64,000 nucleotides of DNA from Microbulbifer celer (lineage in GTDB: Bacteria; Pseudomonadota; Gammaproteobacteria; Pseudomonadales; Cellvibrionaceae): positions 2,011,501 to 2,075,500 of the forward strand of contig NZ_CP087715.1 in NCBI RefSeq assembly GCF_020991125.1, given 5' to 3'. The translations under genes and the position numbers were made by a program. Positions 1 through 64,000 of this stretch are shown here, piece after piece (position 1 is the first letter of the stretch; every line of letters begins with the position of its first letter). Under the pieces are notes generated by a model. The model saw only the letters and a list, made by a program, of their open reading frames with translations. It had not been told where the DNA came from and did not search any database.

Positions 1-1481
1 CTATACACGCAAATTTTCTCGGGGAAGCACCGGATTGGTACAAGCTTACCATCGCCTTGTTTCTGGTGATCAACCCAATTCTGGTTTACACCACTACCCC
101 ATTCTTCACCGGCTGGGTACTCATCGCCGAATTCATTTTCACCCTTGCCATGGCGTTGAAGTGTTACCCGCTACAACCCGGTGGTTTGCTGGCAATTGAG
201 GCAGTACTCCTGGGGCTCACCAGCAGTGACTCGGTGTTTCATGAAGTGACCGAAAACATCAAAGTAATTCTGCTGTTGATGTTTATGGTGGCCGGAATCT
301 ACTTCATGAAGAACCTGCTGCTGTTTGTTTTCACCAAACTGCTGATCAACATCCGATCAAAAACCCTGCTTTCCCTCCTGTTCTGTGGTGTTTCCGCAGT
401 GCTCTCTGCCTTTCTGGATGCGCTTACCGTAACGGCCGTACTGATCAGCGTCGCAGTGGGCTTCTATTCGGTTTACCACAAGGTCGCCTCGAACCGCCAG
501 CCCCATCATGAACACGACCACGCCAGCGACGACCATGTAGTGGAATATCACCGTTCCGACCTGGATCAGTTCCGCTCCTTTCTACGCAGCCTGATCATGC
601 ACGGCGCAATTGGCACGGCTCTGGGCGGCGTCTGCACCCTGGTGGGCGAACCGCAAAACCTGCTCATCGCCGAGAAAGCCGGATGGCACTTCATCGAGTT
701 CTTTCTCAACATGGCACCGGTAACCATCCCCGCATTGGCAGCGGGATTGCTGACTTGCGCCCTGCTGGAGAAAACCGGTTACTTCGGTTACGGCGCCAAG
801 CTTCCGGATGCCGTACGCGAAGTGCTCAAAAACTTTGCCCATGAAGAGGAGCGGAAACGGACTGATCGCGACATCGCCGAACTGTGGATCCAGGGCATTG
901 TGGCCGTATTGCTGGTGTTTGCACTGGCTTTCCACGTAGCCGAAGTCGGCATCATCGGTTTGATGGTGATCGTACTGCTGACCGCGTTCAATGGCGTCAT
1001 CCAGGAAGCCCGGATCGGTCACGCCTTTGAGGAAGCCCTACCCTTTACCGCGCTGCTCGTAGTATTTTTTGCCATTGTAGCGGTAATTCACGAGCAACAC
1101 CTGTTTGCACCGGTTACCCACTTTGTTCTCGGGCTCACTCCCGAACAGCAGCCGGGCATGCTGTTTATCGCCAATGGCATCCTGTCCATGATCAGCGATA
1201 ACGTATTCGTAGCCACGGTGTATATCAATGAAGTAGCAGACGCACTGAGTGCCGGAGAAATCACGCGGGCGCATTTTGACAAGCTCGCCATCGCCATCAA
1301 CACCGGTACCAACCTGCCAAGTGTTGCCACTCCCAATGGCCAGGCGGCATTCCTGTTCCTGCTGACCTCTGCTCTGGCGCCTTTGATTCGTCTGTCCTAC
1401 GGGCGCATGGTAATTATGGCGCTGCCATATACCATCGTGTTGAGCATCGTCGCTCTGCTGTGTGTGGTTTACGCTGTTTGA
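1..1481 (+). CDS. nhaB: Na+/H+ antiporter NhaB, 5' end outside window
   Basis: Inner-membrane sodium/proton antiporter that exports Na+ in exchange for H+, for pH and salt homeostasis. The frame is already open at base 3, and the first visible residues ([16 protein letters not shown]) match the NhaB N-terminus just after its start, so only about ten residues are missing. About 492 residues are visible against roughly 500-513 in the family. Hydrophobic membrane segments run throughout. Family stretches [26 protein letters not shown] and [14 protein letters not shown] are present. A His/Asp-rich loop (about [11 protein letters not shown]) sits between membrane segments. The gene converges on dnaQ over a shared terminator. 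Identification is firm; the true start is off the left edge. Confidence 0.95.
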
Positions 1482-1520
1482 TGCGGAGAATTTGTAACCC
1501 GCAAGGTAAATAACAAGCAC

Positions 1521-1548
1521 AAAAAAGGGGCCAACCGGCCCTTTTTTT
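1521..1548. terminator. Bidirectional rho-independent terminator, nhaB/dnaQ
   Basis: An A-run, a GC stem (GGGCC, loop AACC, GGCCC) and a T-run lie between the convergent ends of nhaB (stop at 1481) and dnaQ (stop at 1605). The A and T runs let it work on both strands. Confidence 0.85.
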
Positions 1549-1604
1549 GCGCGCGCCCCTGTTAATGGCGCTAGCACTTACTTGCCAACTTCTTCAGGAC
1601 ATAC

Positions 1605-2330
1605 TCACCAGTAGTGTTTACCTGCAGATTTTTCCAATTCTGCCAACATGGACTCATGGGCCTCCAATTCTTCCACTGATGCCCGAACCACCTGCAGCGG
1701 TGCCCGATCAGCAGAAAGCCGACGAATACCGCCCGCTTCCATTTCCTGTCGTTGGCCGTCCTGCTCTTCCTCGTCGTCACCATCAGAACCCGCCAGAGCA
1801 AGATCTGTCTGGCCGCCGGTCATCATCAGATACACGTCGGCCAGGATTTCCGCATCCAGCAGCGCGCCGTGCAGGTCACGCTGGGAATTATCGACGAAAT
1901 ATCGTTTACACAGCACATCCAGGTTATTTTTCTGACCGGGATGCTTTTCACGCGCCAGAGCCAACGTATCCAGCACACTGCAATGCGCTACAACGTTCTG
2001 CCAGCGAGGGCTCTTCAAGCGTTTCAGCTCAGCGTCGATAAATCCTACGTCGAAGGGCGCATTGTGGATGACCAGCTCGGCCCCTTCACAGAACGCCATG
2101 AAATCATCGGCAATCTGCGCGAATACCGGTTTATCCTGCAAGTATTCATTGGTGATGCCGTGGACCTCGATGGCCCCATCGTCTACTTGCCGCTCGGGAT
2201 TGATGTATTGATGGTAATGGCGACCGGTCAGTTTGCGGTTAATTAACTCAACGCAACCGATTTCAATAATGCGGTGCCCTGACTTCGGGTCCAGACCGGT
2301 CGTTTCCGTATCCAGTACAACTTGGCGCAT
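1605..2330 (-). CDS. dnaQ: DNA polymerase III epsilon subunit (3'-5' proofreading exonuclease)
   Basis: Proofreading subunit of the replicative polymerase core. The 241-residue length fits DnaQ (243 in E. coli). All DEDDh exonuclease motifs are visible: D7 and E9 in DTET, D94 in HNAPFD, and H154 with D159 in HGALLD. After about residue 175 comes an acidic/Gln linker and a C-terminal helix that in the family docks on the alpha subunit. The ATG lies 3 bp after the rnhA stop, and its Shine-Dalgarno (GAGGGGG) is inside the rnhA end, so the two are very probably co-transcribed and coupled. In E. coli rnhA and dnaQ are divergent; the tandem order here is Pseudomonas-like. Confidence 0.95.
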   Translation of the reverse strand: MRQVVLDTETTGLDPKSGHRIIEIGCVELINRKLTGRHYHQYINPERQVDDGAIEVHGITNEYLQDKPVFAQIADDFMAFCEGAELVIHNAPFDVGFIDAELKRLKSPRWQNVVAHCSVLDTLALAREKHPGQKNNLDVLCKRYFVDNSQRDLHGALLDAEILADVYLMMTGGQTDLALAGSDGDDEEEQDGQRQEMEAGGIRRLSADRAPLQVVRASVEELEAHESMLAELEKSAGKHYW

Positions 2331-2333
2331 GGT

Positions 2334-2771
2334 TTACCCCCTCAGTTCATCAATACCGCGATTGGCAAGCGCATCGGCACGTTCATTTCCCGGATCACCG
2401 GCATGCCCCTTCACCCAATGCCACTGGACATCGTGCTCGGCGATTGCCGCATCCAGCGCCTGCCAGAGATCGGCATTCTTTACCGGCTTCTTACTCGCGG
2501 TTTTCCAACCGTTCTTCTTCCAATTGTGGATCCAGGCGGTAATTCCCTGTCGCACATACTGAGAATCTGTATGTAGGTCCACTTTACAGCGCTGCTTGAG
2601 CGCGGTCAGTGCTTGAATTGCCGCCATCAATTCCATGCGGTTATTGGTGGTTAATGCTTCACCACCACTCAGCTCCTTTTGCGCATCGCCACTCATGAGT
2701 AATGCCCCCCAGCCCCCCGGGCCCGGGTTGCCCCGGCAGGCGCCATCGGTATAAATCGTAACCTGTTTCAC
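2334..2771 (-). CDS. rnhA: Ribonuclease HI
   Basis: Degrades the RNA strand of RNA-DNA hybrids (R-loops, primers). I chose the GTG at 2771, giving 145 residues beginning [10 protein letters not shown], because this aligns with the E. coli start LKQVEIFTDG and puts the catalytic carboxylates at D9, E47, D69 and D133 and the histidine at H123, each one residue short of E. coli numbering. The frame stays open upstream to a TTG at 2828, which would add 19 residues without family counterpart. It lies between the yafS-like methyltransferase and dnaQ on one strand, the same gene neighbours as in E. coli. Confidence 0.93.
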
Positions 2772-2840
2772 ACCAGACTCTATATCGGGCCCGACAGACG
2801 AGGGAGCGCCAGCATTTGGCCATCTCAACAGCCGCGCCCG

Positions 2841-3653
2841 CTATCGGGAATTCTTGTTATGCCGGCCGCGCGCAGCCACTCTCGGGCTGCTGGGAACGGC
2901 GCTTATTGCGGGCTTCTTCTCACCCCGCCAATTGAGCTTGATCGTGCGCATTCGCGCCACTTCTTTGCGCGCGACTATGATGTAAAAGCCCCCACAGGGC
3001 AAGTGCCAGCGATTTCCCATCCGCTCCATCCATGCAGTCTTCGCCAACAGCTCTCGGTGCTGCAGCGGAAAGCGGAAAAAGCCCCGCTCGACAGCGCCGG
3101 CCTGGAGGTCCAGCAGGTTCATCCAGTCCGCCAGTCTCGCGGCACGCAACTGATTGCCGCGCTGATAGGGGCTGGCGGACCGAAACATTCGGGTCAATCC
3201 CATCAGGGAAAAGGGGTTGAAACCGATCACCACCATATGTCCGCCGGGGATCAGAACCCTGGCGGCTTCACGCAACACCTGGTGGGGATGGGGAGAAAAA
3301 TCCAGCAGGTGATGCAGTACCGCCACATCGATAGATTCTGAAGGCAACGGCAACTGCTCGAACTCCACCAGCGCATCACCGCCGCAGCGCTCACTGGGAC
3401 TCATTTCACAGGGACTTAGGCGAAACCGGTGATTGATGCGACTGCAAGCGGCAAAATCTACCTGGGATGCCAGGCTGGCCTGCATCAGGTGGTAGCCGAA
3501 TAGCCCCTCCACCAGCGGCTGGGCGAGAGCCAACTGCTGGGTCAATATTTCTTTGCCAAGATCAGAGGAAAACCATCTGGTCAGATCCGGGCATGCCTGA
3601 GCCAGAGAAGGTAACGGCTCTCGACGACGCTGAAATAGAGATTGGCGCTCCAT
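2841..3653 (-). CDS. YafS-like SAM-dependent methyltransferase
   Basis: Class I methyltransferase of unknown substrate, about 270 residues. The visible fold signature is weak in motif I, but the central part (SIDVAVLHHLLDFSPHP, then EAARVLIPGGHMVVIGFNP) is typical of the Methyltransf_11 type. The gene sits between gloB and rnhA, exactly where E. coli has yafS, so I take it as the YafS counterpart. The ATG at 3653 is preceded by a near-perfect Shine-Dalgarno (AAAGGAGGTG); the longer open frame to 3794 would run into the gloB start. The C-terminus is basic and low in complexity. Divergent from gloB across 140 bp. Confidence 0.8.
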   Translation of the reverse strand: MERQSLFQRRREPLPSLAQACPDLTRWFSSDLGKEILTQQLALAQPLVEGLFGYHLMQASLASQVDFAACSRINHRFRLSPCEMSPSERCGGDALVEFEQLPLPSESIDVAVLHHLLDFSPHPHQVLREAARVLIPGGHMVVIGFNPFSLMGLTRMFRSASPYQRGNQLRAARLADWMNLLDLQAGAVERGFFRFPLQHRELLAKTAWMERMGNRWHLPCGGFYIIVARKEVARMRTIKLNWRGEKKPAISAVPSSPRVAARGRHNKNSR

Positions 3654-3793
3654 GACACCTCCTTTGACCTCCTGTAAAACACACCCACGGCCTGATTCAG
3701 CCAGCAGCCCACTATGCCGCAACCCACTATGCCCCAGGTTCTCTATGTTAAGGTTGTGGCAACGGGAATAACCAAGGTTAGCGGCACGCAACA

Positions 3794-4558
3794 ATGATCA
3801 CAATCGCCCCCATTCCAGCATTTAACGACAACTATATCTGGCACCTGCAGCAGGGCTCGGACCACTGGGTCGTCGATCCTGGCGATGCCGGACCGGTGAT
3901 TTCCGCACTGGGTGACGCCCAACTGACCGGAATCCTGATCACGCACCACCATTATGACCATACCGGTGGCATTGAGTCACTGGTGAAGCGTTATCAATGC
4001 CCGGTGTTCGGTCCTGACAGTATTCCAGACGTCTCTGACGCCTTGGTCGATGGTGACCAGTTTGAGCTACTCGGCGGCAATGCGTGTGTTCTGGCGGTCC
4101 CGGGACATACTCTGGATCATATTGCCATCTTTCTGGAACACGCGGGGAACACCCATCTCTTCTGTGGTGACACCCTGTTTGCCGCCGGCTGCGGTCGACT
4201 GTTTGAGGGTTCGCCCGAACAGATGTACCGTTCACTGCAGTCACTTGCCGCGCTACCGAAGGAGACACGGGTGTATTGCGCCCACGAATACACCGTGTCC
4301 AACCTGCACTTTGCACAAGCGGCAGAACCCGACAACACCGACGTACAGGCCCGGCTTGAGCACGCGCGCCACCTGCGGGATCGAAACCAGCCAACCGTCC
4401 CTTCAACAATCGCCGAAGAGCTGGCGACCAATCCATTCCTTCGCTGCGAATCTCCCACGATCCGCCAACAGGCCAAAGCGCGTGAAACAAGGGCCGACAG
4501 CAGCCCCGGCCCTGTTGATGTTTTCGCCACCTTGCGCGCCTGGAAGGATAATTTTTAA
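3794..4558 (+). CDS. gloB: Hydroxyacylglutathione hydrolase (glyoxalase II)
   Basis: Hydrolyses S-D-lactoylglutathione to D-lactate and glutathione, the second step of methylglyoxal detoxification. 254 residues, the family length. The metallo-beta-lactamase motif THHHYDHTGG is at residues 50-59 (H51, H53, D55, H56 as metal ligands), followed by VPGHT, CGDTLF and CAHEYT, which supply the remaining metal ligands. The C-terminal helical domain ends with RAWKDNF, typical of the family. Placed between the yafS-like gene and mltD, as in E. coli. The ribosome-binding site is weak, but no alternative start fits. Confidence 0.95.
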   Translation: MITIAPIPAFNDNYIWHLQQGSDHWVVDPGDAGPVISALGDAQLTGILITHHHYDHTGGIESLVKRYQCPVFGPDSIPDVSDALVDGDQFELLGGNACVLAVPGHTLDHIAIFLEHAGNTHLFCGDTLFAAGCGRLFEGSPEQMYRSLQSLAALPKETRVYCAHEYTVSNLHFAQAAEPDNTDVQARLEHARHLRDRNQPTVPSTIAEELATNPFLRCESPTIRQQAKARETRADSSPGPVDVFATLRAWKDNF

Positions 4559-4718
4559 GCACCTTTCGTTGACCGGAACCAAGGCGCCTCTTTAGAATCA
4601 GACAATTACAACTCAAAGTTCGAGCGCAACAACCAATAACGCAGCCTGGCGTGCAATTTGCCAGCAAGTGCGAAATGCGCTCGCAATACAAGATAACGAC
4701 AGACTCGCGGACATCAGA

Positions 4719-6290
4719 ATGGTTTACAAACACTTCGCCGTTGCGGTTTTGGCAACGGCCGTGGGGGCTTGCGCACAACTGAAGCCAGCGCAGGATACAG
4801 GCACTATCTCTGATAGCACGCCAGAACTGGACAATAGCCCCGCCGTCGGCAGCGCGGCGCAAACGTCCATCAGCAAGACTGCAGAACCAACGCTCCCACC
4901 AAAAGACATCTGGCAACGACTCCGCCGCGAGTTTCGTTTGGACCGGGCGCTTGAGCAAGACAAAGTGCAGGACTACGTCAAGTATTTCTCTACCAATCAG
5001 GGCTATATGTCCCGGGTGACAGAACGCTCCCGTCGCTACATTTTCCATGTGGCGGAGCAACTCGAGCAGAGCAATGTACCGATGGAGTTTGCCCTCCTCC
5101 CCATTGTTGAAAGCGCCTACGACCCATTCGCCTACTCTCACGCGCGCGCCTCCGGCATGTGGCAGTTCATCCCGGCTACCGGTCGGTCATTCGGGCTGCA
5201 CCAGAATTGGTGGTACGATGGCCGCCGCGACGTGCTGGAATCCACCCGCGCCGCTACGGAATACTTCAACTATCTGTCCGAGAAGTTTGATGGGGACTGG
5301 CTCCTGGTACTCGCCGCTTACAATGCCGGCGAAGGCACTGTACGCAGAGCCATAGAGCGCAACCGCAGACAGGGCAAAGGTACTACCTTCTGGGACCTGA
5401 AACTCCCACGGGAAACCCGCAGCTATGTGCCTCAATTACTCGCGCTGGCGGAGGTCGTTTCCGACCCGGAGCGCTATCGGGTGCCGCTGTACGACGTTGG
5501 CAACAAACCCTATTACGCAGTGGTCAACGTGGGCAGTCAGATTGACCTTGCGCAGGCCTCCAAAATGGCCGGCATAGAACCCGAAGAGCTGTCTTTACTG
5601 AACCCCGGCTTCAACCGTTGGGCCACCGATCCCAACGGCAAGCACCGTTTACTGATCCCCATCGACCGGCGCGACCGCTTCATGGCCGCACTGGAGGAAT
5701 TACCGCCGGAGCAACGGGTAAACTGGCAGCGCTACCAGGTCGCGCGCGGAGATTCACTCTCTGTCATCGCCCGTCGCTATCAAACCACCATCGGTGCAAT
5801 TCAGCAGACCAACAAGCTCCGCGGTACCAGTATCCGCGCGGGCCAGACACTGCTCATCCCCAGCGCTTCCGGCCCCAACTCCCAGTATGCCTACGCCATT
5901 GACCAGCGTATGCAGCGCCACCAGGCGTCCGGTAGCGGGCAGAAAACGCGCTATACCGTGCAACCCGGAGATACCCTGTGGGATATCGCCCGCAGCATGA
6001 ACGTCAAGGTACGGGATCTGGCGAGCTGGAACAGCATGGCGCCGGGTGACACACTGCGCCCGGGACGCAAGCTCGTCGCCTATGCCAGTAATGCAAACAG
6101 CTCATCGAGTAGCCGCACAACCCGCAAACTGTCGTATCGGGTGCGCAGTGGTGATTCCCTGTACCGTATTGCACGTAAATTCCGCATCGATATCGGCGAT
6201 ATCGTGCGCTGGAACAAGATCAGTAAAGGCAGCTACCTGCAGCCCGGGCAGCGCCTCACCCTGTTTGTGGATAGCGCCAACAACGGCTGA
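4719..6290 (+). CDS. mltD: Membrane-bound lytic murein transglycosylase D with three LysM repeats
   Basis: Outer-membrane lipoprotein that cleaves peptidoglycan glycan strands with 1,6-anhydro product formation. I chose the ATG at 4719 (523 residues) because it starts a lipoprotein signal with lipobox VGAC (Cys18); an upstream GTG at 4668 would bury it. The SLT domain holds the catalytic Glu at about residue 131 in LLPIVESAYDP, followed by SGMWQFIPATG. Three LysM peptidoglycan-binding repeats follow at about 339-381, 412-454 and 473-517, separated by Ser-rich linkers; E. coli MltD has two. Adjacent to gloB as in E. coli. A perfect inverted-repeat terminator follows. Confidence 0.93.
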   Translation: MVYKHFAVAVLATAVGACAQLKPAQDTGTISDSTPELDNSPAVGSAAQTSISKTAEPTLPPKDIWQRLRREFRLDRALEQDKVQDYVKYFSTNQGYMSRVTERSRRYIFHVAEQLEQSNVPMEFALLPIVESAYDPFAYSHARASGMWQFIPATGRSFGLHQNWWYDGRRDVLESTRAATEYFNYLSEKFDGDWLLVLAAYNAGEGTVRRAIERNRRQGKGTTFWDLKLPRETRSYVPQLLALAEVVSDPERYRVPLYDVGNKPYYAVVNVGSQIDLAQASKMAGIEPEELSLLNPGFNRWATDPNGKHRLLIPIDRRDRFMAALEELPPEQRVNWQRYQVARGDSLSVIARRYQTTIGAIQQTNKLRGTSIRAGQTLLIPSASGPNSQYAYAIDQRMQRHQASGSGQKTRYTVQPGDTLWDIARSMNVKVRDLASWNSMAPGDTLRPGRKLVAYASNANSSSSSRTTRKLSYRVRSGDSLYRIARKFRIDIGDIVRWNKISKGSYLQPGQRLTLFVDSANNG

Positions 6291-6304
6291 CAGAAACGTC
6301 AGGC

Positions 6305-6338
6305 ACAAAAAAACCGGCACATGTGCCGGTTTTTTTGT
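6305..6338. terminator. Bidirectional terminator, mltD/ppiD
   Basis: A perfect 17-bp-arm palindrome centred between 6321 and 6322 with core CCGGCACATGTGCCGG, flanked by seven A and seven T. It lies between the convergent mltD and ppiD stops. Confidence 0.9.
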
Positions 6339-6350
6339 CTGCATACAGCA

Positions 6351-8240
6351 CTACTCTTCAAGAGCACCTATCTCGACATCTGCCTGGCTCGTCAGGAATT
6401 TCTGCACCGCCGCCAGTTCAGCAGAACCGTTCATGGATGCCAGTTGCTGCACCAGCGCATCACGCTGCTCGCTCCCCTGATTCCCCAATTTACCGGCACG
6501 AACGTCACGCAACTGTACTACCACCCGGTCCCCATTGGGCACTGAGAAGTGCTCAATGACTTCAGCACCCGGCTTGGGCTCAGGCATTTTGAACACACGA
6601 GAAGTAATTTCCCCACGAGCACCAAAACCACCGCGACGGGTTTTGTCACTGGTTTCCAGAGTCAATTCCTGCTCGCTGGCGAGCTCCGCCATCGGCTTCC
6701 CGTCCTGCAGCTGCTGGATAATCTGCTCCGCCTTGCCCGCAAGCTGCTCACTGGCCTTTTCACGCTTGAGTTGCTGAACAATTTCCTCACGCACCTCTTC
6801 CAGTGGCTTGACGCCCGCCGGCTTGTGGTCAACCACCTTGAGCACGACCGCGTGATCTTCAGTCAGGTTGAGTACATCGGAGCTGATGCCATCTTCCATC
6901 ACTTCGGGAGAAAATGCGGAAGCCAGAACCTTGCCATCAGAGGTGATGCCCGGGCCGCCGCTTCGGGAGAACAGGGGTGACTTCTGCACGGAAACGCCAA
7001 GCTCTTCCGCCGGGCCCGCCAGGGTTTCAGCATTGTACGTAAGATCCGCAAGCCGGCTCAGGGCATCAACAAATTCACGTTCCGCGGCATCACTGCGCAG
7101 GCGCGATGCAATGGCTTCTTGTCGCTCCTCAAAGGTGGGAGGTTCAGCACCCGCGACCTCCAGCAACTTGATGAAGTGCGTTCCAGCGTCGGTTACCACC
7201 GGACCAGATACTTCGCCCTCCTTCAAACCGGCCAATGCTTCTTCAAAGGCTTCAGGGAAAACATCACCGGTGGTAAATCCGACATCACCGCCCTCTTCCC
7301 TAGAAACCAGATCATCAGAATACTCTTGTGCTAACGCCGCAAAGTCTTCGCCGGCCGCAAGTTTGTCTTCGACTTCCTGTACCTTCTGCGAACTGCCCTC
7401 ACCCTCTTCTACAAGAATATGGGCCGCGTGACGGCGCTCATTGGCTTCAAAGCTGCGCACTTCCTGATCATATTGCGCACGGACATCCTGCTCGGCTACA
7501 TCGATATTCCCCGCAAACAGCTCGGGGGTCAGCTCGATATATTCGATAGCAACCTGCTCAGGACGCTGAAATTGTCCCTGATTTTCCTGGTAAAAGGCTT
7601 CGATCTCGCTGTCGCCGATCTGAATATCAGAAAGCAGCGGCGCGGCCGGCAGAGTCAGGTAGTCAAAATCCCGCTCTTCCATAGATACAGATACAATCTG
7701 CTCCGCATCGGCACGAGTAGTGAAGGCGCTATCTGCAATGCTGCCCGCAAATTGCTGCATCACCATGTCCTGTTCCATCAACTGGCGAAAACGCGCAGGG
7801 GAGTACCCCATGCGGCGCAGGCCATCGCGAAACATCTGTTGATCGAACTGCCCATTAATCTGAAAGGCGGGCATCTGTACGGTTTCACGATCTACCGCTG
7901 CGGTACTCATAACCATTCCGCTCTTCAAAGCGGCCTGGCGCATAACGGAATTGTCAACCAATTGCTGGAGTACCGGGCCCCGCAGCTGCTCATCGGTCAA
8001 CATGTCCGCGGGGACGTTTTCACCGTACTGGCTCTCGATCATGCTGCGGCGGTTCTGGATCGCCCTTTGCAGATCCATGTTGGTGATCGCCTCACCATTG
8101 ACTTCCGCCACCTCATCAGCAGCACCACCACTGGCCCCGGAGAAGAAGTCAATCCCACCAATGACCATAATAAATCCGAAAAAGGCAGCCACAATAATTG
8201 CCGCTGTACCCTTAAGGTTGTCGCGCATGGACTGAAGCAT
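6351..8240 (-). CDS. ppiD: Periplasmic peptidyl-prolyl isomerase / chaperone PpiD
   Basis: Inner-membrane-anchored chaperone that helps outer-membrane and periplasmic proteins fold after leaving the Sec translocon. 629 residues (E. coli 623). One N-terminal transmembrane helix (about 12-31) follows the typical MLQSMRDNLKG start. A SurA-like N-domain follows, then one parvulin domain at about 269-361 containing HAAHILV and the GGDVGF motif, and a long C-terminal region. The start is supported by CGGAGC six bases upstream. It is the last gene of the clpP-clpX-lon-hupB-ppiD series, the standard gammaproteobacterial order. Confidence 0.95.
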   Translation of the reverse strand: MLQSMRDNLKGTAAIIVAAFFGFIMVIGGIDFFSGASGGAADEVAEVNGEAITNMDLQRAIQNRRSMIESQYGENVPADMLTDEQLRGPVLQQLVDNSVMRQAALKSGMVMSTAAVDRETVQMPAFQINGQFDQQMFRDGLRRMGYSPARFRQLMEQDMVMQQFAGSIADSAFTTRADAEQIVSVSMEERDFDYLTLPAAPLLSDIQIGDSEIEAFYQENQGQFQRPEQVAIEYIELTPELFAGNIDVAEQDVRAQYDQEVRSFEANERRHAAHILVEEGEGSSQKVQEVEDKLAAGEDFAALAQEYSDDLVSREEGGDVGFTTGDVFPEAFEEALAGLKEGEVSGPVVTDAGTHFIKLLEVAGAEPPTFEERQEAIASRLRSDAAEREFVDALSRLADLTYNAETLAGPAEELGVSVQKSPLFSRSGGPGITSDGKVLASAFSPEVMEDGISSDVLNLTEDHAVVLKVVDHKPAGVKPLEEVREEIVQQLKREKASEQLAGKAEQIIQQLQDGKPMAELASEQELTLETSDKTRRGGFGARGEITSRVFKMPEPKPGAEVIEHFSVPNGDRVVVQLRDVRAGKLGNQGSEQRDALVQQLASMNGSAELAAVQKFLTSQADVEIGALEE

Positions 8241-8403
8241 ATTCAGCTCCGAAGTTAACTCTTAACAAAACATTCCGGGCGTTTGATTTATTCTTGCTTC
8301 AGCACTGTGACGAAAGCTCGACAGTTATTGTCGGAGGGTTTCGCCATCAAATCGCGCTGAAGGCTCAGCGACCCCAGATGTAAAAATTCAATATTTCAGA
8401 AAC

Positions 8404-8430
8404 AAAAAAGGCGCATCCGAGTGATACGCC
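8404..8430 (-). terminator. Terminator of hupB
   Basis: Read on the minus strand, AGGCGTATC, loop ACTC, GGATGCGCCT and a T-run, about 30 bp past the hupB stop. One G-U pair interrupts the stem. It separates hupB from ppiD, which therefore needs its own promoter in 8241-8400; none is obvious there. Confidence 0.7.
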
Positions 8431-8460
8431 TCCTTTAAGCTTCGCTTGATACGAGACTTA

Positions 8461-8733
8461 TCAGTTCACCGCGTCTTTCAAAGCTTTACCAGCTTTGAAG
8501 TTCGGGATTTTGGCCGCGGCAATCTCAATCGGATCGCCGGTGCGCGGGTTGCGGCCGGTACGGGCAGCACGCTCTTTCACTGCGAAGGTACCAAAACCAA
8601 CCAGTGCGACCTGATCACCTTGTTTCAGGGCGTCAGTAATGCTGTCTACCATGGCGTCCAGAGCACGGCCGGCAGCTGCCTTCGGAATGTCGGCAGACGC
8701 CGCGATGGCTTCAATCAGTTCGGACTTGTTCAC
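8461..8733 (-). CDS. hupB: DNA-binding protein HU-beta
   Basis: Small nucleoid protein that bends and compacts DNA as a dimer. 90 residues, starting [11 protein letters not shown] and containing the DNA-arm signature GRNPRTG with GFGTF before it, all canonical for HU. The start codon is GTG at 8733, preceded by AGAGGG. Transcribed from a clear sigma-70 promoter at 8883-8911 through an untranslated leader of about 140 nt. Follows lon as in E. coli. Confidence 0.97.
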
Positions 8734-9120
8734 GCTATATCCCTCTGTTCTTTTCTGGGTTTCTTTACGTAATTGTACGTATTTGAATTCGGACCACCCC
8801 TGGCAGGGATGGATTTTGCATGCGAGCTCGCAGCGAGTTTTTGATCACCTGCAGTGTTCCTCCGCAGCGCAATAAGCCACGTTTTATACCAACTGCCTGT
8901 GGAAGGGTCAAGGAACCATGCGGCTTTGCGAGGAGTTGTGCAATTTTAACACGCACTTGTTCAGGCATTATCCGGCAAGGTTAATTTTTAACCTGAAACC
9001 TGCAAGGCGGCGAGTACTCTACGCGAGAGTGGTGGTGAAATTCAATCAAAAGTTGGGCAAAAAACAGGGACACAGTGCATCCACACTGCGCCACCGTATC
9101 GTTACGCCCAGGAATAGGCC
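8734..9120 (-). other. 387-bp lon-hupB intergenic region
   Basis: No gene-like frame. It contains the hupB promoter (8883-8911) and leader. I see no clear terminator after lon, so some lon read-through into hupB is possible. Confidence 0.6.
8883..8911 (-). promoter_or_regulatory. Sigma-70 promoter of hupB
   Basis: On the minus strand TTGACC (8911-8906), a 17-bp spacer and TATAAA (8888-8883). Both hexamers match the consensus in five of six positions with ideal spacing. Expected start near 8876. Confidence 0.75.
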
Positions 9121-11526
9121 TCAGTGTGTCTGCACTGATCCGTGTGAACGCTCCATGGCCTGCTTCTGCAGCGCAGAAAACTCCTCGTCACTGAGAGGAC
9201 TCGGCAATCGCTCCAGCGCGTATTCAAATACCTGGTCAATCCATTTTACCGGCTTGATCACCAGGTCTTGCTGGATGTTATCAGGAATATCCTTGAGATC
9301 GCGCTCATTATCTGCCGGAATCAACACGGTTTTAATTCCGCCACGATGGGCCGCAAGCAGCTTTTCCTTAAGCCCGCCAATTCGGAGCACTTCACCTCGC
9401 AGGGTGATTTCTCCCGTCATCGCCACATCAGATCGCACCGGGATATTGGTCAGAACAGAGGCAAGCACTGTACACATGGCAATACCCGCGGAAGGACCAT
9501 CCTTCGGTGTCGCGCCTTCCGGAACGTGGATATGGATATCACGACTTTCCTGGAAATCCGGTGCAATCCCGAGGGACTGAGAGCGCGCGCGCACAACGGT
9601 CAAACCCGCCTGGATAGACTCCTGCATTACGTCACCAAGGGAACCGGTTTTTATAACCCTTCCCTTACCGGAGACGGCTGAAGACTCGATAGTGAGCAGC
9701 TCGCCACCCACTTCGGTCCACGCCAATCCGGTTACCTGACCAATTTTGTTTTCTTCCTCGGCACGCCCAAAGTCGAACTTGCGAACACCCAGCAGATCTT
9801 CCATCTGCGCCGAATCAATCTTGACCTTATCGGTAGTCGACTTGCGCACATGCTCGGTGACCACTTTGCGGCAGATTTTTGCCACTTCACGATCCAACCC
9901 ACGAACGCCCGCCTCGCGCGTGTAATAACGGACAATGTCCCGCACCGCATTGTCGGTAAGCTCAAGCTCATTGTCTTTCAGACCCGCCGCTTTACGCTGC
10001 TTCGGTACCAGATAGCGCTGCGCGATGTTGAGTTTTTCATCCTCGGTATAACCTGGAATTCGGATGACCTCCATCCGGTCCAGCAGCGGCCCCGGAATAT
10101 TCATGGAGTTTGAGGTACACACAAACATCACATCGGAGAGATCGTAATCGACCTCGAGGTAGTGATCGTTAAACGACTTGTTCTGTTCCGGGTCCAACAC
10201 CTCCAGCAATGCAGATGCGGGATCGCCACGGTGGTCCATACCCATCTTGTCGACTTCGTCGAGCAAGAACAACGGGTTCTTCACACCTACTTTGGAAATC
10301 TTCTGAATCAGTTTACCCGGAAGGGACCCTATATAAGTACGACGATGGCCACGGATTTCAGCTTCATCACGCACACCGCCCAATGCCATGCGCACATACT
10401 TGCGGTTGGTGGCTCGAGCAATAGATTCACCCAGCGAGGTTTTACCAACACCAGGGGGACCAACCAGACAAAGGATTGGCCCTTTGACCTTTTTCACCCG
10501 TTTTTGCACCGCGAGATATTCAAGGATGCGCTCTTTGACTTCCTCGAGCCCGTAGTGATCCTTGTTCAGAATCTCTTCCGCCTTGATCAGATCATGGCGT
10601 ACTCGGCTGGCCTTTTTCCAGGGAACGCTCAGCATCCAGTCGATATAACTACGCAATACCGATGCCTCTGCAGACATTGGTGACATCATTTTGAGCTTGC
10701 TGAGCTCGGCGCGTGTTTTCTTTTCTGCCTCTGCGGACATGCCCGAGTCGGCAATCTTCTGTTCCAGCTCTTCAATTTCATTGGGCTCTTCGGTGATTTC
10801 CCCCAATTCCTTCTGAATCGCCTTCATTTGTTCATTCAGGTAATACTCGCGCTGACTTTTTTCCATCTGCTTTTTAACGCGGCCGCGAATGCGCTTTTCC
10901 ACCTGAATCAGGTCGATCTCTGAATCCATCAGGCCCAGCAGATGCTCAAGTCGCTCCTTGACACTGACGGTTTCCAGAAGATCCTGCTTTTGAGGCAAAT
11001 CCAATGACATGTGCGCGGCGATGGTATCCGCCAGCCGGCCGGGCTCATCGATGCCCGAGAGGGAAGTAATCACCTCGTTAGGCACTTTTTTGCTCACGCT
11101 CACATATTGCTCGAACTGAGACATGGCGGAACGCACCAGCGCCTCGGACTCGGCTTCTGGCAACTCTTCCGTTTCCAACTCGGTAACCGAAGCCCGGTAG
11201 TGTTTCTCACCCTCGCGAATTTCCTCGACGCGCACTCTGTGCCCGCCCTCTACCAACACCTTGACGGTGCCGTCCGGCAGCTTGAGCAACTGCAGCACAC
11301 TGGCAACAGTACCAACGCGGTAGATATCATCGACACCCGGATCGTCTTCGGACGCCTGGCGCTGCGCCACAAGCAGAACCTGCTTGTCGCTGCGCATGGC
11401 TTCTTCCAGAGCATCTATGGATTTTTCCCGACCGACAAACAGTGGGATCACCATATGCGGGTAGACCACGACATCCCGGAGGGGTAATAGTGGGTATTCG
11501 TTCAGATTCTCGGTTGGCTGTTCCAT
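9121..11526 (-). CDS. lon: ATP-dependent Lon protease
   Basis: Cytoplasmic AAA+ serine protease that degrades misfolded and regulatory proteins. 801 residues. The N-terminal substrate-binding LON domain covers about 10-205. Walker A GPPGVGKT is at 356-363 and Walker B LLDEVD at 421-426. The protease Ser-Lys dyad is S679 (in PKDGPSAG) and K722, the same numbers as in E. coli. Preceded by a sigma-32-like promoter (11639-11663), consistent with its heat-shock role. Placed between clpX and hupB. Confidence 0.97.
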   Translation of the reverse strand: MEQPTENLNEYPLLPLRDVVVYPHMVIPLFVGREKSIDALEEAMRSDKQVLLVAQRQASEDDPGVDDIYRVGTVASVLQLLKLPDGTVKVLVEGGHRVRVEEIREGEKHYRASVTELETEELPEAESEALVRSAMSQFEQYVSVSKKVPNEVITSLSGIDEPGRLADTIAAHMSLDLPQKQDLLETVSVKERLEHLLGLMDSEIDLIQVEKRIRGRVKKQMEKSQREYYLNEQMKAIQKELGEITEEPNEIEELEQKIADSGMSAEAEKKTRAELSKLKMMSPMSAEASVLRSYIDWMLSVPWKKASRVRHDLIKAEEILNKDHYGLEEVKERILEYLAVQKRVKKVKGPILCLVGPPGVGKTSLGESIARATNRKYVRMALGGVRDEAEIRGHRRTYIGSLPGKLIQKISKVGVKNPLFLLDEVDKMGMDHRGDPASALLEVLDPEQNKSFNDHYLEVDYDLSDVMFVCTSNSMNIPGPLLDRMEVIRIPGYTEDEKLNIAQRYLVPKQRKAAGLKDNELELTDNAVRDIVRYYTREAGVRGLDREVAKICRKVVTEHVRKSTTDKVKIDSAQMEDLLGVRKFDFGRAEEENKIGQVTGLAWTEVGGELLTIESSAVSGKGRVIKTGSLGDVMQESIQAGLTVVRARSQSLGIAPDFQESRDIHIHVPEGATPKDGPSAGIAMCTVLASVLTNIPVRSDVAMTGEITLRGEVLRIGGLKEKLLAAHRGGIKTVLIPADNERDLKDIPDNIQQDLVIKPVKWIDQVFEYALERLPSPLSDEEFSALQKQAMERSHGSVQTH

Positions 11527-11638
11527 AAAACTCCTCTCGGCCCTCTAGGCAGTGTGCCCCACCGCCCGTTTCTCGGCATTTCTATCAGCGCTGCGCCGAA
11601 AGCACACCACGGGAAATTAGCCAGTTGTAGGGCTATGT

Positions 11639-11663
11639 TGGGGGCATAGACCAGAATAACAAG
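11639..11663 (-). promoter_or_regulatory. Sigma-32-like heat-shock promoter of lon
   Basis: On the minus strand CTTGTT (11663-11658), a 13-bp spacer, then CCCCCA (11644-11639), against the known sigma-32 consensus CTTGAA-N13-CCCCAT. Position and spacing suit lon, which is sigma-32-dependent in E. coli. Confidence 0.6.
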
Positions 11664-11801
11664 TCTACTCCGGGTGTAGTCGCAAAATAAGTTTAATTTG
11701 GCGGCAGCCGGGTCAACGAGAAACAATACCGTTTTTCTCTGCGCCCCGGAAATGCAACATACAATGCGCCGGAAGTGATTCAACGACAACGGGGAGATAC
11801 G

Positions 11802-11825
11802 AAAAAGGCCCCGGATGGGGCCTTT
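11802..11825 (-). terminator. Terminator of clpX
   Basis: AAAGGCCCC, loop ATCC, GGGGCCTTT then further T on the minus strand, 34 bp past the clpX stop. It separates clpX from lon. Confidence 0.85.
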
Positions 11826-11858
11826 GGATCAGAAACGATAGTCACGCTAACCGTCGAC

Positions 11859-13145
<1,287 letters not shown>

Positions 13146-13351
13146 GCATGTACTCCGTGGTCTCGTCAGCCAGCCAAAACTCGGCGGCAAAAAGGGTTCA
13201 TACGCAAGATGCGATCTTTTGGCAGGTTTTTCAAGCCTTTTGTTCCCCGACCGCACCGAACCATTGAAAATTGCCGTGTTACACGGCCCCTGACTGACAC
13301 TGATAACGTGCTGCCCACCGCCCTATACGGGTGGCAACACATTCCATCTAA

Positions 13352-13380
13352 ATTATCTATTTTGGTACTTCAAACGCCAA
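13352..13380 (-). promoter_or_regulatory. Probable sigma-70 promoter of clpX
   Basis: On the minus strand TTGGCG (13380-13375), a 17-bp spacer, GATAAT (13357-13352). The leader to clpX would be about 200 nt. The -35 is imperfect. Confidence 0.45.
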
Positions 13381-13398
13381 CCTGGCAAAAAGACGGGA

Positions 13399-14043
13399 TT
13401 ATTTACCCGCCACCTCGCGACGTGACAGCACATCATCCACCAGGCCGTATTCCTTGGCTTCGTCAGCACTCAGGAACTTGTCGCGCTCGGTATCCCGCTC
13501 GATATCCGCCACACTGCGGCCGGTATGATGCGCCATGATCTCGTTGAGGCGAGCACGGATCTTGAGAATCTCCTGCGCATGGATATGGATGTCCGATGCC
13601 TGCCCCTGGGCGCCGCCACTGGGCTGGTGAATCATGACGCGGGAGTTCGGCGTGCAGTAACGCTTGCCTTCTGCACCGGAGGTCAGCAGAAACGCCCCCA
13701 TACTGCAGGCCTGGCCGATGCACATGGTGCTGACATCGGGCTTGATGAACTGCATGGTGTCGTAAATGGACATCCCCGCAGTAACAGAACCACCTGGTGA
13801 ATTGATATACAGGTGAATGTCCTTGTCCGGGTTTTCCGCTTCCAGGAACAACAGCTGGGCCACCACCAGGTTGGCCATGTGGTCTTCGACTGGGCCCACC
13901 AGAAAAATCACACGCTCTTTGAGCAGACGGGAATAGATGTCGAACGAGCGCTCACCTCTGGCGGTCTGCTCCACCACCATGGGCACCAGGCCGCCGGCGG
14001 CCGAAATTTCGTGGGATTTTGCGGAGTAATCAAAATCTGCCAT
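13399..14043 (-). CDS. clpP: ATP-dependent Clp protease proteolytic subunit
   Basis: Tetradecameric serine peptidase working with ClpX/ClpA. 214 residues. The catalytic triad is visible as S114 (GQACSMGAF), H139 (VMIHQPSGG) and D188 (ERDTERDKF), each three residues beyond the E. coli precursor numbering. The N-terminal leader before about residue 17 is probably removed by self-processing as in the family. Located between tig and clpX on the same strand. Confidence 0.97.
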
Positions 14044-14282
14044 GGATACGATGCTTCCTTTTTTGGCGTATTTGGCGGGAATCGCTCAGCAACCAAAGAC
14101 AATCAATAAATATTGCCAAGCGCAAAGCGAGGTAAACAGTCATTCTGAGCTTAACTGCTCAGGGGCGAGAAAGCCAGCCGGGAACCGGGCTGTCATTCGA
14201 AGGAAGTTGCACTTTAAAGCACGCGCATTCCAGCCCGGCGTAACAAAAAACAACCACGCCCTGAAGAACAAGCCCCACAAAG

Positions 14283-14307
14283 AAAAACGGCCACCCTGAG
14301 GTGGCCG
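14283..14307 (-). terminator. Terminator of tig
   Basis: CGGCCACC, loop TCAG, GGTGGCCG followed by a T-run on the minus strand, about 20 bp after the trigger factor stop. clpP thus has a separate promoter in 14044-14282, which I could not pinpoint. Confidence 0.85.
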
Positions 14308-14329
14308 CTCTTGAACAGACACAGATTGA

Positions 14330-15643
14330 TCAGGCCTGCTTCTGAGGCTTGATCACATCGTCGTAGCTGCTTTCGACTTCGCTCACCTTGGCCTTGTCGA
14401 GTACGAAGTCTACAACCTGGTCTTCCAGAACTACGGATTCAACACCGGCCAGCAGCTCGCGGTTATTGAAGTAGTATTCCACCACCTCTTCCGGCTGCTG
14501 ATAGGTGGAAGCCAGCTCTTCAACCTTCGCTTTGACGCGATCCGCATCGACACTGAGCTTGTTTTCTTTGACGATTTCGCCAACGACCAGGCCCAGCACC
14601 ACGCGACGCTTTGCCTGATCTTCGAACATGGTATCCGGCAGCATCTTCGCTGCATCTTCCGGATTGATCTGGCCACCGAACTGCTGAACCATCTGGCCGC
14701 GCAGGGTCTGAACCTCACCTGCCACCAGCGCGGCAGGAATTTCTACCTGGTGCTTTTCAAACAGCTGATCCATGACCTGGGTCTTGACCTTGTTCAGTGC
14801 CGCATTTTTAAGCTCGCGCACCATATTGCCGCGCACTTCTTCGCGGAACTTGTCTTCACCACCTTCTTCAACGCCGTAAGCGGCAAAGAATTCGTCGTTC
14901 AATTCCGGCAGCTCAGGCTTTTCAGAGCCAGTCACCTTGATGGTGAACACAGCTTCTGCGCCGCGCAGATCTTCCGCCTGGTAATCTTCCGGGAAAGTCA
15001 CCTCAACTTCTTTCTCTTCACCCGGCTTCATGCCGATGATGCCGTCTTCGAAGCCTGGGATCATATTGCCAGAGCCCAGTACCAGCTGGTGTCCTTCCGC
15101 AGAGCCACCCTCGAATTCTTCCCCATCTTTACGGCCAACGAAGTCGATGGTGACGCGATCACCTTTCTGCGCCTTGCGCTTGGTTTCCTTCCAGCCGGAT
15201 TGCTGCTTGCGCAGCACGTCGATCATATTATCGACGTCACTGTCAGTTACTTCCGCTACCGGACGCTCAACAGCGACCTCAGACAGATCTGCCAGCTCCA
15301 CTTCCGGGTACACTTCAAAAGTGGCCACGTACTCAAGGTTTTCACCCGGAGTCACATTCTTGGCTTCAATGCTCGGCTGACCCGCCGGCTTGACTTCTTC
15401 TTTCTGAACGGCTTCATAGAAGGAGCGGCTCATCACCTCGCCCAGCACTTCCTGGCGAACACCGGCGCCATAGCGCTGACGCACAACTTTCAGCGGCACT
15501 TTACCCTTGCGGAAACCGTTGATACGCACGGTCTTGGCGGCTTGCTGAAGGCGCTTGTCGACTTCCTGATCTACCACCTCGGCCGGCAAGTTAACAGTTA
15601 AGCGACGCTCCAGGCCGGAGGTTGTTTCGATGGAAACCTGCAT
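14330..15643 (-). CDS. tig: Trigger factor
   Basis: Ribosome-bound chaperone with prolyl isomerase activity that meets nascent chains at the exit tunnel. 437 residues (E. coli 432). The ribosome-binding signature GFRKGKVP is at 43-50, the E. coli position. An FKBP-like domain at about 155-240 begins KGDRVTIDFVG and contains GSGNMIPGFE. The rest is the helical C-terminal cradle. First protein gene of the tig-clpP-clpX-lon series, downstream of a tRNA-Leu gene on the same strand, as in Pseudomonas. Confidence 0.97.
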   Translation of the reverse strand: MQVSIETTSGLERRLTVNLPAEVVDQEVDKRLQQAAKTVRINGFRKGKVPLKVVRQRYGAGVRQEVLGEVMSRSFYEAVQKEEVKPAGQPSIEAKNVTPGENLEYVATFEVYPEVELADLSEVAVERPVAEVTDSDVDNMIDVLRKQQSGWKETKRKAQKGDRVTIDFVGRKDGEEFEGGSAEGHQLVLGSGNMIPGFEDGIIGMKPGEEKEVEVTFPEDYQAEDLRGAEAVFTIKVTGSEKPELPELNDEFFAAYGVEEGGEDKFREEVRGNMVRELKNAALNKVKTQVMDQLFEKHQVEIPAALVAGEVQTLRGQMVQQFGGQINPEDAAKMLPDTMFEDQAKRRVVLGLVVGEIVKENKLSVDADRVKAKVEELASTYQQPEEVVEYYFNNRELLAGVESVVLEDQVVDFVLDKAKVSEVESSYDDVIKPQKQA

Positions 15644-15815
15644 GTTAATCCTCGTGAGACTCTTCTATTCACACACTGCCAGGGTATGCGCCCTACCGCA
15701 GTGTCAGCGATCAGTGTTCTACCGGTAGGAATTACCGGCCACCAAATACAAACAGCCCGCGCCGGCACTCCAAAATGAGGCGCACCAGAGGCACGGACTG
15801 AGAAATTCTAGAAAT

Positions 15816-15900
<85 letters not shown>

Positions 15901-16091
15901 GTGTCCAAAACTCCCCTAAGCCTTTGATTTCCCTGCAATTTCACATGAAAAACTGTTTAAGGCCCTAACGAGGGGAGCAGATTGTGCCACAGTGGGCACA
16001 CCGCTTCAACAACAGGTGGGGGCAAATACTTTGCTGCGCCGCGAAGCAGAGCGACAAGCCAGCCCACAGCGATCAATATCCGCCCCCATAC

Positions 16092-16123
16092 AAACACGGG
16101 GCGCCAATTGGCGCCCCGTGTTT
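16092..16123 (-). terminator. Terminator of fadBA
   Basis: A perfect 32-bp palindrome AAACACGGGGCGCC/AATT/GGCGCCCCGTGTTT just past the fadA stop. The T-run on the minus strand is short (TTT G), but the stem is very stable. Confidence 0.75.
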
Positions 16124-16149
16124 CATCAGCCATTTAAGCGGCCAGCGAA

Positions 16150-19493
<3,344 letters not shown>

Positions 19494-20037
19494 TATTGAC
19501 CTCATTGTCTGATGACCGGATTTCGCTGCTCAATCAGCCCCGGTCCGGGGGTCGGAGTTTGTCCGGACTACCGGAGCATATCGCGTCAGCCACTTCAACT
19601 TCTTGTGACGCAATCACCCACAGCAGTCAACGGAGCCCAAGTATAGCCAGATTCAAACACACGTTTGAATACCATTTCTGCCATTTATACTGTCCGGTTT
19701 GGTGCATCGTTGCTTACAAGTGGTCACAAAATATGCACCCAACTCGAGTTGATCAAAATCAGTACAGCACGAAATGCCGACCATGCACCGCACATGGCGT
19801 CCCACCCCGGCATCCCGCTTCAATAATAGCCACGGCCCATAACGAAGGTGTGCCGGACACAAGCTCACAGGAAATACGGGTCGAAAACGGCCGTTCAAAG
19901 GGTAGCGTGTACGGAGGAAATCGGTACCGGTTCGGCAGCAGCGAGGCGATACCGATCGCAAAAAAGGAAGAGAGCAGACTGACTGAAGGTAGCGTGGCAC
20001 TGTCTCGCACCACGCCGGTTAAGGGGGACTGTTCGCG
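19494..20037 (-). other. 544-bp region upstream of fadBA
   Basis: No convincing gene. Contains the PsrA-like box and the putative fadB promoter. Nothing recognisable between 19671 and the end of the FabY-like gene at 20038, and no clear terminator for that gene. Confidence 0.55.
19640..19670 (-). promoter_or_regulatory. PsrA-like operator overlapping the putative fadB promoter
   Basis: ATTCAAAC-ACAC-GTTTGAAT at 19651-19670 has perfect 8-bp inverted arms and fits the known Pseudomonas PsrA motif (G/C)AAAC-N2-4-GTTT(G/C). On the minus strand TATACT (19645-19640), a likely -10, begins 5 bp downstream, so binding would cover the -35 area. About 158 bp upstream of the fadB start. Confidence 0.65.
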
Positions 20038-21897
20038 TTACACCATATCCTCAAATGGATTCGCGCTCGGCAACTCAATGTCACCGGCACCGCCCGGTAA
20101 GTGCAGCCGCGCGCCGTCTACCGTGATCCCGGATTCATCAATCAAGCCTTCGCCAAACCGATAAATGGCATCCAGATCCCCACTACTGGCTCTGGCATCA
20201 TACGCCTGTGCCCGTTCAGTGACCGATTCGTTCGCTTTGCGATAAGCGGTGAAGGCGGCATCCCCGTGCCGCTTGGCCAACATCCGTTCCACCACATGGG
20301 GCGCAAGGACACTGGCGGTGGCGTTATTGCCACCAAAGCCCTTCGAGTTCAGGAACGCAACATCGAGTGATTCGGGTGCCCGCTCCACATGGGACAGGGA
20401 CAGATCCAGATTGCGGTGGTGTACGTCGTCGGCGATCCGGTCCACGGTGGTGATGCCCGGCAGGATACCGCGGGCAAAAATCCCCAGACTGGCAATCAAC
20501 TGATCACCGCTGGCCGCAGCTACCGTGTGGCCGAGGTACGCTTTCACCGCGCACACCGGCCAGGATTCAATGCCGAACGCCTCGGCGAGCCGGTCAAAAA
20601 TAGCGGACTCGGTCACCCGATTCTGCGGCGTACTGGAACCATGGGCCTGTACGAAACTCCGCTGGCGCAAGGCTTCATCGCCAAGGATTGCGCGGGTTTC
20701 CGCCATCGACCTGGCCACAGTGAGGTAATTCCCCGGCCCAGGTGCAGAAATGGATTTCTTGGGCCCGTCGGCATTGACAAATACGTTGGCGACCGCACCG
20801 TGTATCGGCGCGCCCAGCTCCAGAGCCAGTGCATCATCCATCAGTACGACCCACTGAGAACCCTCGCCCAGGGTAAAGCCGCAGTTGTCCCCGAAGGGCC
20901 GACTGGCGCGCCGGAAATCGATGTCGCCACCGAAGACCTTTCGCAAACCGTCTATATTGGCCAACGCGCCCATGGTCGCGTAACCGTCGACCACTTCCGG
21001 CACCAGTGGCGCTTCCGCAGCACCAACCACCGCAACCCGGGCGCGGCCGCTACGAATATCTTCCACCGCCGCGCGCAGATTGTACAAATAGGTGGCGCAA
21101 GCCCCCGCTACCGCGCCGGTGGTGCCGACACTCCCCAATACATACGCATTGACGAAATCTGCCGGCATACTGGTCAACCCGAGGGCCAATTGCTTGGAAC
21201 TGACCCGACCGCCACGCAGTCGCGATTGCAGCAGGCCACCATTGCCGTTGGGGTCCAACTGACTCATGGCCGAGCTGGCATACACCGAAATATTCTCCGG
21301 CCCCGCTTTGTCCGCTACCAGATTCCAATCAATCCCCAGAGACTGCACCGCGTCGGACGCGCCGAGGATGGCGAGTTGCAGACCGCGCGGATGGAATCGG
21401 GAGTTGTACTGCATCCCCGGCTCAAAACCGGTAGGTAGCTGCCCCGCTGACGCCACCGCAATTTCCCGATGGCTGTCGAGCATGACAGAAAGACTGTCAC
21501 AACGGACGCGCACGCGACCGGAGGTCAGTGTTTCCACCTGCCAGCCATCCGGCAGCGGATTCGGCAATTGCCGCGCCGACATTTCAAAGGTAAAGCCGGA
21601 ATCACTCTGCAATTGCGCGGCCTGGTGGAAATGACATTTGCGGTAGTCGTAGTAACGGGACTCCAGCTCCCGCACCAGGGTACCGTCCAGGACCTGACGC
21701 TCCAGCGCTGCGTCCAGGAGACCACCGGCATCGCTGCCGGTACGCAATCCCATCAGTGCAGCCAGGTCAGAAAGCGTATCGGTACGCTCCGCCGACGTCA
21801 GGCTGTCCAATACCATCCGCTTGTAGCCGCGGTGGAACGAGCTGCGTCCAGCGGGGTTAAACCCGCCGAACGCGGTAATTACGGGTAGGCGCTGCAT
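20038..21897 (-). CDS. fabY: FabY-like beta-ketoacyl-ACP synthase
   Basis: Probable initiating condensing enzyme of fatty-acid synthesis; in P. aeruginosa FabY joins acetyl-CoA to malonyl-ACP in place of FabH. With the ATG at 21897 (GGAGG upstream) it has 619 residues and begins MQRLPVITAFGGFNPAGRSS, very close to the Pseudomonas FabY start; the open frame runs on to 21933. The thiolase-fold Cys-His-His set is C267 (GAVAGACATYL), H419 (VQAHGSSTP) and H457 (AYLGHTVAAASG). The long N-terminal extension of about 170 residues before the synthase core is characteristic of the family. Divergent from a GlxA-type regulator. Confidence 0.85.
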   Translation of the reverse strand: MQRLPVITAFGGFNPAGRSSFHRGYKRMVLDSLTSAERTDTLSDLAALMGLRTGSDAGGLLDAALERQVLDGTLVRELESRYYDYRKCHFHQAAQLQSDSGFTFEMSARQLPNPLPDGWQVETLTSGRVRVRCDSLSVMLDSHREIAVASAGQLPTGFEPGMQYNSRFHPRGLQLAILGASDAVQSLGIDWNLVADKAGPENISVYASSAMSQLDPNGNGGLLQSRLRGGRVSSKQLALGLTSMPADFVNAYVLGSVGTTGAVAGACATYLYNLRAAVEDIRSGRARVAVVGAAEAPLVPEVVDGYATMGALANIDGLRKVFGGDIDFRRASRPFGDNCGFTLGEGSQWVVLMDDALALELGAPIHGAVANVFVNADGPKKSISAPGPGNYLTVARSMAETRAILGDEALRQRSFVQAHGSSTPQNRVTESAIFDRLAEAFGIESWPVCAVKAYLGHTVAAASGDQLIASLGIFARGILPGITTVDRIADDVHHRNLDLSLSHVERAPESLDVAFLNSKGFGGNNATASVLAPHVVERMLAKRHGDAAFTAYRKANESVTERAQAYDARASSGDLDAIYRFGEGLIDESGITVDGARLHLPGGAGDIELPSANPFEDMV

Positions 21898-22030
21898 GCT
21901 GACCTCCAGCCTGACAAGTTTGGGCAATATCAATGGCGTGCCAGTGTAGGGGCTGGCGATTCGGCCTCGTTATGGGCATACTGGCCAGCAAATTTGACCA
22001 TCTGGCCAGCCGCGGGAGCGAGATTTACCC

Positions 22031-23017
22031 ATGCGCACTGTCACCTTCATTCTCATTGACCAAATGCTGTCTACTGGCACCATGCTCCCACTGGAGATGC
22101 TGCGCGGGGCAGAGAGCCGTGCCAGGACGGAAGGCAAATCAGAACCGCTGCAATTGCACACGGTCAGCATCGATGGACAACCGGTACGCTCCCGCTCCGG
22201 ATTCTCTCTCACGCCGGATCTCGCCCTCGAGAACGCCCCCGACAGTGATATCATTTACCTGCCCGCACTGTGGCGAAACCCTCGCCCTGCTCTGCGTCGA
22301 TCTGCGCCCCTGCTTGCCTGGCTGAAACAGCAGGCCGGGCGCGGCGCCGCCATCAGTGCCGTGGGTACCGGGGTCTGCTTTCTTGCTGAGGCCGGCCTGC
22401 TGAATGGCAAGCCCGCCACCACCCACTGGCACTACTTCGAGCGTTTCGCCGCCGACTACCCGCAAGTCAAACTCAAGCGACAGTATTTCATCACCCAGGC
22501 CGACAAACTGTTTTGCGCCGCCAGCGTCAATGCCCTGGCGGATGTCACCGTGCACCTGATCCGACAACTCTATGGCCCGGCAGTGGCGAGCCATGTAGAG
22601 CGGAATTTCTCTCATGAAATCCGCCGCCCGTTTGAAGAAATTGCGTATTCAGAAGGCGCAGTGCACCTGCACCCGGATGAAGACATCGTGCAAGCGCAGA
22701 CCTGGCTGAAACAGCACTGCAGTGAAGACGTAAAGCTGAGCGAAGTGGCCAGTCATTTTGATATGAGCGTGCGCTCTTTTAACCGCCGCTTCAAGCTCGC
22801 CACCGGCCAGACGCCACTGCAGTACCTGCAAAATGTGCGCATCGATATGGCGCGAGAGCTACTGCAATCGAGCAACCTTTCGGTCAATGAAATTGCGGAA
22901 AAAGTGGGCTATCAGGACATGGGGCATTTCACGGCACTCTTCAAAAAATTCCTTTCCACCACACCCAGCGAATACCGTACCACCGTGCGCGCGAAACTGT
23001 TCCGGGTGAATACCTGA
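22031..23017 (+). CDS. GlxA-type AraC family transcriptional regulator
   Basis: Regulator with an N-terminal DJ-1/PfpI-like domain (about 1-185) and a C-terminal AraC double helix-turn-helix (about 225-320, with DMSVRSFNRRFKLATG and VGYQDMGHFTALFKKF). C116 in GTGVCFLAEAGLL sits at the nucleophile-elbow position of DJ-1 proteins; whether it is catalytic or only structural is unknown. 328 residues. Divergently transcribed from the FabY-like gene with 133 bp between the starts, so it may control that gene, but no operator is obvious. The ligand cannot be inferred. Confidence 0.85.
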   Translation: MRTVTFILIDQMLSTGTMLPLEMLRGAESRARTEGKSEPLQLHTVSIDGQPVRSRSGFSLTPDLALENAPDSDIIYLPALWRNPRPALRRSAPLLAWLKQQAGRGAAISAVGTGVCFLAEAGLLNGKPATTHWHYFERFAADYPQVKLKRQYFITQADKLFCAASVNALADVTVHLIRQLYGPAVASHVERNFSHEIRRPFEEIAYSEGAVHLHPDEDIVQAQTWLKQHCSEDVKLSEVASHFDMSVRSFNRRFKLATGQTPLQYLQNVRIDMARELLQSSNLSVNEIAEKVGYQDMGHFTALFKKFLSTTPSEYRTTVRAKLFRVNT

Positions 23018-23071
23018 TGACCGCTTAGCGGACAATTTTGCGCGCCGGTAGTGAGTCTCCCTCGTGAGGCC

Positions 23072-23734
23072 CTATCGCGGTACAGAAACGGGTTTGTGCA
23101 GGAAAATGACATCCGCCGCAGGAAATTCCAATCTAGCCCCCAGATATTCTGCAAGCCAGTGGAAGGTAGATTCGCTGAAAAAAACGATATGTGTAGGGTC
23201 GCGGATATAGTGCCAGCTGGCGAACCGTTCTTTGCTGAGCACCAGTTTGGTCATCAACGCCAGCACGCCACCGGGGCGTATTGAATCCCACAATCGCTCC
23301 AGCACACTGCGTGGATCCCACAGATGCTCGATCACTTCCGTGCTCACCACAAAGTCATACTGCGCTGAAAAAACGCCCGTATCCGGCTGGTAGAAGTGAT
23401 CGTACAGCGACACTTTACAGCCCTGTTCTTCCAATATTTTTGCCAACAACGGCGCTGGCCCACAACCAAAATCGAGACCTCGTGCCCCATCGGGCAAGAT
23501 TGACACGAGCGGTTGCGCACAACGATTCAGGAACCGACGATAACCGTCATCCTCAAGTGCATTCTCGTGTAGATCGTAATAGTCTTTTTCTTCTGCGGGA
23601 GAGAGAAAATAGGCGGGAGGAACGAATACCAGTGCGCACCGGGCGCACTGGTAATAGCTGCGAAACTTATCGCGGTGATAGAACTGTGCCGCGGATTCGC
23701 GGCACAATGGGCAGTTACTGCCAGGGGCTACCAT
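23072..23734 (-). CDS. Class I SAM methyltransferase with N-terminal Cys4 motif
   Basis: 220 residues. The N-terminus has CPLC (8-11) and CARC (about 30-33), a small zinc-ribbon-like module. A Methyltransf_23-like domain follows, with LDFGCGPAPLLAKILE as SAM-binding motif I, VSTEVIEHLWDP and RPGGVLALMTK. Substrate unknown. Its ATG overlaps the stop of the upstream small heat-shock gene (TGATG), implying translational coupling and thus heat-responsive synthesis. Convergent with the GlxA-type regulator. Confidence 0.8.
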   Translation of the reverse strand: MVAPGSNCPLCRESAAQFYHRDKFRSYYQCARCALVFVPPAYFLSPAEEKDYYDLHENALEDDGYRRFLNRCAQPLVSILPDGARGLDFGCGPAPLLAKILEEQGCKVSLYDHFYQPDTGVFSAQYDFVVSTEVIEHLWDPRSVLERLWDSIRPGGVLALMTKLVLSKERFASWHYIRDPTHIVFFSESTFHWLAEYLGARLEFPAADVIFLHKPVSVPR

Positions 23735-24255
23735 CAGGCAGCATTGGTGGCGACTTTCGGCGCATCAGCGCTGGCAGCGGAGGCCGTCGCGTTACCCGCT
23801 TGTTCGGCACGCGTTTCCGATTGCAGCGCCTTGCCACTGGAGATTTCAATCTTGCGCGGCTTCATTGCCTCGGGGATTTCCCGCACCAGTTGTACGTGCA
23901 ACAGACCATTGGCCAGCGCCGCATCAGTCACACGTACGTGATCGGCAAGCTGGAAGCGTCGCTCAAAGTTGCGCGCTGCGATACCGCGATGCAGAAACTG
24001 TCGTTTACTTTCGTCCGACAGCTTCTTACCGCTGACGGTCAACAGATTTTGCTCAACCTGTATGTCGAGCTCGGATTCTTCAAATCCCGCCACAGCCATG
24101 GAGATGCAATAGCTATCATCCCCTGTGAGTTCAATGTTGTACGGCGGGTAGGCTGGCTGGTTCTGCTCACTGGTGGTCATGGTGTCCAGCAGGCTGGCGA
24201 GACGATCAAAACCAATTGCAGAACGATACAGGGGAGTGAGATCTAAATTACGCAT
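23734..24255 (-). CDS. ibpA: Small heat-shock protein, IbpA/Hsp20 type
   Basis: ATP-independent holdase that binds unfolding proteins. The ATG at 24255 gives 173 residues beginning MRNLDLTPLYRSAIGFDRL, nearly identical to the E. coli IbpA start; an upstream ATG at 24261 overlaps the Shine-Dalgarno and is unlikely. The alpha-crystallin domain covers about 38-130 with SMAVAGFEESELD and the GLLHVQL strand. The C-terminal I-x-I element appears to be KIEI, followed by an Ala/Thr-rich tail of about 30 residues longer than in IbpA. Controlled by a sigma-32-like promoter and a ROSE-like thermometer. Confidence 0.93.
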   Translation of the reverse strand: MRNLDLTPLYRSAIGFDRLASLLDTMTTSEQNQPAYPPYNIELTGDDSYCISMAVAGFEESELDIQVEQNLLTVSGKKLSDESKRQFLHRGIAARNFERRFQLADHVRVTDAALANGLLHVQLVREIPEAMKPRKIEISSGKALQSETRAEQAGNATASAASADAPKVATNAA

Positions 24256-24259
24256 TGTC

Positions 24260-24282
24260 ATATCCTCAATTCAGAGCAATAT
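24260..24282 (-). promoter_or_regulatory. ROSE-like RNA thermometer hairpin over the ibpA Shine-Dalgarno
   Basis: On the minus strand ATATT-G-CTC, loop TGAATT, GAG-GATAT. The arms pair fully with a single bulged G and one U-G pair, and the right arm contains the Shine-Dalgarno GAGGA four to eight bases before the ibpA ATG. The TTGCT core with a bulged G opposite the ribosome-binding site is the hallmark of known ROSE elements upstream of ibpA-type genes. The leader from the predicted start is about 115 nt. Confidence 0.75.
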
Positions 24283-24377
24283 TGATAAAGCCTGTCAAAG
24301 ACCAGGCATGAATGTTTCCCGCTGAGGGAAATCCGGGGAGGCACCTCTGTCGAGCCTGCCTCCCTCACAATCAGAGA

Positions 24378-24402
24378 TAAGGGCCGGCAACATCAATTCA
24401 AG
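24378..24402 (-). promoter_or_regulatory. Sigma-32-like promoter of ibpA
   Basis: On the minus strand CTTGAA (24402-24397, perfect -35), a 13-bp spacer and CCCTTA (24383-24378), continuing as CCCTTATCT. This matches the sigma-32 pattern CTTGAA-N13-CCCCATNT well. It lies in the divergent region shared with thpR. Confidence 0.7.
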
Positions 24403-24445
24403 CCCTGAATGACAAATTTTTTGTTCGACACTGAAAAGATGATCA

Positions 24446-25015
24446 ATGACAAATGACCAGCAAGAACCACTCAGACTTTTTATCGGCATCGAGCCAGACG
24501 CTGCCACCCAGCAGTTTCTCGATGCCACAGTGGCACACTGCAAACGGCTGCCTCTTCCTCGCAAGTTGCGCTGGACCAGCTACAGCAATCGCCACCTGAC
24601 CCTGGCCTTTCTTGGCGACACCCAACCGGACCGCATCCCGGAACTGGAGAGTGGCCTGAGCGATATCGCAGCAGGAACCGCCCCGCTGTGGGCGACCATC
24701 GTCAGCACCCATCCGTTCCCGAAGCAGCGCGCTAAACTCCTGGCCGCAGAACTACTGCCGAACCCAGCGCTGGATGCCCTGCACCGCAAATGCGCACAAT
24801 TGACGTTAAGCATTGGAAAGAAGCCGGAAGCTGCCGGATTCAGGCCACATTTCACCCTTGCCCGCAGCCCCGGAGGCTTTTCCAGAATCGCACCTATGCC
24901 CACAGAGTTTCAGTGTCAGCTGGACAACATTGTGCTCTATCAGAGCGTGATGGCGCCGGGTGGTAGCCAATACCACCCTCTGGTTCGATATTCCCTGTGC
25001 GGTCACAGCGAATGA
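24446..25015 (+). CDS. thpR: RNA 2',3'-cyclic phosphodiesterase
   Basis: 2H-phosphoesterase superfamily enzyme that opens 2',3'-cyclic phosphates at RNA ends (formerly called LigT, 2'-5' RNA ligase). 189 residues. The two family motifs are clear: HLTLAFLG near residue 50 and HFTLAR near residue 135. The physiological substrate is not established even in E. coli. Divergent from ibpA; convergent with the coiled-coil protein gene over a shared terminator. Confidence 0.92.
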   Translation: MTNDQQEPLRLFIGIEPDAATQQFLDATVAHCKRLPLPRKLRWTSYSNRHLTLAFLGDTQPDRIPELESGLSDIAAGTAPLWATIVSTHPFPKQRAKLLAAELLPNPALDALHRKCAQLTLSIGKKPEAAGFRPHFTLARSPGGFSRIAPMPTEFQCQLDNIVLYQSVMAPGGSQYHPLVRYSLCGHSE

Positions 25016-25026
25016 CAGGCACAAAA

Positions 25027-25047
25027 AAGCCCGCGTAACGCGGGCTT
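25027..25047. terminator. Terminator between thpR and the coiled-coil protein gene
   Basis: AAGCCCGCG-TAA-CGCGGGCTT, perfect 9-bp arms. The run of six A on the left becomes a T-run for minus-strand transcripts, so it suits the minus gene best but also ends thpR. Confidence 0.85.
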
Positions 25048-25082
25048 CTCGCAATACACACGGGCTTTGCAGTGATCCCGCG

Positions 25083-26135
25083 TTACTGGTCCAGATGGGA
25101 AAGGACATATTCCGGATACATCACCAGCCGCGGCCGGGAAAGGCGTCTTGCATCCAGAATGAACACATAGCGCTCTCCCTCGTCATCCCAGGGAATGGTG
25201 CGACGGAATTTCCAGCTGTTGATTTTGTACGTCTGGCGCCCGCCGCTGACCGGTGCAATCAATCGATACTGATTATCACCCAGGAACTCGAATTCCTTGG
25301 TCATGGTGCCAGAATCGGTTCTTGTAGTCAGCGTCAGATGGCGGAACGTGTGCTTGCCGGTATCATCGCCTTCCAGCTCCGCCAGTAGCTTCTGCAAGCG
25401 CTCCCTTTCCCCCAGCACATAGTCCAGCATATCCGGGTCAATCTCCCGTTTCTCGACCACCTCTTCCGTCGCTTCTTCGGGTGCTTCCACGGGCTCCAGA
25501 GCAGCCACCGTGGGCGCCGGCATGTCGGGCTTGCCCACAGGCGCGGGAGCTTTAATAGCCACCGCAGGCTCAGTGGATTTAACGTTGCCCGCTGCCACCG
25601 CGGCTTTTTTACCTGGGCCTGCCTCCACCAGCATGGCACTCACCAGCTTCTCCACCAGAGCCTGCTGGGCATCCAACCGCTCCCGGTTGCCCGCGACGGC
25701 CGCCTTGGATTTGTCCAGGCTGGCCTGCAGCTCGTCGTGGGTGGACTGGATGATCTCAACCCGCCGCACACGACTGTCTACACCGCGCTCTGCCATATTG
25801 AACCCATGGCGCGCCTTGTGTAGTGCTCTTTCGGTATCTGAGCTCGGTGCCGCTTTGTGTTCGCGCTCAGCCGTCATCAGCTCGCGGCGGCTCTGCTCGA
25901 GCTTCGCGCGCGCCTCACTCAGGGATTCCTCCGCCCGCTTCAGCTTGTAGTCATAGGCGAGCACCTCATTTTCCGCATCTTCCAGATCCACCAACCGGTT
26001 TTCAAGACTCTGCTCCATCCGGGCCAGTTTGCTCTGTTCCGCAGACAACGAAGACGCGCTCTGAGCCAGAGCATTCCCCGCAAAAATCCCCAACAAGCCC
26101 GCCAGCAATAGCGAGCAGCTACGGTTTACCGCCAT
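25083..26135 (-). CDS. Periplasmic coiled-coil protein of unknown function
   Basis: I do not recognise a named family. 350 residues from the ATG at 26135 (a TTG two codons upstream is the other option). A Sec signal peptide ends near ALAQS at residue 24-25. A long heptad-rich helix (about 30-165, Glu/Lys/Arg/Leu rich) follows, then a Pro/Ala/Val linker (about 180-225), and a C-terminal beta-rich region (about 255-350) with HTFRHLTLTTRTDSG and FEFLGDNQYRL. The layout suggests an envelope protein spanning some distance; no catalytic motif is seen. Single gene, terminated at 25027-25047. Confidence 0.75.
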   Translation of the reverse strand: MAVNRSCSLLLAGLLGIFAGNALAQSASSLSAEQSKLARMEQSLENRLVDLEDAENEVLAYDYKLKRAEESLSEARAKLEQSRRELMTAEREHKAAPSSDTERALHKARHGFNMAERGVDSRVRRVEIIQSTHDELQASLDKSKAAVAGNRERLDAQQALVEKLVSAMLVEAGPGKKAAVAAGNVKSTEPAVAIKAPAPVGKPDMPAPTVAALEPVEAPEEATEEVVEKREIDPDMLDYVLGERERLQKLLAELEGDDTGKHTFRHLTLTTRTDSGTMTKEFEFLGDNQYRLIAPVSGGRQTYKINSWKFRRTIPWDDEGERYVFILDARRLSRPRLVMYPEYVLSHLDQ

Positions 26136-26651
26136 AGTCAAATATCCATCATTTGCTTTTTTACATCGAAAGGAGTTGTCGCGCGTACTGCAGGTACTAC
26201 GGATTTCACATGGAGCCCGAACGAAATCTCCGCAAATCGGCCCCTCCGGCGCGCATTAGCACAATTTACCCTAGAGACGTATACGCAGCAATGACCATGC
26301 CAACCACTCTGGATTCGATTGAGTGATTTATACCCCATTTTGAAGCATTCACAGGCGCCAGGAAAAGTTCCCCTGGCGCCAACATATTTTTATGACAATT
26401 TATACAGATTGCCGCTTGATTTTTTTTGGGGAAATCGCATTATGGGTTACAGGGAGTTACTCCTGAAATGACTGAAAAACCGGCCCGGGCGCAAAACAAC
26501 CTATAGCGCTGCAGTGGCAGCAAACCAGTATGCGACCTCTGGCGAACCGGCTCTCAGTCTGATCAGATCTCCCCCAAGGGCGCCCTACCTTACTTCAGCA
26601 AACCGCACATTGCGGCCTGCATGGACCCGTTATAACCGGAGGTATGTGCCC
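26136..26651. other. 516-bp divergent intergenic region upstream of the HPF-like gene
   Basis: No gene supported. It holds a strong hairpin (26354-26380) and a weak promoter-like pair TTGATT (26416-26421) and CATTAT (26438-26443) with a 16-bp spacer, which would give the HPF-like gene a leader of about 200 nt containing a small CAGGGAGT/ACTCCTG hairpin near 26450. An in-frame extension of the HPF-like gene to 26514 is possible but lacks family similarity. Confidence 0.4.
26354..26380. terminator. Terminator-like hairpin with no obvious upstream gene
   Basis: GGCGCCAGG-(9 nt)-CCTGGCGCC followed on the plus strand by AACATATTTTTA. Perfect 9-bp arms. No reading frame ends here, so it may end a small RNA or a divergent read-through transcript. 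Confidence 0.5.
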
Positions 26652-27023
26652 ATGAAATCTGCGCCTTACGATAACATTGTGTTCCGCGACATCGATAAAT
26701 CAGCCGCCCTGGCGAACACCGTCTCCAGAAAGCTCGACAAGCTGGAACGTTATTGTGGCGACATCATACGAAGCCGTGTGGTCCTCGAAGCCCCTCACCA
26801 ACACAAGCACAAAGGCAAGCAATACAAAGCCTCAGTAGAGCTGGCCCTGAGCGGTAACCCCGTTACCATCACCAACGAAAGTGATTCCATTCATCGCGCT
26901 GTGAACGCCGCATTCAGCTCGGCTGAGCGCTGTCTCAAAGAGCGCGGAGAAAGGCGCAAGACCCGTCGCCACCAGATGCCTGCCATCAGCCGGATGCCGG
27001 AAGAAGAGGTTGAGGTAGAGTGA
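26652..27023 (+). CDS. HPF/RaiA-family ribosome-associated protein
   Basis: Probable ribosome hibernation or stress factor of the S30AE family; such proteins bind the decoding region of the 30S subunit. The ATG at 26652 is chosen because GGAGGT lies nine bases upstream; it gives 123 residues. The N-terminal 100 residues follow the HPF pattern (LDKLERYCGDIIRSRVVLE, then a KASVELALSG strand and the HRAVNAAFSSAERCL helix). The tail is basic (ERGERRKTRRHQ) and then acidic. Divergent from the canonical HPF in sequence, so the exact role is an inference. Confidence 0.75.
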   Translation: MKSAPYDNIVFRDIDKSAALANTVSRKLDKLERYCGDIIRSRVVLEAPHQHKHKGKQYKASVELALSGNPVTITNESDSIHRAVNAAFSSAERCLKERGERRKTRRHQMPAISRMPEEEVEVE

Positions 27024-27069
27024 GGCAGGTGTCAGCACCCCGCTGACAGGCAATCAGAAAACCCCACAA

Positions 27070-27097
27070 AAAGGGCGATGCCGCGGCATCGCCCTTT
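27070..27097. terminator. Terminator between the HPF-like gene and gor
   Basis: Perfect palindrome AAAGGGCGATGCCG/CGGCATCGCCCTTT (14-bp arms), with extra A upstream giving a longer T-run for minus-strand transcripts. The two genes converge here. Confidence 0.85.
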
Positions 27098-27148
27098 GTC
27101 ATTGGCCGGCCCCATCCAGCTGCGACGCTACAGCGAAACAGCGGTTGC

Positions 27149-27204
27149 GTCAGCCGTCAGCCGTCAGCCGTCAGCCGTCAGCCGTCAGCCGTCAGCCGTC
27201 AGCC
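27149..27204. repeat. Eight perfect tandem copies of a 7-bp unit (GTCAGCC)
   Basis: Eight uninterrupted GTCAGCC units fill 27149-27204. The gor stop codon (27201-27199) lies in the last unit, so the array begins at the very end of gor and extends into its 3' untranslated region. Perfect identity suggests slippage-prone, recently expanded DNA. Confidence 0.97.
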
Positions 27205-28557
27205 AGATGGTGAGCGCATGGTGACAAACTCTTCTGCCGCCGTCGGATGAATACCGATGGTCTGATCGAACACCGCTTTGGTTGCCCCGGCTTTTATCGC
27301 GATTGCGATACCCTGAATAATCTCACCGGCTTCCGGTCCCACCATATGGGCACCCACCACCTTGTCATTGCTGCCATTTACAATCAGCTTCATCAGAGTA
27401 CGCTCATCCCGACCACCGATCGTGTGTCGCATGGCACGAAAGTCTGCTTTATAGATGACAACGGGGATACCCGCCTGGCGCGCCTCTTCTTCAGTCAATC
27501 CGACGGTACCGATATTCGGCTGGCAGAACACTGCAGTGGGAATATTATTGTAATCAATTTCCGCTGTTTTCCCGGTCTGCCAGTGCTTGACCAGGGCCAT
27601 CGCCTCAGCCAGCGCCACTGGCGTAAGTTCTGGACCACCGGTCACATCACCCAATGCAAAGATTGACTGCACACTGCTGCGAAAATTGTCATCGACACCG
27701 ATAGTACCGTCCTTGTGCAGTACCACACCCAGCTTTTCCAACCCCAGGCCGCGAGTGTTGGCGCGACGACCGGTGGCGTACAACACCAAGTCCACTTCCC
27801 GGGTGCCCCCCTCTTCACTGTGTACCAGCAGACTGCCATCCGGCTGCTTTTCAATTGCGGACACCTGATGATTGAAATGCAGGTTGATCTGCTTCTTGAT
27901 CATTTCATCCCTGGTAAACGTTCGCACCTCTCGATCGAAGCCGCGCAGGAAGAGGTCTTTTCGATAGGAGAGGTGCGTCTCGGCACCAAGCCCCGCGAAA
28001 ATTCCGGCAAATTCCACTGCGATATAACCACCACCCACCACCATGACGCGCTTCGGGAATTCCTGCAGGGAAAACACTTCATTGGAGGTAATGGCAAATT
28101 CACTCCCCGGGAATTCAGGCACATAAGGCCAGCCTCCGGTGGCAATCAATATACGTTCCGCACTATAGATCTGATCGCCTACTTTCACCTTCTGGCGATC
28201 TTCCACGGTCGCGCGCCCATCAATCACCGTAACACCGGCACTGGTCAGCAGGTTGCGGTAGATACCATTCAGGCGGGTGATTTCCCGTGCATTATTGTCA
28301 CGCAGCGTCGGCCAATCGAATCCGGCAACCTCCTGACCCAGCCATCCAAAACCGCGCGCATCCTCAAATGCCTCCCGGTACTCACTGGCATAAACGAACA
28401 GTTTCTTTGGCACGCAACCAACGTTGACACAGGTACCACCCATGTAGCGATCCTCTGCCACTGCTACGCGCATTCCAGACGCGGCCGCCATGCGCGACGC
28501 CCGTACTCCGCCAGAACCGGCACCGATCACAAACAGGTCAAAATCAAACTCTGACAA
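27199..28557 (-). CDS. gor: Glutathione-disulfide reductase
   Basis: FAD flavoprotein that reduces glutathione disulfide with NADPH. 452 residues. FAD-binding GAGSGG is at 12-17, redox-active C43 and C48 in [14 protein letters not shown]-binding [12 protein letters not shown] near 175, and the catalytic-base His in GIHPTAAEE near the C-terminus. The start appears to be TTG at 28557, preceded by GGAG at good spacing; the next Met is inside the FAD-binding fold. The last residues (RSPSG) and stop fall at the edge of the heptamer array. Confidence 0.95.
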
Positions 28558-28686
28558 GATTTACTCCAATTCAAATTCGTCCGTAGTGTAGGTCTCTCCG
28601 TAGAGAAAAATTCCACATTCCGACACAAAGAAACGCCAACCGGTTCCGCAATTGGCACTAAAGTGACATTTGATACTTAAAAGCCG

Positions 28687-28715
28687 TTGACATAAGAATG
28701 GCGTTTCGTTATTCA
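28687..28715 (+). promoter_or_regulatory. Probable promoter of the small secreted protein gene
   Basis: TTGACA (28687-28692, perfect), a 17-bp spacer and TATTCA (28710-28715). Expected start near 28722, inside the CRP-type site. Confidence 0.5.
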
Positions 28716-28731
28716 TGTGATGTTTATCACA
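28716..28731 (+). promoter_or_regulatory. CRP/Vfr-type binding site
   Basis: TGTGA-TGTTTA-TCACA, the exact TGTGA-N6-TCACA consensus, with AT-rich flanks. It lies between gor and the divergent secreted-protein gene and immediately follows a promoter-like pair, a position that would suggest repression of that promoter. Confidence 0.7.
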
Positions 28732-28773
28732 TTAAAAGCCTGATAGCGAAAACAACAGCAAGGCAACCAAACA

Positions 28774-29316
28774 ATGAAACCCTCAAATACCGTTACAACC
28801 GTCACATTCAAACGCCAATACTTCTCTATTACCGCCATCATTAAATCCATTTTCATGGCGGGCCTATTGGCTATCTCCGGGCTTGCTCAGGCCAACACCC
28901 ATCCGTCTTATCTCACTGACAGTTACTGCGACAGCCTCGTAGAGCAGTTTATCGGCCCAGGCATGCGCAGTCTGGGTAAATACGTCAATGAAGACTTCAA
29001 CCCGGTATACACCGGCAATATTCGCAACACCATCAACTATCTCGATCAGCGTGCGGAGTGGCTGGCGGAATGCAATGGCTATCTGAAAGATACCAGCGAT
29101 ACCTATGTGTTCTACACCGAGAAAAGCACCGAAGAGATTTTCACTGCAATCAAAGCACTTCGCAAAGAACTGCAATTGGTCCGCGAAGGTGTGGAGTTTC
29201 CGGATGAAACCGGTGCTGACAATCCCAAGCCCTTTATCAAAAACCGTTTTGATACACTGGCGCAGCTGGTGGACCAGCACCACACACGCATGCTGATGAA
29301 AAAGCAGTTCCTGTAA
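28774..29316 (+). CDS. Small secreted protein of unknown function
   Basis: Not recognised. 180 residues. An N-terminal hydrophobic stretch (about 22-40) ends in SGLAQANT, fitting a signal peptide with an unusually long n-region; a start inside this region cannot be excluded. The mature part is mostly helical, with two cysteines (in DSYCDSL and AECNGY) that could form a disulfide, and an acidic C-terminal half. Preceded by a strong -35 and a CRP-type site; followed by its own terminator. Confidence 0.75.
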   Translation: MKPSNTVTTVTFKRQYFSITAIIKSIFMAGLLAISGLAQANTHPSYLTDSYCDSLVEQFIGPGMRSLGKYVNEDFNPVYTGNIRNTINYLDQRAEWLAECNGYLKDTSDTYVFYTEKSTEEIFTAIKALRKELQLVREGVEFPDETGADNPKPFIKNRFDTLAQLVDQHHTRMLMKKQFL

Positions 29317-29337
29317 CGTCTGAACCAATCGATGCAT

Positions 29338-29364
29338 ACCGGTGGCATGCCGCCACCGGTTTTA
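29338..29364 (+). terminator. Terminator of the small secreted protein gene
   Basis: ACCGGTGGC-ATGCC-GCCACCGGT then TTTT, about 20 bp after the stop. Confidence 0.85.
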
Positions 29365-29422
29365 CTGCGCTTGCCCTGAATTCAACTGATCAGTGCAACT
29401 TGCTCGCCACCGCTAGTCCCAC

Positions 29423-30598
29423 TCAGTCCTGCTTTTTGCTGTCCGCCTCTTCAGCCGCACTCGGCACCTCAACAGACTCTGCATATGCGCGTTGTGGCGC
29501 GACCGAACTCGCGCCACCTCCGCCCAGCATGCGCTCTTTCAGGCTTGCAGCAATCCGCCTGGTCAACGCGCCGAGACGCGGCCGTTGCTTCTCGGAAAAC
29601 GGGATCGGACGGCAGCTGTTGATGGTCGCCAGACCAATTCTCGCCATAAACAGGCTCGCCCCCATCCCCTGTCCCAGCCGCGCAGAAACCGTTTTTAGCA
29701 TGCTGTCGCCGACCAGCTCCGGCCACAGCTCACTGACGGCGTACTCACTGGCACCGCTGTAGGCAACCAGGTTCAGAATCTTTTTGAACAGGCGCCAGCG
29801 CACGACGACCGAGGGTCGCACACCATAGATCTGGGCGACATCATCAATCATGCGCATCGACTGACGCAGTGCCACCAGAATATCCAGCGTCGCAAACGGG
29901 CTTAGCCCCACCAGAGCGCCGGTGGTCGTGGAATGGCGCACAATCCGGCGCAAGGCTTCCTGATCCAGCGCTTCAAAAAAGTTCAGCTCCAGGTGCTGAA
30001 GTAATTCACTGTTGTCGTAGTAATCAGGGGTTTCATCCAATACCCGCGCCAACAGTGCGCCTTGGGGTTTGCCGGCAAACAGTGCCTGCAGCTGCGTATT
30101 GAGCGGCTCAACCGCATCGGTAGCGCGGCTATCCCGCACCTGCGCCGCGAGGTCCTGGGTTTTCTGCAGCTTCTTCAGCGGTTTACCGGCCCGGAAGTAC
30201 TCCCAGACCGCACTTGCCACGGTGAGTACCAGCGCCCCGATCATAAGGCCCGCCAGTAGCCCCAGACTCCAATGCATGTCCGAAGCCCACAGGAAAAACT
30301 GACGCAACTCCCAGAATACAGCGCCGAACGCCAAAGCCAACGCCGCCAGTAACGCTGGCTTCCACATGCGCAGGCGGAAAGTGGGTAACCGCAGCTCGGA
30401 AAAAGCGATTTTATCGGGCAGGGATTCGCCCGTGGTAATGGATCGAGGTAATTGTTCGGCTTCTTCCGCCAGTGTTTCCACCCGCGTTGAGGCCCGCTCT
30501 GCGCCGCGAAATGCATCGCTCTCTGGCGAGTCCAGGTTTTCAATCCGGGTCCGGCGCCGGGGACGGGAATCCGGTTGGCGGCTGTCTTCTTTTGTCAC
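29423..30598 (-). CDS. ycjF: YcjF-like membrane protein (TIGR01620 type)
   Basis: Inner-membrane protein of unknown function, in E. coli paired with ycjX and induced with the phage-shock genes. The GTG at 30598 overlaps the ycjX stop by four bases (GTGA), giving 391 residues; the frame is open further upstream but inside ycjX. The N-terminal region is polar and Arg/Glu rich. Two membrane helices sit at about 80-100 and 108-130, then a conserved cytoplasmic domain with GLSPFATLDILVALRQSMRM and GMGASLFMARIGLATINSCRPIPF. Confidence 0.88.
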   Translation of the reverse strand: MTKEDSRQPDSRPRRRTRIENLDSPESDAFRGAERASTRVETLAEEAEQLPRSITTGESLPDKIAFSELRLPTFRLRMWKPALLAALALAFGAVFWELRQFFLWASDMHWSLGLLAGLMIGALVLTVASAVWEYFRAGKPLKKLQKTQDLAAQVRDSRATDAVEPLNTQLQALFAGKPQGALLARVLDETPDYYDNSELLQHLELNFFEALDQEALRRIVRHSTTTGALVGLSPFATLDILVALRQSMRMIDDVAQIYGVRPSVVVRWRLFKKILNLVAYSGASEYAVSELWPELVGDSMLKTVSARLGQGMGASLFMARIGLATINSCRPIPFSEKQRPRLGALTRRIAASLKERMLGGGGASSVAPQRAYAESVEVPSAAEEADSKKQD

Positions 30599-32019
30599 AC
30601 CTTGTCTCCCAACAACAGGTTCAACAGGGCATCCATCCGGATATGGGGCAAATACCCTTCGCGGCCAATCCCCACCGGCGGACGCAACTGCGGTGGCAAC
30701 CCACCCGCGTAATGGCCCCACTCCCCTTCTTCCTGCGGCAAATGCGCGAAGATTTCTGCATTCTCAAAGCCGACATAGCGGCCATTCATGTCGTGCCCTA
30801 CGAGGATACGACGGCCGTCCCGGGCACTCTCATTGGAACAACGCACCGCGGCAATAGCCTCACAATAAAGGGGTAAGCCCCGGCGTCGCGCTCCGGTAAA
30901 AGACTGCTGCAACTGCTGACCGAGAAGCTGCCGCAAGGCATCGTGGTCCGCCGCCAGCACCTGATCTACTTTCGTGGCGGCAAACACCAACCGATCCACT
31001 CTGGGGCGCCACAATTTCCGCAGAAGGCCGTTGCTGCCATAACGGAAAGTATCCGCGATATGGCCAAACGCCCGCCGCATGTCGTCCAGCGCCGCCTCAC
31101 CGGCATAGAGTGTCCCGATCAGGTCTACCAACACCAGCTGTCGATCCAGATGGCGGAAATGGCTCTCCACAAACGGGGCCACCACCGATTCCACGTAGTC
31201 GCGATAACGGGCTTCCAGTACCCGATATACGCTGTCTTCCGGCAACGCACCCAGCTCCGCTGCGGTACGGTGACCGACACCCGGCAGCGGCATTACGCCA
31301 TATTCTTCCGCATCCAGAAGCGCTCGCCCCGGTTGCAGATAGCTGAGTTTGTGCACGCTGCGACAGTCCCGCAGGAACTGGCGGTAATCCTGCCAGAGGC
31401 CGTCGAGCTCGCGAGTGTCGGCGGTGTCTTCCGGGGTCAGTGCCTGCAGTCGCCGCAACAGCTCCGGCGCTATCTCCGCACGCGGGCTGCTGGCCAGCAA
31501 GCTGCCCTGTTGCCGACACCATTCCGTAAAGGACATATGCAGCAGCGGCAGATCCATCAGCCACTCGCCGGGGTAATCGCGAAACTCGAGCACCAGGGTT
31601 TGGTGGTAGTCCCGTCCCAGGCGCCGCCCCTGCAGGTGCACATGCAGCTCCAGCGCGGACAAGTCGCGGGTGGATTCCGGCCAGCGCGGCGGATGGGCGG
31701 TGAGCGCCTGCAGGCACTTTTCATATTCAAACAGGGGCAGGCCGGTATCCAGCGCCGGATGGAGCTCCGCTCCCAGCAGCCGGCCGTTCAGGGCCGGGGC
31801 GAAGCCCGGTAACTGCGCGCGATCCGGGTGGCTGAGCTGATAGATCAGGCTGCTGATCAAAGTCGATTTGCCGGCCCCACTGAGGCCGGTGATACCGATA
31901 CAGATCCGCTTATCCAGCAGGCGCTCCGCCGCCCAGTGGGACTTGTCCGCGGCCTCGCGGCGCAACGCTCGCCAGCGGCGCTTCAGCCCTCGTAGCCGAC
32001 TGCCGGCACGATCACTCAT
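30595..32019 (-). CDS. ycjX: YcjX-family P-loop protein
   Basis: Predicted GTP/ATP-binding protein of the YcjX family (DUF463), associated with the phage-shock response in E. coli. 474 residues from the ATG at 32019, preceded by a G-run; another in-frame ATG lies at 32043. The P-loop GLSGAGKST is at about 45-53. Later family motifs include LVLEFRDYPGEWLMDLPLL and VFAATKVDQV. Overlaps ycjF by four bases, so the two are translationally coupled. No pspABC genes lie in the window. Confidence 0.9.
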   Translation of the reverse strand: MSDRAGSRLRGLKRRWRALRREAADKSHWAAERLLDKRICIGITGLSGAGKSTLISSLIYQLSHPDRAQLPGFAPALNGRLLGAELHPALDTGLPLFEYEKCLQALTAHPPRWPESTRDLSALELHVHLQGRRLGRDYHQTLVLEFRDYPGEWLMDLPLLHMSFTEWCRQQGSLLASSPRAEIAPELLRRLQALTPEDTADTRELDGLWQDYRQFLRDCRSVHKLSYLQPGRALLDAEEYGVMPLPGVGHRTAAELGALPEDSVYRVLEARYRDYVESVVAPFVESHFRHLDRQLVLVDLIGTLYAGEAALDDMRRAFGHIADTFRYGSNGLLRKLWRPRVDRLVFAATKVDQVLAADHDALRQLLGQQLQQSFTGARRRGLPLYCEAIAAVRCSNESARDGRRILVGHDMNGRYVGFENAEIFAHLPQEEGEWGHYAGGLPPQLRPPVGIGREGYLPHIRMDALLNLLLGDKV

Positions 32020-32147
32020 AGCCCCCCCAAAAAGCGCAAGCATTCGCGAACATAAAATTCCTGACTGTGCTCAAGCTATCTCCCTTGATAAACCCAATGG
32101 ATGACCCGTTCAACCCCACAAGTCTAGCCGGGATCAGTGGTCACAAA

Positions 32148-32171
32148 AAAGCGCGGAAAAGACCGCGCTTT
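32148..32171 (-). terminator. Terminator of the GIN-domain protein gene
   Basis: On the minus strand AAAGCGCGG-TCTTTT-CCGCGCTTT followed by TTT, about 60 bp past the stop. Confidence 0.8.
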
Positions 32172-32232
32172 GAACCTTGCTTCCGAGCCTTGAATGCCCC
32201 GCTTTGCCATGATTCCGGAGTGCGTCAGCACA

Positions 32233-33030
32233 TCACTCCACCAGTGCAACATCCCCGGATCCCATTACCGAGAAAGACTGGTTGACCGGACGGCGCAGCA
32301 CGATGTCGCCGGACCCCATGATCCGTCCACTGGCATTCTTCGCACTGAGGCTGGAGCCAACAAAGTCCCCCGAGCCCATGATGTTCACCGACAGATTAGA
32401 TACCTTACCGCCCACCTGCATGTCGCCGGAGCCCTTGATGCGCACATCGAGTTGCTCGCCGGCAAATTTATCCAGTCGCAGATCGCCAGAGCCGGTAATC
32501 CCCGCGCTACTGCGCACCGCAAGTACGGTGCCAAGGATCAGGTCCCCGGAGCCGGTTACACTGGTATTCAGCGATTCTGCGGCCACTTTTTCCAGGCGAA
32601 TCAGACCTGAGCCAGTGACGCGCAGCTCCAGCGCTTCACTCTCCAGCATTGCACTGCGCGCATCACCGGAACCGGTAACCTCAAGTGAATGAATAGTCGG
32701 AAGCGTGACCTGGAAATCGAGCTCCGGTTCGCTGCTGACCGTTATCACACCAAACAGCGATTTGCTGTCCATATCCACAGACAGCTCCAGCGTATCCCCA
32801 CGTACCTCCGCCTTGGCGTATTGCAACGCATCCCGTTCACCGCGCACGACAACGGCAAAATGATCCCCCTGCGCCACCTCAAGATTTGACCCACCTTTCA
32901 ACTCAATGGCACTGAACCCGTTGAGCGGGAAGGACTTGGAGGCGCTATCGGCAGATGCCGTTGTTGCCAACAGGGCGAATGCAAGGGCAAAAAGGGCAGT
33001 GAAAACAGTAGGTGTGGGTCTGGCAAACAT
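32233..33030 (-). CDS. Secreted head-GIN domain (DUF2807) protein
   Basis: Predicted beta-helical exported protein, function unknown. 265 residues. Signal peptide about 1-27 (ending TASADS). The body carries eight GSG(D/L) motifs about 18-20 residues apart (VTGSGD, VTGSGL, VTGSGD, ITGSGD, KGSGD, then three MGSGD), which mark successive coils of a beta-helix. This is the DUF2807 pattern, best known from Bacteroidota. No enzymatic residues can be proposed. Single gene with its own terminator. Confidence 0.85.
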   Translation of the reverse strand: MFARPTPTVFTALFALAFALLATTASADSASKSFPLNGFSAIELKGGSNLEVAQGDHFAVVVRGERDALQYAKAEVRGDTLELSVDMDSKSLFGVITVSSEPELDFQVTLPTIHSLEVTGSGDARSAMLESEALELRVTGSGLIRLEKVAAESLNTSVTGSGDLILGTVLAVRSSAGITGSGDLRLDKFAGEQLDVRIKGSGDMQVGGKVSNLSVNIMGSGDFVGSSLSAKNASGRIMGSGDIVLRRPVNQSFSVMGSGDVALVE

Positions 33031-33142
33031 GGATATACCTGTAATGATCTTTGCAATATCAGCATCGGCAAATTGCCGCGCTTCTCTGTAGGTCGAACAT
33101 AGGACGCGGCTGGATCGAGATTTGGATGCAGCCCGGTTGAAA

Positions 33143-33171
33143 GAACTCCGCTCGGGAGACCGAGCGAGTTC
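33143..33171 (-). terminator. Possible terminator of the HIT gene
   Basis: GAACT-(C)-CGCTCGG-GAGA-CCGAGCG-AGTTC, a 12-bp stem with one bulged base, just after the HIT gene stop; T-run on the minus strand is short (TTTC). Confidence 0.5.
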
Positions 33172-33186
33172 GGGCCGGGCACGTCA

Positions 33187-33603
33187 TCACTCGGACTCTG
33201 CGAAGCCCAACTCCACCAGCGCCGCGCGCAACTTGGATGCCTCGGCAGCGAGGTCTTCCGACTCAGCAGGCTGTTGCAGGGCAAAATCCAGATCCGCAAT
33301 CGCGTTCGCAGGCACCAGGTGGTAGTGCGTATGCGGCACCTCGAGTCCTGCCACCATAATCCCCACCCGCTTGGGCTGATACACCTTCTTCTGGGCCTTG
33401 GCCACTTTCTGCGCAACTTCCATCAGGTGCGCATTGATATCCGCCGGCACATCGTCCCAGTGGTCAATTTCCTGTACCGGGATCACCAGGCAATGGCCGG
33501 CCTTGATCGGGGCGATGGTCATAATCGCCACGGCCACGTCATCCCGCCAGACAAAGTGCCCCGGCAGGTCGCCACGAATGATCTGGGTAAAAATACTTGC
33601 CAT
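33187..33603 (-). CDS. HIT family nucleotide-binding protein
   Basis: Small hydrolase or transferase of the histidine-triad superfamily, probably acting on nucleoside phosphoramidates or dinucleoside polyphosphates. 138 residues. The triad is in PHTHYHLVP (about 88-96), matching H-x-H-x-H-x-x. N-terminal IFTQIIRGDLPGHFVWRDD and GHCLVIPVQEIDHWDD are typical of the family. The Glu/Ala-rich C-terminus is longer than in hinT. Substrate cannot be assigned. Confidence 0.9.
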   Translation of the reverse strand: MASIFTQIIRGDLPGHFVWRDDVAVAIMTIAPIKAGHCLVIPVQEIDHWDDVPADINAHLMEVAQKVAKAQKKVYQPKRVGIMVAGLEVPHTHYHLVPANAIADLDFALQQPAESEDLAAEASKLRAALVELGFAESE

Positions 33604-34002
33604 TACTTATCTCTCTTCTCTATTCCAGTTCCTGTTGCATATCTCAAGGGATGTTTGCGCCAAGCCGCAGACCTTGCAGTCAGTCCAGTTTATGGGCTGG
33701 CGGTATAAATTGCGATAGACATCGGACGCGTTCGAAAATCGGTCGACCGACGGATACCCCGCCGCCGCTAGCGCCTTATTAAACCTTGCGGACACAACCC
33801 GTGGAAGACCATGACAAATTTGGTCTCGGGCGTTGGCAGCCTCTGTGCCATCCCGTAATCTTGCCGCCCATATCGCGACAGGGGCCTCCGCGGTTGCGCC
33901 GGAACGTATGACCAACCGGTTCAGAGCCCCAAAAAAGCCAGGCACAACAGTGGCTTGAGCCTTCAAGTAACAGAATATTGCGCATTTTATCAGGGGGATT
34001 TC
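33604..34002. other. 399-bp intergenic region between the HIT and globin-like genes
   Basis: A minus-strand frame (33607-34113) of 168 codons is open here but has no recognisable motif, overlaps the globin-like start, and does not look coding. A small palindrome CTTGA-GCCT-TCAAG lies near 33955. Otherwise nothing recognised. Confidence 0.4.
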
Positions 34003-34362
34003 ATGCAGAGTCTGCTGGAACAGGTCGGAGGGCACTCGCTCATCAACCGCACAGTTGCCGAGTTTTATCAGGTCATCGGTAAACACTTGTCCGACTTCGA
34101 AAGTGGTGATCACGAAAGACAGTGCAGCCGTCAGGCGCAGTTCCTGTTGAATGCCCTGTCACACAACTCCGAAGCTCTCCGCTCAGGGCGTGCCAACTTC
34201 CTTGCCCGCGGCCTGAACCCGGATCTGTTTGAATCCTTGCTGGAGTACCTCGAAGGTCGCCTGGCGGAACTGGGGTTCTCCCCCGCCTTCAGCGAAGCAC
34301 TGGTACGCACCGTGAGTGACCTGTATAACGGCAGCGACGAACCCCTGGCAATCGCCTGCTGA
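34003..34362 (+). CDS. Truncated-globin-like protein lacking the proximal histidine
   Basis: 119 residues from the ATG at 34003, preceded by GGGGG. The N-terminus (LLEQVGGHSLINRTVAEFYQVI) fits the A-B helices of group I truncated haemoglobins, and LNPDLFESLLEYLEGRLAELGFS fits the G helix region. In that alignment the F-helix position where haem-binding histidine is expected (around RSGRANFLARG) has no histidine. The protein may therefore be haem-free, bind haem by another residue, or have lost the function. Alignment was done by eye, so the family call is moderate. Confidence 0.55.
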   Translation: MQSLLEQVGGHSLINRTVAEFYQVIGKHLSDFESGDHERQCSRQAQFLLNALSHNSEALRSGRANFLARGLNPDLFESLLEYLEGRLAELGFSPAFSEALVRTVSDLYNGSDEPLAIAC

Positions 34363-34644
34363 ACGGCAGTCTCATTGAGTTGCGCGACAAGCCTCCGCAG
34401 GCTGACCACCGCCACCTGTCCAGAGTCGATACTGCGCGCCGAATATCGGCGCCCCGCTACTCCCTTCTCTCAGTACTTTCGCTCACGCTGCCGCCCAACC
34501 GCCGGGGATCCCATCTGGCTGCGTCGGTTGCGACTGCGGTAACGCATCCATACAATGCGCACTCACACAGCCTTTATCCCCCGTTTGCCTTCCCATTCGT
34601 AAGCGGCTAGCGCTACAACTCACTCTCAACACAAGAGACTGCCA

Positions 34645-35109
34645 ATGAAAATTGCAAACCAATCCGTAGTGGAGATCAACTACACCCTGAAAGACGCCGA
34701 AGGCACCGTGATCGACACTTCGGAGGGCCGCGAGCCCCTGAAATACCTTCAGGGCGCAGCCAACATCATTCCTGGCCTGGAACAGGAAATGCTGGACAAA
34801 AGCGCGGGCGACAAATTCACCGTGGTGATCTCCCCGGAAGAAGGCTACGGCCCGCAGAACCCGGAACTGATCCAGACCCTGCCCAGCAGCGCATTCGGCG
34901 GTGTAGAGAAATTGGAAGTCGGCATGGCATTCCGCGCCCAGAGCACTGATGGCCAGCCCATCGAAGTCGAAGTCATCGACATCGACGGTGACCAGGTGAC
35001 CATCAACGGCAACCACCCGCTGGCGGGCGTTGAGCTGCACTTCGACATCGAAGTCCTCGCCGTGCGCGAAGCGACTCCGGAAGAAATCGATCACGGCCAC
35101 GTGCACTGA
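34645..35109 (+). CDS. FKBP-type peptidyl-prolyl isomerase, SlyD-like
   Basis: Cytoplasmic prolyl isomerase/chaperone. 154 residues. The FKBP core (VEINYTLKDAEGTVIDTS, then IIPGLEQEML and the VVISPEEGYG segment) is split by an insert-in-flap domain (about 70-130), the SlyD layout. SlyD proteins have a metal-binding His/Cys-rich tail; here only a short DHGHVH end remains, so nickel handling is probably reduced. A strong hairpin follows at 35119-35150. Confidence 0.88.
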   Translation: MKIANQSVVEINYTLKDAEGTVIDTSEGREPLKYLQGAANIIPGLEQEMLDKSAGDKFTVVISPEEGYGPQNPELIQTLPSSAFGGVEKLEVGMAFRAQSTDGQPIEVEVIDIDGDQVTINGNHPLAGVELHFDIEVLAVREATPEEIDHGHVH

Positions 35110-35118
35110 TCGATTTCC

Positions 35119-35150
35119 GCGAAGCGTCTGCCCTGCTGGCAGCGCTTCGC
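35119..35150 (+). terminator. Terminator-like hairpin after the slyD-like gene
   Basis: GCGAAGCG-T-CTGCC-(CTGCT)-GGCAG-CGCTTCGC, 13 paired bases with one bulge, ten bases past the stop. No T-run follows, so efficiency is uncertain. Confidence 0.5.
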
Positions 35151-35220
35151 ATACCTCTCCCCGAGCAACCCCGCTCCATTAAATCAACCCCTGATTGATC
35201 ACGAAGTTTCCGGACTCCCC

Positions 35221-36012
35221 ATGACCCTGAGCGATTCCTACCTGCAACGTTTTGGCGGTATCGGCCGTTTGTATGGCACCGCGGCGCTGGAAAAACTCTG
35301 CCAGGCACACATGGTAGTGATCGGAATCGGTGGCGTCGGCAGTTGGACTGCAGAAGCGCTGGCGCGCACCGGTGTCGGCAAGCTGACCCTGATCGATCTC
35401 GACGACGTCTGCATCACCAACACCAATCGCCAACTGCACGCCTTGGACGACACCATAGGCACGATCAAGGTGGACGTCATGGCGGCGCGGTTGAAGCAGA
35501 TTAATCCGGAAATCCGGGTGGACACGGTAGAAGACTTTATCGCCAGCGATAACTTCGGCGAACTGCTGGATCCCGATCAGCAGCCGATCGATATCGTTGT
35601 CGATGCCATTGACAACGCGCGGGTAAAAGCGGCACTGATCGCTTATTGTAAAGCGCGGAAGATCCGACTGATCACCGTGGGCTCCGCCGGTGGCAAACAG
35701 AATCCGGGCACCATCACCAGTGCCGATCTCGGTCGCACGGTTAACGATCCGATGCTGGCCAAGGTACGCCAGCACTTGTACCGCTTTCACAACTTCCAGA
35801 AATCCCGCAAACGTCAGTTCGGCGTGGACGCCATTTATTCCACCGAGCCCATGGTTTACCCGCAGCCAGACGGTGCGGTCTGCCAACAGAAAAGCACCAT
35901 GCAGAATGGGGTAAAACTGGATTGTAGCGGCGGCTTTGGTGCTGCCACCATGGTCACCGGGAGCTTTGGGTTTGCCGCGGCCGCGAAGGCAGTCGAGCGC
36001 CTGTTAAAATAG
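35221..36012 (+). CDS. tcdA: tRNA threonylcarbamoyladenosine dehydratase TcdA
   Basis: E1-like ATP-dependent enzyme that cyclises t6A37 to ct6A in ANN-decoding tRNAs (also named CsdL/YgdL). 263 residues. The nucleotide-binding GIGGVGSWTAEALARTGVG begins at about residue 35, followed by LIDLDDVCITNTNRQLHAL. VTVGSAGGKQNP and the C-terminal VTGSFGFAAAAKAVERLL match the family. It converges on the csdA-csdE fusion (42 bp between stops), whose product is its known sulfur-relay partner in E. coli. Confidence 0.93.
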   Translation: MTLSDSYLQRFGGIGRLYGTAALEKLCQAHMVVIGIGGVGSWTAEALARTGVGKLTLIDLDDVCITNTNRQLHALDDTIGTIKVDVMAARLKQINPEIRVDTVEDFIASDNFGELLDPDQQPIDIVVDAIDNARVKAALIAYCKARKIRLITVGSAGGKQNPGTITSADLGRTVNDPMLAKVRQHLYRFHNFQKSRKRQFGVDAIYSTEPMVYPQPDGAVCQQKSTMQNGVKLDCSGGFGAATMVTGSFGFAAAAKAVERLLK

Positions 36013-36054
36013 TGCCCGAAGATAAAAACCAACGGAAACAACCAACGAAAACAG

Positions 36055-37716
36055 CTAACGCAGAAATTCGAGCGCGCGGGCAAGCAATGCATTGAACCCG
36101 TTACTGCGAGAAACGCTCAGCTGTTGCTCCATGCCCAGATCGATAAATGTCTGTCGAATCCGTTCTGCACTGATCTCATCACTCCTGCGGCCATTCATCT
36201 GACACAACAGCAATGCCCCCAACCCCTTTACGATCCGGCTGTCACTGTCGATGGCAAAATAGTGTCGTCCGCCCTGTTCGCGATGGGCCAGCCAGGCACT
36301 GGACTCACAGCCACGCACAAGCAATGCCTCCGTCCGAATCTGCGGTTTGGGTCCGATGGACTTGCTCCATTTCATAAGAGTGCGATAGCGGTCCTGCCAG
36401 TTATTGTTCTGCGACAACTGGGCGATATCGAGATGGGAAAGATCGTCTTCCGGCCAGTCCACGGAGGGCTCAGATACTACGGTTTCATCCAAACGGTCCA
36501 GCTGCTGAACAAACTCCCGCACTGCCGCTACAAATTGGGCCACATCGTCTTCGGTGTTATACCCGGCCAGTGACGCGCGCAGGGTGGCCGTGTGGCCAGC
36601 GGCACGCGCCAACGGCTGTGCGCAATGGTGGCCAACCCGCACCGCGATATCTTTGCCGTCCAGCCACTGCATCAGATCCACCGGCGCACACCGGTCACTG
36701 ACCAGAGAAACAATACCCAGATTGTTCTCCGGTCGACTCAACAGGGAGATCTCGGGGATATCCCCAAGGTTTTTGTGGATTAGAGACAACAGGTGTTGCT
36801 CGTGCGCCGCTATGGCGGTGCGATCCTGTCCATTGAGAAAATCGATCGCGGCCCCGAGACCGGCGATTGCCGCCAGGGACGATGTACCGGGCTCAAACTT
36901 GTGTGGCAGCGCCGCGTAGTGACTGCTGTGAAGATCTACATCGGCAATCATCTCACCGCCGCCCTGCCAGGGTGGTAAAGTGTCCAGTAAATCCGCCCGC
37001 CCGTAGAGCAGGCCGATGCCGGAAGGCCCGTAAAACTTGTGTGCCGAGCACACCAGAAAATCACAACCAATTGTCTTTACATCCACCGCACTGTGGGCGG
37101 CCAATTGCGCCGCATCGACGATCCAGGCCAGCTCCCTATCAGCCAGGAGTTTACGCATCTGTTGCAGGTCGGTCCTGAAGCCGAGCGCATTGGAACCCGC
37201 CGTCATAGATACAATGCGGGTACGCGATGAAAGCACCTCCGGTAGACGTTCAAATTGCGGTACACCCGCAATTTCGGGGACATAACGGATCACCAGCCCC
37301 AGGCGTTCGGCCACCATCTGCCACGGCACCAGGTTGGCGTGATGCTCGGCGGTGGTGAGCACAATCTCATCACCGGCCTGCAAGTCCGCACTGAGACTGT
37401 GGGCGAGCAGATTCAAGCCCTCGGTAGCGCCGCGGGTAAAAATGATTTCCCGCGTGCTCGCCGCGCCGAGAAAATCCGCAGCCTGACCCCGCACCCGCTC
37501 CACCATCTCCGTCGCCCTGCGCGCGAGACGGTGGCTGGATCGATGGGTATTGGCATTACTGTGCAGGTAGAAGTCGCGGATCGCATCGATGACCACCAGC
37601 GGCTTCTGCGTAGTGGCCGCGTTATCCAGGTAGACCAGCTGCCGATTTTCCGATTGTGAAAACAGCGGAAACTGGCTTTTAAAATGATCAGCGTCAAACA
37701 CCGGCGAAGTACTCAT
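36055..37716 (-). CDS. csdA: Cysteine desulfurase CsdA fused to CsdE/SufE-like sulfur acceptor
   Basis: From the ATG at 37716 (553 residues) the first about 405 residues are a SufS/CsdA-class PLP cysteine desulfurase: PLP lysine K227 in SAHKFYGPSG, H125 area in TTAEHHANLVPW, catalytic C365 in VGHHCAQPL. The last about 120 residues are a SufE/CsdE domain with the persulfide-accepting C470 in LLVRGCESSAWL. In E. coli these are separate adjacent genes, csdA and csdE. The fusion would pass sulfur within one polypeptide. An open extension to 37782 overlaps tatD. The ribosome-binding site is weak; the start lies 10 bp after the tatD stop. Confidence 0.92.
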   Translation of the reverse strand: MSTSPVFDADHFKSQFPLFSQSENRQLVYLDNAATTQKPLVVIDAIRDFYLHSNANTHRSSHRLARRATEMVERVRGQAADFLGAASTREIIFTRGATEGLNLLAHSLSADLQAGDEIVLTTAEHHANLVPWQMVAERLGLVIRYVPEIAGVPQFERLPEVLSSRTRIVSMTAGSNALGFRTDLQQMRKLLADRELAWIVDAAQLAAHSAVDVKTIGCDFLVCSAHKFYGPSGIGLLYGRADLLDTLPPWQGGGEMIADVDLHSSHYAALPHKFEPGTSSLAAIAGLGAAIDFLNGQDRTAIAAHEQHLLSLIHKNLGDIPEISLLSRPENNLGIVSLVSDRCAPVDLMQWLDGKDIAVRVGHHCAQPLARAAGHTATLRASLAGYNTEDDVAQFVAAVREFVQQLDRLDETVVSEPSVDWPEDDLSHLDIAQLSQNNNWQDRYRTLMKWSKSIGPKPQIRTEALLVRGCESSAWLAHREQGGRHYFAIDSDSRIVKGLGALLLCQMNGRRSDEISAERIRQTFIDLGMEQQLSVSRSNGFNALLARALEFLR

Positions 37717-37726
37717 ACGGATAAGT

Positions 37727-38557
37727 TCAAAGGTCGAATAACTGGCGGGTATTGCTGGCCGTGGTCTGAGTGACATCTTCAACGGTGGTGCCGCGAAGTT
37801 CCGCCAGGGTCAGCGCAATATTAGGCAAGTATTCCGGGCTGTTGCGTTCACCCTGTCGCCCCGCGTGGGGCATGTCTGGCGCATCCGACTCCAGTATCAG
37901 GGACTCGGCGGGTACCGCAGCGACAGTACGGCGGGTCTTGGCTGCACGCGGATAAGTGATGGTACCGCCGATACCGAGATAGAAACCCAGATTCCAGTAT
38001 TCCCGGGCAATTTCCTCGCTGCCGGCAAACGCGTGAATCACACCACCACACCTTGGGCGAAATTGCTTTAACGCTCGCAAGACTTCACTGTGTGCCTTCA
38101 CCCCGTGCACGATAAGCGGCAGCTCCAGATCACAGGCCGCCGCGAGTTGCGGGCGAAATACCGCCAGTTGCCGATCCATCGGTGTTTTGATCAACGCATC
38201 CAGCCCACACTCACCAACCGCGACGCAGCGGCTTCCACTGCGCATTTCTGCGTCGACCCGCTCGATCACCGCCTGTTGCAGCTGTGTCGGCGCAATGGCC
38301 AGATCTTTCACCCACCAGGGATGCACCCCCACGGCGCCGTACCAGTCGGGATTGTTGCGCACCAGCGCGAATAACGTACGCCACTGGCGGATACTGACGC
38401 CGGGAATGATCACACTGGAGACACCCGCTGCACGGCTGCGCTGCCATACCGCATCGCGATCGGCAGCGAAGGCGTCAAAGTCCAGGTGGCAGTGGCTATC
38501 GATCAAACCGTCATCGATCATCTGGCAACCGTGCAACTGACCATTGCTCGCCGACAC
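37727..38557 (-). CDS. TatD-family metal-dependent hydrolase
   Basis: Amidohydrolase-fold deoxyribonuclease of the TatD family. 276 residues if started at GTG 38557, which has GGGGA eight bases upstream; the ATG at 38521 (MIDDGLIDSHCHLDF) gives a more usual N-terminus but a poor ribosome-binding site. Metal-binding motif IDSHCHLD, then GVHPWW, VGECGLD, LIVHGVKAH, HAFAGS and ESDAPDMP mark the successive barrel strands. Upstream of, and 10 bp from, the csdA-csdE fusion, so probably co-transcribed. Confidence 0.9.
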   Translation of the reverse strand: MSASNGQLHGCQMIDDGLIDSHCHLDFDAFAADRDAVWQRSRAAGVSSVIIPGVSIRQWRTLFALVRNNPDWYGAVGVHPWWVKDLAIAPTQLQQAVIERVDAEMRSGSRCVAVGECGLDALIKTPMDRQLAVFRPQLAAACDLELPLIVHGVKAHSEVLRALKQFRPRCGGVIHAFAGSEEIAREYWNLGFYLGIGGTITYPRAAKTRRTVAAVPAESLILESDAPDMPHAGRQGERNSPEYLPNIALTLAELRGTTVEDVTQTTASNTRQLFDL

Positions 38558-38681
38558 TTGTGTTTCCCCGAAAAACGTCGCATCTTATCACGCCTTCCCT
38601 ATCTGATTTCCCAACTTCCGACCGCCCCAGACGTAGAGCAGTAGACCGCACACTGCAGGTGGCTGGAAACCCTGTGGTCTG

Positions 38682-39533
38682 TCAGGCCTTCCCCTGCACC
38701 GCGTCCAGTTCGACACGAAAGTTTTTAACCATCTGCTTCAGAAACAGTCGCGGAGCCAGCTTGTAAAGGTAGGCACCGAACAGGCTCTTATCCCGTGGAA
38801 ACAGGCGCTCTTCACCGGATAGCCAGGCCTGCACGATGCGATTTGCCATCCAGTCTGCAGTGCGTATCTCACCCACGGTACTCTGTTTGTGCTGAGCCCT
38901 GCCGCCATCACCGGACAGCGCGTTTTTGTCGATATTGGTGGCAACGAAACTCGGGTACACCATCAGTACCCGAACCCCCTCATCCCGCACTTCTTCGCGA
39001 AAGGTTTCAAAATACTGATGCAGTGCGCTTTTGGCAGCGCAATATCCGGCACGCCCCAGCACCGGCATCCAGCCGGCCATGGAGCTGATATTGATCACAC
39101 AGCCTCCGGCGGCGCGCAGTTGTGAATACAACCCCTGCGCCAATTCCACCGGCGCGTGGTAGTCCACCGCCATCACCCGACGAATTACCGCATTGCTGGT
39201 CTGGGTGGAAAGACTGCGGTGGGTGATACCGGCGTTATTGATCAGCAAGTCTACTTGCTTGTACGTTTCGCGCAGATGCTCACACAGATCGGATACGGCC
39301 TGCTCATCGGAAAGGTCGGCGACAAAAGCGTCCGCCTCCACCTCCCGCTCCCGCAGGGATTCCGCCCGCTGGCACAACGCGGCTCCATCCAGGTCAATCA
39401 GCGCAAAACGCGCCCGATGGGCCGGCAATGCAGCCACTAGCGCTTCCACCATTGCCCACCCGAGGCCGCCGGCGGCGCCGGTGACCACGTATACCCGCTC
39501 GCAATTGGCAGCAGAAGCCGATGGCAGGTTCAT
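38682..39533 (-). CDS. Short-chain dehydrogenase/reductase
   Basis: NAD(P)-dependent oxidoreductase. 283 residues. Cofactor motif TGAAGGLG (18-25), NNAG near residue 98, and the catalytic Ser and YCAAK near 150-169. The C-terminal extension with basic residues (LAPRLFLKQMVKNFRVEL) is common in membrane-associated SDRs acting on lipids. Its ATG overlaps the stop of the upstream epimerase gene by four bases, so the two are coupled. Last gene of the monooxygenase-transporter cluster; substrate unknown. Confidence 0.88.
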   Translation of the reverse strand: MNLPSASAANCERVYVVTGAAGGLGWAMVEALVAALPAHRARFALIDLDGAALCQRAESLREREVEADAFVADLSDEQAVSDLCEHLRETYKQVDLLINNAGITHRSLSTQTSNAVIRRVMAVDYHAPVELAQGLYSQLRAAGGCVINISSMAGWMPVLGRAGYCAAKSALHQYFETFREEVRDEGVRVLMVYPSFVATNIDKNALSGDGGRAQHKQSTVGEIRTADWMANRIVQAWLSGEERLFPRDKSLFGAYLYKLAPRLFLKQMVKNFRVELDAVQGKA

Positions 39534-40504
39534 GCGGGCTGACCTCCCTGGATCACATCACAAGGGGTCTGAATAGTGATACCCAACGCCTCCCTGGCAA
39601 AGTAAGCGAACGCCTCTGCAGACGTTTTGCGCGGCACGTAGCCCAGCTCGTTCTTCAGGCGGTTATTCAACAGCACCGGGCGGTACTGAAGAAATTTGAC
39701 CTGCGCAGGCTGAAAGTCTGCGATACGCAGCAAGTAACGCACACCGATAATCGCTTTCAGCAGCCACACCGGCGGCCTGCGAAGCGGCTTGCCCAGCACA
39801 CGCGCGATCTCCGACGGCGTGAGTGCGCCGTCACCGGCAAGGTTGTAAATACCGCTGGCGTCACGCACCACGCCGTACTCAATAGCGCCGATGACATCCT
39901 GATCCCAGATAAAGACAAACGGTGAGTTATAACCCCCGGGGTCGAGAATACTGCCGCCGGAAAACAGCTCACTGATCTTGCTGTTGGTGGTCGCACCGAT
40001 AATCGAACAGGGACGGAATATCAGCTGCTTGAGCTGCGGGTGGGCCGCGCGGTAATCCGCCAGCATTTCTTCTACCTGTCGCTTGTGATCGGAATAAGCA
40101 AACTCGGGGTTGCCCCGCAGTGGATGGCGCTCCTCCAGCCAGTCGGGGTTATCCGGATGGTATCCGTAGGCGGCACCACTGCTGGTGAGGGTGATATGCT
40201 CGACGCCATTTTTGACACAGGCCTCCAGTACATTGCGGGTGCCGAGCACGTCGATCTGGTATTCGCGCCGTCGATCTCTTCCGGGCGTAACTACGGAGGC
40301 CAGGTGCACTACATGGGTGATTCCCTCAACCCGCATCAGCTCTGCCAGTGCAGGATCACAGATATCCATCTGGAAAATCTTGAAACCCGCATCGCGAGCG
40401 ACGATATCCACGCCCACCACTGGCATCTTTGCTGCCAGCAACTCCCCCAACTGACCGCCGACATAGCCGGCAGCGCCGGTAATCAGCACTTTCTTTTCAC
40501 GCAT
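39530..40504 (-). CDS. NAD-dependent epimerase/dehydratase (3-beta-HSD-like)
   Basis: Extended SDR. 324 residues from the ATG at 40504 (a GTG one codon earlier is possible). Cofactor motif ITGAAGYVGGQLGELL at the N-terminus, HLASVV, and the catalytic YSDHK with upstream TSSGAAYG. The C-terminal part (RRPPVWLLKAIIGVRYLL) resembles sugar- or sterol-modifying members. Coupled to the downstream SDR. Actual substrate cannot be read from sequence. Confidence 0.87.
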   Translation of the reverse strand: MREKKVLITGAAGYVGGQLGELLAAKMPVVGVDIVARDAGFKIFQMDICDPALAELMRVEGITHVVHLASVVTPGRDRRREYQIDVLGTRNVLEACVKNGVEHITLTSSGAAYGYHPDNPDWLEERHPLRGNPEFAYSDHKRQVEEMLADYRAAHPQLKQLIFRPCSIIGATTNSKISELFSGGSILDPGGYNSPFVFIWDQDVIGAIEYGVVRDASGIYNLAGDGALTPSEIARVLGKPLRRPPVWLLKAIIGVRYLLRIADFQPAQVKFLQYRPVLLNNRLKNELGYVPRKTSAEAFAYFAREALGITIQTPCDVIQGGQPA

Positions 40505-40567
40505 CACTATTGCTCTGGTTATTTTCGATCTAGCTGTTTATTCGCCTACCCCGCCCCGACAGACTGT

Positions 40568-41524
40568 TCAGCCCACTTCTGAAACTGGTGCCACCGACGT
40601 ACCGGCAAGCCTTTTGTTGCTGTAGTTCCAGTATCCCGCGAGGCTCAACCCTGAAACCAGATGCCAGACACCCCAAAACCCGGCGATCACCAGCATCTCT
40701 CCGGCCTGCGGATAGAAGATAAACAGGATCGCCAGCGCCAACCCGGAATTCTGAATCCCGACTTCCATGGTGACCGCGCGGCGCTCCGCCTGCGGCAGGC
40801 GTGCCACCCGAGCGCTGATATCCCCGATCAGGAACGCCAATGCGTTGTGGGCAATCACCAGTATCAGCACCGAGCCGGCCACCTGCAGCGCGGTCTGCCA
40901 GTGCTTGCTGAAAGACACCACCACAAACAGCAGGAACACCAGCAGCGACGCGGTGCGAAAGTAGCCTTCGCTGTCCCGGGCAAATTTCGGGAACCGCGCT
41001 CCCACCAGCATCCCCAGCAACATGGGCAATGCCAACACCATGACCACGATCAGCACCATGCTCTCCACCGGCAGGGCAATAGCCTGGAGTACTTCTCGGG
41101 TATGCGGGTTGAGGGAGCCGTAAAGGGCAAAATTGAACGGCGTCATGACCACGGCAGCCAGACTGGATACCGCCGTCATGCTGACCGAGGTCACCACGCT
41201 GGCGCGCCCGATCCAGGTCATCACGTTGGAGAAGGTCCCCCCCGGGCAACAGGCCACCAGGATCATCCCCAGAGCCAGCCCCGGGCTGATATCCAGCGCC
41301 CAGGTGGCAAAGCAGGTGATCGCCGGCAGCACCAGAAACTGGGCCACCAGCCCTGTCACCGGCGCCACCGGTCGCCGCAGCACATGGACAAAATCCCGCC
41401 TGTTCAGCCCCAGCGAGACCCCGAACATCATAAATGCGAGCACCGCGTTCAGGGCCAGCAAGGCCGTCGGAGACATCTGGAACTGCTCGATGGAAGCCGC
41501 CGCGGCGGTATTCAGGTTCTGCAT
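40568..41524 (-). CDS. Bile acid:sodium symporter (BASS) family transporter
   Basis: Inner-membrane transporter of the BASS/SBF superfamily; members move bile acids, pyruvate, pantoate and other organic anions with Na+. 318 residues from the ATG at 41524; upstream frame overlaps the monooxygenase gene. About nine or ten hydrophobic helices. The family signatures ILVACCPGGTFSNVMTWIG and EVGIQNSGLALAI (the two unwound sodium-binding helices) are clear. Starts 32 bp after the monooxygenase stop, so probably part of the same operon. Substrate unknown. Confidence 0.9.
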   Translation of the reverse strand: MQNLNTAAAASIEQFQMSPTALLALNAVLAFMMFGVSLGLNRRDFVHVLRRPVAPVTGLVAQFLVLPAITCFATWALDISPGLALGMILVACCPGGTFSNVMTWIGRASVVTSVSMTAVSSLAAVVMTPFNFALYGSLNPHTREVLQAIALPVESMVLIVVMVLALPMLLGMLVGARFPKFARDSEGYFRTASLLVFLLFVVVSFSKHWQTALQVAGSVLILVIAHNALAFLIGDISARVARLPQAERRAVTMEVGIQNSGLALAILFIFYPQAGEMLVIAGFWGVWHLVSGLSLAGYWNYSNKRLAGTSVAPVSEVG

Positions 41525-41556
41525 GATGCTGCTAGTAGTACTCAACGGACTTGTGC

Positions 41557-42903
41557 TCAACGTGAAAGCCGCGCCGCATTGGCGGAAAACTGTACAGTAT
41601 CCGTGGCGCGCCGATCTTTCAACAGCGCCGTGGTGTGCGTGGCCATCGCCTTCAGGTAGGTATCCTTGTGCACGTAGTAGGCCATGCGCTCCAGTTCCAG
41701 GTAACGCATGCCCCCATCGGCGCGGGCACCGGCCTGGGCGCGCTTGGTCGCCTGCAGCGTTCTGGCGGAATCGGCACCCGCGGCCAGCTGCTGGATATAC
41801 AGTGCGACCATCTCTGCCTGCTTGTTGCGCCCTTCCCAACCGAGGCCAGCCGCCTCCACCATGCCCATCAGGAACAGGTTGTCGTATTCCGGGTGGAACA
41901 CGTTCAGGTAGAGTCGCGGCGCATAACCCGACCAGTTCAGGTGCTCCCGGTCGAGGAACGGATAGTGCAACTTGTAGCCGGTTGCCATCAGAATCATGTC
42001 GTAATCGGCGCTGGTGCCATCGGTAAAGGTGACGGTATTACCGCTGACGCTCGCCAGATCCTTGCGCGGCTGGATATCACCGTGACCGATATGGTGCAGG
42101 ATCAGGGAATTGATCACCGGATGGGATTCGAACATCTTGTAGTCCGGTTTTGGCAGACCATACTGCTCCGGCGTTCCCAGCATCAGCTTGCTGATGGCGG
42201 CACTGATCCGCTGCTGGACAAAACGCGGCAGCTTGATACGCCCACCCAACGCATCGGTGGCCTTGCCGCCGATAAACTTGGGCAGGAAGTAGTAGCCGCG
42301 TCGCAAACTGATATCGATACTTTTCGCGCGATGGGCCGCATCCACAGCAATATCCGCGCCGCTGTTGCCACACCCCACCAGTAGCACCCGCTTGCCGTCG
42401 AACATGGCGGGATCGCGATACTCCGAGGAATGCAACAATTCACCGGCAAATTCCCCCGGCAACTCCGGCATATTAGGGTGGTGCAGCGTTCCGTTGGCGA
42501 TCAACAGCCCGCCGAATTCGCGAGTCTGCTCCACACCATCGCGACGCGTGGTAATATGCCACTCATCCCCTGCCCGCTCACAGGACACCACTTCGGTGTT
42601 GAATTCATAGTGACGGTAGAGATCGAACTTACTGGCGTAATCGCGAAAGTACTGACGCAATTCGCTGTGGTGAGGGAACAGGGCCACCTCGTCGCCCATG
42701 GGGAACTCGGCAAATTCTGTCATCCGCTTGGACGAGATCAGATGGGCGGACTCGTACATGGTACTGGTGGGGCTATTGATGTCCCACAAGCCACCTACAT
42801 CGCTGTGGATTTCAAAACCCACACAGGGAATCCCGTGTTTGGCCAGGTTGCGCACACTGCACAGTCCCATCGGACCGGCGCCAATCACCGCATAGGGTTT
42901 CAT
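41557..42903 (-). CDS. Flavin-containing monooxygenase
   Basis: FAD- and NADPH-dependent monooxygenase, possibly a Baeyer-Villiger or N/S-oxidising type. 448 residues from the ATG at 42903, with GGAGA eight bases upstream. FAD motif GAGPMG at 8-13, NADPH motif GCGNSG near 180, and an ATGYKLHYPF segment as in FMO families. The strict FMO signature FxGxxxHxxxY is not obvious, though LLHSSEYRDP occupies that place. First gene of a four-gene cluster, divergent from an AraC-type regulator. Confidence 0.88.
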   Translation of the reverse strand: MKPYAVIGAGPMGLCSVRNLAKHGIPCVGFEIHSDVGGLWDINSPTSTMYESAHLISSKRMTEFAEFPMGDEVALFPHHSELRQYFRDYASKFDLYRHYEFNTEVVSCERAGDEWHITTRRDGVEQTREFGGLLIANGTLHHPNMPELPGEFAGELLHSSEYRDPAMFDGKRVLLVGCGNSGADIAVDAAHRAKSIDISLRRGYYFLPKFIGGKATDALGGRIKLPRFVQQRISAAISKLMLGTPEQYGLPKPDYKMFESHPVINSLILHHIGHGDIQPRKDLASVSGNTVTFTDGTSADYDMILMATGYKLHYPFLDREHLNWSGYAPRLYLNVFHPEYDNLFLMGMVEAAGLGWEGRNKQAEMVALYIQQLAAGADSARTLQATKRAQAGARADGGMRYLELERMAYYVHKDTYLKAMATHTTALLKDRRATDTVQFSANAARLSR

Positions 42904-43006
42904 TATTCTTCTCCCAAAACCGCACTGTTGATTCCAATATATACGTGACAATCTCAGTGACTGTCGTCATAATCGGGCAGCATCTGGTCATTTTAGGACA
43001 AAGAAA

Positions 43007-44002
43007 TTGAACCCGAGTGATAATAGAAGCGTCACATTAAGCTATACTCGAGCTGTAGTCGGCGCTCTAGAGCGACTCCAGCTGAAACTCCCTACGCGGG
43101 CAGAGGCTATTCTGACCTCCATTAACGAGGGCGAGCGCGTACCGATGCAGCTGCAGGAAGAGCTGTGGCTGGCGGTGGAAACCGCCTACCCGGATCCCCT
43201 GCTCGGGGTTCGCCTCGGCCAGGCCATGCAGGGCAGCCAGATGGGACTGGTGGGGTATCTGCTGATGACGCAGAAAAATCTCGGCACCGCCCTGGAACAG
43301 CTACTCATCTATCATCCTTTGCTGGGCGAAGGCGGCCAGTTTGAAATGCGCCAGAGCAGCTTCTATGTAGAACTGTGCTACATCCCAAATTACATGCGCT
43401 GCGCGCGCCTGCGCGTGGAAACGGTGTTGTCGATCTGTCTTGCTCAGGCTCGAGCTATGACCGGGCGCCACTTCCAGCCCCAGTGCGTGCAGTTTGCCTA
43501 CCCGACCCCGAGCCTTGCGGTACAGCAGCAATATCAGCAGCTCTTGCAGGCGCCCGTGCAATTCAATACAGATGTCTCCTCCATCCGCCTGCGCCCGCAG
43601 GACCTCGAGATACCTCTGGTCGCAGCGGACCGCCAGGTAATGGCGCGCCTGAAGCCGGAAGCCGATGCCCTGCTCAAAGCCCTGACCAGCAAAAGCCTGC
43701 AATTGCGCGTGACTCACCTGCTACAGCAGGAACCGCAACTCACCCGCGAACAGGTGGCCGAGCGCCTGTGTATCAGCCCGCGCCACCTGGGGCGCAAACT
43801 GCTTGAGGAAGAAGCCAGCTTCCGCAGCATTCAGGACGAGGTGCGCAGCCACTACGCCTGTCAGTGGTTGCGGGAAGGCGAGAAAACCAACGTCGATATC
43901 GCCGCAGCCCTGGGCTACTGCGATGAAAGTGCCTTCGGCAAGGCATTTCGTCGCTGGACCGGGATGTCACCCAAAGCCTACAAAACGGCCAACCACAACT
44001 GA
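43007..44002 (+). CDS. AraC-family regulator with arabinose-binding-like sensor domain
   Basis: 331 residues. The N-terminal about 200 residues resemble the sensor domain of OruR/ArgR-type AraC proteins (LLGVRLGQAMQGSQMGLVGYLL). The C-terminal double helix-turn-helix includes ERLCISPRHLGRKLLEEEASF and LGYCDESAFGKAFRRWTGMSP. The start seems to be TTG at 43007 with AGGA upstream; no in-frame ATG precedes. It is divergent from the monooxygenase operon by 103 bp and is the obvious candidate regulator of it. Confidence 0.85.
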   Translation: MNPSDNRSVTLSYTRAVVGALERLQLKLPTRAEAILTSINEGERVPMQLQEELWLAVETAYPDPLLGVRLGQAMQGSQMGLVGYLLMTQKNLGTALEQLLIYHPLLGEGGQFEMRQSSFYVELCYIPNYMRCARLRVETVLSICLAQARAMTGRHFQPQCVQFAYPTPSLAVQQQYQQLLQAPVQFNTDVSSIRLRPQDLEIPLVAADRQVMARLKPEADALLKALTSKSLQLRVTHLLQQEPQLTREQVAERLCISPRHLGRKLLEEEASFRSIQDEVRSHYACQWLREGEKTNVDIAAALGYCDESAFGKAFRRWTGMSPKAYKTANHN

Positions 44003-44054
44003 CCCCAGCAGGCTGCTAATCTCTGGAAAATGACAGTTGTTTTCTGGAAAACCC

Positions 44055-45476
44055 ATGGACCCAATCAAGCTGGGGCGCAAGTCAACCTCGGAGCGCGCAG
44101 TGTTGCTGCCGCAGATGCTGAGCCGTCACGGGTTGATCTGCGGCGCAACCGGCACCGGCAAGACCGTCACCCTGCGCTACATCACCGAGCAACTCAATCA
44201 GCAAGGCGTCGCCACACTGGTCACCGACCTGAAAGGCGACCTGAGCGGGCTCGGCGCAGCCGGCGGCAATAACCCCAAGGTCGACGAAAGAGTACAATCC
44301 TTCGGCCTGGATCAACACTACTATCACGCCTGCCCGATCACGCTGTGGGGAAACGGCGGTCTGCCCATGCGCACCACCCCTACCGAACTGGGGCCAGACT
44401 TGCTGGGACGCATGCTCGGGCTAAACGACAACCAGCAGGGTTTACTGCAACTCCTGTTCCGCGTTGCCGATCAGCAGGGTCTCCTGCTACTGGATTGGAA
44501 AGATATACAGGCGCTGATCACCGAGGTAGACAACAACCGAAAAGCGCTGCAGGAAGCATACGGCAATATTTCCAGTGCCAGCCTGGGCGCCATCAAGCGC
44601 AAATATCTGGCACTGGAACAGGTCGGCGCTTCGACATTTTTCGGTGAGCCGGCACTGGAGATTCAGGACCTGATCGAGGGCGGACGGGTACACCTGCTGG
44701 ACGCGAGCAAAATGCAGCCGGCGATTTACGGGATTCTCCTATTGTGGTTGCTGGCAGAACTGTATGAGAACCTGCCGGAATCCGGTGACAACGCGTTGCG
44801 ACTGGTGGTGTTTTTTGACGAAGCCCATCTGCTGTTTGATGACCTGCCCAAACACCTTCGAGGCCAGGTAGAGCAAATCGTCAAACTGATCCGCTCTCGC
44901 GGCGTGGGCATCTTCTTTGTGACACAAAATCCGCTGGACCTGCCCGAAGATATCCTCGCGCAATTGGGCAACCGGATTCAGCATGCTCTGCGCGCCTATA
45001 CCCCGAATGAACGGCGCGCGGTAAGAGCGGCAGCCAACAGCTTCCGTGAAAATTCCGACATCGATACCGCAACCGCGATTGGAGAATTGGCCGTAGGCGA
45101 GGCACTGGTGTCCTGCCTGAATGATGAAGGGGTACCGCAACCGGTGTCACGTGTACTGATCCACCCGCCAGCGAGCCGTCTCACCCCCCTCAGTGACGAT
45201 GAGCGCAATGCACTGGCCGCCCTCAGCCCGCTGACCGCCAAATATGCCGACACGCTGGATCGGGAATCCGCCTACGAACAACTCCAGCAACGTCGTGCCG
45301 CACAGGCAACGTCGGGTCAGGGCAATGTGCAGCAGACTCCGCAGAAAAACCAGAAAAGAACCACTGCCAGCGGGCTGGAAAAAACTTTTGATCGGATGGC
45401 GACGAGTTTTGGACGCCAGGTAGGCAAGGAGCTGATGCGAGGAATACTCGGCGCCCTCAGCGGGCGCCGGAAATAG
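44055..45476 (+). CDS. HerA-like ATPase (DUF853 family)
   Basis: Predicted P-loop ATPase related to HerA/FtsK DNA translocases, E. coli YjgR type. 473 residues from the ATG at 44055. Walker A GATGTGKT at 30-37, TDLKGDLSGL after it, Walker B LVVFFDEAHLLF near 250, and FVTQNPLDLPEDI, a sensor-like motif. The C-terminus is Gln/Arg-rich and ends in a basic helix. It stands alone, with no nuclease gene (NurA or Sir2) beside it, so there is no evidence here for a defence role. Confidence 0.88.
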   Translation: MDPIKLGRKSTSERAVLLPQMLSRHGLICGATGTGKTVTLRYITEQLNQQGVATLVTDLKGDLSGLGAAGGNNPKVDERVQSFGLDQHYYHACPITLWGNGGLPMRTTPTELGPDLLGRMLGLNDNQQGLLQLLFRVADQQGLLLLDWKDIQALITEVDNNRKALQEAYGNISSASLGAIKRKYLALEQVGASTFFGEPALEIQDLIEGGRVHLLDASKMQPAIYGILLLWLLAELYENLPESGDNALRLVVFFDEAHLLFDDLPKHLRGQVEQIVKLIRSRGVGIFFVTQNPLDLPEDILAQLGNRIQHALRAYTPNERRAVRAAANSFRENSDIDTATAIGELAVGEALVSCLNDEGVPQPVSRVLIHPPASRLTPLSDDERNALAALSPLTAKYADTLDRESAYEQLQQRRAAQATSGQGNVQQTPQKNQKRTTASGLEKTFDRMATSFGRQVGKELMRGILGALSGRRK

Positions 45477-45498
45477 CTGACCAGAACGAACCGTGATG

Positions 45499-45987
45499 TT
45501 ATCGCGCAGCCGTGGCAGCAGTATTGCCGCGCACCTGATTCAGCGCCGCCAGGTCTTCTACCCACACGATATCTGTCGCCACCACATTACGGCCGGTAAC
45601 CGCCTGCAGTGCAGTGGTGACCTGTGCCAGATCCTGTGCATCGCCCGCTACAGATTCCAGCGGCAGTTTCAACCAGGCCTGGCCATTCTGGTCCTCAACC
45701 GGTGTAACCTGATCCAGGTCAACGCTGCCGAGGTGGCGGTCAATGGCGGACGAGCCACCTGCCGGCAGGTAAATGGTACCGTTGGTGAAATCCACTGCGA
45801 AGGCAACAATGCCCGGCAACAGACCGAACAGCAGTCCCGCACCATCCAGGATAACCACCACGGGATCCACACGCCCACCAGTCTGCCCCTTGCGCTCCGG
45901 GTACAGGAAATAGCCACAGGCAGTCAGGTTAAGGACCAGAGTCAGCAGACAGGTTGCGGCGAGGCCGCGTTTGACGGTTCTGTTCAT
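45499..45987 (-). CDS. Conserved small lipoprotein of unknown function
   Basis: 162 residues from the ATG at 45987, chosen because it starts a lipoprotein signal with lipobox LTAC (Cys about 24). The conserved core YPERKGQTGGRVDPVVVILDGAGLLFGLLPGIVAFAVDF contains a second hydrophobic segment (about 45-68), so the protein may also span a membrane. I recognise this pattern from conserved hypothetical lipoproteins in marine gammaproteobacteria but know no function. Converges on the HerA-like gene. Confidence 0.8.
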   Translation of the reverse strand: MNRTVKRGLAATCLLTLVLNLTACGYFLYPERKGQTGGRVDPVVVILDGAGLLFGLLPGIVAFAVDFTNGTIYLPAGGSSAIDRHLGSVDLDQVTPVEDQNGQAWLKLPLESVAGDAQDLAQVTTALQAVTGRNVVATDIVWVEDLAALNQVRGNTAATAAR

Positions 45988-46197
45988 GGAAAATCTCTCA
46001 AAGACGAAGCTAAACGCACAACTAAACGAAAGTTCGGCGAAAAGTGAAATACCTGGCGCCGAAAAGCCCTTAAGAATAACCGAATACACCAAGTTCCCGG
46101 AAGTAGTACCGGGTTACAGGTTTGCTCACTTTGTGCGCCAGATCGCAGGCAGCAGACACAAACGTCGCCATTTTCCCTAATGCGGCAAAAGCACTGC

Positions 46198-46228
46198 AAA
46201 TACTGACGGGAAATACTGGCAAATACTG
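46198..46228 (+). repeat. Three direct repeats of AAATACTG
   Basis: AAATACTG occurs at 46198-46205, 46211-46218 and 46221-46228, with start-to-start distances of 13 and 10 bp. Could be a tandem protein-binding site for the lipoprotein promoter or the RNA promoter just downstream. Confidence 0.6.
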
Positions 46229-46260
46229 GAAGTATCGCGAGCTGAATCTCGACTGACATT

Positions 46261-46288
46261 TTGACTGAAATGAAGCTGCCAGGATACT
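46261..46288 (+). promoter_or_regulatory. Promoter-like pair upstream of the structured element
   Basis: TTGACT (46261-46266), a 16-bp spacer and GATACT (46283-46288). A second possible -10, TAAACT (46345-46350), lies eight bases before the first helix of the structured element but has no good -35. Confidence 0.35.
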
Positions 46289-46357
46289 CAAATCAATGAG
46301 CGCCAATCCCCTCCCCGAAAGCGGCAACGCACCAACACCCTGCCTAAACTTTGATCA

Positions 46358-46552
46358 GCACCTGCTGAGGAATGTCAGGGAGCAGTAAACAATTTCTGAT
46401 GCCACGTAAGAGCGTAGCTTCGTCATTACGTGACGGCCAGGGCAGTGAGCAGTCGTCGTTGGTCTAACGCCAGAAATTTCAGGGAGCAGTAGTCTCAGCA
46501 GGTGCCGCCAGGGAATGGCGAAGGCGCGGTGTTCTAACGGACACCGCGCCTT
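46358..46552 (+). ncRNA. Candidate structured non-coding RNA or leader with terminator
   Basis: About 195 nt, no reading frame. Helix P1: GCACCTGCTGAG (46358-46369) pairs perfectly with CTCAGCAGGTGC (46494-46505). Helix P2: AATTTCTG (46391-46398) with CAGAAATT (46471-46478). Between P1 and P2 both strands carry the same 13-nt motif TCAGGGAGCAGTA (46375-46387 and 46479-46491). Inside P2: hairpin CACGTAA/TTACGTG (46403-46432) and small hairpin CGTT/AACG (46457-46469). Directly after P1: hairpin CGCCA-GGGAA-TGGCG (46506-46520), then the terminator stem (46521-46552). Every base from 46494 to 46552 lies in a helix or its loop. I know no matching RNA family. Confidence 0.65.
46521..46552 (+). terminator. 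Strong rho-independent terminator of the structured element
   Basis: AAGGCGCGGTGTTC-TAAC-GGACACCGCGCCTT followed by TTTATTG, a 14-bp stem with one G-U pair. No gene precedes it on the plus strand except the structured element. Confidence 0.9.
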
Positions 46553-46707
46553 TTTATTGTGGCGATACAATTTTATCGAAACGCCCACCTTCAGTATTTT
46601 CTGCGCGCATGAATGCCGAGCGCAGACAAATTATCCAACCCGACCTGAACTATCCTCAACGTCGTACCGGAACCTGTATCCTGCGCAGAAAATAACGGAG
46701 CAAGACC

Positions 46708-47847
46708 ATGTATATCAGTAGTGCATTTGACAGCGGCAATATCAAAGTCATTGACGCCAACAGTGATCCGATTCAACTCGCGATCAATATCGACAACCAG
46801 TCGGACTTCTACCAGTGGTTCCATTTCCGCCTGCAAGGCGACGTGGGTTCCGAATACAACCTGCAGATCACCAATGCCGGAAAAGCGGCCTACCCGAAAG
46901 GCTGGGAGAATTACCGGGTGTGTGCGTCCTACGACCGCCACAACTGGTTCCGTATTGATACGGAGTACGATGGCAGCGTATTGAACTTCACCGTCCCCCT
47001 GGAGCAACCCTCGATCTATCTCGCCTACTTCGCCCCCTTTTCCTGGGAGCGACACCTGGACCTCATCGCCTGGGTAGAATCCGATGAACGCGTCCAGTCT
47101 GAAACCCTGGGCCAGACACTGGACGGGCGCGACATGACTCTGCTCACCATCGGCAACCCGGAGCACGCCAAGCAGACAGTATGGATGATTGCCCGCCAGC
47201 ACCCCGGGGAAACCATGGCCGAATGGTTTGTGGAAGGCTTCCTGGAAACCCTGCTGGACGAATCCAATCCCGCGTCCCGCAGCCTGCTGACCGATACCGT
47301 GTTTTATGTAGTGCCCAATATGAACCCGGATGGCAGTGTCCGCGGCCATCTGCGCACCAATGCCGCCGGCGCCAACCTCAATCGCGAGTGGCAGAACCCA
47401 AGCATGGAGCGCAGCCCGGAGGTCTATCTGGTCCGGGAGAAAATGCTCGCTACCGGCGGCGACATATTCCTCGATATCCACGGTGACGAGGCGTTGCCCT
47501 ACAACTTTGTGGCCGCCTGTGAGGGCATTCCCGGCTACGACGAACATCACGCGAAGCTGGAACAGACATTCAAACAGGCTTTCGTCAAATCCAGTGCCGA
47601 TTTTCAGGTGGAAAAAGGCTACGAGCTGGACAAACCCGGCGAGGCGAACATGACTGTGGGCACCAATTGGTGCGGCCATCAGTTCCGTACCCTGGCGCTG
47701 ACCCTGGAGATGCCATTCAAGGACAACGAAAACCTGCCCGACCCGATTGAAGGCTGGTCTCCCAACCGTTGTCGTCAACTGGCACAGGACATGCTGTTCC
47801 CGATTCGCGAGACCCTTGCCTTTATCGCGGAAAATAAAAAGTCATAG
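46708..47847 (+). CDS. M14 zinc carboxypeptidase, cytosolic-carboxypeptidase-like
   Basis: 379 residues without a signal peptide, so probably cytoplasmic. An N-terminal beta domain (about 1-120, FYQWFHFRLQG) like that of eukaryotic CCP/Nna1 proteins precedes the carboxypeptidase domain. Zinc ligands H165, E168 (ARQHPGET) and H258 (IHGDE); NPDG at 206-209 and R226 (NLNREW) in substrate binding; catalytic E334 in LTLEMPF. The bacterial substrate of this M14 branch is unknown. The gene lies 155 bp after the structured RNA terminator, so it could be the target if that element is a cis-acting attenuator. Confidence 0.92.
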   Translation: MYISSAFDSGNIKVIDANSDPIQLAINIDNQSDFYQWFHFRLQGDVGSEYNLQITNAGKAAYPKGWENYRVCASYDRHNWFRIDTEYDGSVLNFTVPLEQPSIYLAYFAPFSWERHLDLIAWVESDERVQSETLGQTLDGRDMTLLTIGNPEHAKQTVWMIARQHPGETMAEWFVEGFLETLLDESNPASRSLLTDTVFYVVPNMNPDGSVRGHLRTNAAGANLNREWQNPSMERSPEVYLVREKMLATGGDIFLDIHGDEALPYNFVAACEGIPGYDEHHAKLEQTFKQAFVKSSADFQVEKGYELDKPGEANMTVGTNWCGHQFRTLALTLEMPFKDNENLPDPIEGWSPNRCRQLAQDMLFPIRETLAFIAENKKS

Positions 47848-47928
47848 TGGAGTGCGCCTTTTTAAATACGGTGTCACCGATCAACACCAATAAAAAAGAA
47901 GCTCATTTTAAGAAAAACAGGAACGCCC

Positions 47929-49758
47929 ATGGATAAATCGACATCGCGTACCGGACTGCCATTGAAAAGCCTGATTGCCGCAGGGATGACCGTGGCAGTG
48001 CTCGGCTGCAGCCAGGAAAACGCGCAGAACAAACCCGCTCCGGAAGGCAGCCAGCCGGCTGCCCAGGCGAAGCGTGACGCCTCGGCAGCCGAAGCAGCCG
48101 AATCATCCCCCACCGCCTCCGCTGCTAAAAGCGCACCGCTGAGTGCCGACGACAAAGCGAAAGTCGCGGAGATGGCCAAAGATCTGCACACGCATATCAA
48201 GGTGCTGGCCTCCGATGAATACGAAGGCCGCGCCCCGGCGACCAAGGGCGAGGAGCTGACCGTCAACTACCTCGCCAAAGAGTTTGAAGAACTCGGCCTT
48301 GAGCCCGGTGCCACCGATGAAGACGGCAACCCCAGCTGGTTCCAACAGGTGCCGGTGGTGGAAATGCAGATAGAGAGCACCCCACTCACCATCCGCGGTA
48401 AAGCCGGCGACCAGTCATATGAGAAAGTACTGGAACCGCGCGCGGATATGGTGGCCTTCACCCAGCGCCAGACGGACGAGAGCAGCCTGCAAGACAGCGA
48501 GCTGGTCTTCGTCGGCTACGGTATCGTCGCACCAGAAAATGACTGGAACGACTATGCCGGGCTGGACATGAAGGGCAAGACCGCGGTCATCCTGGTGAAC
48601 GATCCGGGCTACGCCACCAAGGATAAAGACCTGTTCAATGGCAATGCCATGACCTATTACGGCCGCTGGAGCTACAAGTTTGAAGAGGCGGCGCGCCAGG
48701 GAGCAGACGGTGCCATCATCATCCATGAAACCGGCGCCGCAGGGTATCCGTGGGAAGTGGTCAGCGGCAGCTGGTCTGGTACGCAGATTGGTCTCGAAGC
48801 TGAGGACAAGAATGCCGACCGGATCGCCGTGGAAGCCTGGATGACCGACGACGCCGCAAGCGCGGTCTTTGAAGCGGCCGGCCTGAACCTGCAACAGGAA
48901 ATGGACGCCGCCAAAGAGCGGGGATTCAAAGCCAAGCCGTTGAACTTTACCGCCAGTGTCGACCTGAAGAACTCCGTGCGCACTTCTAAATCACGCAACG
49001 TCGTGGCCAAGATCCCCGGCAGCAAGCATCCAGACGAAGCCGTGATCTATACCGCACACTGGGATCACCTGGGTGTTAACGATCACGCCGAGGGCGAAGA
49101 CCACATTTTTAACGGCGCCGTGGATAACGCCACTGGCACCGCCGGACTGATCGCCATCGCACGTCAGGCCAAGGCGCAGCCTCAGGCCCCTGAGCGCTCC
49201 ATGATCTTTGTGGCAGTCACCGCTGAAGAGTCCGGCCTGCTGGGCTCCAAGTACTATGCGGAAAACCCGGTAGTGCCGCTGGAGAAAACCGTCGCCGGTA
49301 TTAACTTCGACGCCATGGGCGTGCTCGGCCCAATGCGCGATGTAATCGTCGTGGGCTATGGCAATAGCGAGCTGGAAAAAATGCTGGAGAATACCGCGAA
49401 GCAACAGGGCCGCTATCTCTCACCGGAGGAGCATCCGGAACGCGGCTACTTCTACCGCTCCGATCATTTCAGCCTGGCCAAGAAAGGCGTACCCATGCTG
49501 TACTTTGATTCCGGCACCGACAGTTTTGAGCACGGCCGCCAGTGGGCACAGGAAAAAGGCGAGGCATACACCACCCACGCCTATCACAAGCCTGCCGACG
49601 AATACGATCCGGAGTGGAATCTCGAGGGTGCCGCAATGGATCTGCTATTGGGCCTGAACCTCGGACTTGAGCTGGCCAACAGTCGCGACTGGCCGAACTG
49701 GTACGAAGGCAATGAGTTCCGCGCTATCCGCGACCAGTCAGCAGATAGCCGTCAATAA
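47929..49758 (+). CDS. M28 family metallopeptidase lipoprotein with PA domain
   Basis: Secreted two-zinc aminopeptidase-type enzyme, 609 residues. Lipoprotein signal with lipobox VLGC (Cys27), then an Ala/Glu-rich linker (28-70). A protease-associated (PA) insert lies at about 150-310. Zinc ligands of the M28 set: H377 (YTAHWDHLG), D399 (GAVDNATGTAGL), E433/E434 (TAEESGLLGS), D461 (NFDAMG) and H513 (RSDHFSLAKKG). Good ribosome-binding site (AGGAA). Follows the M14 gene by 81 bp and may be co-transcribed, though the two act in different compartments. Confidence 0.93.
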   Translation: MDKSTSRTGLPLKSLIAAGMTVAVLGCSQENAQNKPAPEGSQPAAQAKRDASAAEAAESSPTASAAKSAPLSADDKAKVAEMAKDLHTHIKVLASDEYEGRAPATKGEELTVNYLAKEFEELGLEPGATDEDGNPSWFQQVPVVEMQIESTPLTIRGKAGDQSYEKVLEPRADMVAFTQRQTDESSLQDSELVFVGYGIVAPENDWNDYAGLDMKGKTAVILVNDPGYATKDKDLFNGNAMTYYGRWSYKFEEAARQGADGAIIIHETGAAGYPWEVVSGSWSGTQIGLEAEDKNADRIAVEAWMTDDAASAVFEAAGLNLQQEMDAAKERGFKAKPLNFTASVDLKNSVRTSKSRNVVAKIPGSKHPDEAVIYTAHWDHLGVNDHAEGEDHIFNGAVDNATGTAGLIAIARQAKAQPQAPERSMIFVAVTAEESGLLGSKYYAENPVVPLEKTVAGINFDAMGVLGPMRDVIVVGYGNSELEKMLENTAKQQGRYLSPEEHPERGYFYRSDHFSLAKKGVPMLYFDSGTDSFEHGRQWAQEKGEAYTTHAYHKPADEYDPEWNLEGAAMDLLLGLNLGLELANSRDWPNWYEGNEFRAIRDQSADSRQ

Positions 49759-49927
49759 CGCCTTTCAGTAATACCCGGGTGACAACCGGTGAGATGCATA
49801 GTACTTTGCTCTCGCCGGTTTCCACTCCCTCGAACGCACTGCGAAAACAGCCCTGCCCTCTGTCAACCTGCCTTCAATCTACCCTCACAATCTACTCTCA
49901 CAATCCACTCTCAACCGAATACCATCC

Positions 49928-50416
49928 TCAACAGACCGTCTCATGGCGCTCCTTTCTCGCCACCAGCCAGTAGGTCACACCCAGCGCCAGAATCACTGCA
50001 CCGAAGCCGAGAATATAAATCGGCTCCGTATCCTCCAGATCCATCACGATCACTTTCCGCGCTATCGCCATTAACGCCGTCGCCAGCACCAGCTGGATGG
50101 GAATGACGTTGGAACCCAGGTACAGGCGGATATTGATGAAGATTTCAATCGCGATCAGCACCAGCATAAAGGCACCAAAAACGTCGAAAAGATCGTTGTA
50201 ATCCAGCAGGTAAAGGGGCGGTTCAGCGAGATGATTGTAGATGACATAGACCACATCAATCACCGCCCAGAGGATCACCAAGGTCATCAGGATCGCCAAC
50301 AGGCGTACCGCATTGCGAATAACGGCGTGTAGAACTCGAACCAGGGGATCTTCGTGCTCACCCGGCAGTTCTTCGTGAATCAATCGGTGCCGATGCCCTC
50401 TGTCAGTATCGTTCAT
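49928..50416 (-). CDS. PsiE-like phosphate-starvation-inducible membrane protein
   Basis: 162 residues with four predicted membrane helices (about 35-58, 75-97, 104-122 and 132-152). The polar, His-rich N-terminus precedes the first helix. Motifs LLDYNDLFDVFGAFMLVLIAIEIF and ARKVIVMDL match the PsiE family (DUF-type), whose function is unknown. Downstream of fadD on the same strand but separated by a strong terminator, so probably its own unit. Confidence 0.82.
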   Translation of the reverse strand: MNDTDRGHRHRLIHEELPGEHEDPLVRVLHAVIRNAVRLLAILMTLVILWAVIDVVYVIYNHLAEPPLYLLDYNDLFDVFGAFMLVLIAIEIFINIRLYLGSNVIPIQLVLATALMAIARKVIVMDLEDTEPIYILGFGAVILALGVTYWLVARKERHETVC

Positions 50417-50478
50417 ATTACGCCTCTTTTTGCTCCCTATACTTATAGTGCAATTTGAGGCATTTTTTCACGGGCACA

Positions 50479-50505
50479 AAAAAGCCCGCGGGTTGCGGGC
50501 TTTTT
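50479..50505 (-). terminator. Terminator of the acyl-CoA ligase gene
   Basis: AAAAAGCCCGC-AACCC-GCGGGCTTTTT read on the minus strand, 11-bp perfect arms, 22 bp after the stop. Confidence 0.9.
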
Positions 50506-50526
50506 GCAGATATCAGAAAACTGTCG

Positions 50527-52161
50527 TCAGGCCGTTTCGACCTCGGTTTTCTTCAGCTCCTCATCGCGCAGTTCACGGCGCAGAATCTTGCCGACATTGG
50601 TCTTCGGGAGGTCTTCGCGGAACTCGATGTTTTTCGGCACTTTATAGGCAGTCAGGTTTTCGCGACAGAACGCCACAACCTCTTCCGCCGTCAGCGAATC
50701 GTCCGCTTTGACCACAAACAACTTCACCGCCTCACCACTTTTCTCGTCTGGAATACCGACGGCAGCAGCTTCGGTGACTTTTTCGTGGGCGCTGACGATG
50801 TCCTCAATTTCATTCGGATAAACGTTGAAGCCGGAAACAATGATCATGTCTTTCTTGCGATCGACAATCTTGATGTAACCATCGTCCTGAATGACTGCCA
50901 TATCACCGGTTTTCAACCAACCTTCGGAGTCAATGGATTCCGCCGTGGCTTCCGGGCGCTCCCAATAGCCTTTCATCACCTGTGGACCGCGGACGCAAAG
51001 CTCACCCGGCGAGTTATTGGGCAGGTCGTTCCCATTCTCATCGGTCACTTTGACATCCGTGCCGGGAACAGCCACACCCACGGTACCCAGCTGTACGGCG
51101 TCTGCCGGGTTAAAAGACACCACCGGAGACGTCTCGGTCATACCGTAACCTTCGGTAACGGTGCAGCCAGTCATTTTCTCCCAGCGCACCGCAGTGTCGC
51201 GGGTAAGGGCCATGCCGCCGGAACAGGTGGTGTGCAGTTTACTGAAATCCAGGTTGGCAAACTCAGGGTTGCGCATCAGGCCGTTGAACAGGGTGTTCAA
51301 GCCACAGAAACCGGTAATACGCTTGCCTTTCAGGGTTTTGACAAAGCCCGGGATATCGCGCGGATTCGGAATCAGCAGGGAATGGTTACCGGTCGTGAAC
51401 AGACACATGCAGTGAATGGTAAAGGCATAGATGTGATAGAGCGGCAGTGGCGCAACATAGTATTCTTCACCTTCTTTCATGGAGTCGCCCAACGCTTCGC
51501 GCACCTGCTCCATATTGGCAACCAGATTGCGGTTGGTCAGCATTGCGCCTTTGGCCACACCGGTAGTCCCGCCAGTGTATTGAAGAACAGCTATATCTTC
51601 CGGAGAACGCTGCACGTCCTCGTGGGGCTGTTTCGCGCCAGTAGCCATGGCATCGCGGAAATCTACGCGATTGGCAAAGCTGAACTCCGGCACCATCTTC
51701 TTGACGTACTTGGCGACACTGTTGATCAGGACGCGCTTCAGCGGTGGGTGCAGATCCGCAATTTCGGAAACAATCACCTGCTCAACACCGGTCTCCGGGA
51801 TCACAGAGGAAGCAGTATCGGCAATGTTGGCCAATACGACCAGCGCCTTGGCACCCGAATCATTCAACTGGTGCTTGAGTTCACGCCGGGTGTACAGCGG
51901 GTTGGTATTAACCACAACCAGCCCCGCACGCAGCGCGCCAAATACCACCACCGGATACTGGAGAACATTGGGAAGCTGAACGGCGATGCGGTCACCGGGT
52001 TTCAGATTGGTTTTGTTCTGTAGGTAGGAGGCGAAATTGGCACTCAGACGATCAATATCGCCAAGGGTCAGCGTATGTCCTACACAGGTAAATGCCGGAC
52101 GGTCGGAAAATTTGGCCGTAGCGGCTTTAAACACATCAAGAATACTGCGATCAATGTCCAA
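50527..52161 (-). CDS. fadD: Long-chain acyl-CoA synthetase (FadD type)
   Basis: AMP-forming ligase that activates fatty acids to acyl-CoA for beta-oxidation. I chose the TTG at 52161 (544 residues) because GGGAGA lies eight bases upstream; another TTG at 52176 lacks this spacing. The AMP-binding P-loop YTGGTTGVAKG is at about 195-205, TEGYGMTETSPV is the adenylate motif, GWLKTGDMAVIQDDGYIKIVDRKKDMII is the hinge region, and the catalytic lysine is in TNVGKILRREL. FadD identity is likely, but paralogs with other chain preferences are common in marine relatives. Confidence 0.9.
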   Translation of the reverse strand: MDIDRSILDVFKAATAKFSDRPAFTCVGHTLTLGDIDRLSANFASYLQNKTNLKPGDRIAVQLPNVLQYPVVVFGALRAGLVVVNTNPLYTRRELKHQLNDSGAKALVVLANIADTASSVIPETGVEQVIVSEIADLHPPLKRVLINSVAKYVKKMVPEFSFANRVDFRDAMATGAKQPHEDVQRSPEDIAVLQYTGGTTGVAKGAMLTNRNLVANMEQVREALGDSMKEGEEYYVAPLPLYHIYAFTIHCMCLFTTGNHSLLIPNPRDIPGFVKTLKGKRITGFCGLNTLFNGLMRNPEFANLDFSKLHTTCSGGMALTRDTAVRWEKMTGCTVTEGYGMTETSPVVSFNPADAVQLGTVGVAVPGTDVKVTDENGNDLPNNSPGELCVRGPQVMKGYWERPEATAESIDSEGWLKTGDMAVIQDDGYIKIVDRKKDMIIVSGFNVYPNEIEDIVSAHEKVTEAAAVGIPDEKSGEAVKLFVVKADDSLTAEEVVAFCRENLTAYKVPKNIEFREDLPKTNVGKILRRELRDEELKKTEVETA

Positions 52162-52492
52162 CTTGTTTTCTCCCAATGCTGTTGTTTTGATGGTGCCGAC
52201 CGAGACAGAGCCTGAAACCTCTAACCGGACTCTTCAGGAAGGAACTGCACATGCCACATCCCGGGGTACGCCAGTCCTACCGGGCTCGGTACGACTGCCT
52301 GACGCTGACCTGGATGCCCACACACAAAGAGTCCGACTGGGCTTCAACCTCGGCATCCTCCATGTCCGTTTATAGTCGAATTCCGGAACCAGAGGATACT
52401 AGGACGGCTAAATTATTGTTAATTCTGATTAATTGTCATTATTTCGCAGTCTGCGCGGCAGGAACCTGCAGGCATCTGCATGGGCCGCACAG
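52162..52492 (-). other. 331-bp region upstream of the acyl-CoA ligase gene
   Basis: No gene. It holds a likely promoter for the ligase gene (52412-52439) and a leader of about 240 nt. I found no PsrA-like box here. Confidence 0.5.
52412..52439 (-). promoter_or_regulatory. Probable sigma-70 promoter of the acyl-CoA ligase gene
   Basis: On the minus strand ATGACA (52439-52434), a 16-bp spacer and AATAAT (52417-52412), each five of six to consensus, in an AT-rich patch. Confidence 0.45.
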
Positions 52493-52819
52493 TCACGAGG
52501 TGGAGAACAGATCCGCCAGTGCTGCCGCCAGTTGTCGGTCACCGCTGTAGCGGATATCACCCAACAGAAACGCGTGTCGCGCACTCAAGGTGCCGCCAAT
52601 GATGTCACTCAGCGTGTTATACGACATTTCCAGCTCCAACGCCGCAGACTCCGCCTGCCCCATCGTCTGGACTGCCTGCAGTGTGCCCTGCCCATCGGCA
52701 TCCGGTAACACCTGCAGGTAAAAATCACTGCCATCCGGCAAAAGAAACTGTACCCGACAGGTCGAGGGCAAACAAGTAAGCCCCTGCAGCCTTTCGAGTA
52801 TACGGGCCGGTATTTGCAT
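52493..52819 (-). CDS. Small SCP2-like lipid-binding protein
   Basis: 108 residues. The C-terminal half (YNTLSDIIGGTLSARHAFLLGDIRYSGDRQLAAAL) follows the SCP2 sterol-carrier pattern of a short helix, the G-x-L-x-x-x-x-A-F-x-x-G strand, then a closing helix. Such proteins bind acyl-CoAs or other lipids. The N-terminus is shorter than in the full domain. It lies between the acyl-CoA dehydrogenase and the acyl-CoA ligase, a context consistent with lipid handling. Ribosome-binding site GGAGCG. Confidence 0.65.
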   Translation of the reverse strand: MQIPARILERLQGLTCLPSTCRVQFLLPDGSDFYLQVLPDADGQGTLQAVQTMGQAESAALELEMSYNTLSDIIGGTLSARHAFLLGDIRYSGDRQLAAALADLFSTS

Positions 52820-52873
52820 CAGCGCTCCGCAAACAAATCCGCCGTGGCCAGCGCAGGCAACAGCAGATGTGAA

Positions 52874-52903
52874 AACACCGCCGGGGTTGCCCCAGGCGGT
52901 GTT
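52874..52903 (-). terminator. Terminator of the acyl-CoA dehydrogenase gene
   Basis: AACACCGCC-T-GGGG-(CAA)-CCCC-GGCGGTGTT followed by TT on the minus strand, 18 bp past the stop. Stem with one bulged base. Confidence 0.8.
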
Positions 52904-52920
52904 CGCTTTAGTTTCTGACC

Positions 52921-54702
52921 TCAGAAGCTGAAGTGTTCAGCATCCAGGGACATCAGGTTTTCCGCCCCGCTCAGCATCGCGCTGGCGTGGGTGGCGGTAC
53001 GTGGCAGGATACGATCGAAATAGAAACGCGCGGTGGCGAGCTTCGCATTGTAGAAGTCCTGCTCGCCAGTACCCGCGGCGAGATTGTCACTGGCAACTTT
53101 TGCTGCCAGTGCCCACAGGTAAGCCTGTACCGCGTAACCGGAATACATCAGGTAGTCGACGGATGCTGCACCTACCTCTTCCGGGTTCTCCATGGCCTTG
53201 GCACCGACGTGCATGGTCACTTCGCCCCACTCCTTGTTGATTTCCTGCAACTTGGTCACGAACGGTGCCAGTGTTTCGTTGTCGATTTCCGCCTGACAGA
53301 ACTTGTGCACAATCTTGGTGAATTTGCGCAGCAGCTCACCCTGACTCATCAGTACTTTACGACCCAGCAGATCCAGCGCCTGAATACCGGTGGTGCCTTC
53401 GTAAATCATGGCAATACGGGCATCACGCACGTTCTGCTCAACACCCCATTCGGCGATATAACCGTGACCACCAAAACACTGCATACCCAGGTTTGCAGAT
53501 TCGAAACCGGTCTCGGTCAGGAACGCTTTTGCAATCGGCGTCAGGAACGCCAGCAGATCGTTCGCTTCCTGCTTCTCTTCTTCGCTGCCAGCCTGGGTGC
53601 GGTCAACCTGCTTCGCACACAGCATGGTCAGCATACGACCGCCTTCGGAGAAGGCTTTCTGGGTCAGCAGCATACGGCGTACGTCGGGGTGTACGATGAT
53701 CGGGTCGGCAGCGCCTTCCGGGTTTTTCGGGCCGCTCAGGGCACGCATCTGCAGGCGGTCTTTGGCATAGGCGAGGGACTTCTGGAAGCCCACTTCCGCG
53801 TGTGCCACGCCCTGCAGGGCGGTGCCCAGACGCGCGGTATTCATGAAGGTGAACATGCAGTTCAGGCCCTTGTTCGGCGGGCCGATCAGGAAACCTTTGG
53901 CGCCGTCGAAGTTGAGCACCGCGGTGGCGTTGCCGTGGATACCCATCTTGTGCTCAAGAGAGCCGCAAACCACCTGGTTACGGTCACCACTTTCCGGCAT
54001 GAACTTCGGTACGATGAACAGGGAAATGCCCTTGGTGCCCGCCGGAGCGTCAGGAAGACGCGCGAGAACGATATGAACGATATTCTCCGCCATATCGTGT
54101 TCACCGGCAGAGATAAAGATTTTGGTACCGGTAATGGCGTAAGAGCCATCATCGTTGGGCTCGGCCTTGGTACGCAGAATACCCAGGTCTGTACCGCAGT
54201 GCGGCTCGGTCAGACACATGGTGCCGGTCCAGGAACCTTCTACCAGCTTCGTCAGGTAGGTTTCTTTCTGCTCGTCGGTACCGTGGGCTTCCAGAGTATT
54301 CATGGCGCCGTGGGACAGGCCCGGATACATACCCCAGGACCAGTTGGCGGTACCCACCATTTCGCTCAAGGCAGTGCCCAGAGACGGGGGTAGGCCCTGA
54401 CCACCGTGATCAACACTGTGGGCCAGAGACGGCCAGCCGGCTTCCACGAACTGCTGGTAGGCTTCTTTAAAGCCTTCCGGCGTGGTGACTTCACCGTCGT
54501 TCCAGGTACAACCCTGCTGGTCGCCAATCTGGTTCAGTGGGGCGAGGACGTTTTCACAGAATTTGGCGCCCTCGTCGAGGATGGCGTCCACTACGTCGGG
54601 GCTCGCATCTTCAAAGCCCAGCGTTTCATAGTGTTGATCCCAGTCCAGCATTTCACGCATGGCGAAGCGCATGTCGCGCAGCGGAATCTTGATCTCGCTC
54701 AT
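52921..54702 (-). CDS. Acyl-CoA dehydrogenase, long (about 600-residue) DmdC-like class
   Basis: FAD enzyme forming trans-2-enoyl-CoA. 593 residues, the length of the class that carries an extra C-terminal domain and includes the methylthiopropionyl-CoA dehydrogenase DmdC and several fatty acyl-CoA dehydrogenases. MCLTEPHCGTDLG and IFISAGEHDM are flavin-binding segments. The catalytic base is E435 in MIYEGTTGIQALDLLGRK. The C-terminal domain ends GAENLMSLDAEHFSF. Downstream of an AraC-type regulator on the same strand. Substrate chain length cannot be told from sequence. Confidence 0.92.
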   Translation of the reverse strand: MSEIKIPLRDMRFAMREMLDWDQHYETLGFEDASPDVVDAILDEGAKFCENVLAPLNQIGDQQGCTWNDGEVTTPEGFKEAYQQFVEAGWPSLAHSVDHGGQGLPPSLGTALSEMVGTANWSWGMYPGLSHGAMNTLEAHGTDEQKETYLTKLVEGSWTGTMCLTEPHCGTDLGILRTKAEPNDDGSYAITGTKIFISAGEHDMAENIVHIVLARLPDAPAGTKGISLFIVPKFMPESGDRNQVVCGSLEHKMGIHGNATAVLNFDGAKGFLIGPPNKGLNCMFTFMNTARLGTALQGVAHAEVGFQKSLAYAKDRLQMRALSGPKNPEGAADPIIVHPDVRRMLLTQKAFSEGGRMLTMLCAKQVDRTQAGSEEEKQEANDLLAFLTPIAKAFLTETGFESANLGMQCFGGHGYIAEWGVEQNVRDARIAMIYEGTTGIQALDLLGRKVLMSQGELLRKFTKIVHKFCQAEIDNETLAPFVTKLQEINKEWGEVTMHVGAKAMENPEEVGAASVDYLMYSGYAVQAYLWALAAKVASDNLAAGTGEQDFYNAKLATARFYFDRILPRTATHASAMLSGAENLMSLDAEHFSF

Positions 54703-54986
54703 CCTGTTTACCCTCTTTTACTCGCAAATTGTTGTCGGCTGATCGGGAATCACTACCCGAACCTCGGGCTCGTGACCCGGATATTGGATTCATTCATCAT
54801 AGTAAGGAATCTGCATTTCTCACTATGGCGAAATCCGCCCAAAGCGCTAACAAATTACGGCGGGGAACGGCTATCAGACTGCGCCGTCAGCGGATTAGAA
54901 ATAGCCGGTCAGGCACCTGAGCCACCGCCACAACGGGCCCGCGAGGCATCGACAGCGATACGGACCGGGGCGTTCTGCCTCCGAGG

Positions 54987-56054
54987 TCAAAGGGTGGCAA
55001 CGCTGGATCGCGGGCTTTTGCGATACTCACCCGGCGTTACCCCTGTCCACTTTTTGAAAGCCCGGAAAAAAGCACTGGCCTCGTCAAAGCCGAGCATTTC
55101 AGCAATCTGGGCATTGGAAAGGTCGGGGCAACTCAGGTAGTGGAACGCCGCCTCCATCCGACATTCATCCTTGAGCTTCTGATAAGAAGTGGATTCCTGT
55201 TGCAGACGCCGACGCAACGTGGTCACCGACATATTCAATCGCTCGGCCACGGCCTCCGCCGACGGCATGGATTCGCTCACATCGCGGTTGAGGATGGTTT
55301 TCACTTTGGTCTTGATGCTGTTGGCGTTTCCGTCACTGATGACCAGGTGATAGGGCGCCGTGCGGATAAAGTCTTCAACCGTCTGCGGGCTCTGCACAAT
55401 GGGGTAATCCAGATAGCGCCCTTCATACTCCAACGCGTTGTGGGGCTGCTCAAACAACAGCTCATCCGCCTCGCTCTGGGCCAGAGCAGCGAACTCTTCC
55501 GGACAGGGAAACGAGAAGTGCAACCTGGCCAAAGGGATTTCCCGACCGACCAGCCAGCAATAAAAACGGTGCCACACCGCCAGGGTAGTGCGAATGACGC
55601 CGGGATTGGTATCGGCAATCAGCTGCTCGAACTCGCCGGGAGCCAGAGAACTGATACCGCGGATGAGTACGCGGTCGCGACCGTCCTCATTGCGCTCGAG
55701 TACCGGCTTGACCCGGAACCCGCGGCATATTTCCATAAACTCGGCACTGAGGGTGATGGCCTGACGCACCGTCGCGCAATTGACTACCGTCAGACACAGT
55801 AACCGGAATGAACCGGATCGCACGCGACCACCACTGAGCATACCGAACCATTCGTCCTGGGCCAGCCACATGACCCGCTGGTACAACCGGCCGTATTTCA
55901 CCGCCGAAAACGCAGCAACACCTTCGAGCTCCGACTGGTCGATATCTACCGATGCCAGCAACGCTTTCCGGTCACAGCCGTGTCCCGCCGCTTCATCCAG
56001 CAACCGCTGAACATAGGCAATGGGAATCCGAATATCCTCGTTAGCACTTTCCAT
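54987..56054 (-). CDS. AraC-family regulator with arabinose-binding-like sensor domain
   Basis: 355 residues. N-terminal sensor domain of the Arabinose_bd type (about 20-205, with WFGMLSGGRVRSGSFRLLCLTVV). The C-terminal AraC HTH has LNMSVTTLRRRLQQESTSYQKLKDECR and LGFDEASAFFRAFKKWTGVTPGEYR. Its ATG directly abuts the TAA of a 68-codon membrane-protein gene, implying coupling. Upstream of the acyl-CoA dehydrogenase gene, which it may control, as in several lipid-degradation loci. Confidence 0.87.
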   Translation of the reverse strand: MESANEDIRIPIAYVQRLLDEAAGHGCDRKALLASVDIDQSELEGVAAFSAVKYGRLYQRVMWLAQDEWFGMLSGGRVRSGSFRLLCLTVVNCATVRQAITLSAEFMEICRGFRVKPVLERNEDGRDRVLIRGISSLAPGEFEQLIADTNPGVIRTTLAVWHRFYCWLVGREIPLARLHFSFPCPEEFAALAQSEADELLFEQPHNALEYEGRYLDYPIVQSPQTVEDFIRTAPYHLVISDGNANSIKTKVKTILNRDVSESMPSAEAVAERLNMSVTTLRRRLQQESTSYQKLKDECRMEAAFHYLSCPDLSNAQIAEMLGFDEASAFFRAFKKWTGVTPGEYRKSPRSSVATL

Positions 56055-56261
56055 TTATTTGTTTCTGCGGTTGCGCACCCAGTTGAGCAGAGCACCAAAG
56101 CCGAGCGCGACAGCAACAATTACAGCAAGAAATATCAGCATCAGCACCAGATAGCTGAGAAGATCAGCTACCGGAAGATCCCAGCTCCAAACTGCCGCTG
56201 CGATAAACGCGATACAGGCGAGAACACTGGTTATAAACGAGCGGCGGCGTTTTCTGGCCAT
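56055..56261 (-). CDS. Small two-helix membrane protein
   Basis: 68 residues from the ATG at 56261; a longer frame to 56336 has no support. Begins with a basic stretch (MARKRRRSF), then hydrophobic helices at about 10-28 and 36-58, and ends in RNRRNK. The stop codon is immediately followed by the start of the AraC regulator gene (TAAATG). No family recognised. Could be a small sensor partner or simply an unrelated membrane peptide. Confidence 0.6.
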   Translation of the reverse strand: MARKRRRSFITSVLACIAFIAAAVWSWDLPVADLLSYLVLMLIFLAVIVAVALGFGALLNWVRNRRNK

Positions 56262-56605
56262 AACAACTGCAACTTTACTTTTTAGACAATGATCAAAAAT
56301 GAACGGCTGGTCGTCGCCTGTCCGGGACACTACCATTGATCAGGCTATATGGTGGTGTATCGCTCCGAGAAAAGCCACTACCAAACGGGTAAGCGGGCGA
56401 GCGGTCCGCGATATTTGCAGACGGAGGGCGCCGGCCGTATATGCCCTGTACCAGATTCAGACAGGGAGTACAGCCGCGTACAAAGCCCAGAACCGCGCCG
56501 GTGCGGCGCAGAATCGTGAAGCATCGGTTCTGCGGTGTCAACGACGCACAGTGACAAACCGCCTGTCAGGGTTTGCACCGACGCGCCCGGTCACCGGAGT
56601 TCACC
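56262..56605. other. 344-bp region between two small membrane-protein genes
   Basis: No firm gene. A plus-strand frame (56299-56634) is open but Arg/Ala-rich and unconvincing. Contains an inverted repeat GCAGAA/TTCTGC near 56510-56540. Otherwise nothing recognised. Confidence 0.35.
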
Positions 56606-56728
56606 ATGAAAAAACGCCTGCTCTACCGAAGTGAAGACCGCAAAACACTGCGCAAACTCGCCATCTGGGTCGAGTGCATGATGCTTGCGGCTGGTGCCGT
56701 GCTACTTGGCATCCTTGTTCTGGCCTAG
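56606..56728 (+). CDS. Possible 40-residue membrane peptide overlapping the fumC end
   Basis: ATG with GGAG eight bases upstream and a TAG stop. The peptide starts with a basic segment (MKKRLLYRSEDRKTLRKLA) and continues with one hydrophobic helix of about 20 residues (MMLAAGAVLLGILVLA at the end). The last 27 bases overlap the convergent fumC gene. The good ribosome-binding site and a positive-inside membrane layout favour a real small protein, but length alone makes chance possible. Confidence 0.45.
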   Translation: MKKRLLYRSEDRKTLRKLAIWVECMMLAAGAVLLGILVLA

Positions 56729-58126
56729 CCCACCTATGATACCGCCCTCTGCGAGCCGTGCGGGATCCAGGATTTCCTGCAGGCGCTCCCGGGAGATATC
56801 GGTCATTTCCTCTGCCACATCCAGCACCGGCCGGCCGGTGCGGTAGGCGGTCTTGGCAATTTCCGCAGCCTTTTCGTAGCCAATAATCGGGTTCAGCGCC
56901 GTCACCAAAATCGGATTGCGGGACAGCGCCCGAGCGATGCGCTCCTGCTTCAAGCTAAATCCGGCAATGGCCTTGTCAGCCAGCAGTTTCGCCCCATTGC
57001 CGAGAAGCTGAATGCTCTCCAATAGGGTATGGGCAATCAATGGCAACATCACGTTGAGTTGAAAATTACCACTCTGGCCGGCAATAGTGACCGTAGTGTC
57101 ATTGCCCATTACCCGGGCGGCGACCATCGCGACCGATTCGGCGATGACCGGGTTCACTTTACCCGGCATGATACTACTGCCGGGCTGCAGGGACGGTAGC
57201 TCTATTTCGCCGATGCCTGCCAGCGGGCCGCTGTTCATCCAGCGCAGATCATTGGCGATTTTCATCAATGCCACGGCGCAGGTTTTCAGCTGTCCAGACA
57301 CTTCCACCGCGGTATCCTGCGTGGCAATTGCGGTAAAAAAATTGTCTGCTGGCGACAGCGCAACACCACAGCGGGCACTCAATTTCTGTGCAAACAATGT
57401 TGCGAATTCGGGATGTGCATTCAACCCGGTACCCACCGCGGTTCCCCCCTGGGCCAACTCAGACAGCCGAGGCAATGTACTCTCCAGGCGTGCACCGCAG
57501 TGTTTGATCTGATCAGCCCATCCCATCAGCTCCTGATCAAAAGTCACCGGCACAGCATCCATCAGGTGCGTGCGCCCATTCTTAACCACGCCGGAAACCG
57601 ATTGCGCCTTTTGTTCGATCGCGTACTGCAGGTGGTGCAATGCCGGCAGAAGTTCATTCTTAATCGCGAGCAGCGCGGACAAATGAATTGCCGACGGAAT
57701 TACGTCGTTGCTGCTCTGGCTCATATTAACGTGATCATTGGCCCCGATATTTTCTTCTACACCATCGGATAAATGATCGGACGCGATGCAGGCAAGCACC
57801 TCGTTCACGTTCATATTGGTACTGGTACCCGAACCGGTCTGGAAAACATCTACAGGAAATTGGTGTGCGTAGATCTCTGGCGTGAGGCTATCGCAGGCAT
57901 CGATTATCGCGCGAGCGGCGGGATCGGATAACAGGCCGAGTTCCCGGTTGGTCTCTGCCGCTGCGCGTTTGATGGACACCATTGCACGCAGGAAAGGAAT
58001 GGGCAGGGTGTAATCACTGACAGGAAAATTATTGACAGCCCGTTGGGTCTGCGCGCCGTAGAGCGCATCGGTCGGCACTTCTACCGAACCGAGACTGTCT
58101 TGTTCTGTTCTAAACTGGTCGGACAT
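56702..58126 (-). CDS. fumC: Class II fumarate hydratase
   Basis: Iron-independent fumarase of the citric acid cycle. 474 residues (E. coli FumC 467). Class II motifs: TGSGTSTNMNVNEV near 97-110, NGRTHLMDAVPVT near 185, and the superfamily signature GSSIMPGKVNP near 320. The C-terminal extension (GGIIGGLGQNKDAK) slightly exceeds E. coli. It stands alone on the minus strand. Confidence 0.95.
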   Translation of the reverse strand: MSDQFRTEQDSLGSVEVPTDALYGAQTQRAVNNFPVSDYTLPIPFLRAMVSIKRAAAETNRELGLLSDPAARAIIDACDSLTPEIYAHQFPVDVFQTGSGTSTNMNVNEVLACIASDHLSDGVEENIGANDHVNMSQSSNDVIPSAIHLSALLAIKNELLPALHHLQYAIEQKAQSVSGVVKNGRTHLMDAVPVTFDQELMGWADQIKHCGARLESTLPRLSELAQGGTAVGTGLNAHPEFATLFAQKLSARCGVALSPADNFFTAIATQDTAVEVSGQLKTCAVALMKIANDLRWMNSGPLAGIGEIELPSLQPGSSIMPGKVNPVIAESVAMVAARVMGNDTTVTIAGQSGNFQLNVMLPLIAHTLLESIQLLGNGAKLLADKAIAGFSLKQERIARALSRNPILVTALNPIIGYEKAAEIAKTAYRTGRPVLDVAEEMTDISRERLQEILDPARLAEGGIIGGLGQNKDAK

Positions 58127-58205
58127 GGGCTATCCCGGTGATTCAGAACCTCAGAGAATGGTAGAGCCAGAGTAGAGGGATTGGAAACGGGATTGGCAGC
58201 GAGAA

Positions 58206-58649
58206 TCAGATACTGACCCGCCCCTCCTGGGTCCACTCGCATCGCACCTGCATTTCTCCACTACCGGGCTCGTGATAGAGGCCCGCGGCTTCCCAGCTAA
58301 ACGAATGGGTACCGGAAAGCTCGGTTTCAAGGTGTACCGTGGCGGAAACCCAGTACATGCTGCGCAATAGTTCTTCGAACTTCTGGATCCAATGGTTCCA
58401 CTCGTATTCCACGGCACGGTATGACGCACCAAAATGAATCACATCCGTCTGGTACTGGGAGAGCTTCACCTTGATGGTGGGAATCGAGAACATGTCGCGA
58501 CAGAGAAACGGCCATTCATCGGCGCTGGGAAGCGCGAGCACGGCCTCACGATTCACCCGGCGGCGGTCACTGCCGCCGGTCAGGCTGTTACTGTCTTTAA
58601 TGCATCCGTAGACAATAGATTCCTGATCGCCCTGAATCACCGTGTACAT
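58206..58649 (-). CDS. Conserved-looking protein of unknown function
   Basis: Not recognised. 147 residues, no signal peptide or membrane helix. Aromatic-rich (several W, Y and F, for example YRAVEYEWNHWIQKFEELL and YWVSATVHLE), suggesting a compact alpha/beta fold. Two cysteines in the N-terminal half. It lies downstream of ligA on the same strand, 249 bp after its stop, so it may be a separate unit. Confidence 0.6.
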   Translation of the reverse strand: MYTVIQGDQESIVYGCIKDSNSLTGGSDRRRVNREAVLALPSADEWPFLCRDMFSIPTIKVKLSQYQTDVIHFGASYRAVEYEWNHWIQKFEELLRSMYWVSATVHLETELSGTHSFSWEAAGLYHEPGSGEMQVRCEWTQEGRVSI

Positions 58650-58898
58650 TCCCCGTGCACGCCGCAGCGCGACTTTTAACCTGATTGAAACCGCTTCAAA
58701 CGATCAAAGCTTACAGTCTCGAATTTGGGACTCGAAACACCGGGCATTCTGAAAATACCCGAAAGCACCTTTCGCTCCACTTTACCGGCGCCCCAGTCAG
58801 AAAGCCACAATTCGTTGGCAAAAAATCTCCGGGCGTATCACATTACCACCTGAAGTTGATCAGCAGACCTGCAAGCGCAGATTTTGTGTACAACCTGC

Positions 58899-60938
<2,040 letters not shown>

Positions 60939-61072
60939 CTAGTCGCAAAAATTGAGAATTCTTGCCAAAGGCGGGATGGGCAATGGCGTGCTCCGGAAAA
61001 CGGATCACGCCCTTTGCATCGATCTGTATATCGACGTCAGAGAAACCAAAAAGATAACGACGGCATGAACCA

Positions 61073-62686
61073 CTAGGCCTGCGCCTGGGCCAATGCTTTG
61101 CGACGCCGGAACTCCATCACGCGCTGGCGATAGTGTTCGGCGGTCTGGGCGGTAAAAACGCTGCGGTTTTCATCTTTGAGTTCGCCGCCGAGCTGTGCGG
61201 AGATCTCACGTGCGACCCCCAGCAAAGTGTCCAGTGCCTTGAGCGCTTCGACTTCTGCCGGCAACGCCAGAAACAGGCTGATACCCGGGGTGGTGAAATC
61301 TTCCATTGTCGACATATCGAAGGTGCCTGGCACCACAATATTGGCCAAACTGAACAGCACCGGACCCTCGCCCGCTTCACCGCAGTGATAGTGGAAAATA
61401 TTCATATCCCCGAAGCGCAAGCCACTGGAAAGCAGCACGCGCAACAGGTCATTGCCCTCGAAGTAATCTCCCGCAGGCGCCATGATATTGAGGATCAACA
61501 CCTCCTCTACCGAACGCTCGCGCGCGGTGCCGCGGGGACCAGATTTGCCGCCGCGGGGCTTTTGTTTGCCGGACCTGGAATCAGAAATATTACCCGACGT
61601 TTCCGGCTTGCCCGCGTCGCGGGCGGCGCGCCGCTTAAACTCGGGCATCTTGAATTCCGGCAATTTCAGGTCTGCACTCGCCCAGCCACTTTGTGACTTG
61701 GTTTCGAGCGCCTCCGGTGATTCACCTGTCTCTTCCCCCTGAGCGGAAGCCGGCACTTGCTGTAGAGACTCCAGACTGACCGATTCATCCAGAGAAGGCT
61801 CGCGGCGATCTTCAGCAGCACTCTCTGCATAGACATCCGTTGTCGCTGACGGCGGCTCGGCTGCCTCTACCGAGCGGCTCGAACCGCCGGCCGAGCTGCT
61901 GGTCGAACTACTAGAACTACTAGAGAGAACCGCATTTTCTACGGACGTCTGGCTCGCCAGACTCTCAAGCGGTGAATTCTGCCTGGCACCGTCGGACTCA
62001 TGTTCAGGCCCCGGCTCTGCCTGAGTAGCGTCCAGACCGGGCAACTCGGGCTCTACCGCTTGAGAACCAGGCTCCGGCGCTTCCTCTACAACGGAATCCA
62101 TCAATGTCGGCACCTGTTCCTCCAGGTTCAAAGAGACCTGTTGCGGCTCCTGGCCCGGGGTATTGTCCGGCTCTGCAAGGCGGGAGGTCACAGGGTCAGC
62201 TTCGCTCGGCGCACTAACCTCGGACTGATCCGGGCGCACTGGTTTGCTACCTGCCAGAGGTTTGCGAGAAGACTGAAAATTCTGCTGCACCTTGCGGTTA
62301 ATCTGGCTTGCATCTTCCGGCTTGCGGCGCTGTACCACACGCACGGAGCCCGGCAATTCAGCCGCGATCTGCCGACGCTTTTCCGCCTCTTCGGGGTCGA
62401 TATACTCGAGTTCTGCATCTACTGTACTGGCGACACTCGACTTGCTTTCATTTTGTCGACTGCGTGGCTTCGGGCTTTCGGATCTGGTGTTTCGTGCAGT
62501 CGGCACAGGACGCGGCGATGACAATGCATCGTCCTCATCGTCAAAATCCAGATCAGCCCGCATGGAGCGGGAAAGATTGCGGGACACCTTCATGGTATCC
62601 CGGTGTTTGAGATAGGCGCGGCGGGCACCATCGAGCACCACACACAGCAGCACCAGTGCCAGCACATTGATCAGCCAGTTATCCAT
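61073..62686 (-). CDS. zipA: Cell-division protein ZipA with a long linker
   Basis: Anchors FtsZ to the membrane at the division septum. 537 residues, clearly longer than E. coli ZipA (328). N-terminal membrane helix at about 5-20, as expected for the N-out anchor. Then a very long low-complexity linker (about 50-390) rich in Glu, Ser, Pro and Gln, including a run of serines. The C-terminal FtsZ-binding domain covers about 393-527 (SVEEVLILNIMAPAGDYFEG, then NIFHYHCGEAGEGPVLFSLANIV). Between smc and ligA. Confidence 0.93.
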   Translation of the reverse strand: MDNWLINVLALVLLCVVLDGARRAYLKHRDTMKVSRNLSRSMRADLDFDDEDDALSSPRPVPTARNTRSESPKPRSRQNESKSSVASTVDAELEYIDPEEAEKRRQIAAELPGSVRVVQRRKPEDASQINRKVQQNFQSSRKPLAGSKPVRPDQSEVSAPSEADPVTSRLAEPDNTPGQEPQQVSLNLEEQVPTLMDSVVEEAPEPGSQAVEPELPGLDATQAEPGPEHESDGARQNSPLESLASQTSVENAVLSSSSSSSTSSSAGGSSRSVEAAEPPSATTDVYAESAAEDRREPSLDESVSLESLQQVPASAQGEETGESPEALETKSQSGWASADLKLPEFKMPEFKRRAARDAGKPETSGNISDSRSGKQKPRGGKSGPRGTARERSVEEVLILNIMAPAGDYFEGNDLLRVLLSSGLRFGDMNIFHYHCGEAGEGPVLFSLANIVVPGTFDMSTMEDFTTPGISLFLALPAEVEALKALDTLLGVAREISAQLGGELKDENRSVFTAQTAEHYRQRVMEFRRRKALAQAQA

Positions 62687-62739
62687 TTGCGCTCTCCCTC
62701 CCTATACCGCCTTCAGCTTTGATTGCTTGTCGCTGTTCA

Positions 62740-64000
62740 TCAGGCTGACGCCAACTCTGCTGCTTCTTCCACGTCCACCGATACCAGACGGGATACACCC
62801 GGCTCATGCATGGTGACCCCCAGCAACTGATCGGCCATCTCCATGGCAATCTTGTTGTGAGTAATATAGATGAACTGCACGTGTGCGGACATCTCCTGTA
62901 CCATCCGTGCATAGCGCCCAACGTTGGCATCGTCCAGCGGGGCGTCTACCTCGTCCAGCATACAGAACGGTGCAGGATTGAGGCGGAAAATAGAGAAGAC
63001 CAGCGCAATCGCTGTCAGCGCCTTCTCACCACCGGAGAGCAGGTGGATGGTGCTGTTACGCTTGCCCGGTGGACGCGCCATAATCGCAATACCGGTGTCG
63101 AGCAGATCTTCGCCGGTGAGTTCCAGGTAAGCATGACCACCGCCAAATACTTTCGGGAACAGCTCCTGTAGGCCGGTATTGACCTGATCGAAGGTCTCCT
63201 TGAATCGGGTACGGGTTTCCTTGTCGATCTTGCGGATCGCGTTTTCCAGGGTTTCCAACGCGCCGGTAAGATCGTCGTACTGGCGATCCAGGTAATTTTT
63301 GCGCTCGGACTCCTGCTTGTATTCGTCAATCGCAGCCAGGTTGATCGCACCCAGACGGGAAATACGGGCGGCGACCAGTTCGATGTCCTGCTGTACCGCT
63401 TCGATATCCAGGCCGTCGGGAAGTTCCTCCAGCAGCTGATCCACATCGTGATCGGTTTCACGCAATTGCTCAATCAGGCCACTGCGCTGGGTTTCCAGCG
63501 ACTGCGCGGAAATTCGCTGCTGTTCCAGCTGCGCGCGCACGCCCTGCAGTGCCGATTCGGCCTTCTGGCGCTCCTGCTCCTGGCGACGCAGCTCTGAATC
63601 CACCTCTTCCAGCTTGCGGCGAGCCTCGCTCAGCTCGGTTTCCACCTCGATACGCGCCGCCAGCTTTTCTTCCAGTTCGCCCTGGAAGTCCTGAGACGGA
63701 TCCTGGGTTTCTTCCATCTGCAGCTGCAACTCTTCACGACGGACCTGCAGCCGCTCGACCTGTTCTTTCAGTACCTGCAGCGTCCGCTCCAGAGAGACCT
63801 TCTGGGTGCGCACGGACTGCTCACGCATGGCCAGCTCGTGGGCCCGGTCTTTATCTTCACGGGCGCGCTGACGGGCCGCATCCAGGGCTTCGCGCAACGC
63901 TTCGCGACGCGCCAGCAGGGATTCACGACGATCGGTATCGTCGCTCATGGCCTCCAGCGCTTCTTCCAGTTCGATACGGGCTTCGGAGATGGACTCGGAC
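62740..64000 (-). CDS. smc: Chromosome segregation ATPase SMC, C-terminal part
   Basis: Only the last about 420 residues are in the window; the frame is open to the right edge. The first visible 230 residues are coiled coil (Glu/Arg/Leu/Gln-rich). The head domain carries [14 protein letters not shown]-like residues at [17 protein letters not shown], the ABC signature [20 protein letters not shown], and Walker [21 protein letters not shown] with the D-loop. First gene of the smc-zipA-ligA order; zipA begins 53 bp downstream. Confidence 0.95.

Follow-up and report, generated by a model that had tools for sequence, protein, structure and literature searches.

We find that positions 46357–46553 of the window (the whole 64,000-nucleotide stretch of Microbulbifer celer DNA analyzed here) probably hold a stand-alone small RNA gene of Microbulbifer whose product binds CsrA. 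Judged separately from the sequences, it is very probable that the RNA stands alone and quite probable that it binds CsrA. The initial annotation of the locus had described a structured RNA built from a 12-pair closing helix (P1), an 8-pair inner helix (P2), two copies of a 13-mer and a CGCCA-GGGAA-TGGCG hairpin abutting the closing helix. This observation is correct and goes beyond chance, with all of the named elements lying where they had been placed (Table 1). Directly after the hairpin (P5), where a terminator had been proposed, lies a terminator-like stem of 15 pairs with a T-run. The ends of the RNA were set from the spacing to the −10 element, the start of the first helix and the terminator.

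Table 1. Features of the predicted RNA gene, its upstream region and two Csr-related loci of the same genome. Positions are those of the window unless a contig is given.
Feature	Position	Strand	Remarks
Small RNA gene	46357..46553	+	~197 nt; predicted, from +1 at 46357 to T-run
Upstream box	46283..46312	+	consensus AAAAGTTaACCaaNNNNNCGCCAAcTTT in relatives; own left half degenerate, CGCCAA kept
Promoter element TGCCTAAACTTT	46341..46352	+	nearly invariant; predicted −10 TAAACT at 46345–46350
P1 closing helix, 5′ strand	46358..46369	+	GCACCTGCTGAG; pairs with 46494–46505, 12 pairs
ANGGA site 1 (AGGGA)	46377..46381	+	internal loop; aligned A and GGA in 46/48; N = G/T/A
P2 inner helix, 5′ strand	46391..46398	+	AATTTCTG; pairs with 46471–46478, 8 pairs
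P3 hairpin	46403..46432	+	fold of own sequence; covariation in alignment
P4 hairpin	46435..46464	+	fold of own sequence; apex with conserved segment GGNCAGTNAGNAGTCG
P2 inner helix, 3′ strand	46471..46478	+	CAGAAATT
ANGGA site 2 (AGGGA)	46481..46485	+	internal loop, faces site 1; A and GGA in 48/48; N = G/A/T
Nearly invariant segment GCAGTAGTC	46486..46494	+	directly 3′ of ANGGA site 2
P1 closing helix, 3′ strand	46494..46505	+	CTCAGCAGGTGC
P5 hairpin CGCCAGGGAATGGCG	46506..46520	+	adjoins closing helix; bears ANGGA site 3
ANGGA site 3	46510..46514	+	in P5 hairpin; A and GGA in 48/48
Terminator-like stem and T-run	46520..46553	+	15 pairs; compensatory changes in 47-sequence alignment
GacA/UvrY-like response regulator	G000:C1:1775528-1776163 (L144:1492-2151)	−	262 bits
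GacA-type Rsm/Csr small RNA candidate	G000:C1:183440-183656 (L183 from 1501)	+	TGTAAGACATCTCTTACA box, 5 ANGGA sites, terminator-like stem

Distribution of the RNA

In a DNA search, the 221-base stretch at 46340–46560 had a single match in its own genome and matched 47 of the 48 Microbulbifer genomes, the missed genome (G033) being 80% complete. A covariance model (R1) built from these 47 sequences returned exactly one match in each of the 48 genomes, with that of G033 at 86.2 bits. When R1 was run with stricter filters over the 144 genomes of the family, matches were confined to 48 genomes, all Microbulbifer, and none of the 96 genomes of other genera had any. A second model (R2), to which the G033 sequence was added and for which laxer filters were used, gave matches at E values up to 10 in 9 of 40 sister-genus genomes, the best of them, judged on E value, at 0.9; a filter-free scan of 11 sister-genus loci encoding an M14 peptidase reached at best 11.2 bits (E = 0.3). 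Finally, scanning 84,980 species genomes with a strict pattern returned 26 stretches, all titled Microbulbifer, a number that, set beside the 48 genus genomes searched, marks the pattern as blind to diverged relatives; the window's own record was perhaps left out. At the sensitivity of these searches, the RNA appears to be confined to Microbulbifer.

The same searches bear on the idea that the locus is a mobile or repeated DNA element, or a set of chance inverted repeats. Its inverted repeats are prominent, and a further match, partial and limited to the terminator end, occurs in one genome (G022), although the model finds nothing there. However, the stretch has one match in its own genome, the same neighbor gene is present in 47 loci, the helices have compensatory changes and the promoter is conserved, so that we regard this idea as extremely improbable. 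A protein-coding explanation fared no better, as the initial annotation had held: no small ORF was conserved. An ATG stands at position 17 in 31 of the 48 sequences, and because the frames that open there differ widely in length (12 rows compared), we rejected it.

The most divergent relative, G033 (locus L081), has the promoter element, the upstream box, the structure and the GGA sites; inspection of this locus by eye found no clear terminator. Its RNA is flanked by a phage-type integrase upstream and an FtsX/MacB-domain ORF downstream.

Structure and covariation

The strand from 46350 to 46560 folds with a predicted energy of −88.6 kcal/mol, compared with −66.1 kcal/mol for shuffled sequences (z = −4.9). 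The segment 46357–46505 alone is 2.9 standard deviations better than its shuffles, of which 1 in 200 was equally good. The single-sequence minimum-energy fold lacks the 8-bp inner helix and has in its place a local hairpin whose strands are the first TCAGGGA and TTTCTGA, leaving site 1 paired. Among the 48 sequences, this hairpin fails in 13 at each of three pairs and has zero compensatory changes, whereas P2 is 100% paired, and we rejected the hairpin on these grounds. The proposed inner helix is thus borne out by the comparison of genomes and missing from the fold of the single sequence.

Covariation was assessed in two alignments, for both of which the shuffle counts ignore the relatedness of the sequences. 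In the first (A2; 47 sequences aligned with MAFFT, not fitted to the model, with the structure specified by us), 97.3% of cells are paired and changes on both sides occur at 8 of the 32 pairs; 13 of 500 shuffles reached 8 double-change pairs, and 101 of 500 reached its further pair types. The second (A3; 48 sequences) was fitted to the model, and its counts therefore lean toward the structure: 98.0% of cells are paired, and 14 of the 32 modeled pairs have changed on both sides, against at most 4 double-change pairs and 31–49% of cells paired in controls with slid partners. The initial annotation had proposed searching related genomes for covariance-model matches and for compensatory changes in the helices, and both are there, in all 48 genus genomes and at these 14 pairs, respectively. 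Parsimony on a tree built from unpaired columns counted 94 pair changes over the 32 pairs, unpaired states included, and assigned the most striking of them, C-G to A-U at columns 14/153, to one event.

The support is spread unevenly over the helices (A3 throughout). Both-side changes were found at 6 of the 12 pairs of P1 (97.2% of cells paired), at all 6 modeled pairs of P3 (96.5%), at 1 of the 3 pairs of the P4 apex (100%), at 1 of the 7 modeled pairs of P2 (100% in 48 sequences) and at none of the 4 pairs of P5. With double changes at 1 of 7 and 0 of 4 pairs, P2 and P5 are kept in these sequences, yet hardly tested by variation. Judged by eye, the P4 stem extends downwards in some relatives (GUGG/CCAC in L047, GUGAC/GUCGC in L035), and its apex segment (46441–46456) is conserved in 47 sequences and less kept in G033.

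Three ANGGA sites and the duplicated motif

The 13-mer TCAGGGAGCAGTA occurs at 46375–46387 and 46479–46491, and with up to one mismatch allowed it has 2 matches in the window versus 0.04 expected. It had been read as a two-fold symmetric binding site, a reading that holds for its core and not for its full length. In only 13 of the 48 genomes do the copies match at 12 positions: GGAGCAGTA is kept in the second copy in 45 of 48, and the first copy drifts to GGAGATGTA, GGAGAAGTA or GGAGATTTA. What both copies have in common is ANGGAG.

The same core emerges from the alignment columns. Across the structural alignment, which has 156 columns, windows consisting of a conserved column, a variable column and three conserved columns occur exactly three times, each time as A-N-GGA; none of 200,000 column shuffles gave three such windows, and 10 gave two. 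The 47-row alignment that includes the terminator has two further windows, one at the P4 apex (GNAGT) and one in the terminator (CNCGG). At all three ANGGA sites N is G, T or A and never C. The three are intact together in 46 of the 48 rows, and both departures are at site 1, which reads AAGGGATG in L045 and ATTGGAG in G033.

In the structure supported by covariation, two of the sites lie in the internal loop and one lies in a hairpin loop. In solved RsmE–RNA structures the bound motif, A(N)GGAX, sits on a stem, and its variable N and X positions are looped out (PMC4005645). No columns of the P5 hairpin core vary more than those of N and X, and X is absent in three sequences.

Predicted promoter, upstream box and terminator

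Within the promoter element, CTAAACT is present in 48 of 48 genomes and the other positions of TGCCTAAACTTT are kept in 46–48; no −35 element is conserved upstream of it in the 48 genomes. Counting from the −10 element places the predicted start at 46357, so that the first helix begins with the next base. We take CTAAACT to resemble RpoS promoters. A sigma-70 consensus scan does not list the TGCCTAAACTTT promoter, listing instead TTGACT-16-GATACT at 46261–46288 on the same strand, and for this reason we lowered our estimate for a stand-alone RNA from nearly certain to very probable.

The upstream box, placed by the best score among offsets 41–44, carries CGCCAA and lies 43 nt (37 genomes) or 42 nt (11 genomes) before CTAAACTTT. 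Its CGCC is exact in 46 of 48 genomes; the own genome scores 11 out of 26. In many relatives the box is an inverted repeat, AAAAGTTRACC...CGCCAACTTTT, as in AAAAGTTAACCAACCGCACGCCAACTTTT of L014 and AAAGTT...AACTTT of G033. A search of 8 genomes with up to two mismatches gave 20 matches, versus 13 for the reversed pattern. All four perfect matches and three of the four with one mismatch sit at this promoter, so that exactly one one-mismatch match falls away from it; the own promoter is unmatched. The exact GacA box, TGTAAG-N6-CTTACA, is absent at the RNA locus, and its single copy in the own genome is at 183440.

At the other end of the gene, the terminator scan alone proves little, in that terminator-like sites also arise in shuffles (mean of 1.2 in the 801-base region concerned). 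The T-run is short in some relatives, for example in L023.

The M14 gene and the neighborhood

Downstream of the RNA, an M14 peptidase gene (domains PF18027 and PF00246) starts at 46708, and the initial annotation had offered as one of its two readings that the RNA is a leader controlling this gene. Such a cis-acting leader of the M14 carboxypeptidase might be riboswitch-like or a CsrA-controlled attenuator, and it would fit the position of the gene, which, G033 apart, follows on the same strand at a distance of 72–311 nt in every one of the 47 loci. Yet the terminator stem intervenes, and the length of the gap varies. Moreover, no M14 match was found on the 9.4-kb contig of G033, where the RNA is kept together with its promoter element, upstream box, structure and GGA sites. 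The converse arrangement is found in sister genera, in which 12 of 50 genomes have an M14 match: the RNA is absent from the flanks (~1.5 kb) of all 11 M14 loci scanned, these being 11 of the 13 returned, with two weak partial matches left out. On the other side of the RNA, a minus-strand lipoprotein-like ORF is also kept, as judged by its C-terminus, in 11 of the 17 loci listed, which indicates that the neighborhood is stable in general. We therefore consider a cis role for M14 unlikely; the leader reading is weakly borne out at best, and we give it very little credence.

In several relatives the RNA is preceded by a Ysc84-like lipoprotein gene, and positions 46221–46253 of the window may be the C-terminal remnant of one, a doubtful match of 11 residues (E = 0.81).

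Probable CsrA binding and competing roles

On the reading that we prefer, a stand-alone RNA that binds CsrA, CsrA dimers would bind site 3 in the P5 loop, and sites 1 and 2, placed opposite one another in the internal loop, could each occupy one face of a single dimer; we infer that facing, paired sites suit a dimer with two equal faces. By lowering free CsrA, the RNA would relieve target mRNAs. A putative activator acting at the upstream box (about −60) may switch the RNA on, perhaps in stationary phase. This activator would be something other than GacA, whose probable target is a second, classical Rsm RNA encoded at another place in the genome. If so, the RNA would add a compact, deeply conserved design of CsrA-binding RNA with a non-GacA input, and its facing ANGGAG sites in one internal loop would make a small, testable substrate for a CsrA dimer bridging two sites.

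The other reading of the initial annotation, a CsrA-sequestering small RNA of a new architecture, is well supported by the three ANGGA sites with N free, the presence of a csrA gene, the compensatory changes and the lack of an Rfam match, with CsrA binding itself being putative. We are less sure that sequestration is its main task, because GCAGTAGTC and the P4 apex are, in these alignments, nearly as conserved as the ANGGA sites and are not asked for by the CsrA consensus. For the same reason, the RNA is not accounted for by CsrA binding alone. In weighing the preferred reading we also counted against it that there are only three sites, that site 1 departs in 2 of 48 rows and is paired in the fold of the single sequence, that the sigma-70 scan passes over the predicted promoter, that the own upstream box is degenerate, and that M14 comes after the RNA in all 47 loci other than G033, so that a cis role still has some room.

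Two other readings give the additional conserved segments a task. In the first, which we consider possible but doubtful, the RNA is a base-pairing or scaffolding small RNA for which CsrA binding is secondary, as for E. coli McaS and GadY: conserved loops containing GCAGT would base-pair with mRNAs or serve as a platform for another protein, with CsrA tuning or protecting the RNA. GGAGCAGTAGTC and the P4 apex are nearly invariant beyond what the CsrA consensus asks for, as this reading would have it, but both the pairing and the second partner are hypothetical. McaS and GadY presumably resemble the Microbulbifer RNA in function, in that possible sites for CsrA are combined with further conserved segments. 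There is precedent in that both are base-pairing RNAs of E. coli proposed to bind and antagonize CsrA (PMC7652899). The second reading, to which we likewise assign a rather low probability, is a CsrA-gated switch, in which one dimer would clamp the two facing ANGGAG sites and thereby select P2 over a hairpin that hides site 1, with GCAGT segments being exposed or masked for a putative second partner. Were this reading true, the RNA would be a signal-integrating switch under a non-GacA activator and not a plain sponge.

Comparison with known RNA families

The Rfam check suggested at the outset found no match for the RNA: with Rfam 15, only a tRNA in the window matched at gathering score, and at E values up to 10 there were five matches near the RNA locus, the best with E = 1.7, all of them far under the cut-offs. 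The alignment therefore yields a covariance model for an RNA missing from Rfam 15. Two known families were considered by name and rejected. The RsmZ model (RF00166) had 8 matches in the own genome at E values up to 10, the best at 24.5 bits against a cut-off of 44 and none at the RNA locus; 12 of 14 control genomes also match at lax E values, and five of the matching loci (L123–L126 and L128) are, by eye, terminators. 6S RNA, at about 185–200 nt and with a long closing helix, is like the Microbulbifer RNA in size and closing helix, but a 6S RNA is encoded elsewhere in the genome (110 bits).

The closest functional comparison is with CsrB/CsrC and RsmX/Y/Z. Like them, the Microbulbifer RNA is apparently free-standing, has a predicted terminator stem and several ANGGA sites, one of them in a short hairpin loop, and comes from a gammaproteobacterium with CsrA. 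Transcription of CsrB/RsmYZ-type small RNAs is usually, though not universally, driven by GacA/UvrY through TGTAAG-N6-CTTACA. Unlike them, the Microbulbifer RNA has neither the exact GacA box nor an Rfam match, is strongly conserved outside its GGA sites, and has three sites only, at fixed places, two of which face each other in one internal loop between the 12-bp closing helix and a helix bearing two hairpins. For comparison, CsrB has 22 GGA motifs (PMC7652899) and RsmZ eight (PMC4005645). No such RNA was apparent in the accessible parts of open-license papers on Microbulbifer with small RNAs or CsrA, and Microbulbifer is not mentioned in the main text of a study that looked for RsmA RNAs by machine learning (PMC5568370).

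The Csr circuit of Microbulbifer

The genome has one match to CsrA, and its GacA/UvrY-like response regulator reaches 262 bits with the UvrY model, for which the cut-off is 280 and the next best score 128. The exact GacA box was found in 5 of 13 genus genomes searched, 4 times at the locus of the Rsm candidate and once, in G014, in another setting, the remaining 8 being without it. At 20 of these candidate loci that we read, the own one included, there are 5–7 ANGGA sites, with the exact GacA box present in 18 of 20. The loci L183 and L186 had no Rfam match at E values up to 0.1. From these features, a classical Rsm RNA appears to operate in Microbulbifer alongside the RNA of the window. Both have ANGGA sites, a terminator-like stem and genus-wide DNA; the Rsm candidate, set apart by features only, differs in its TGTAAG-N6-CTTACA box, in having 5–7 sites whose number varies, and in an N that is mostly A or C. 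With such a candidate in the same genomes, the Microbulbifer Csr circuit becomes open to experiment. All 48 genus genomes contain DNA similar to the candidate locus of G016, 16 of them over just part of its length by best match, and four of the 48 have two matches.
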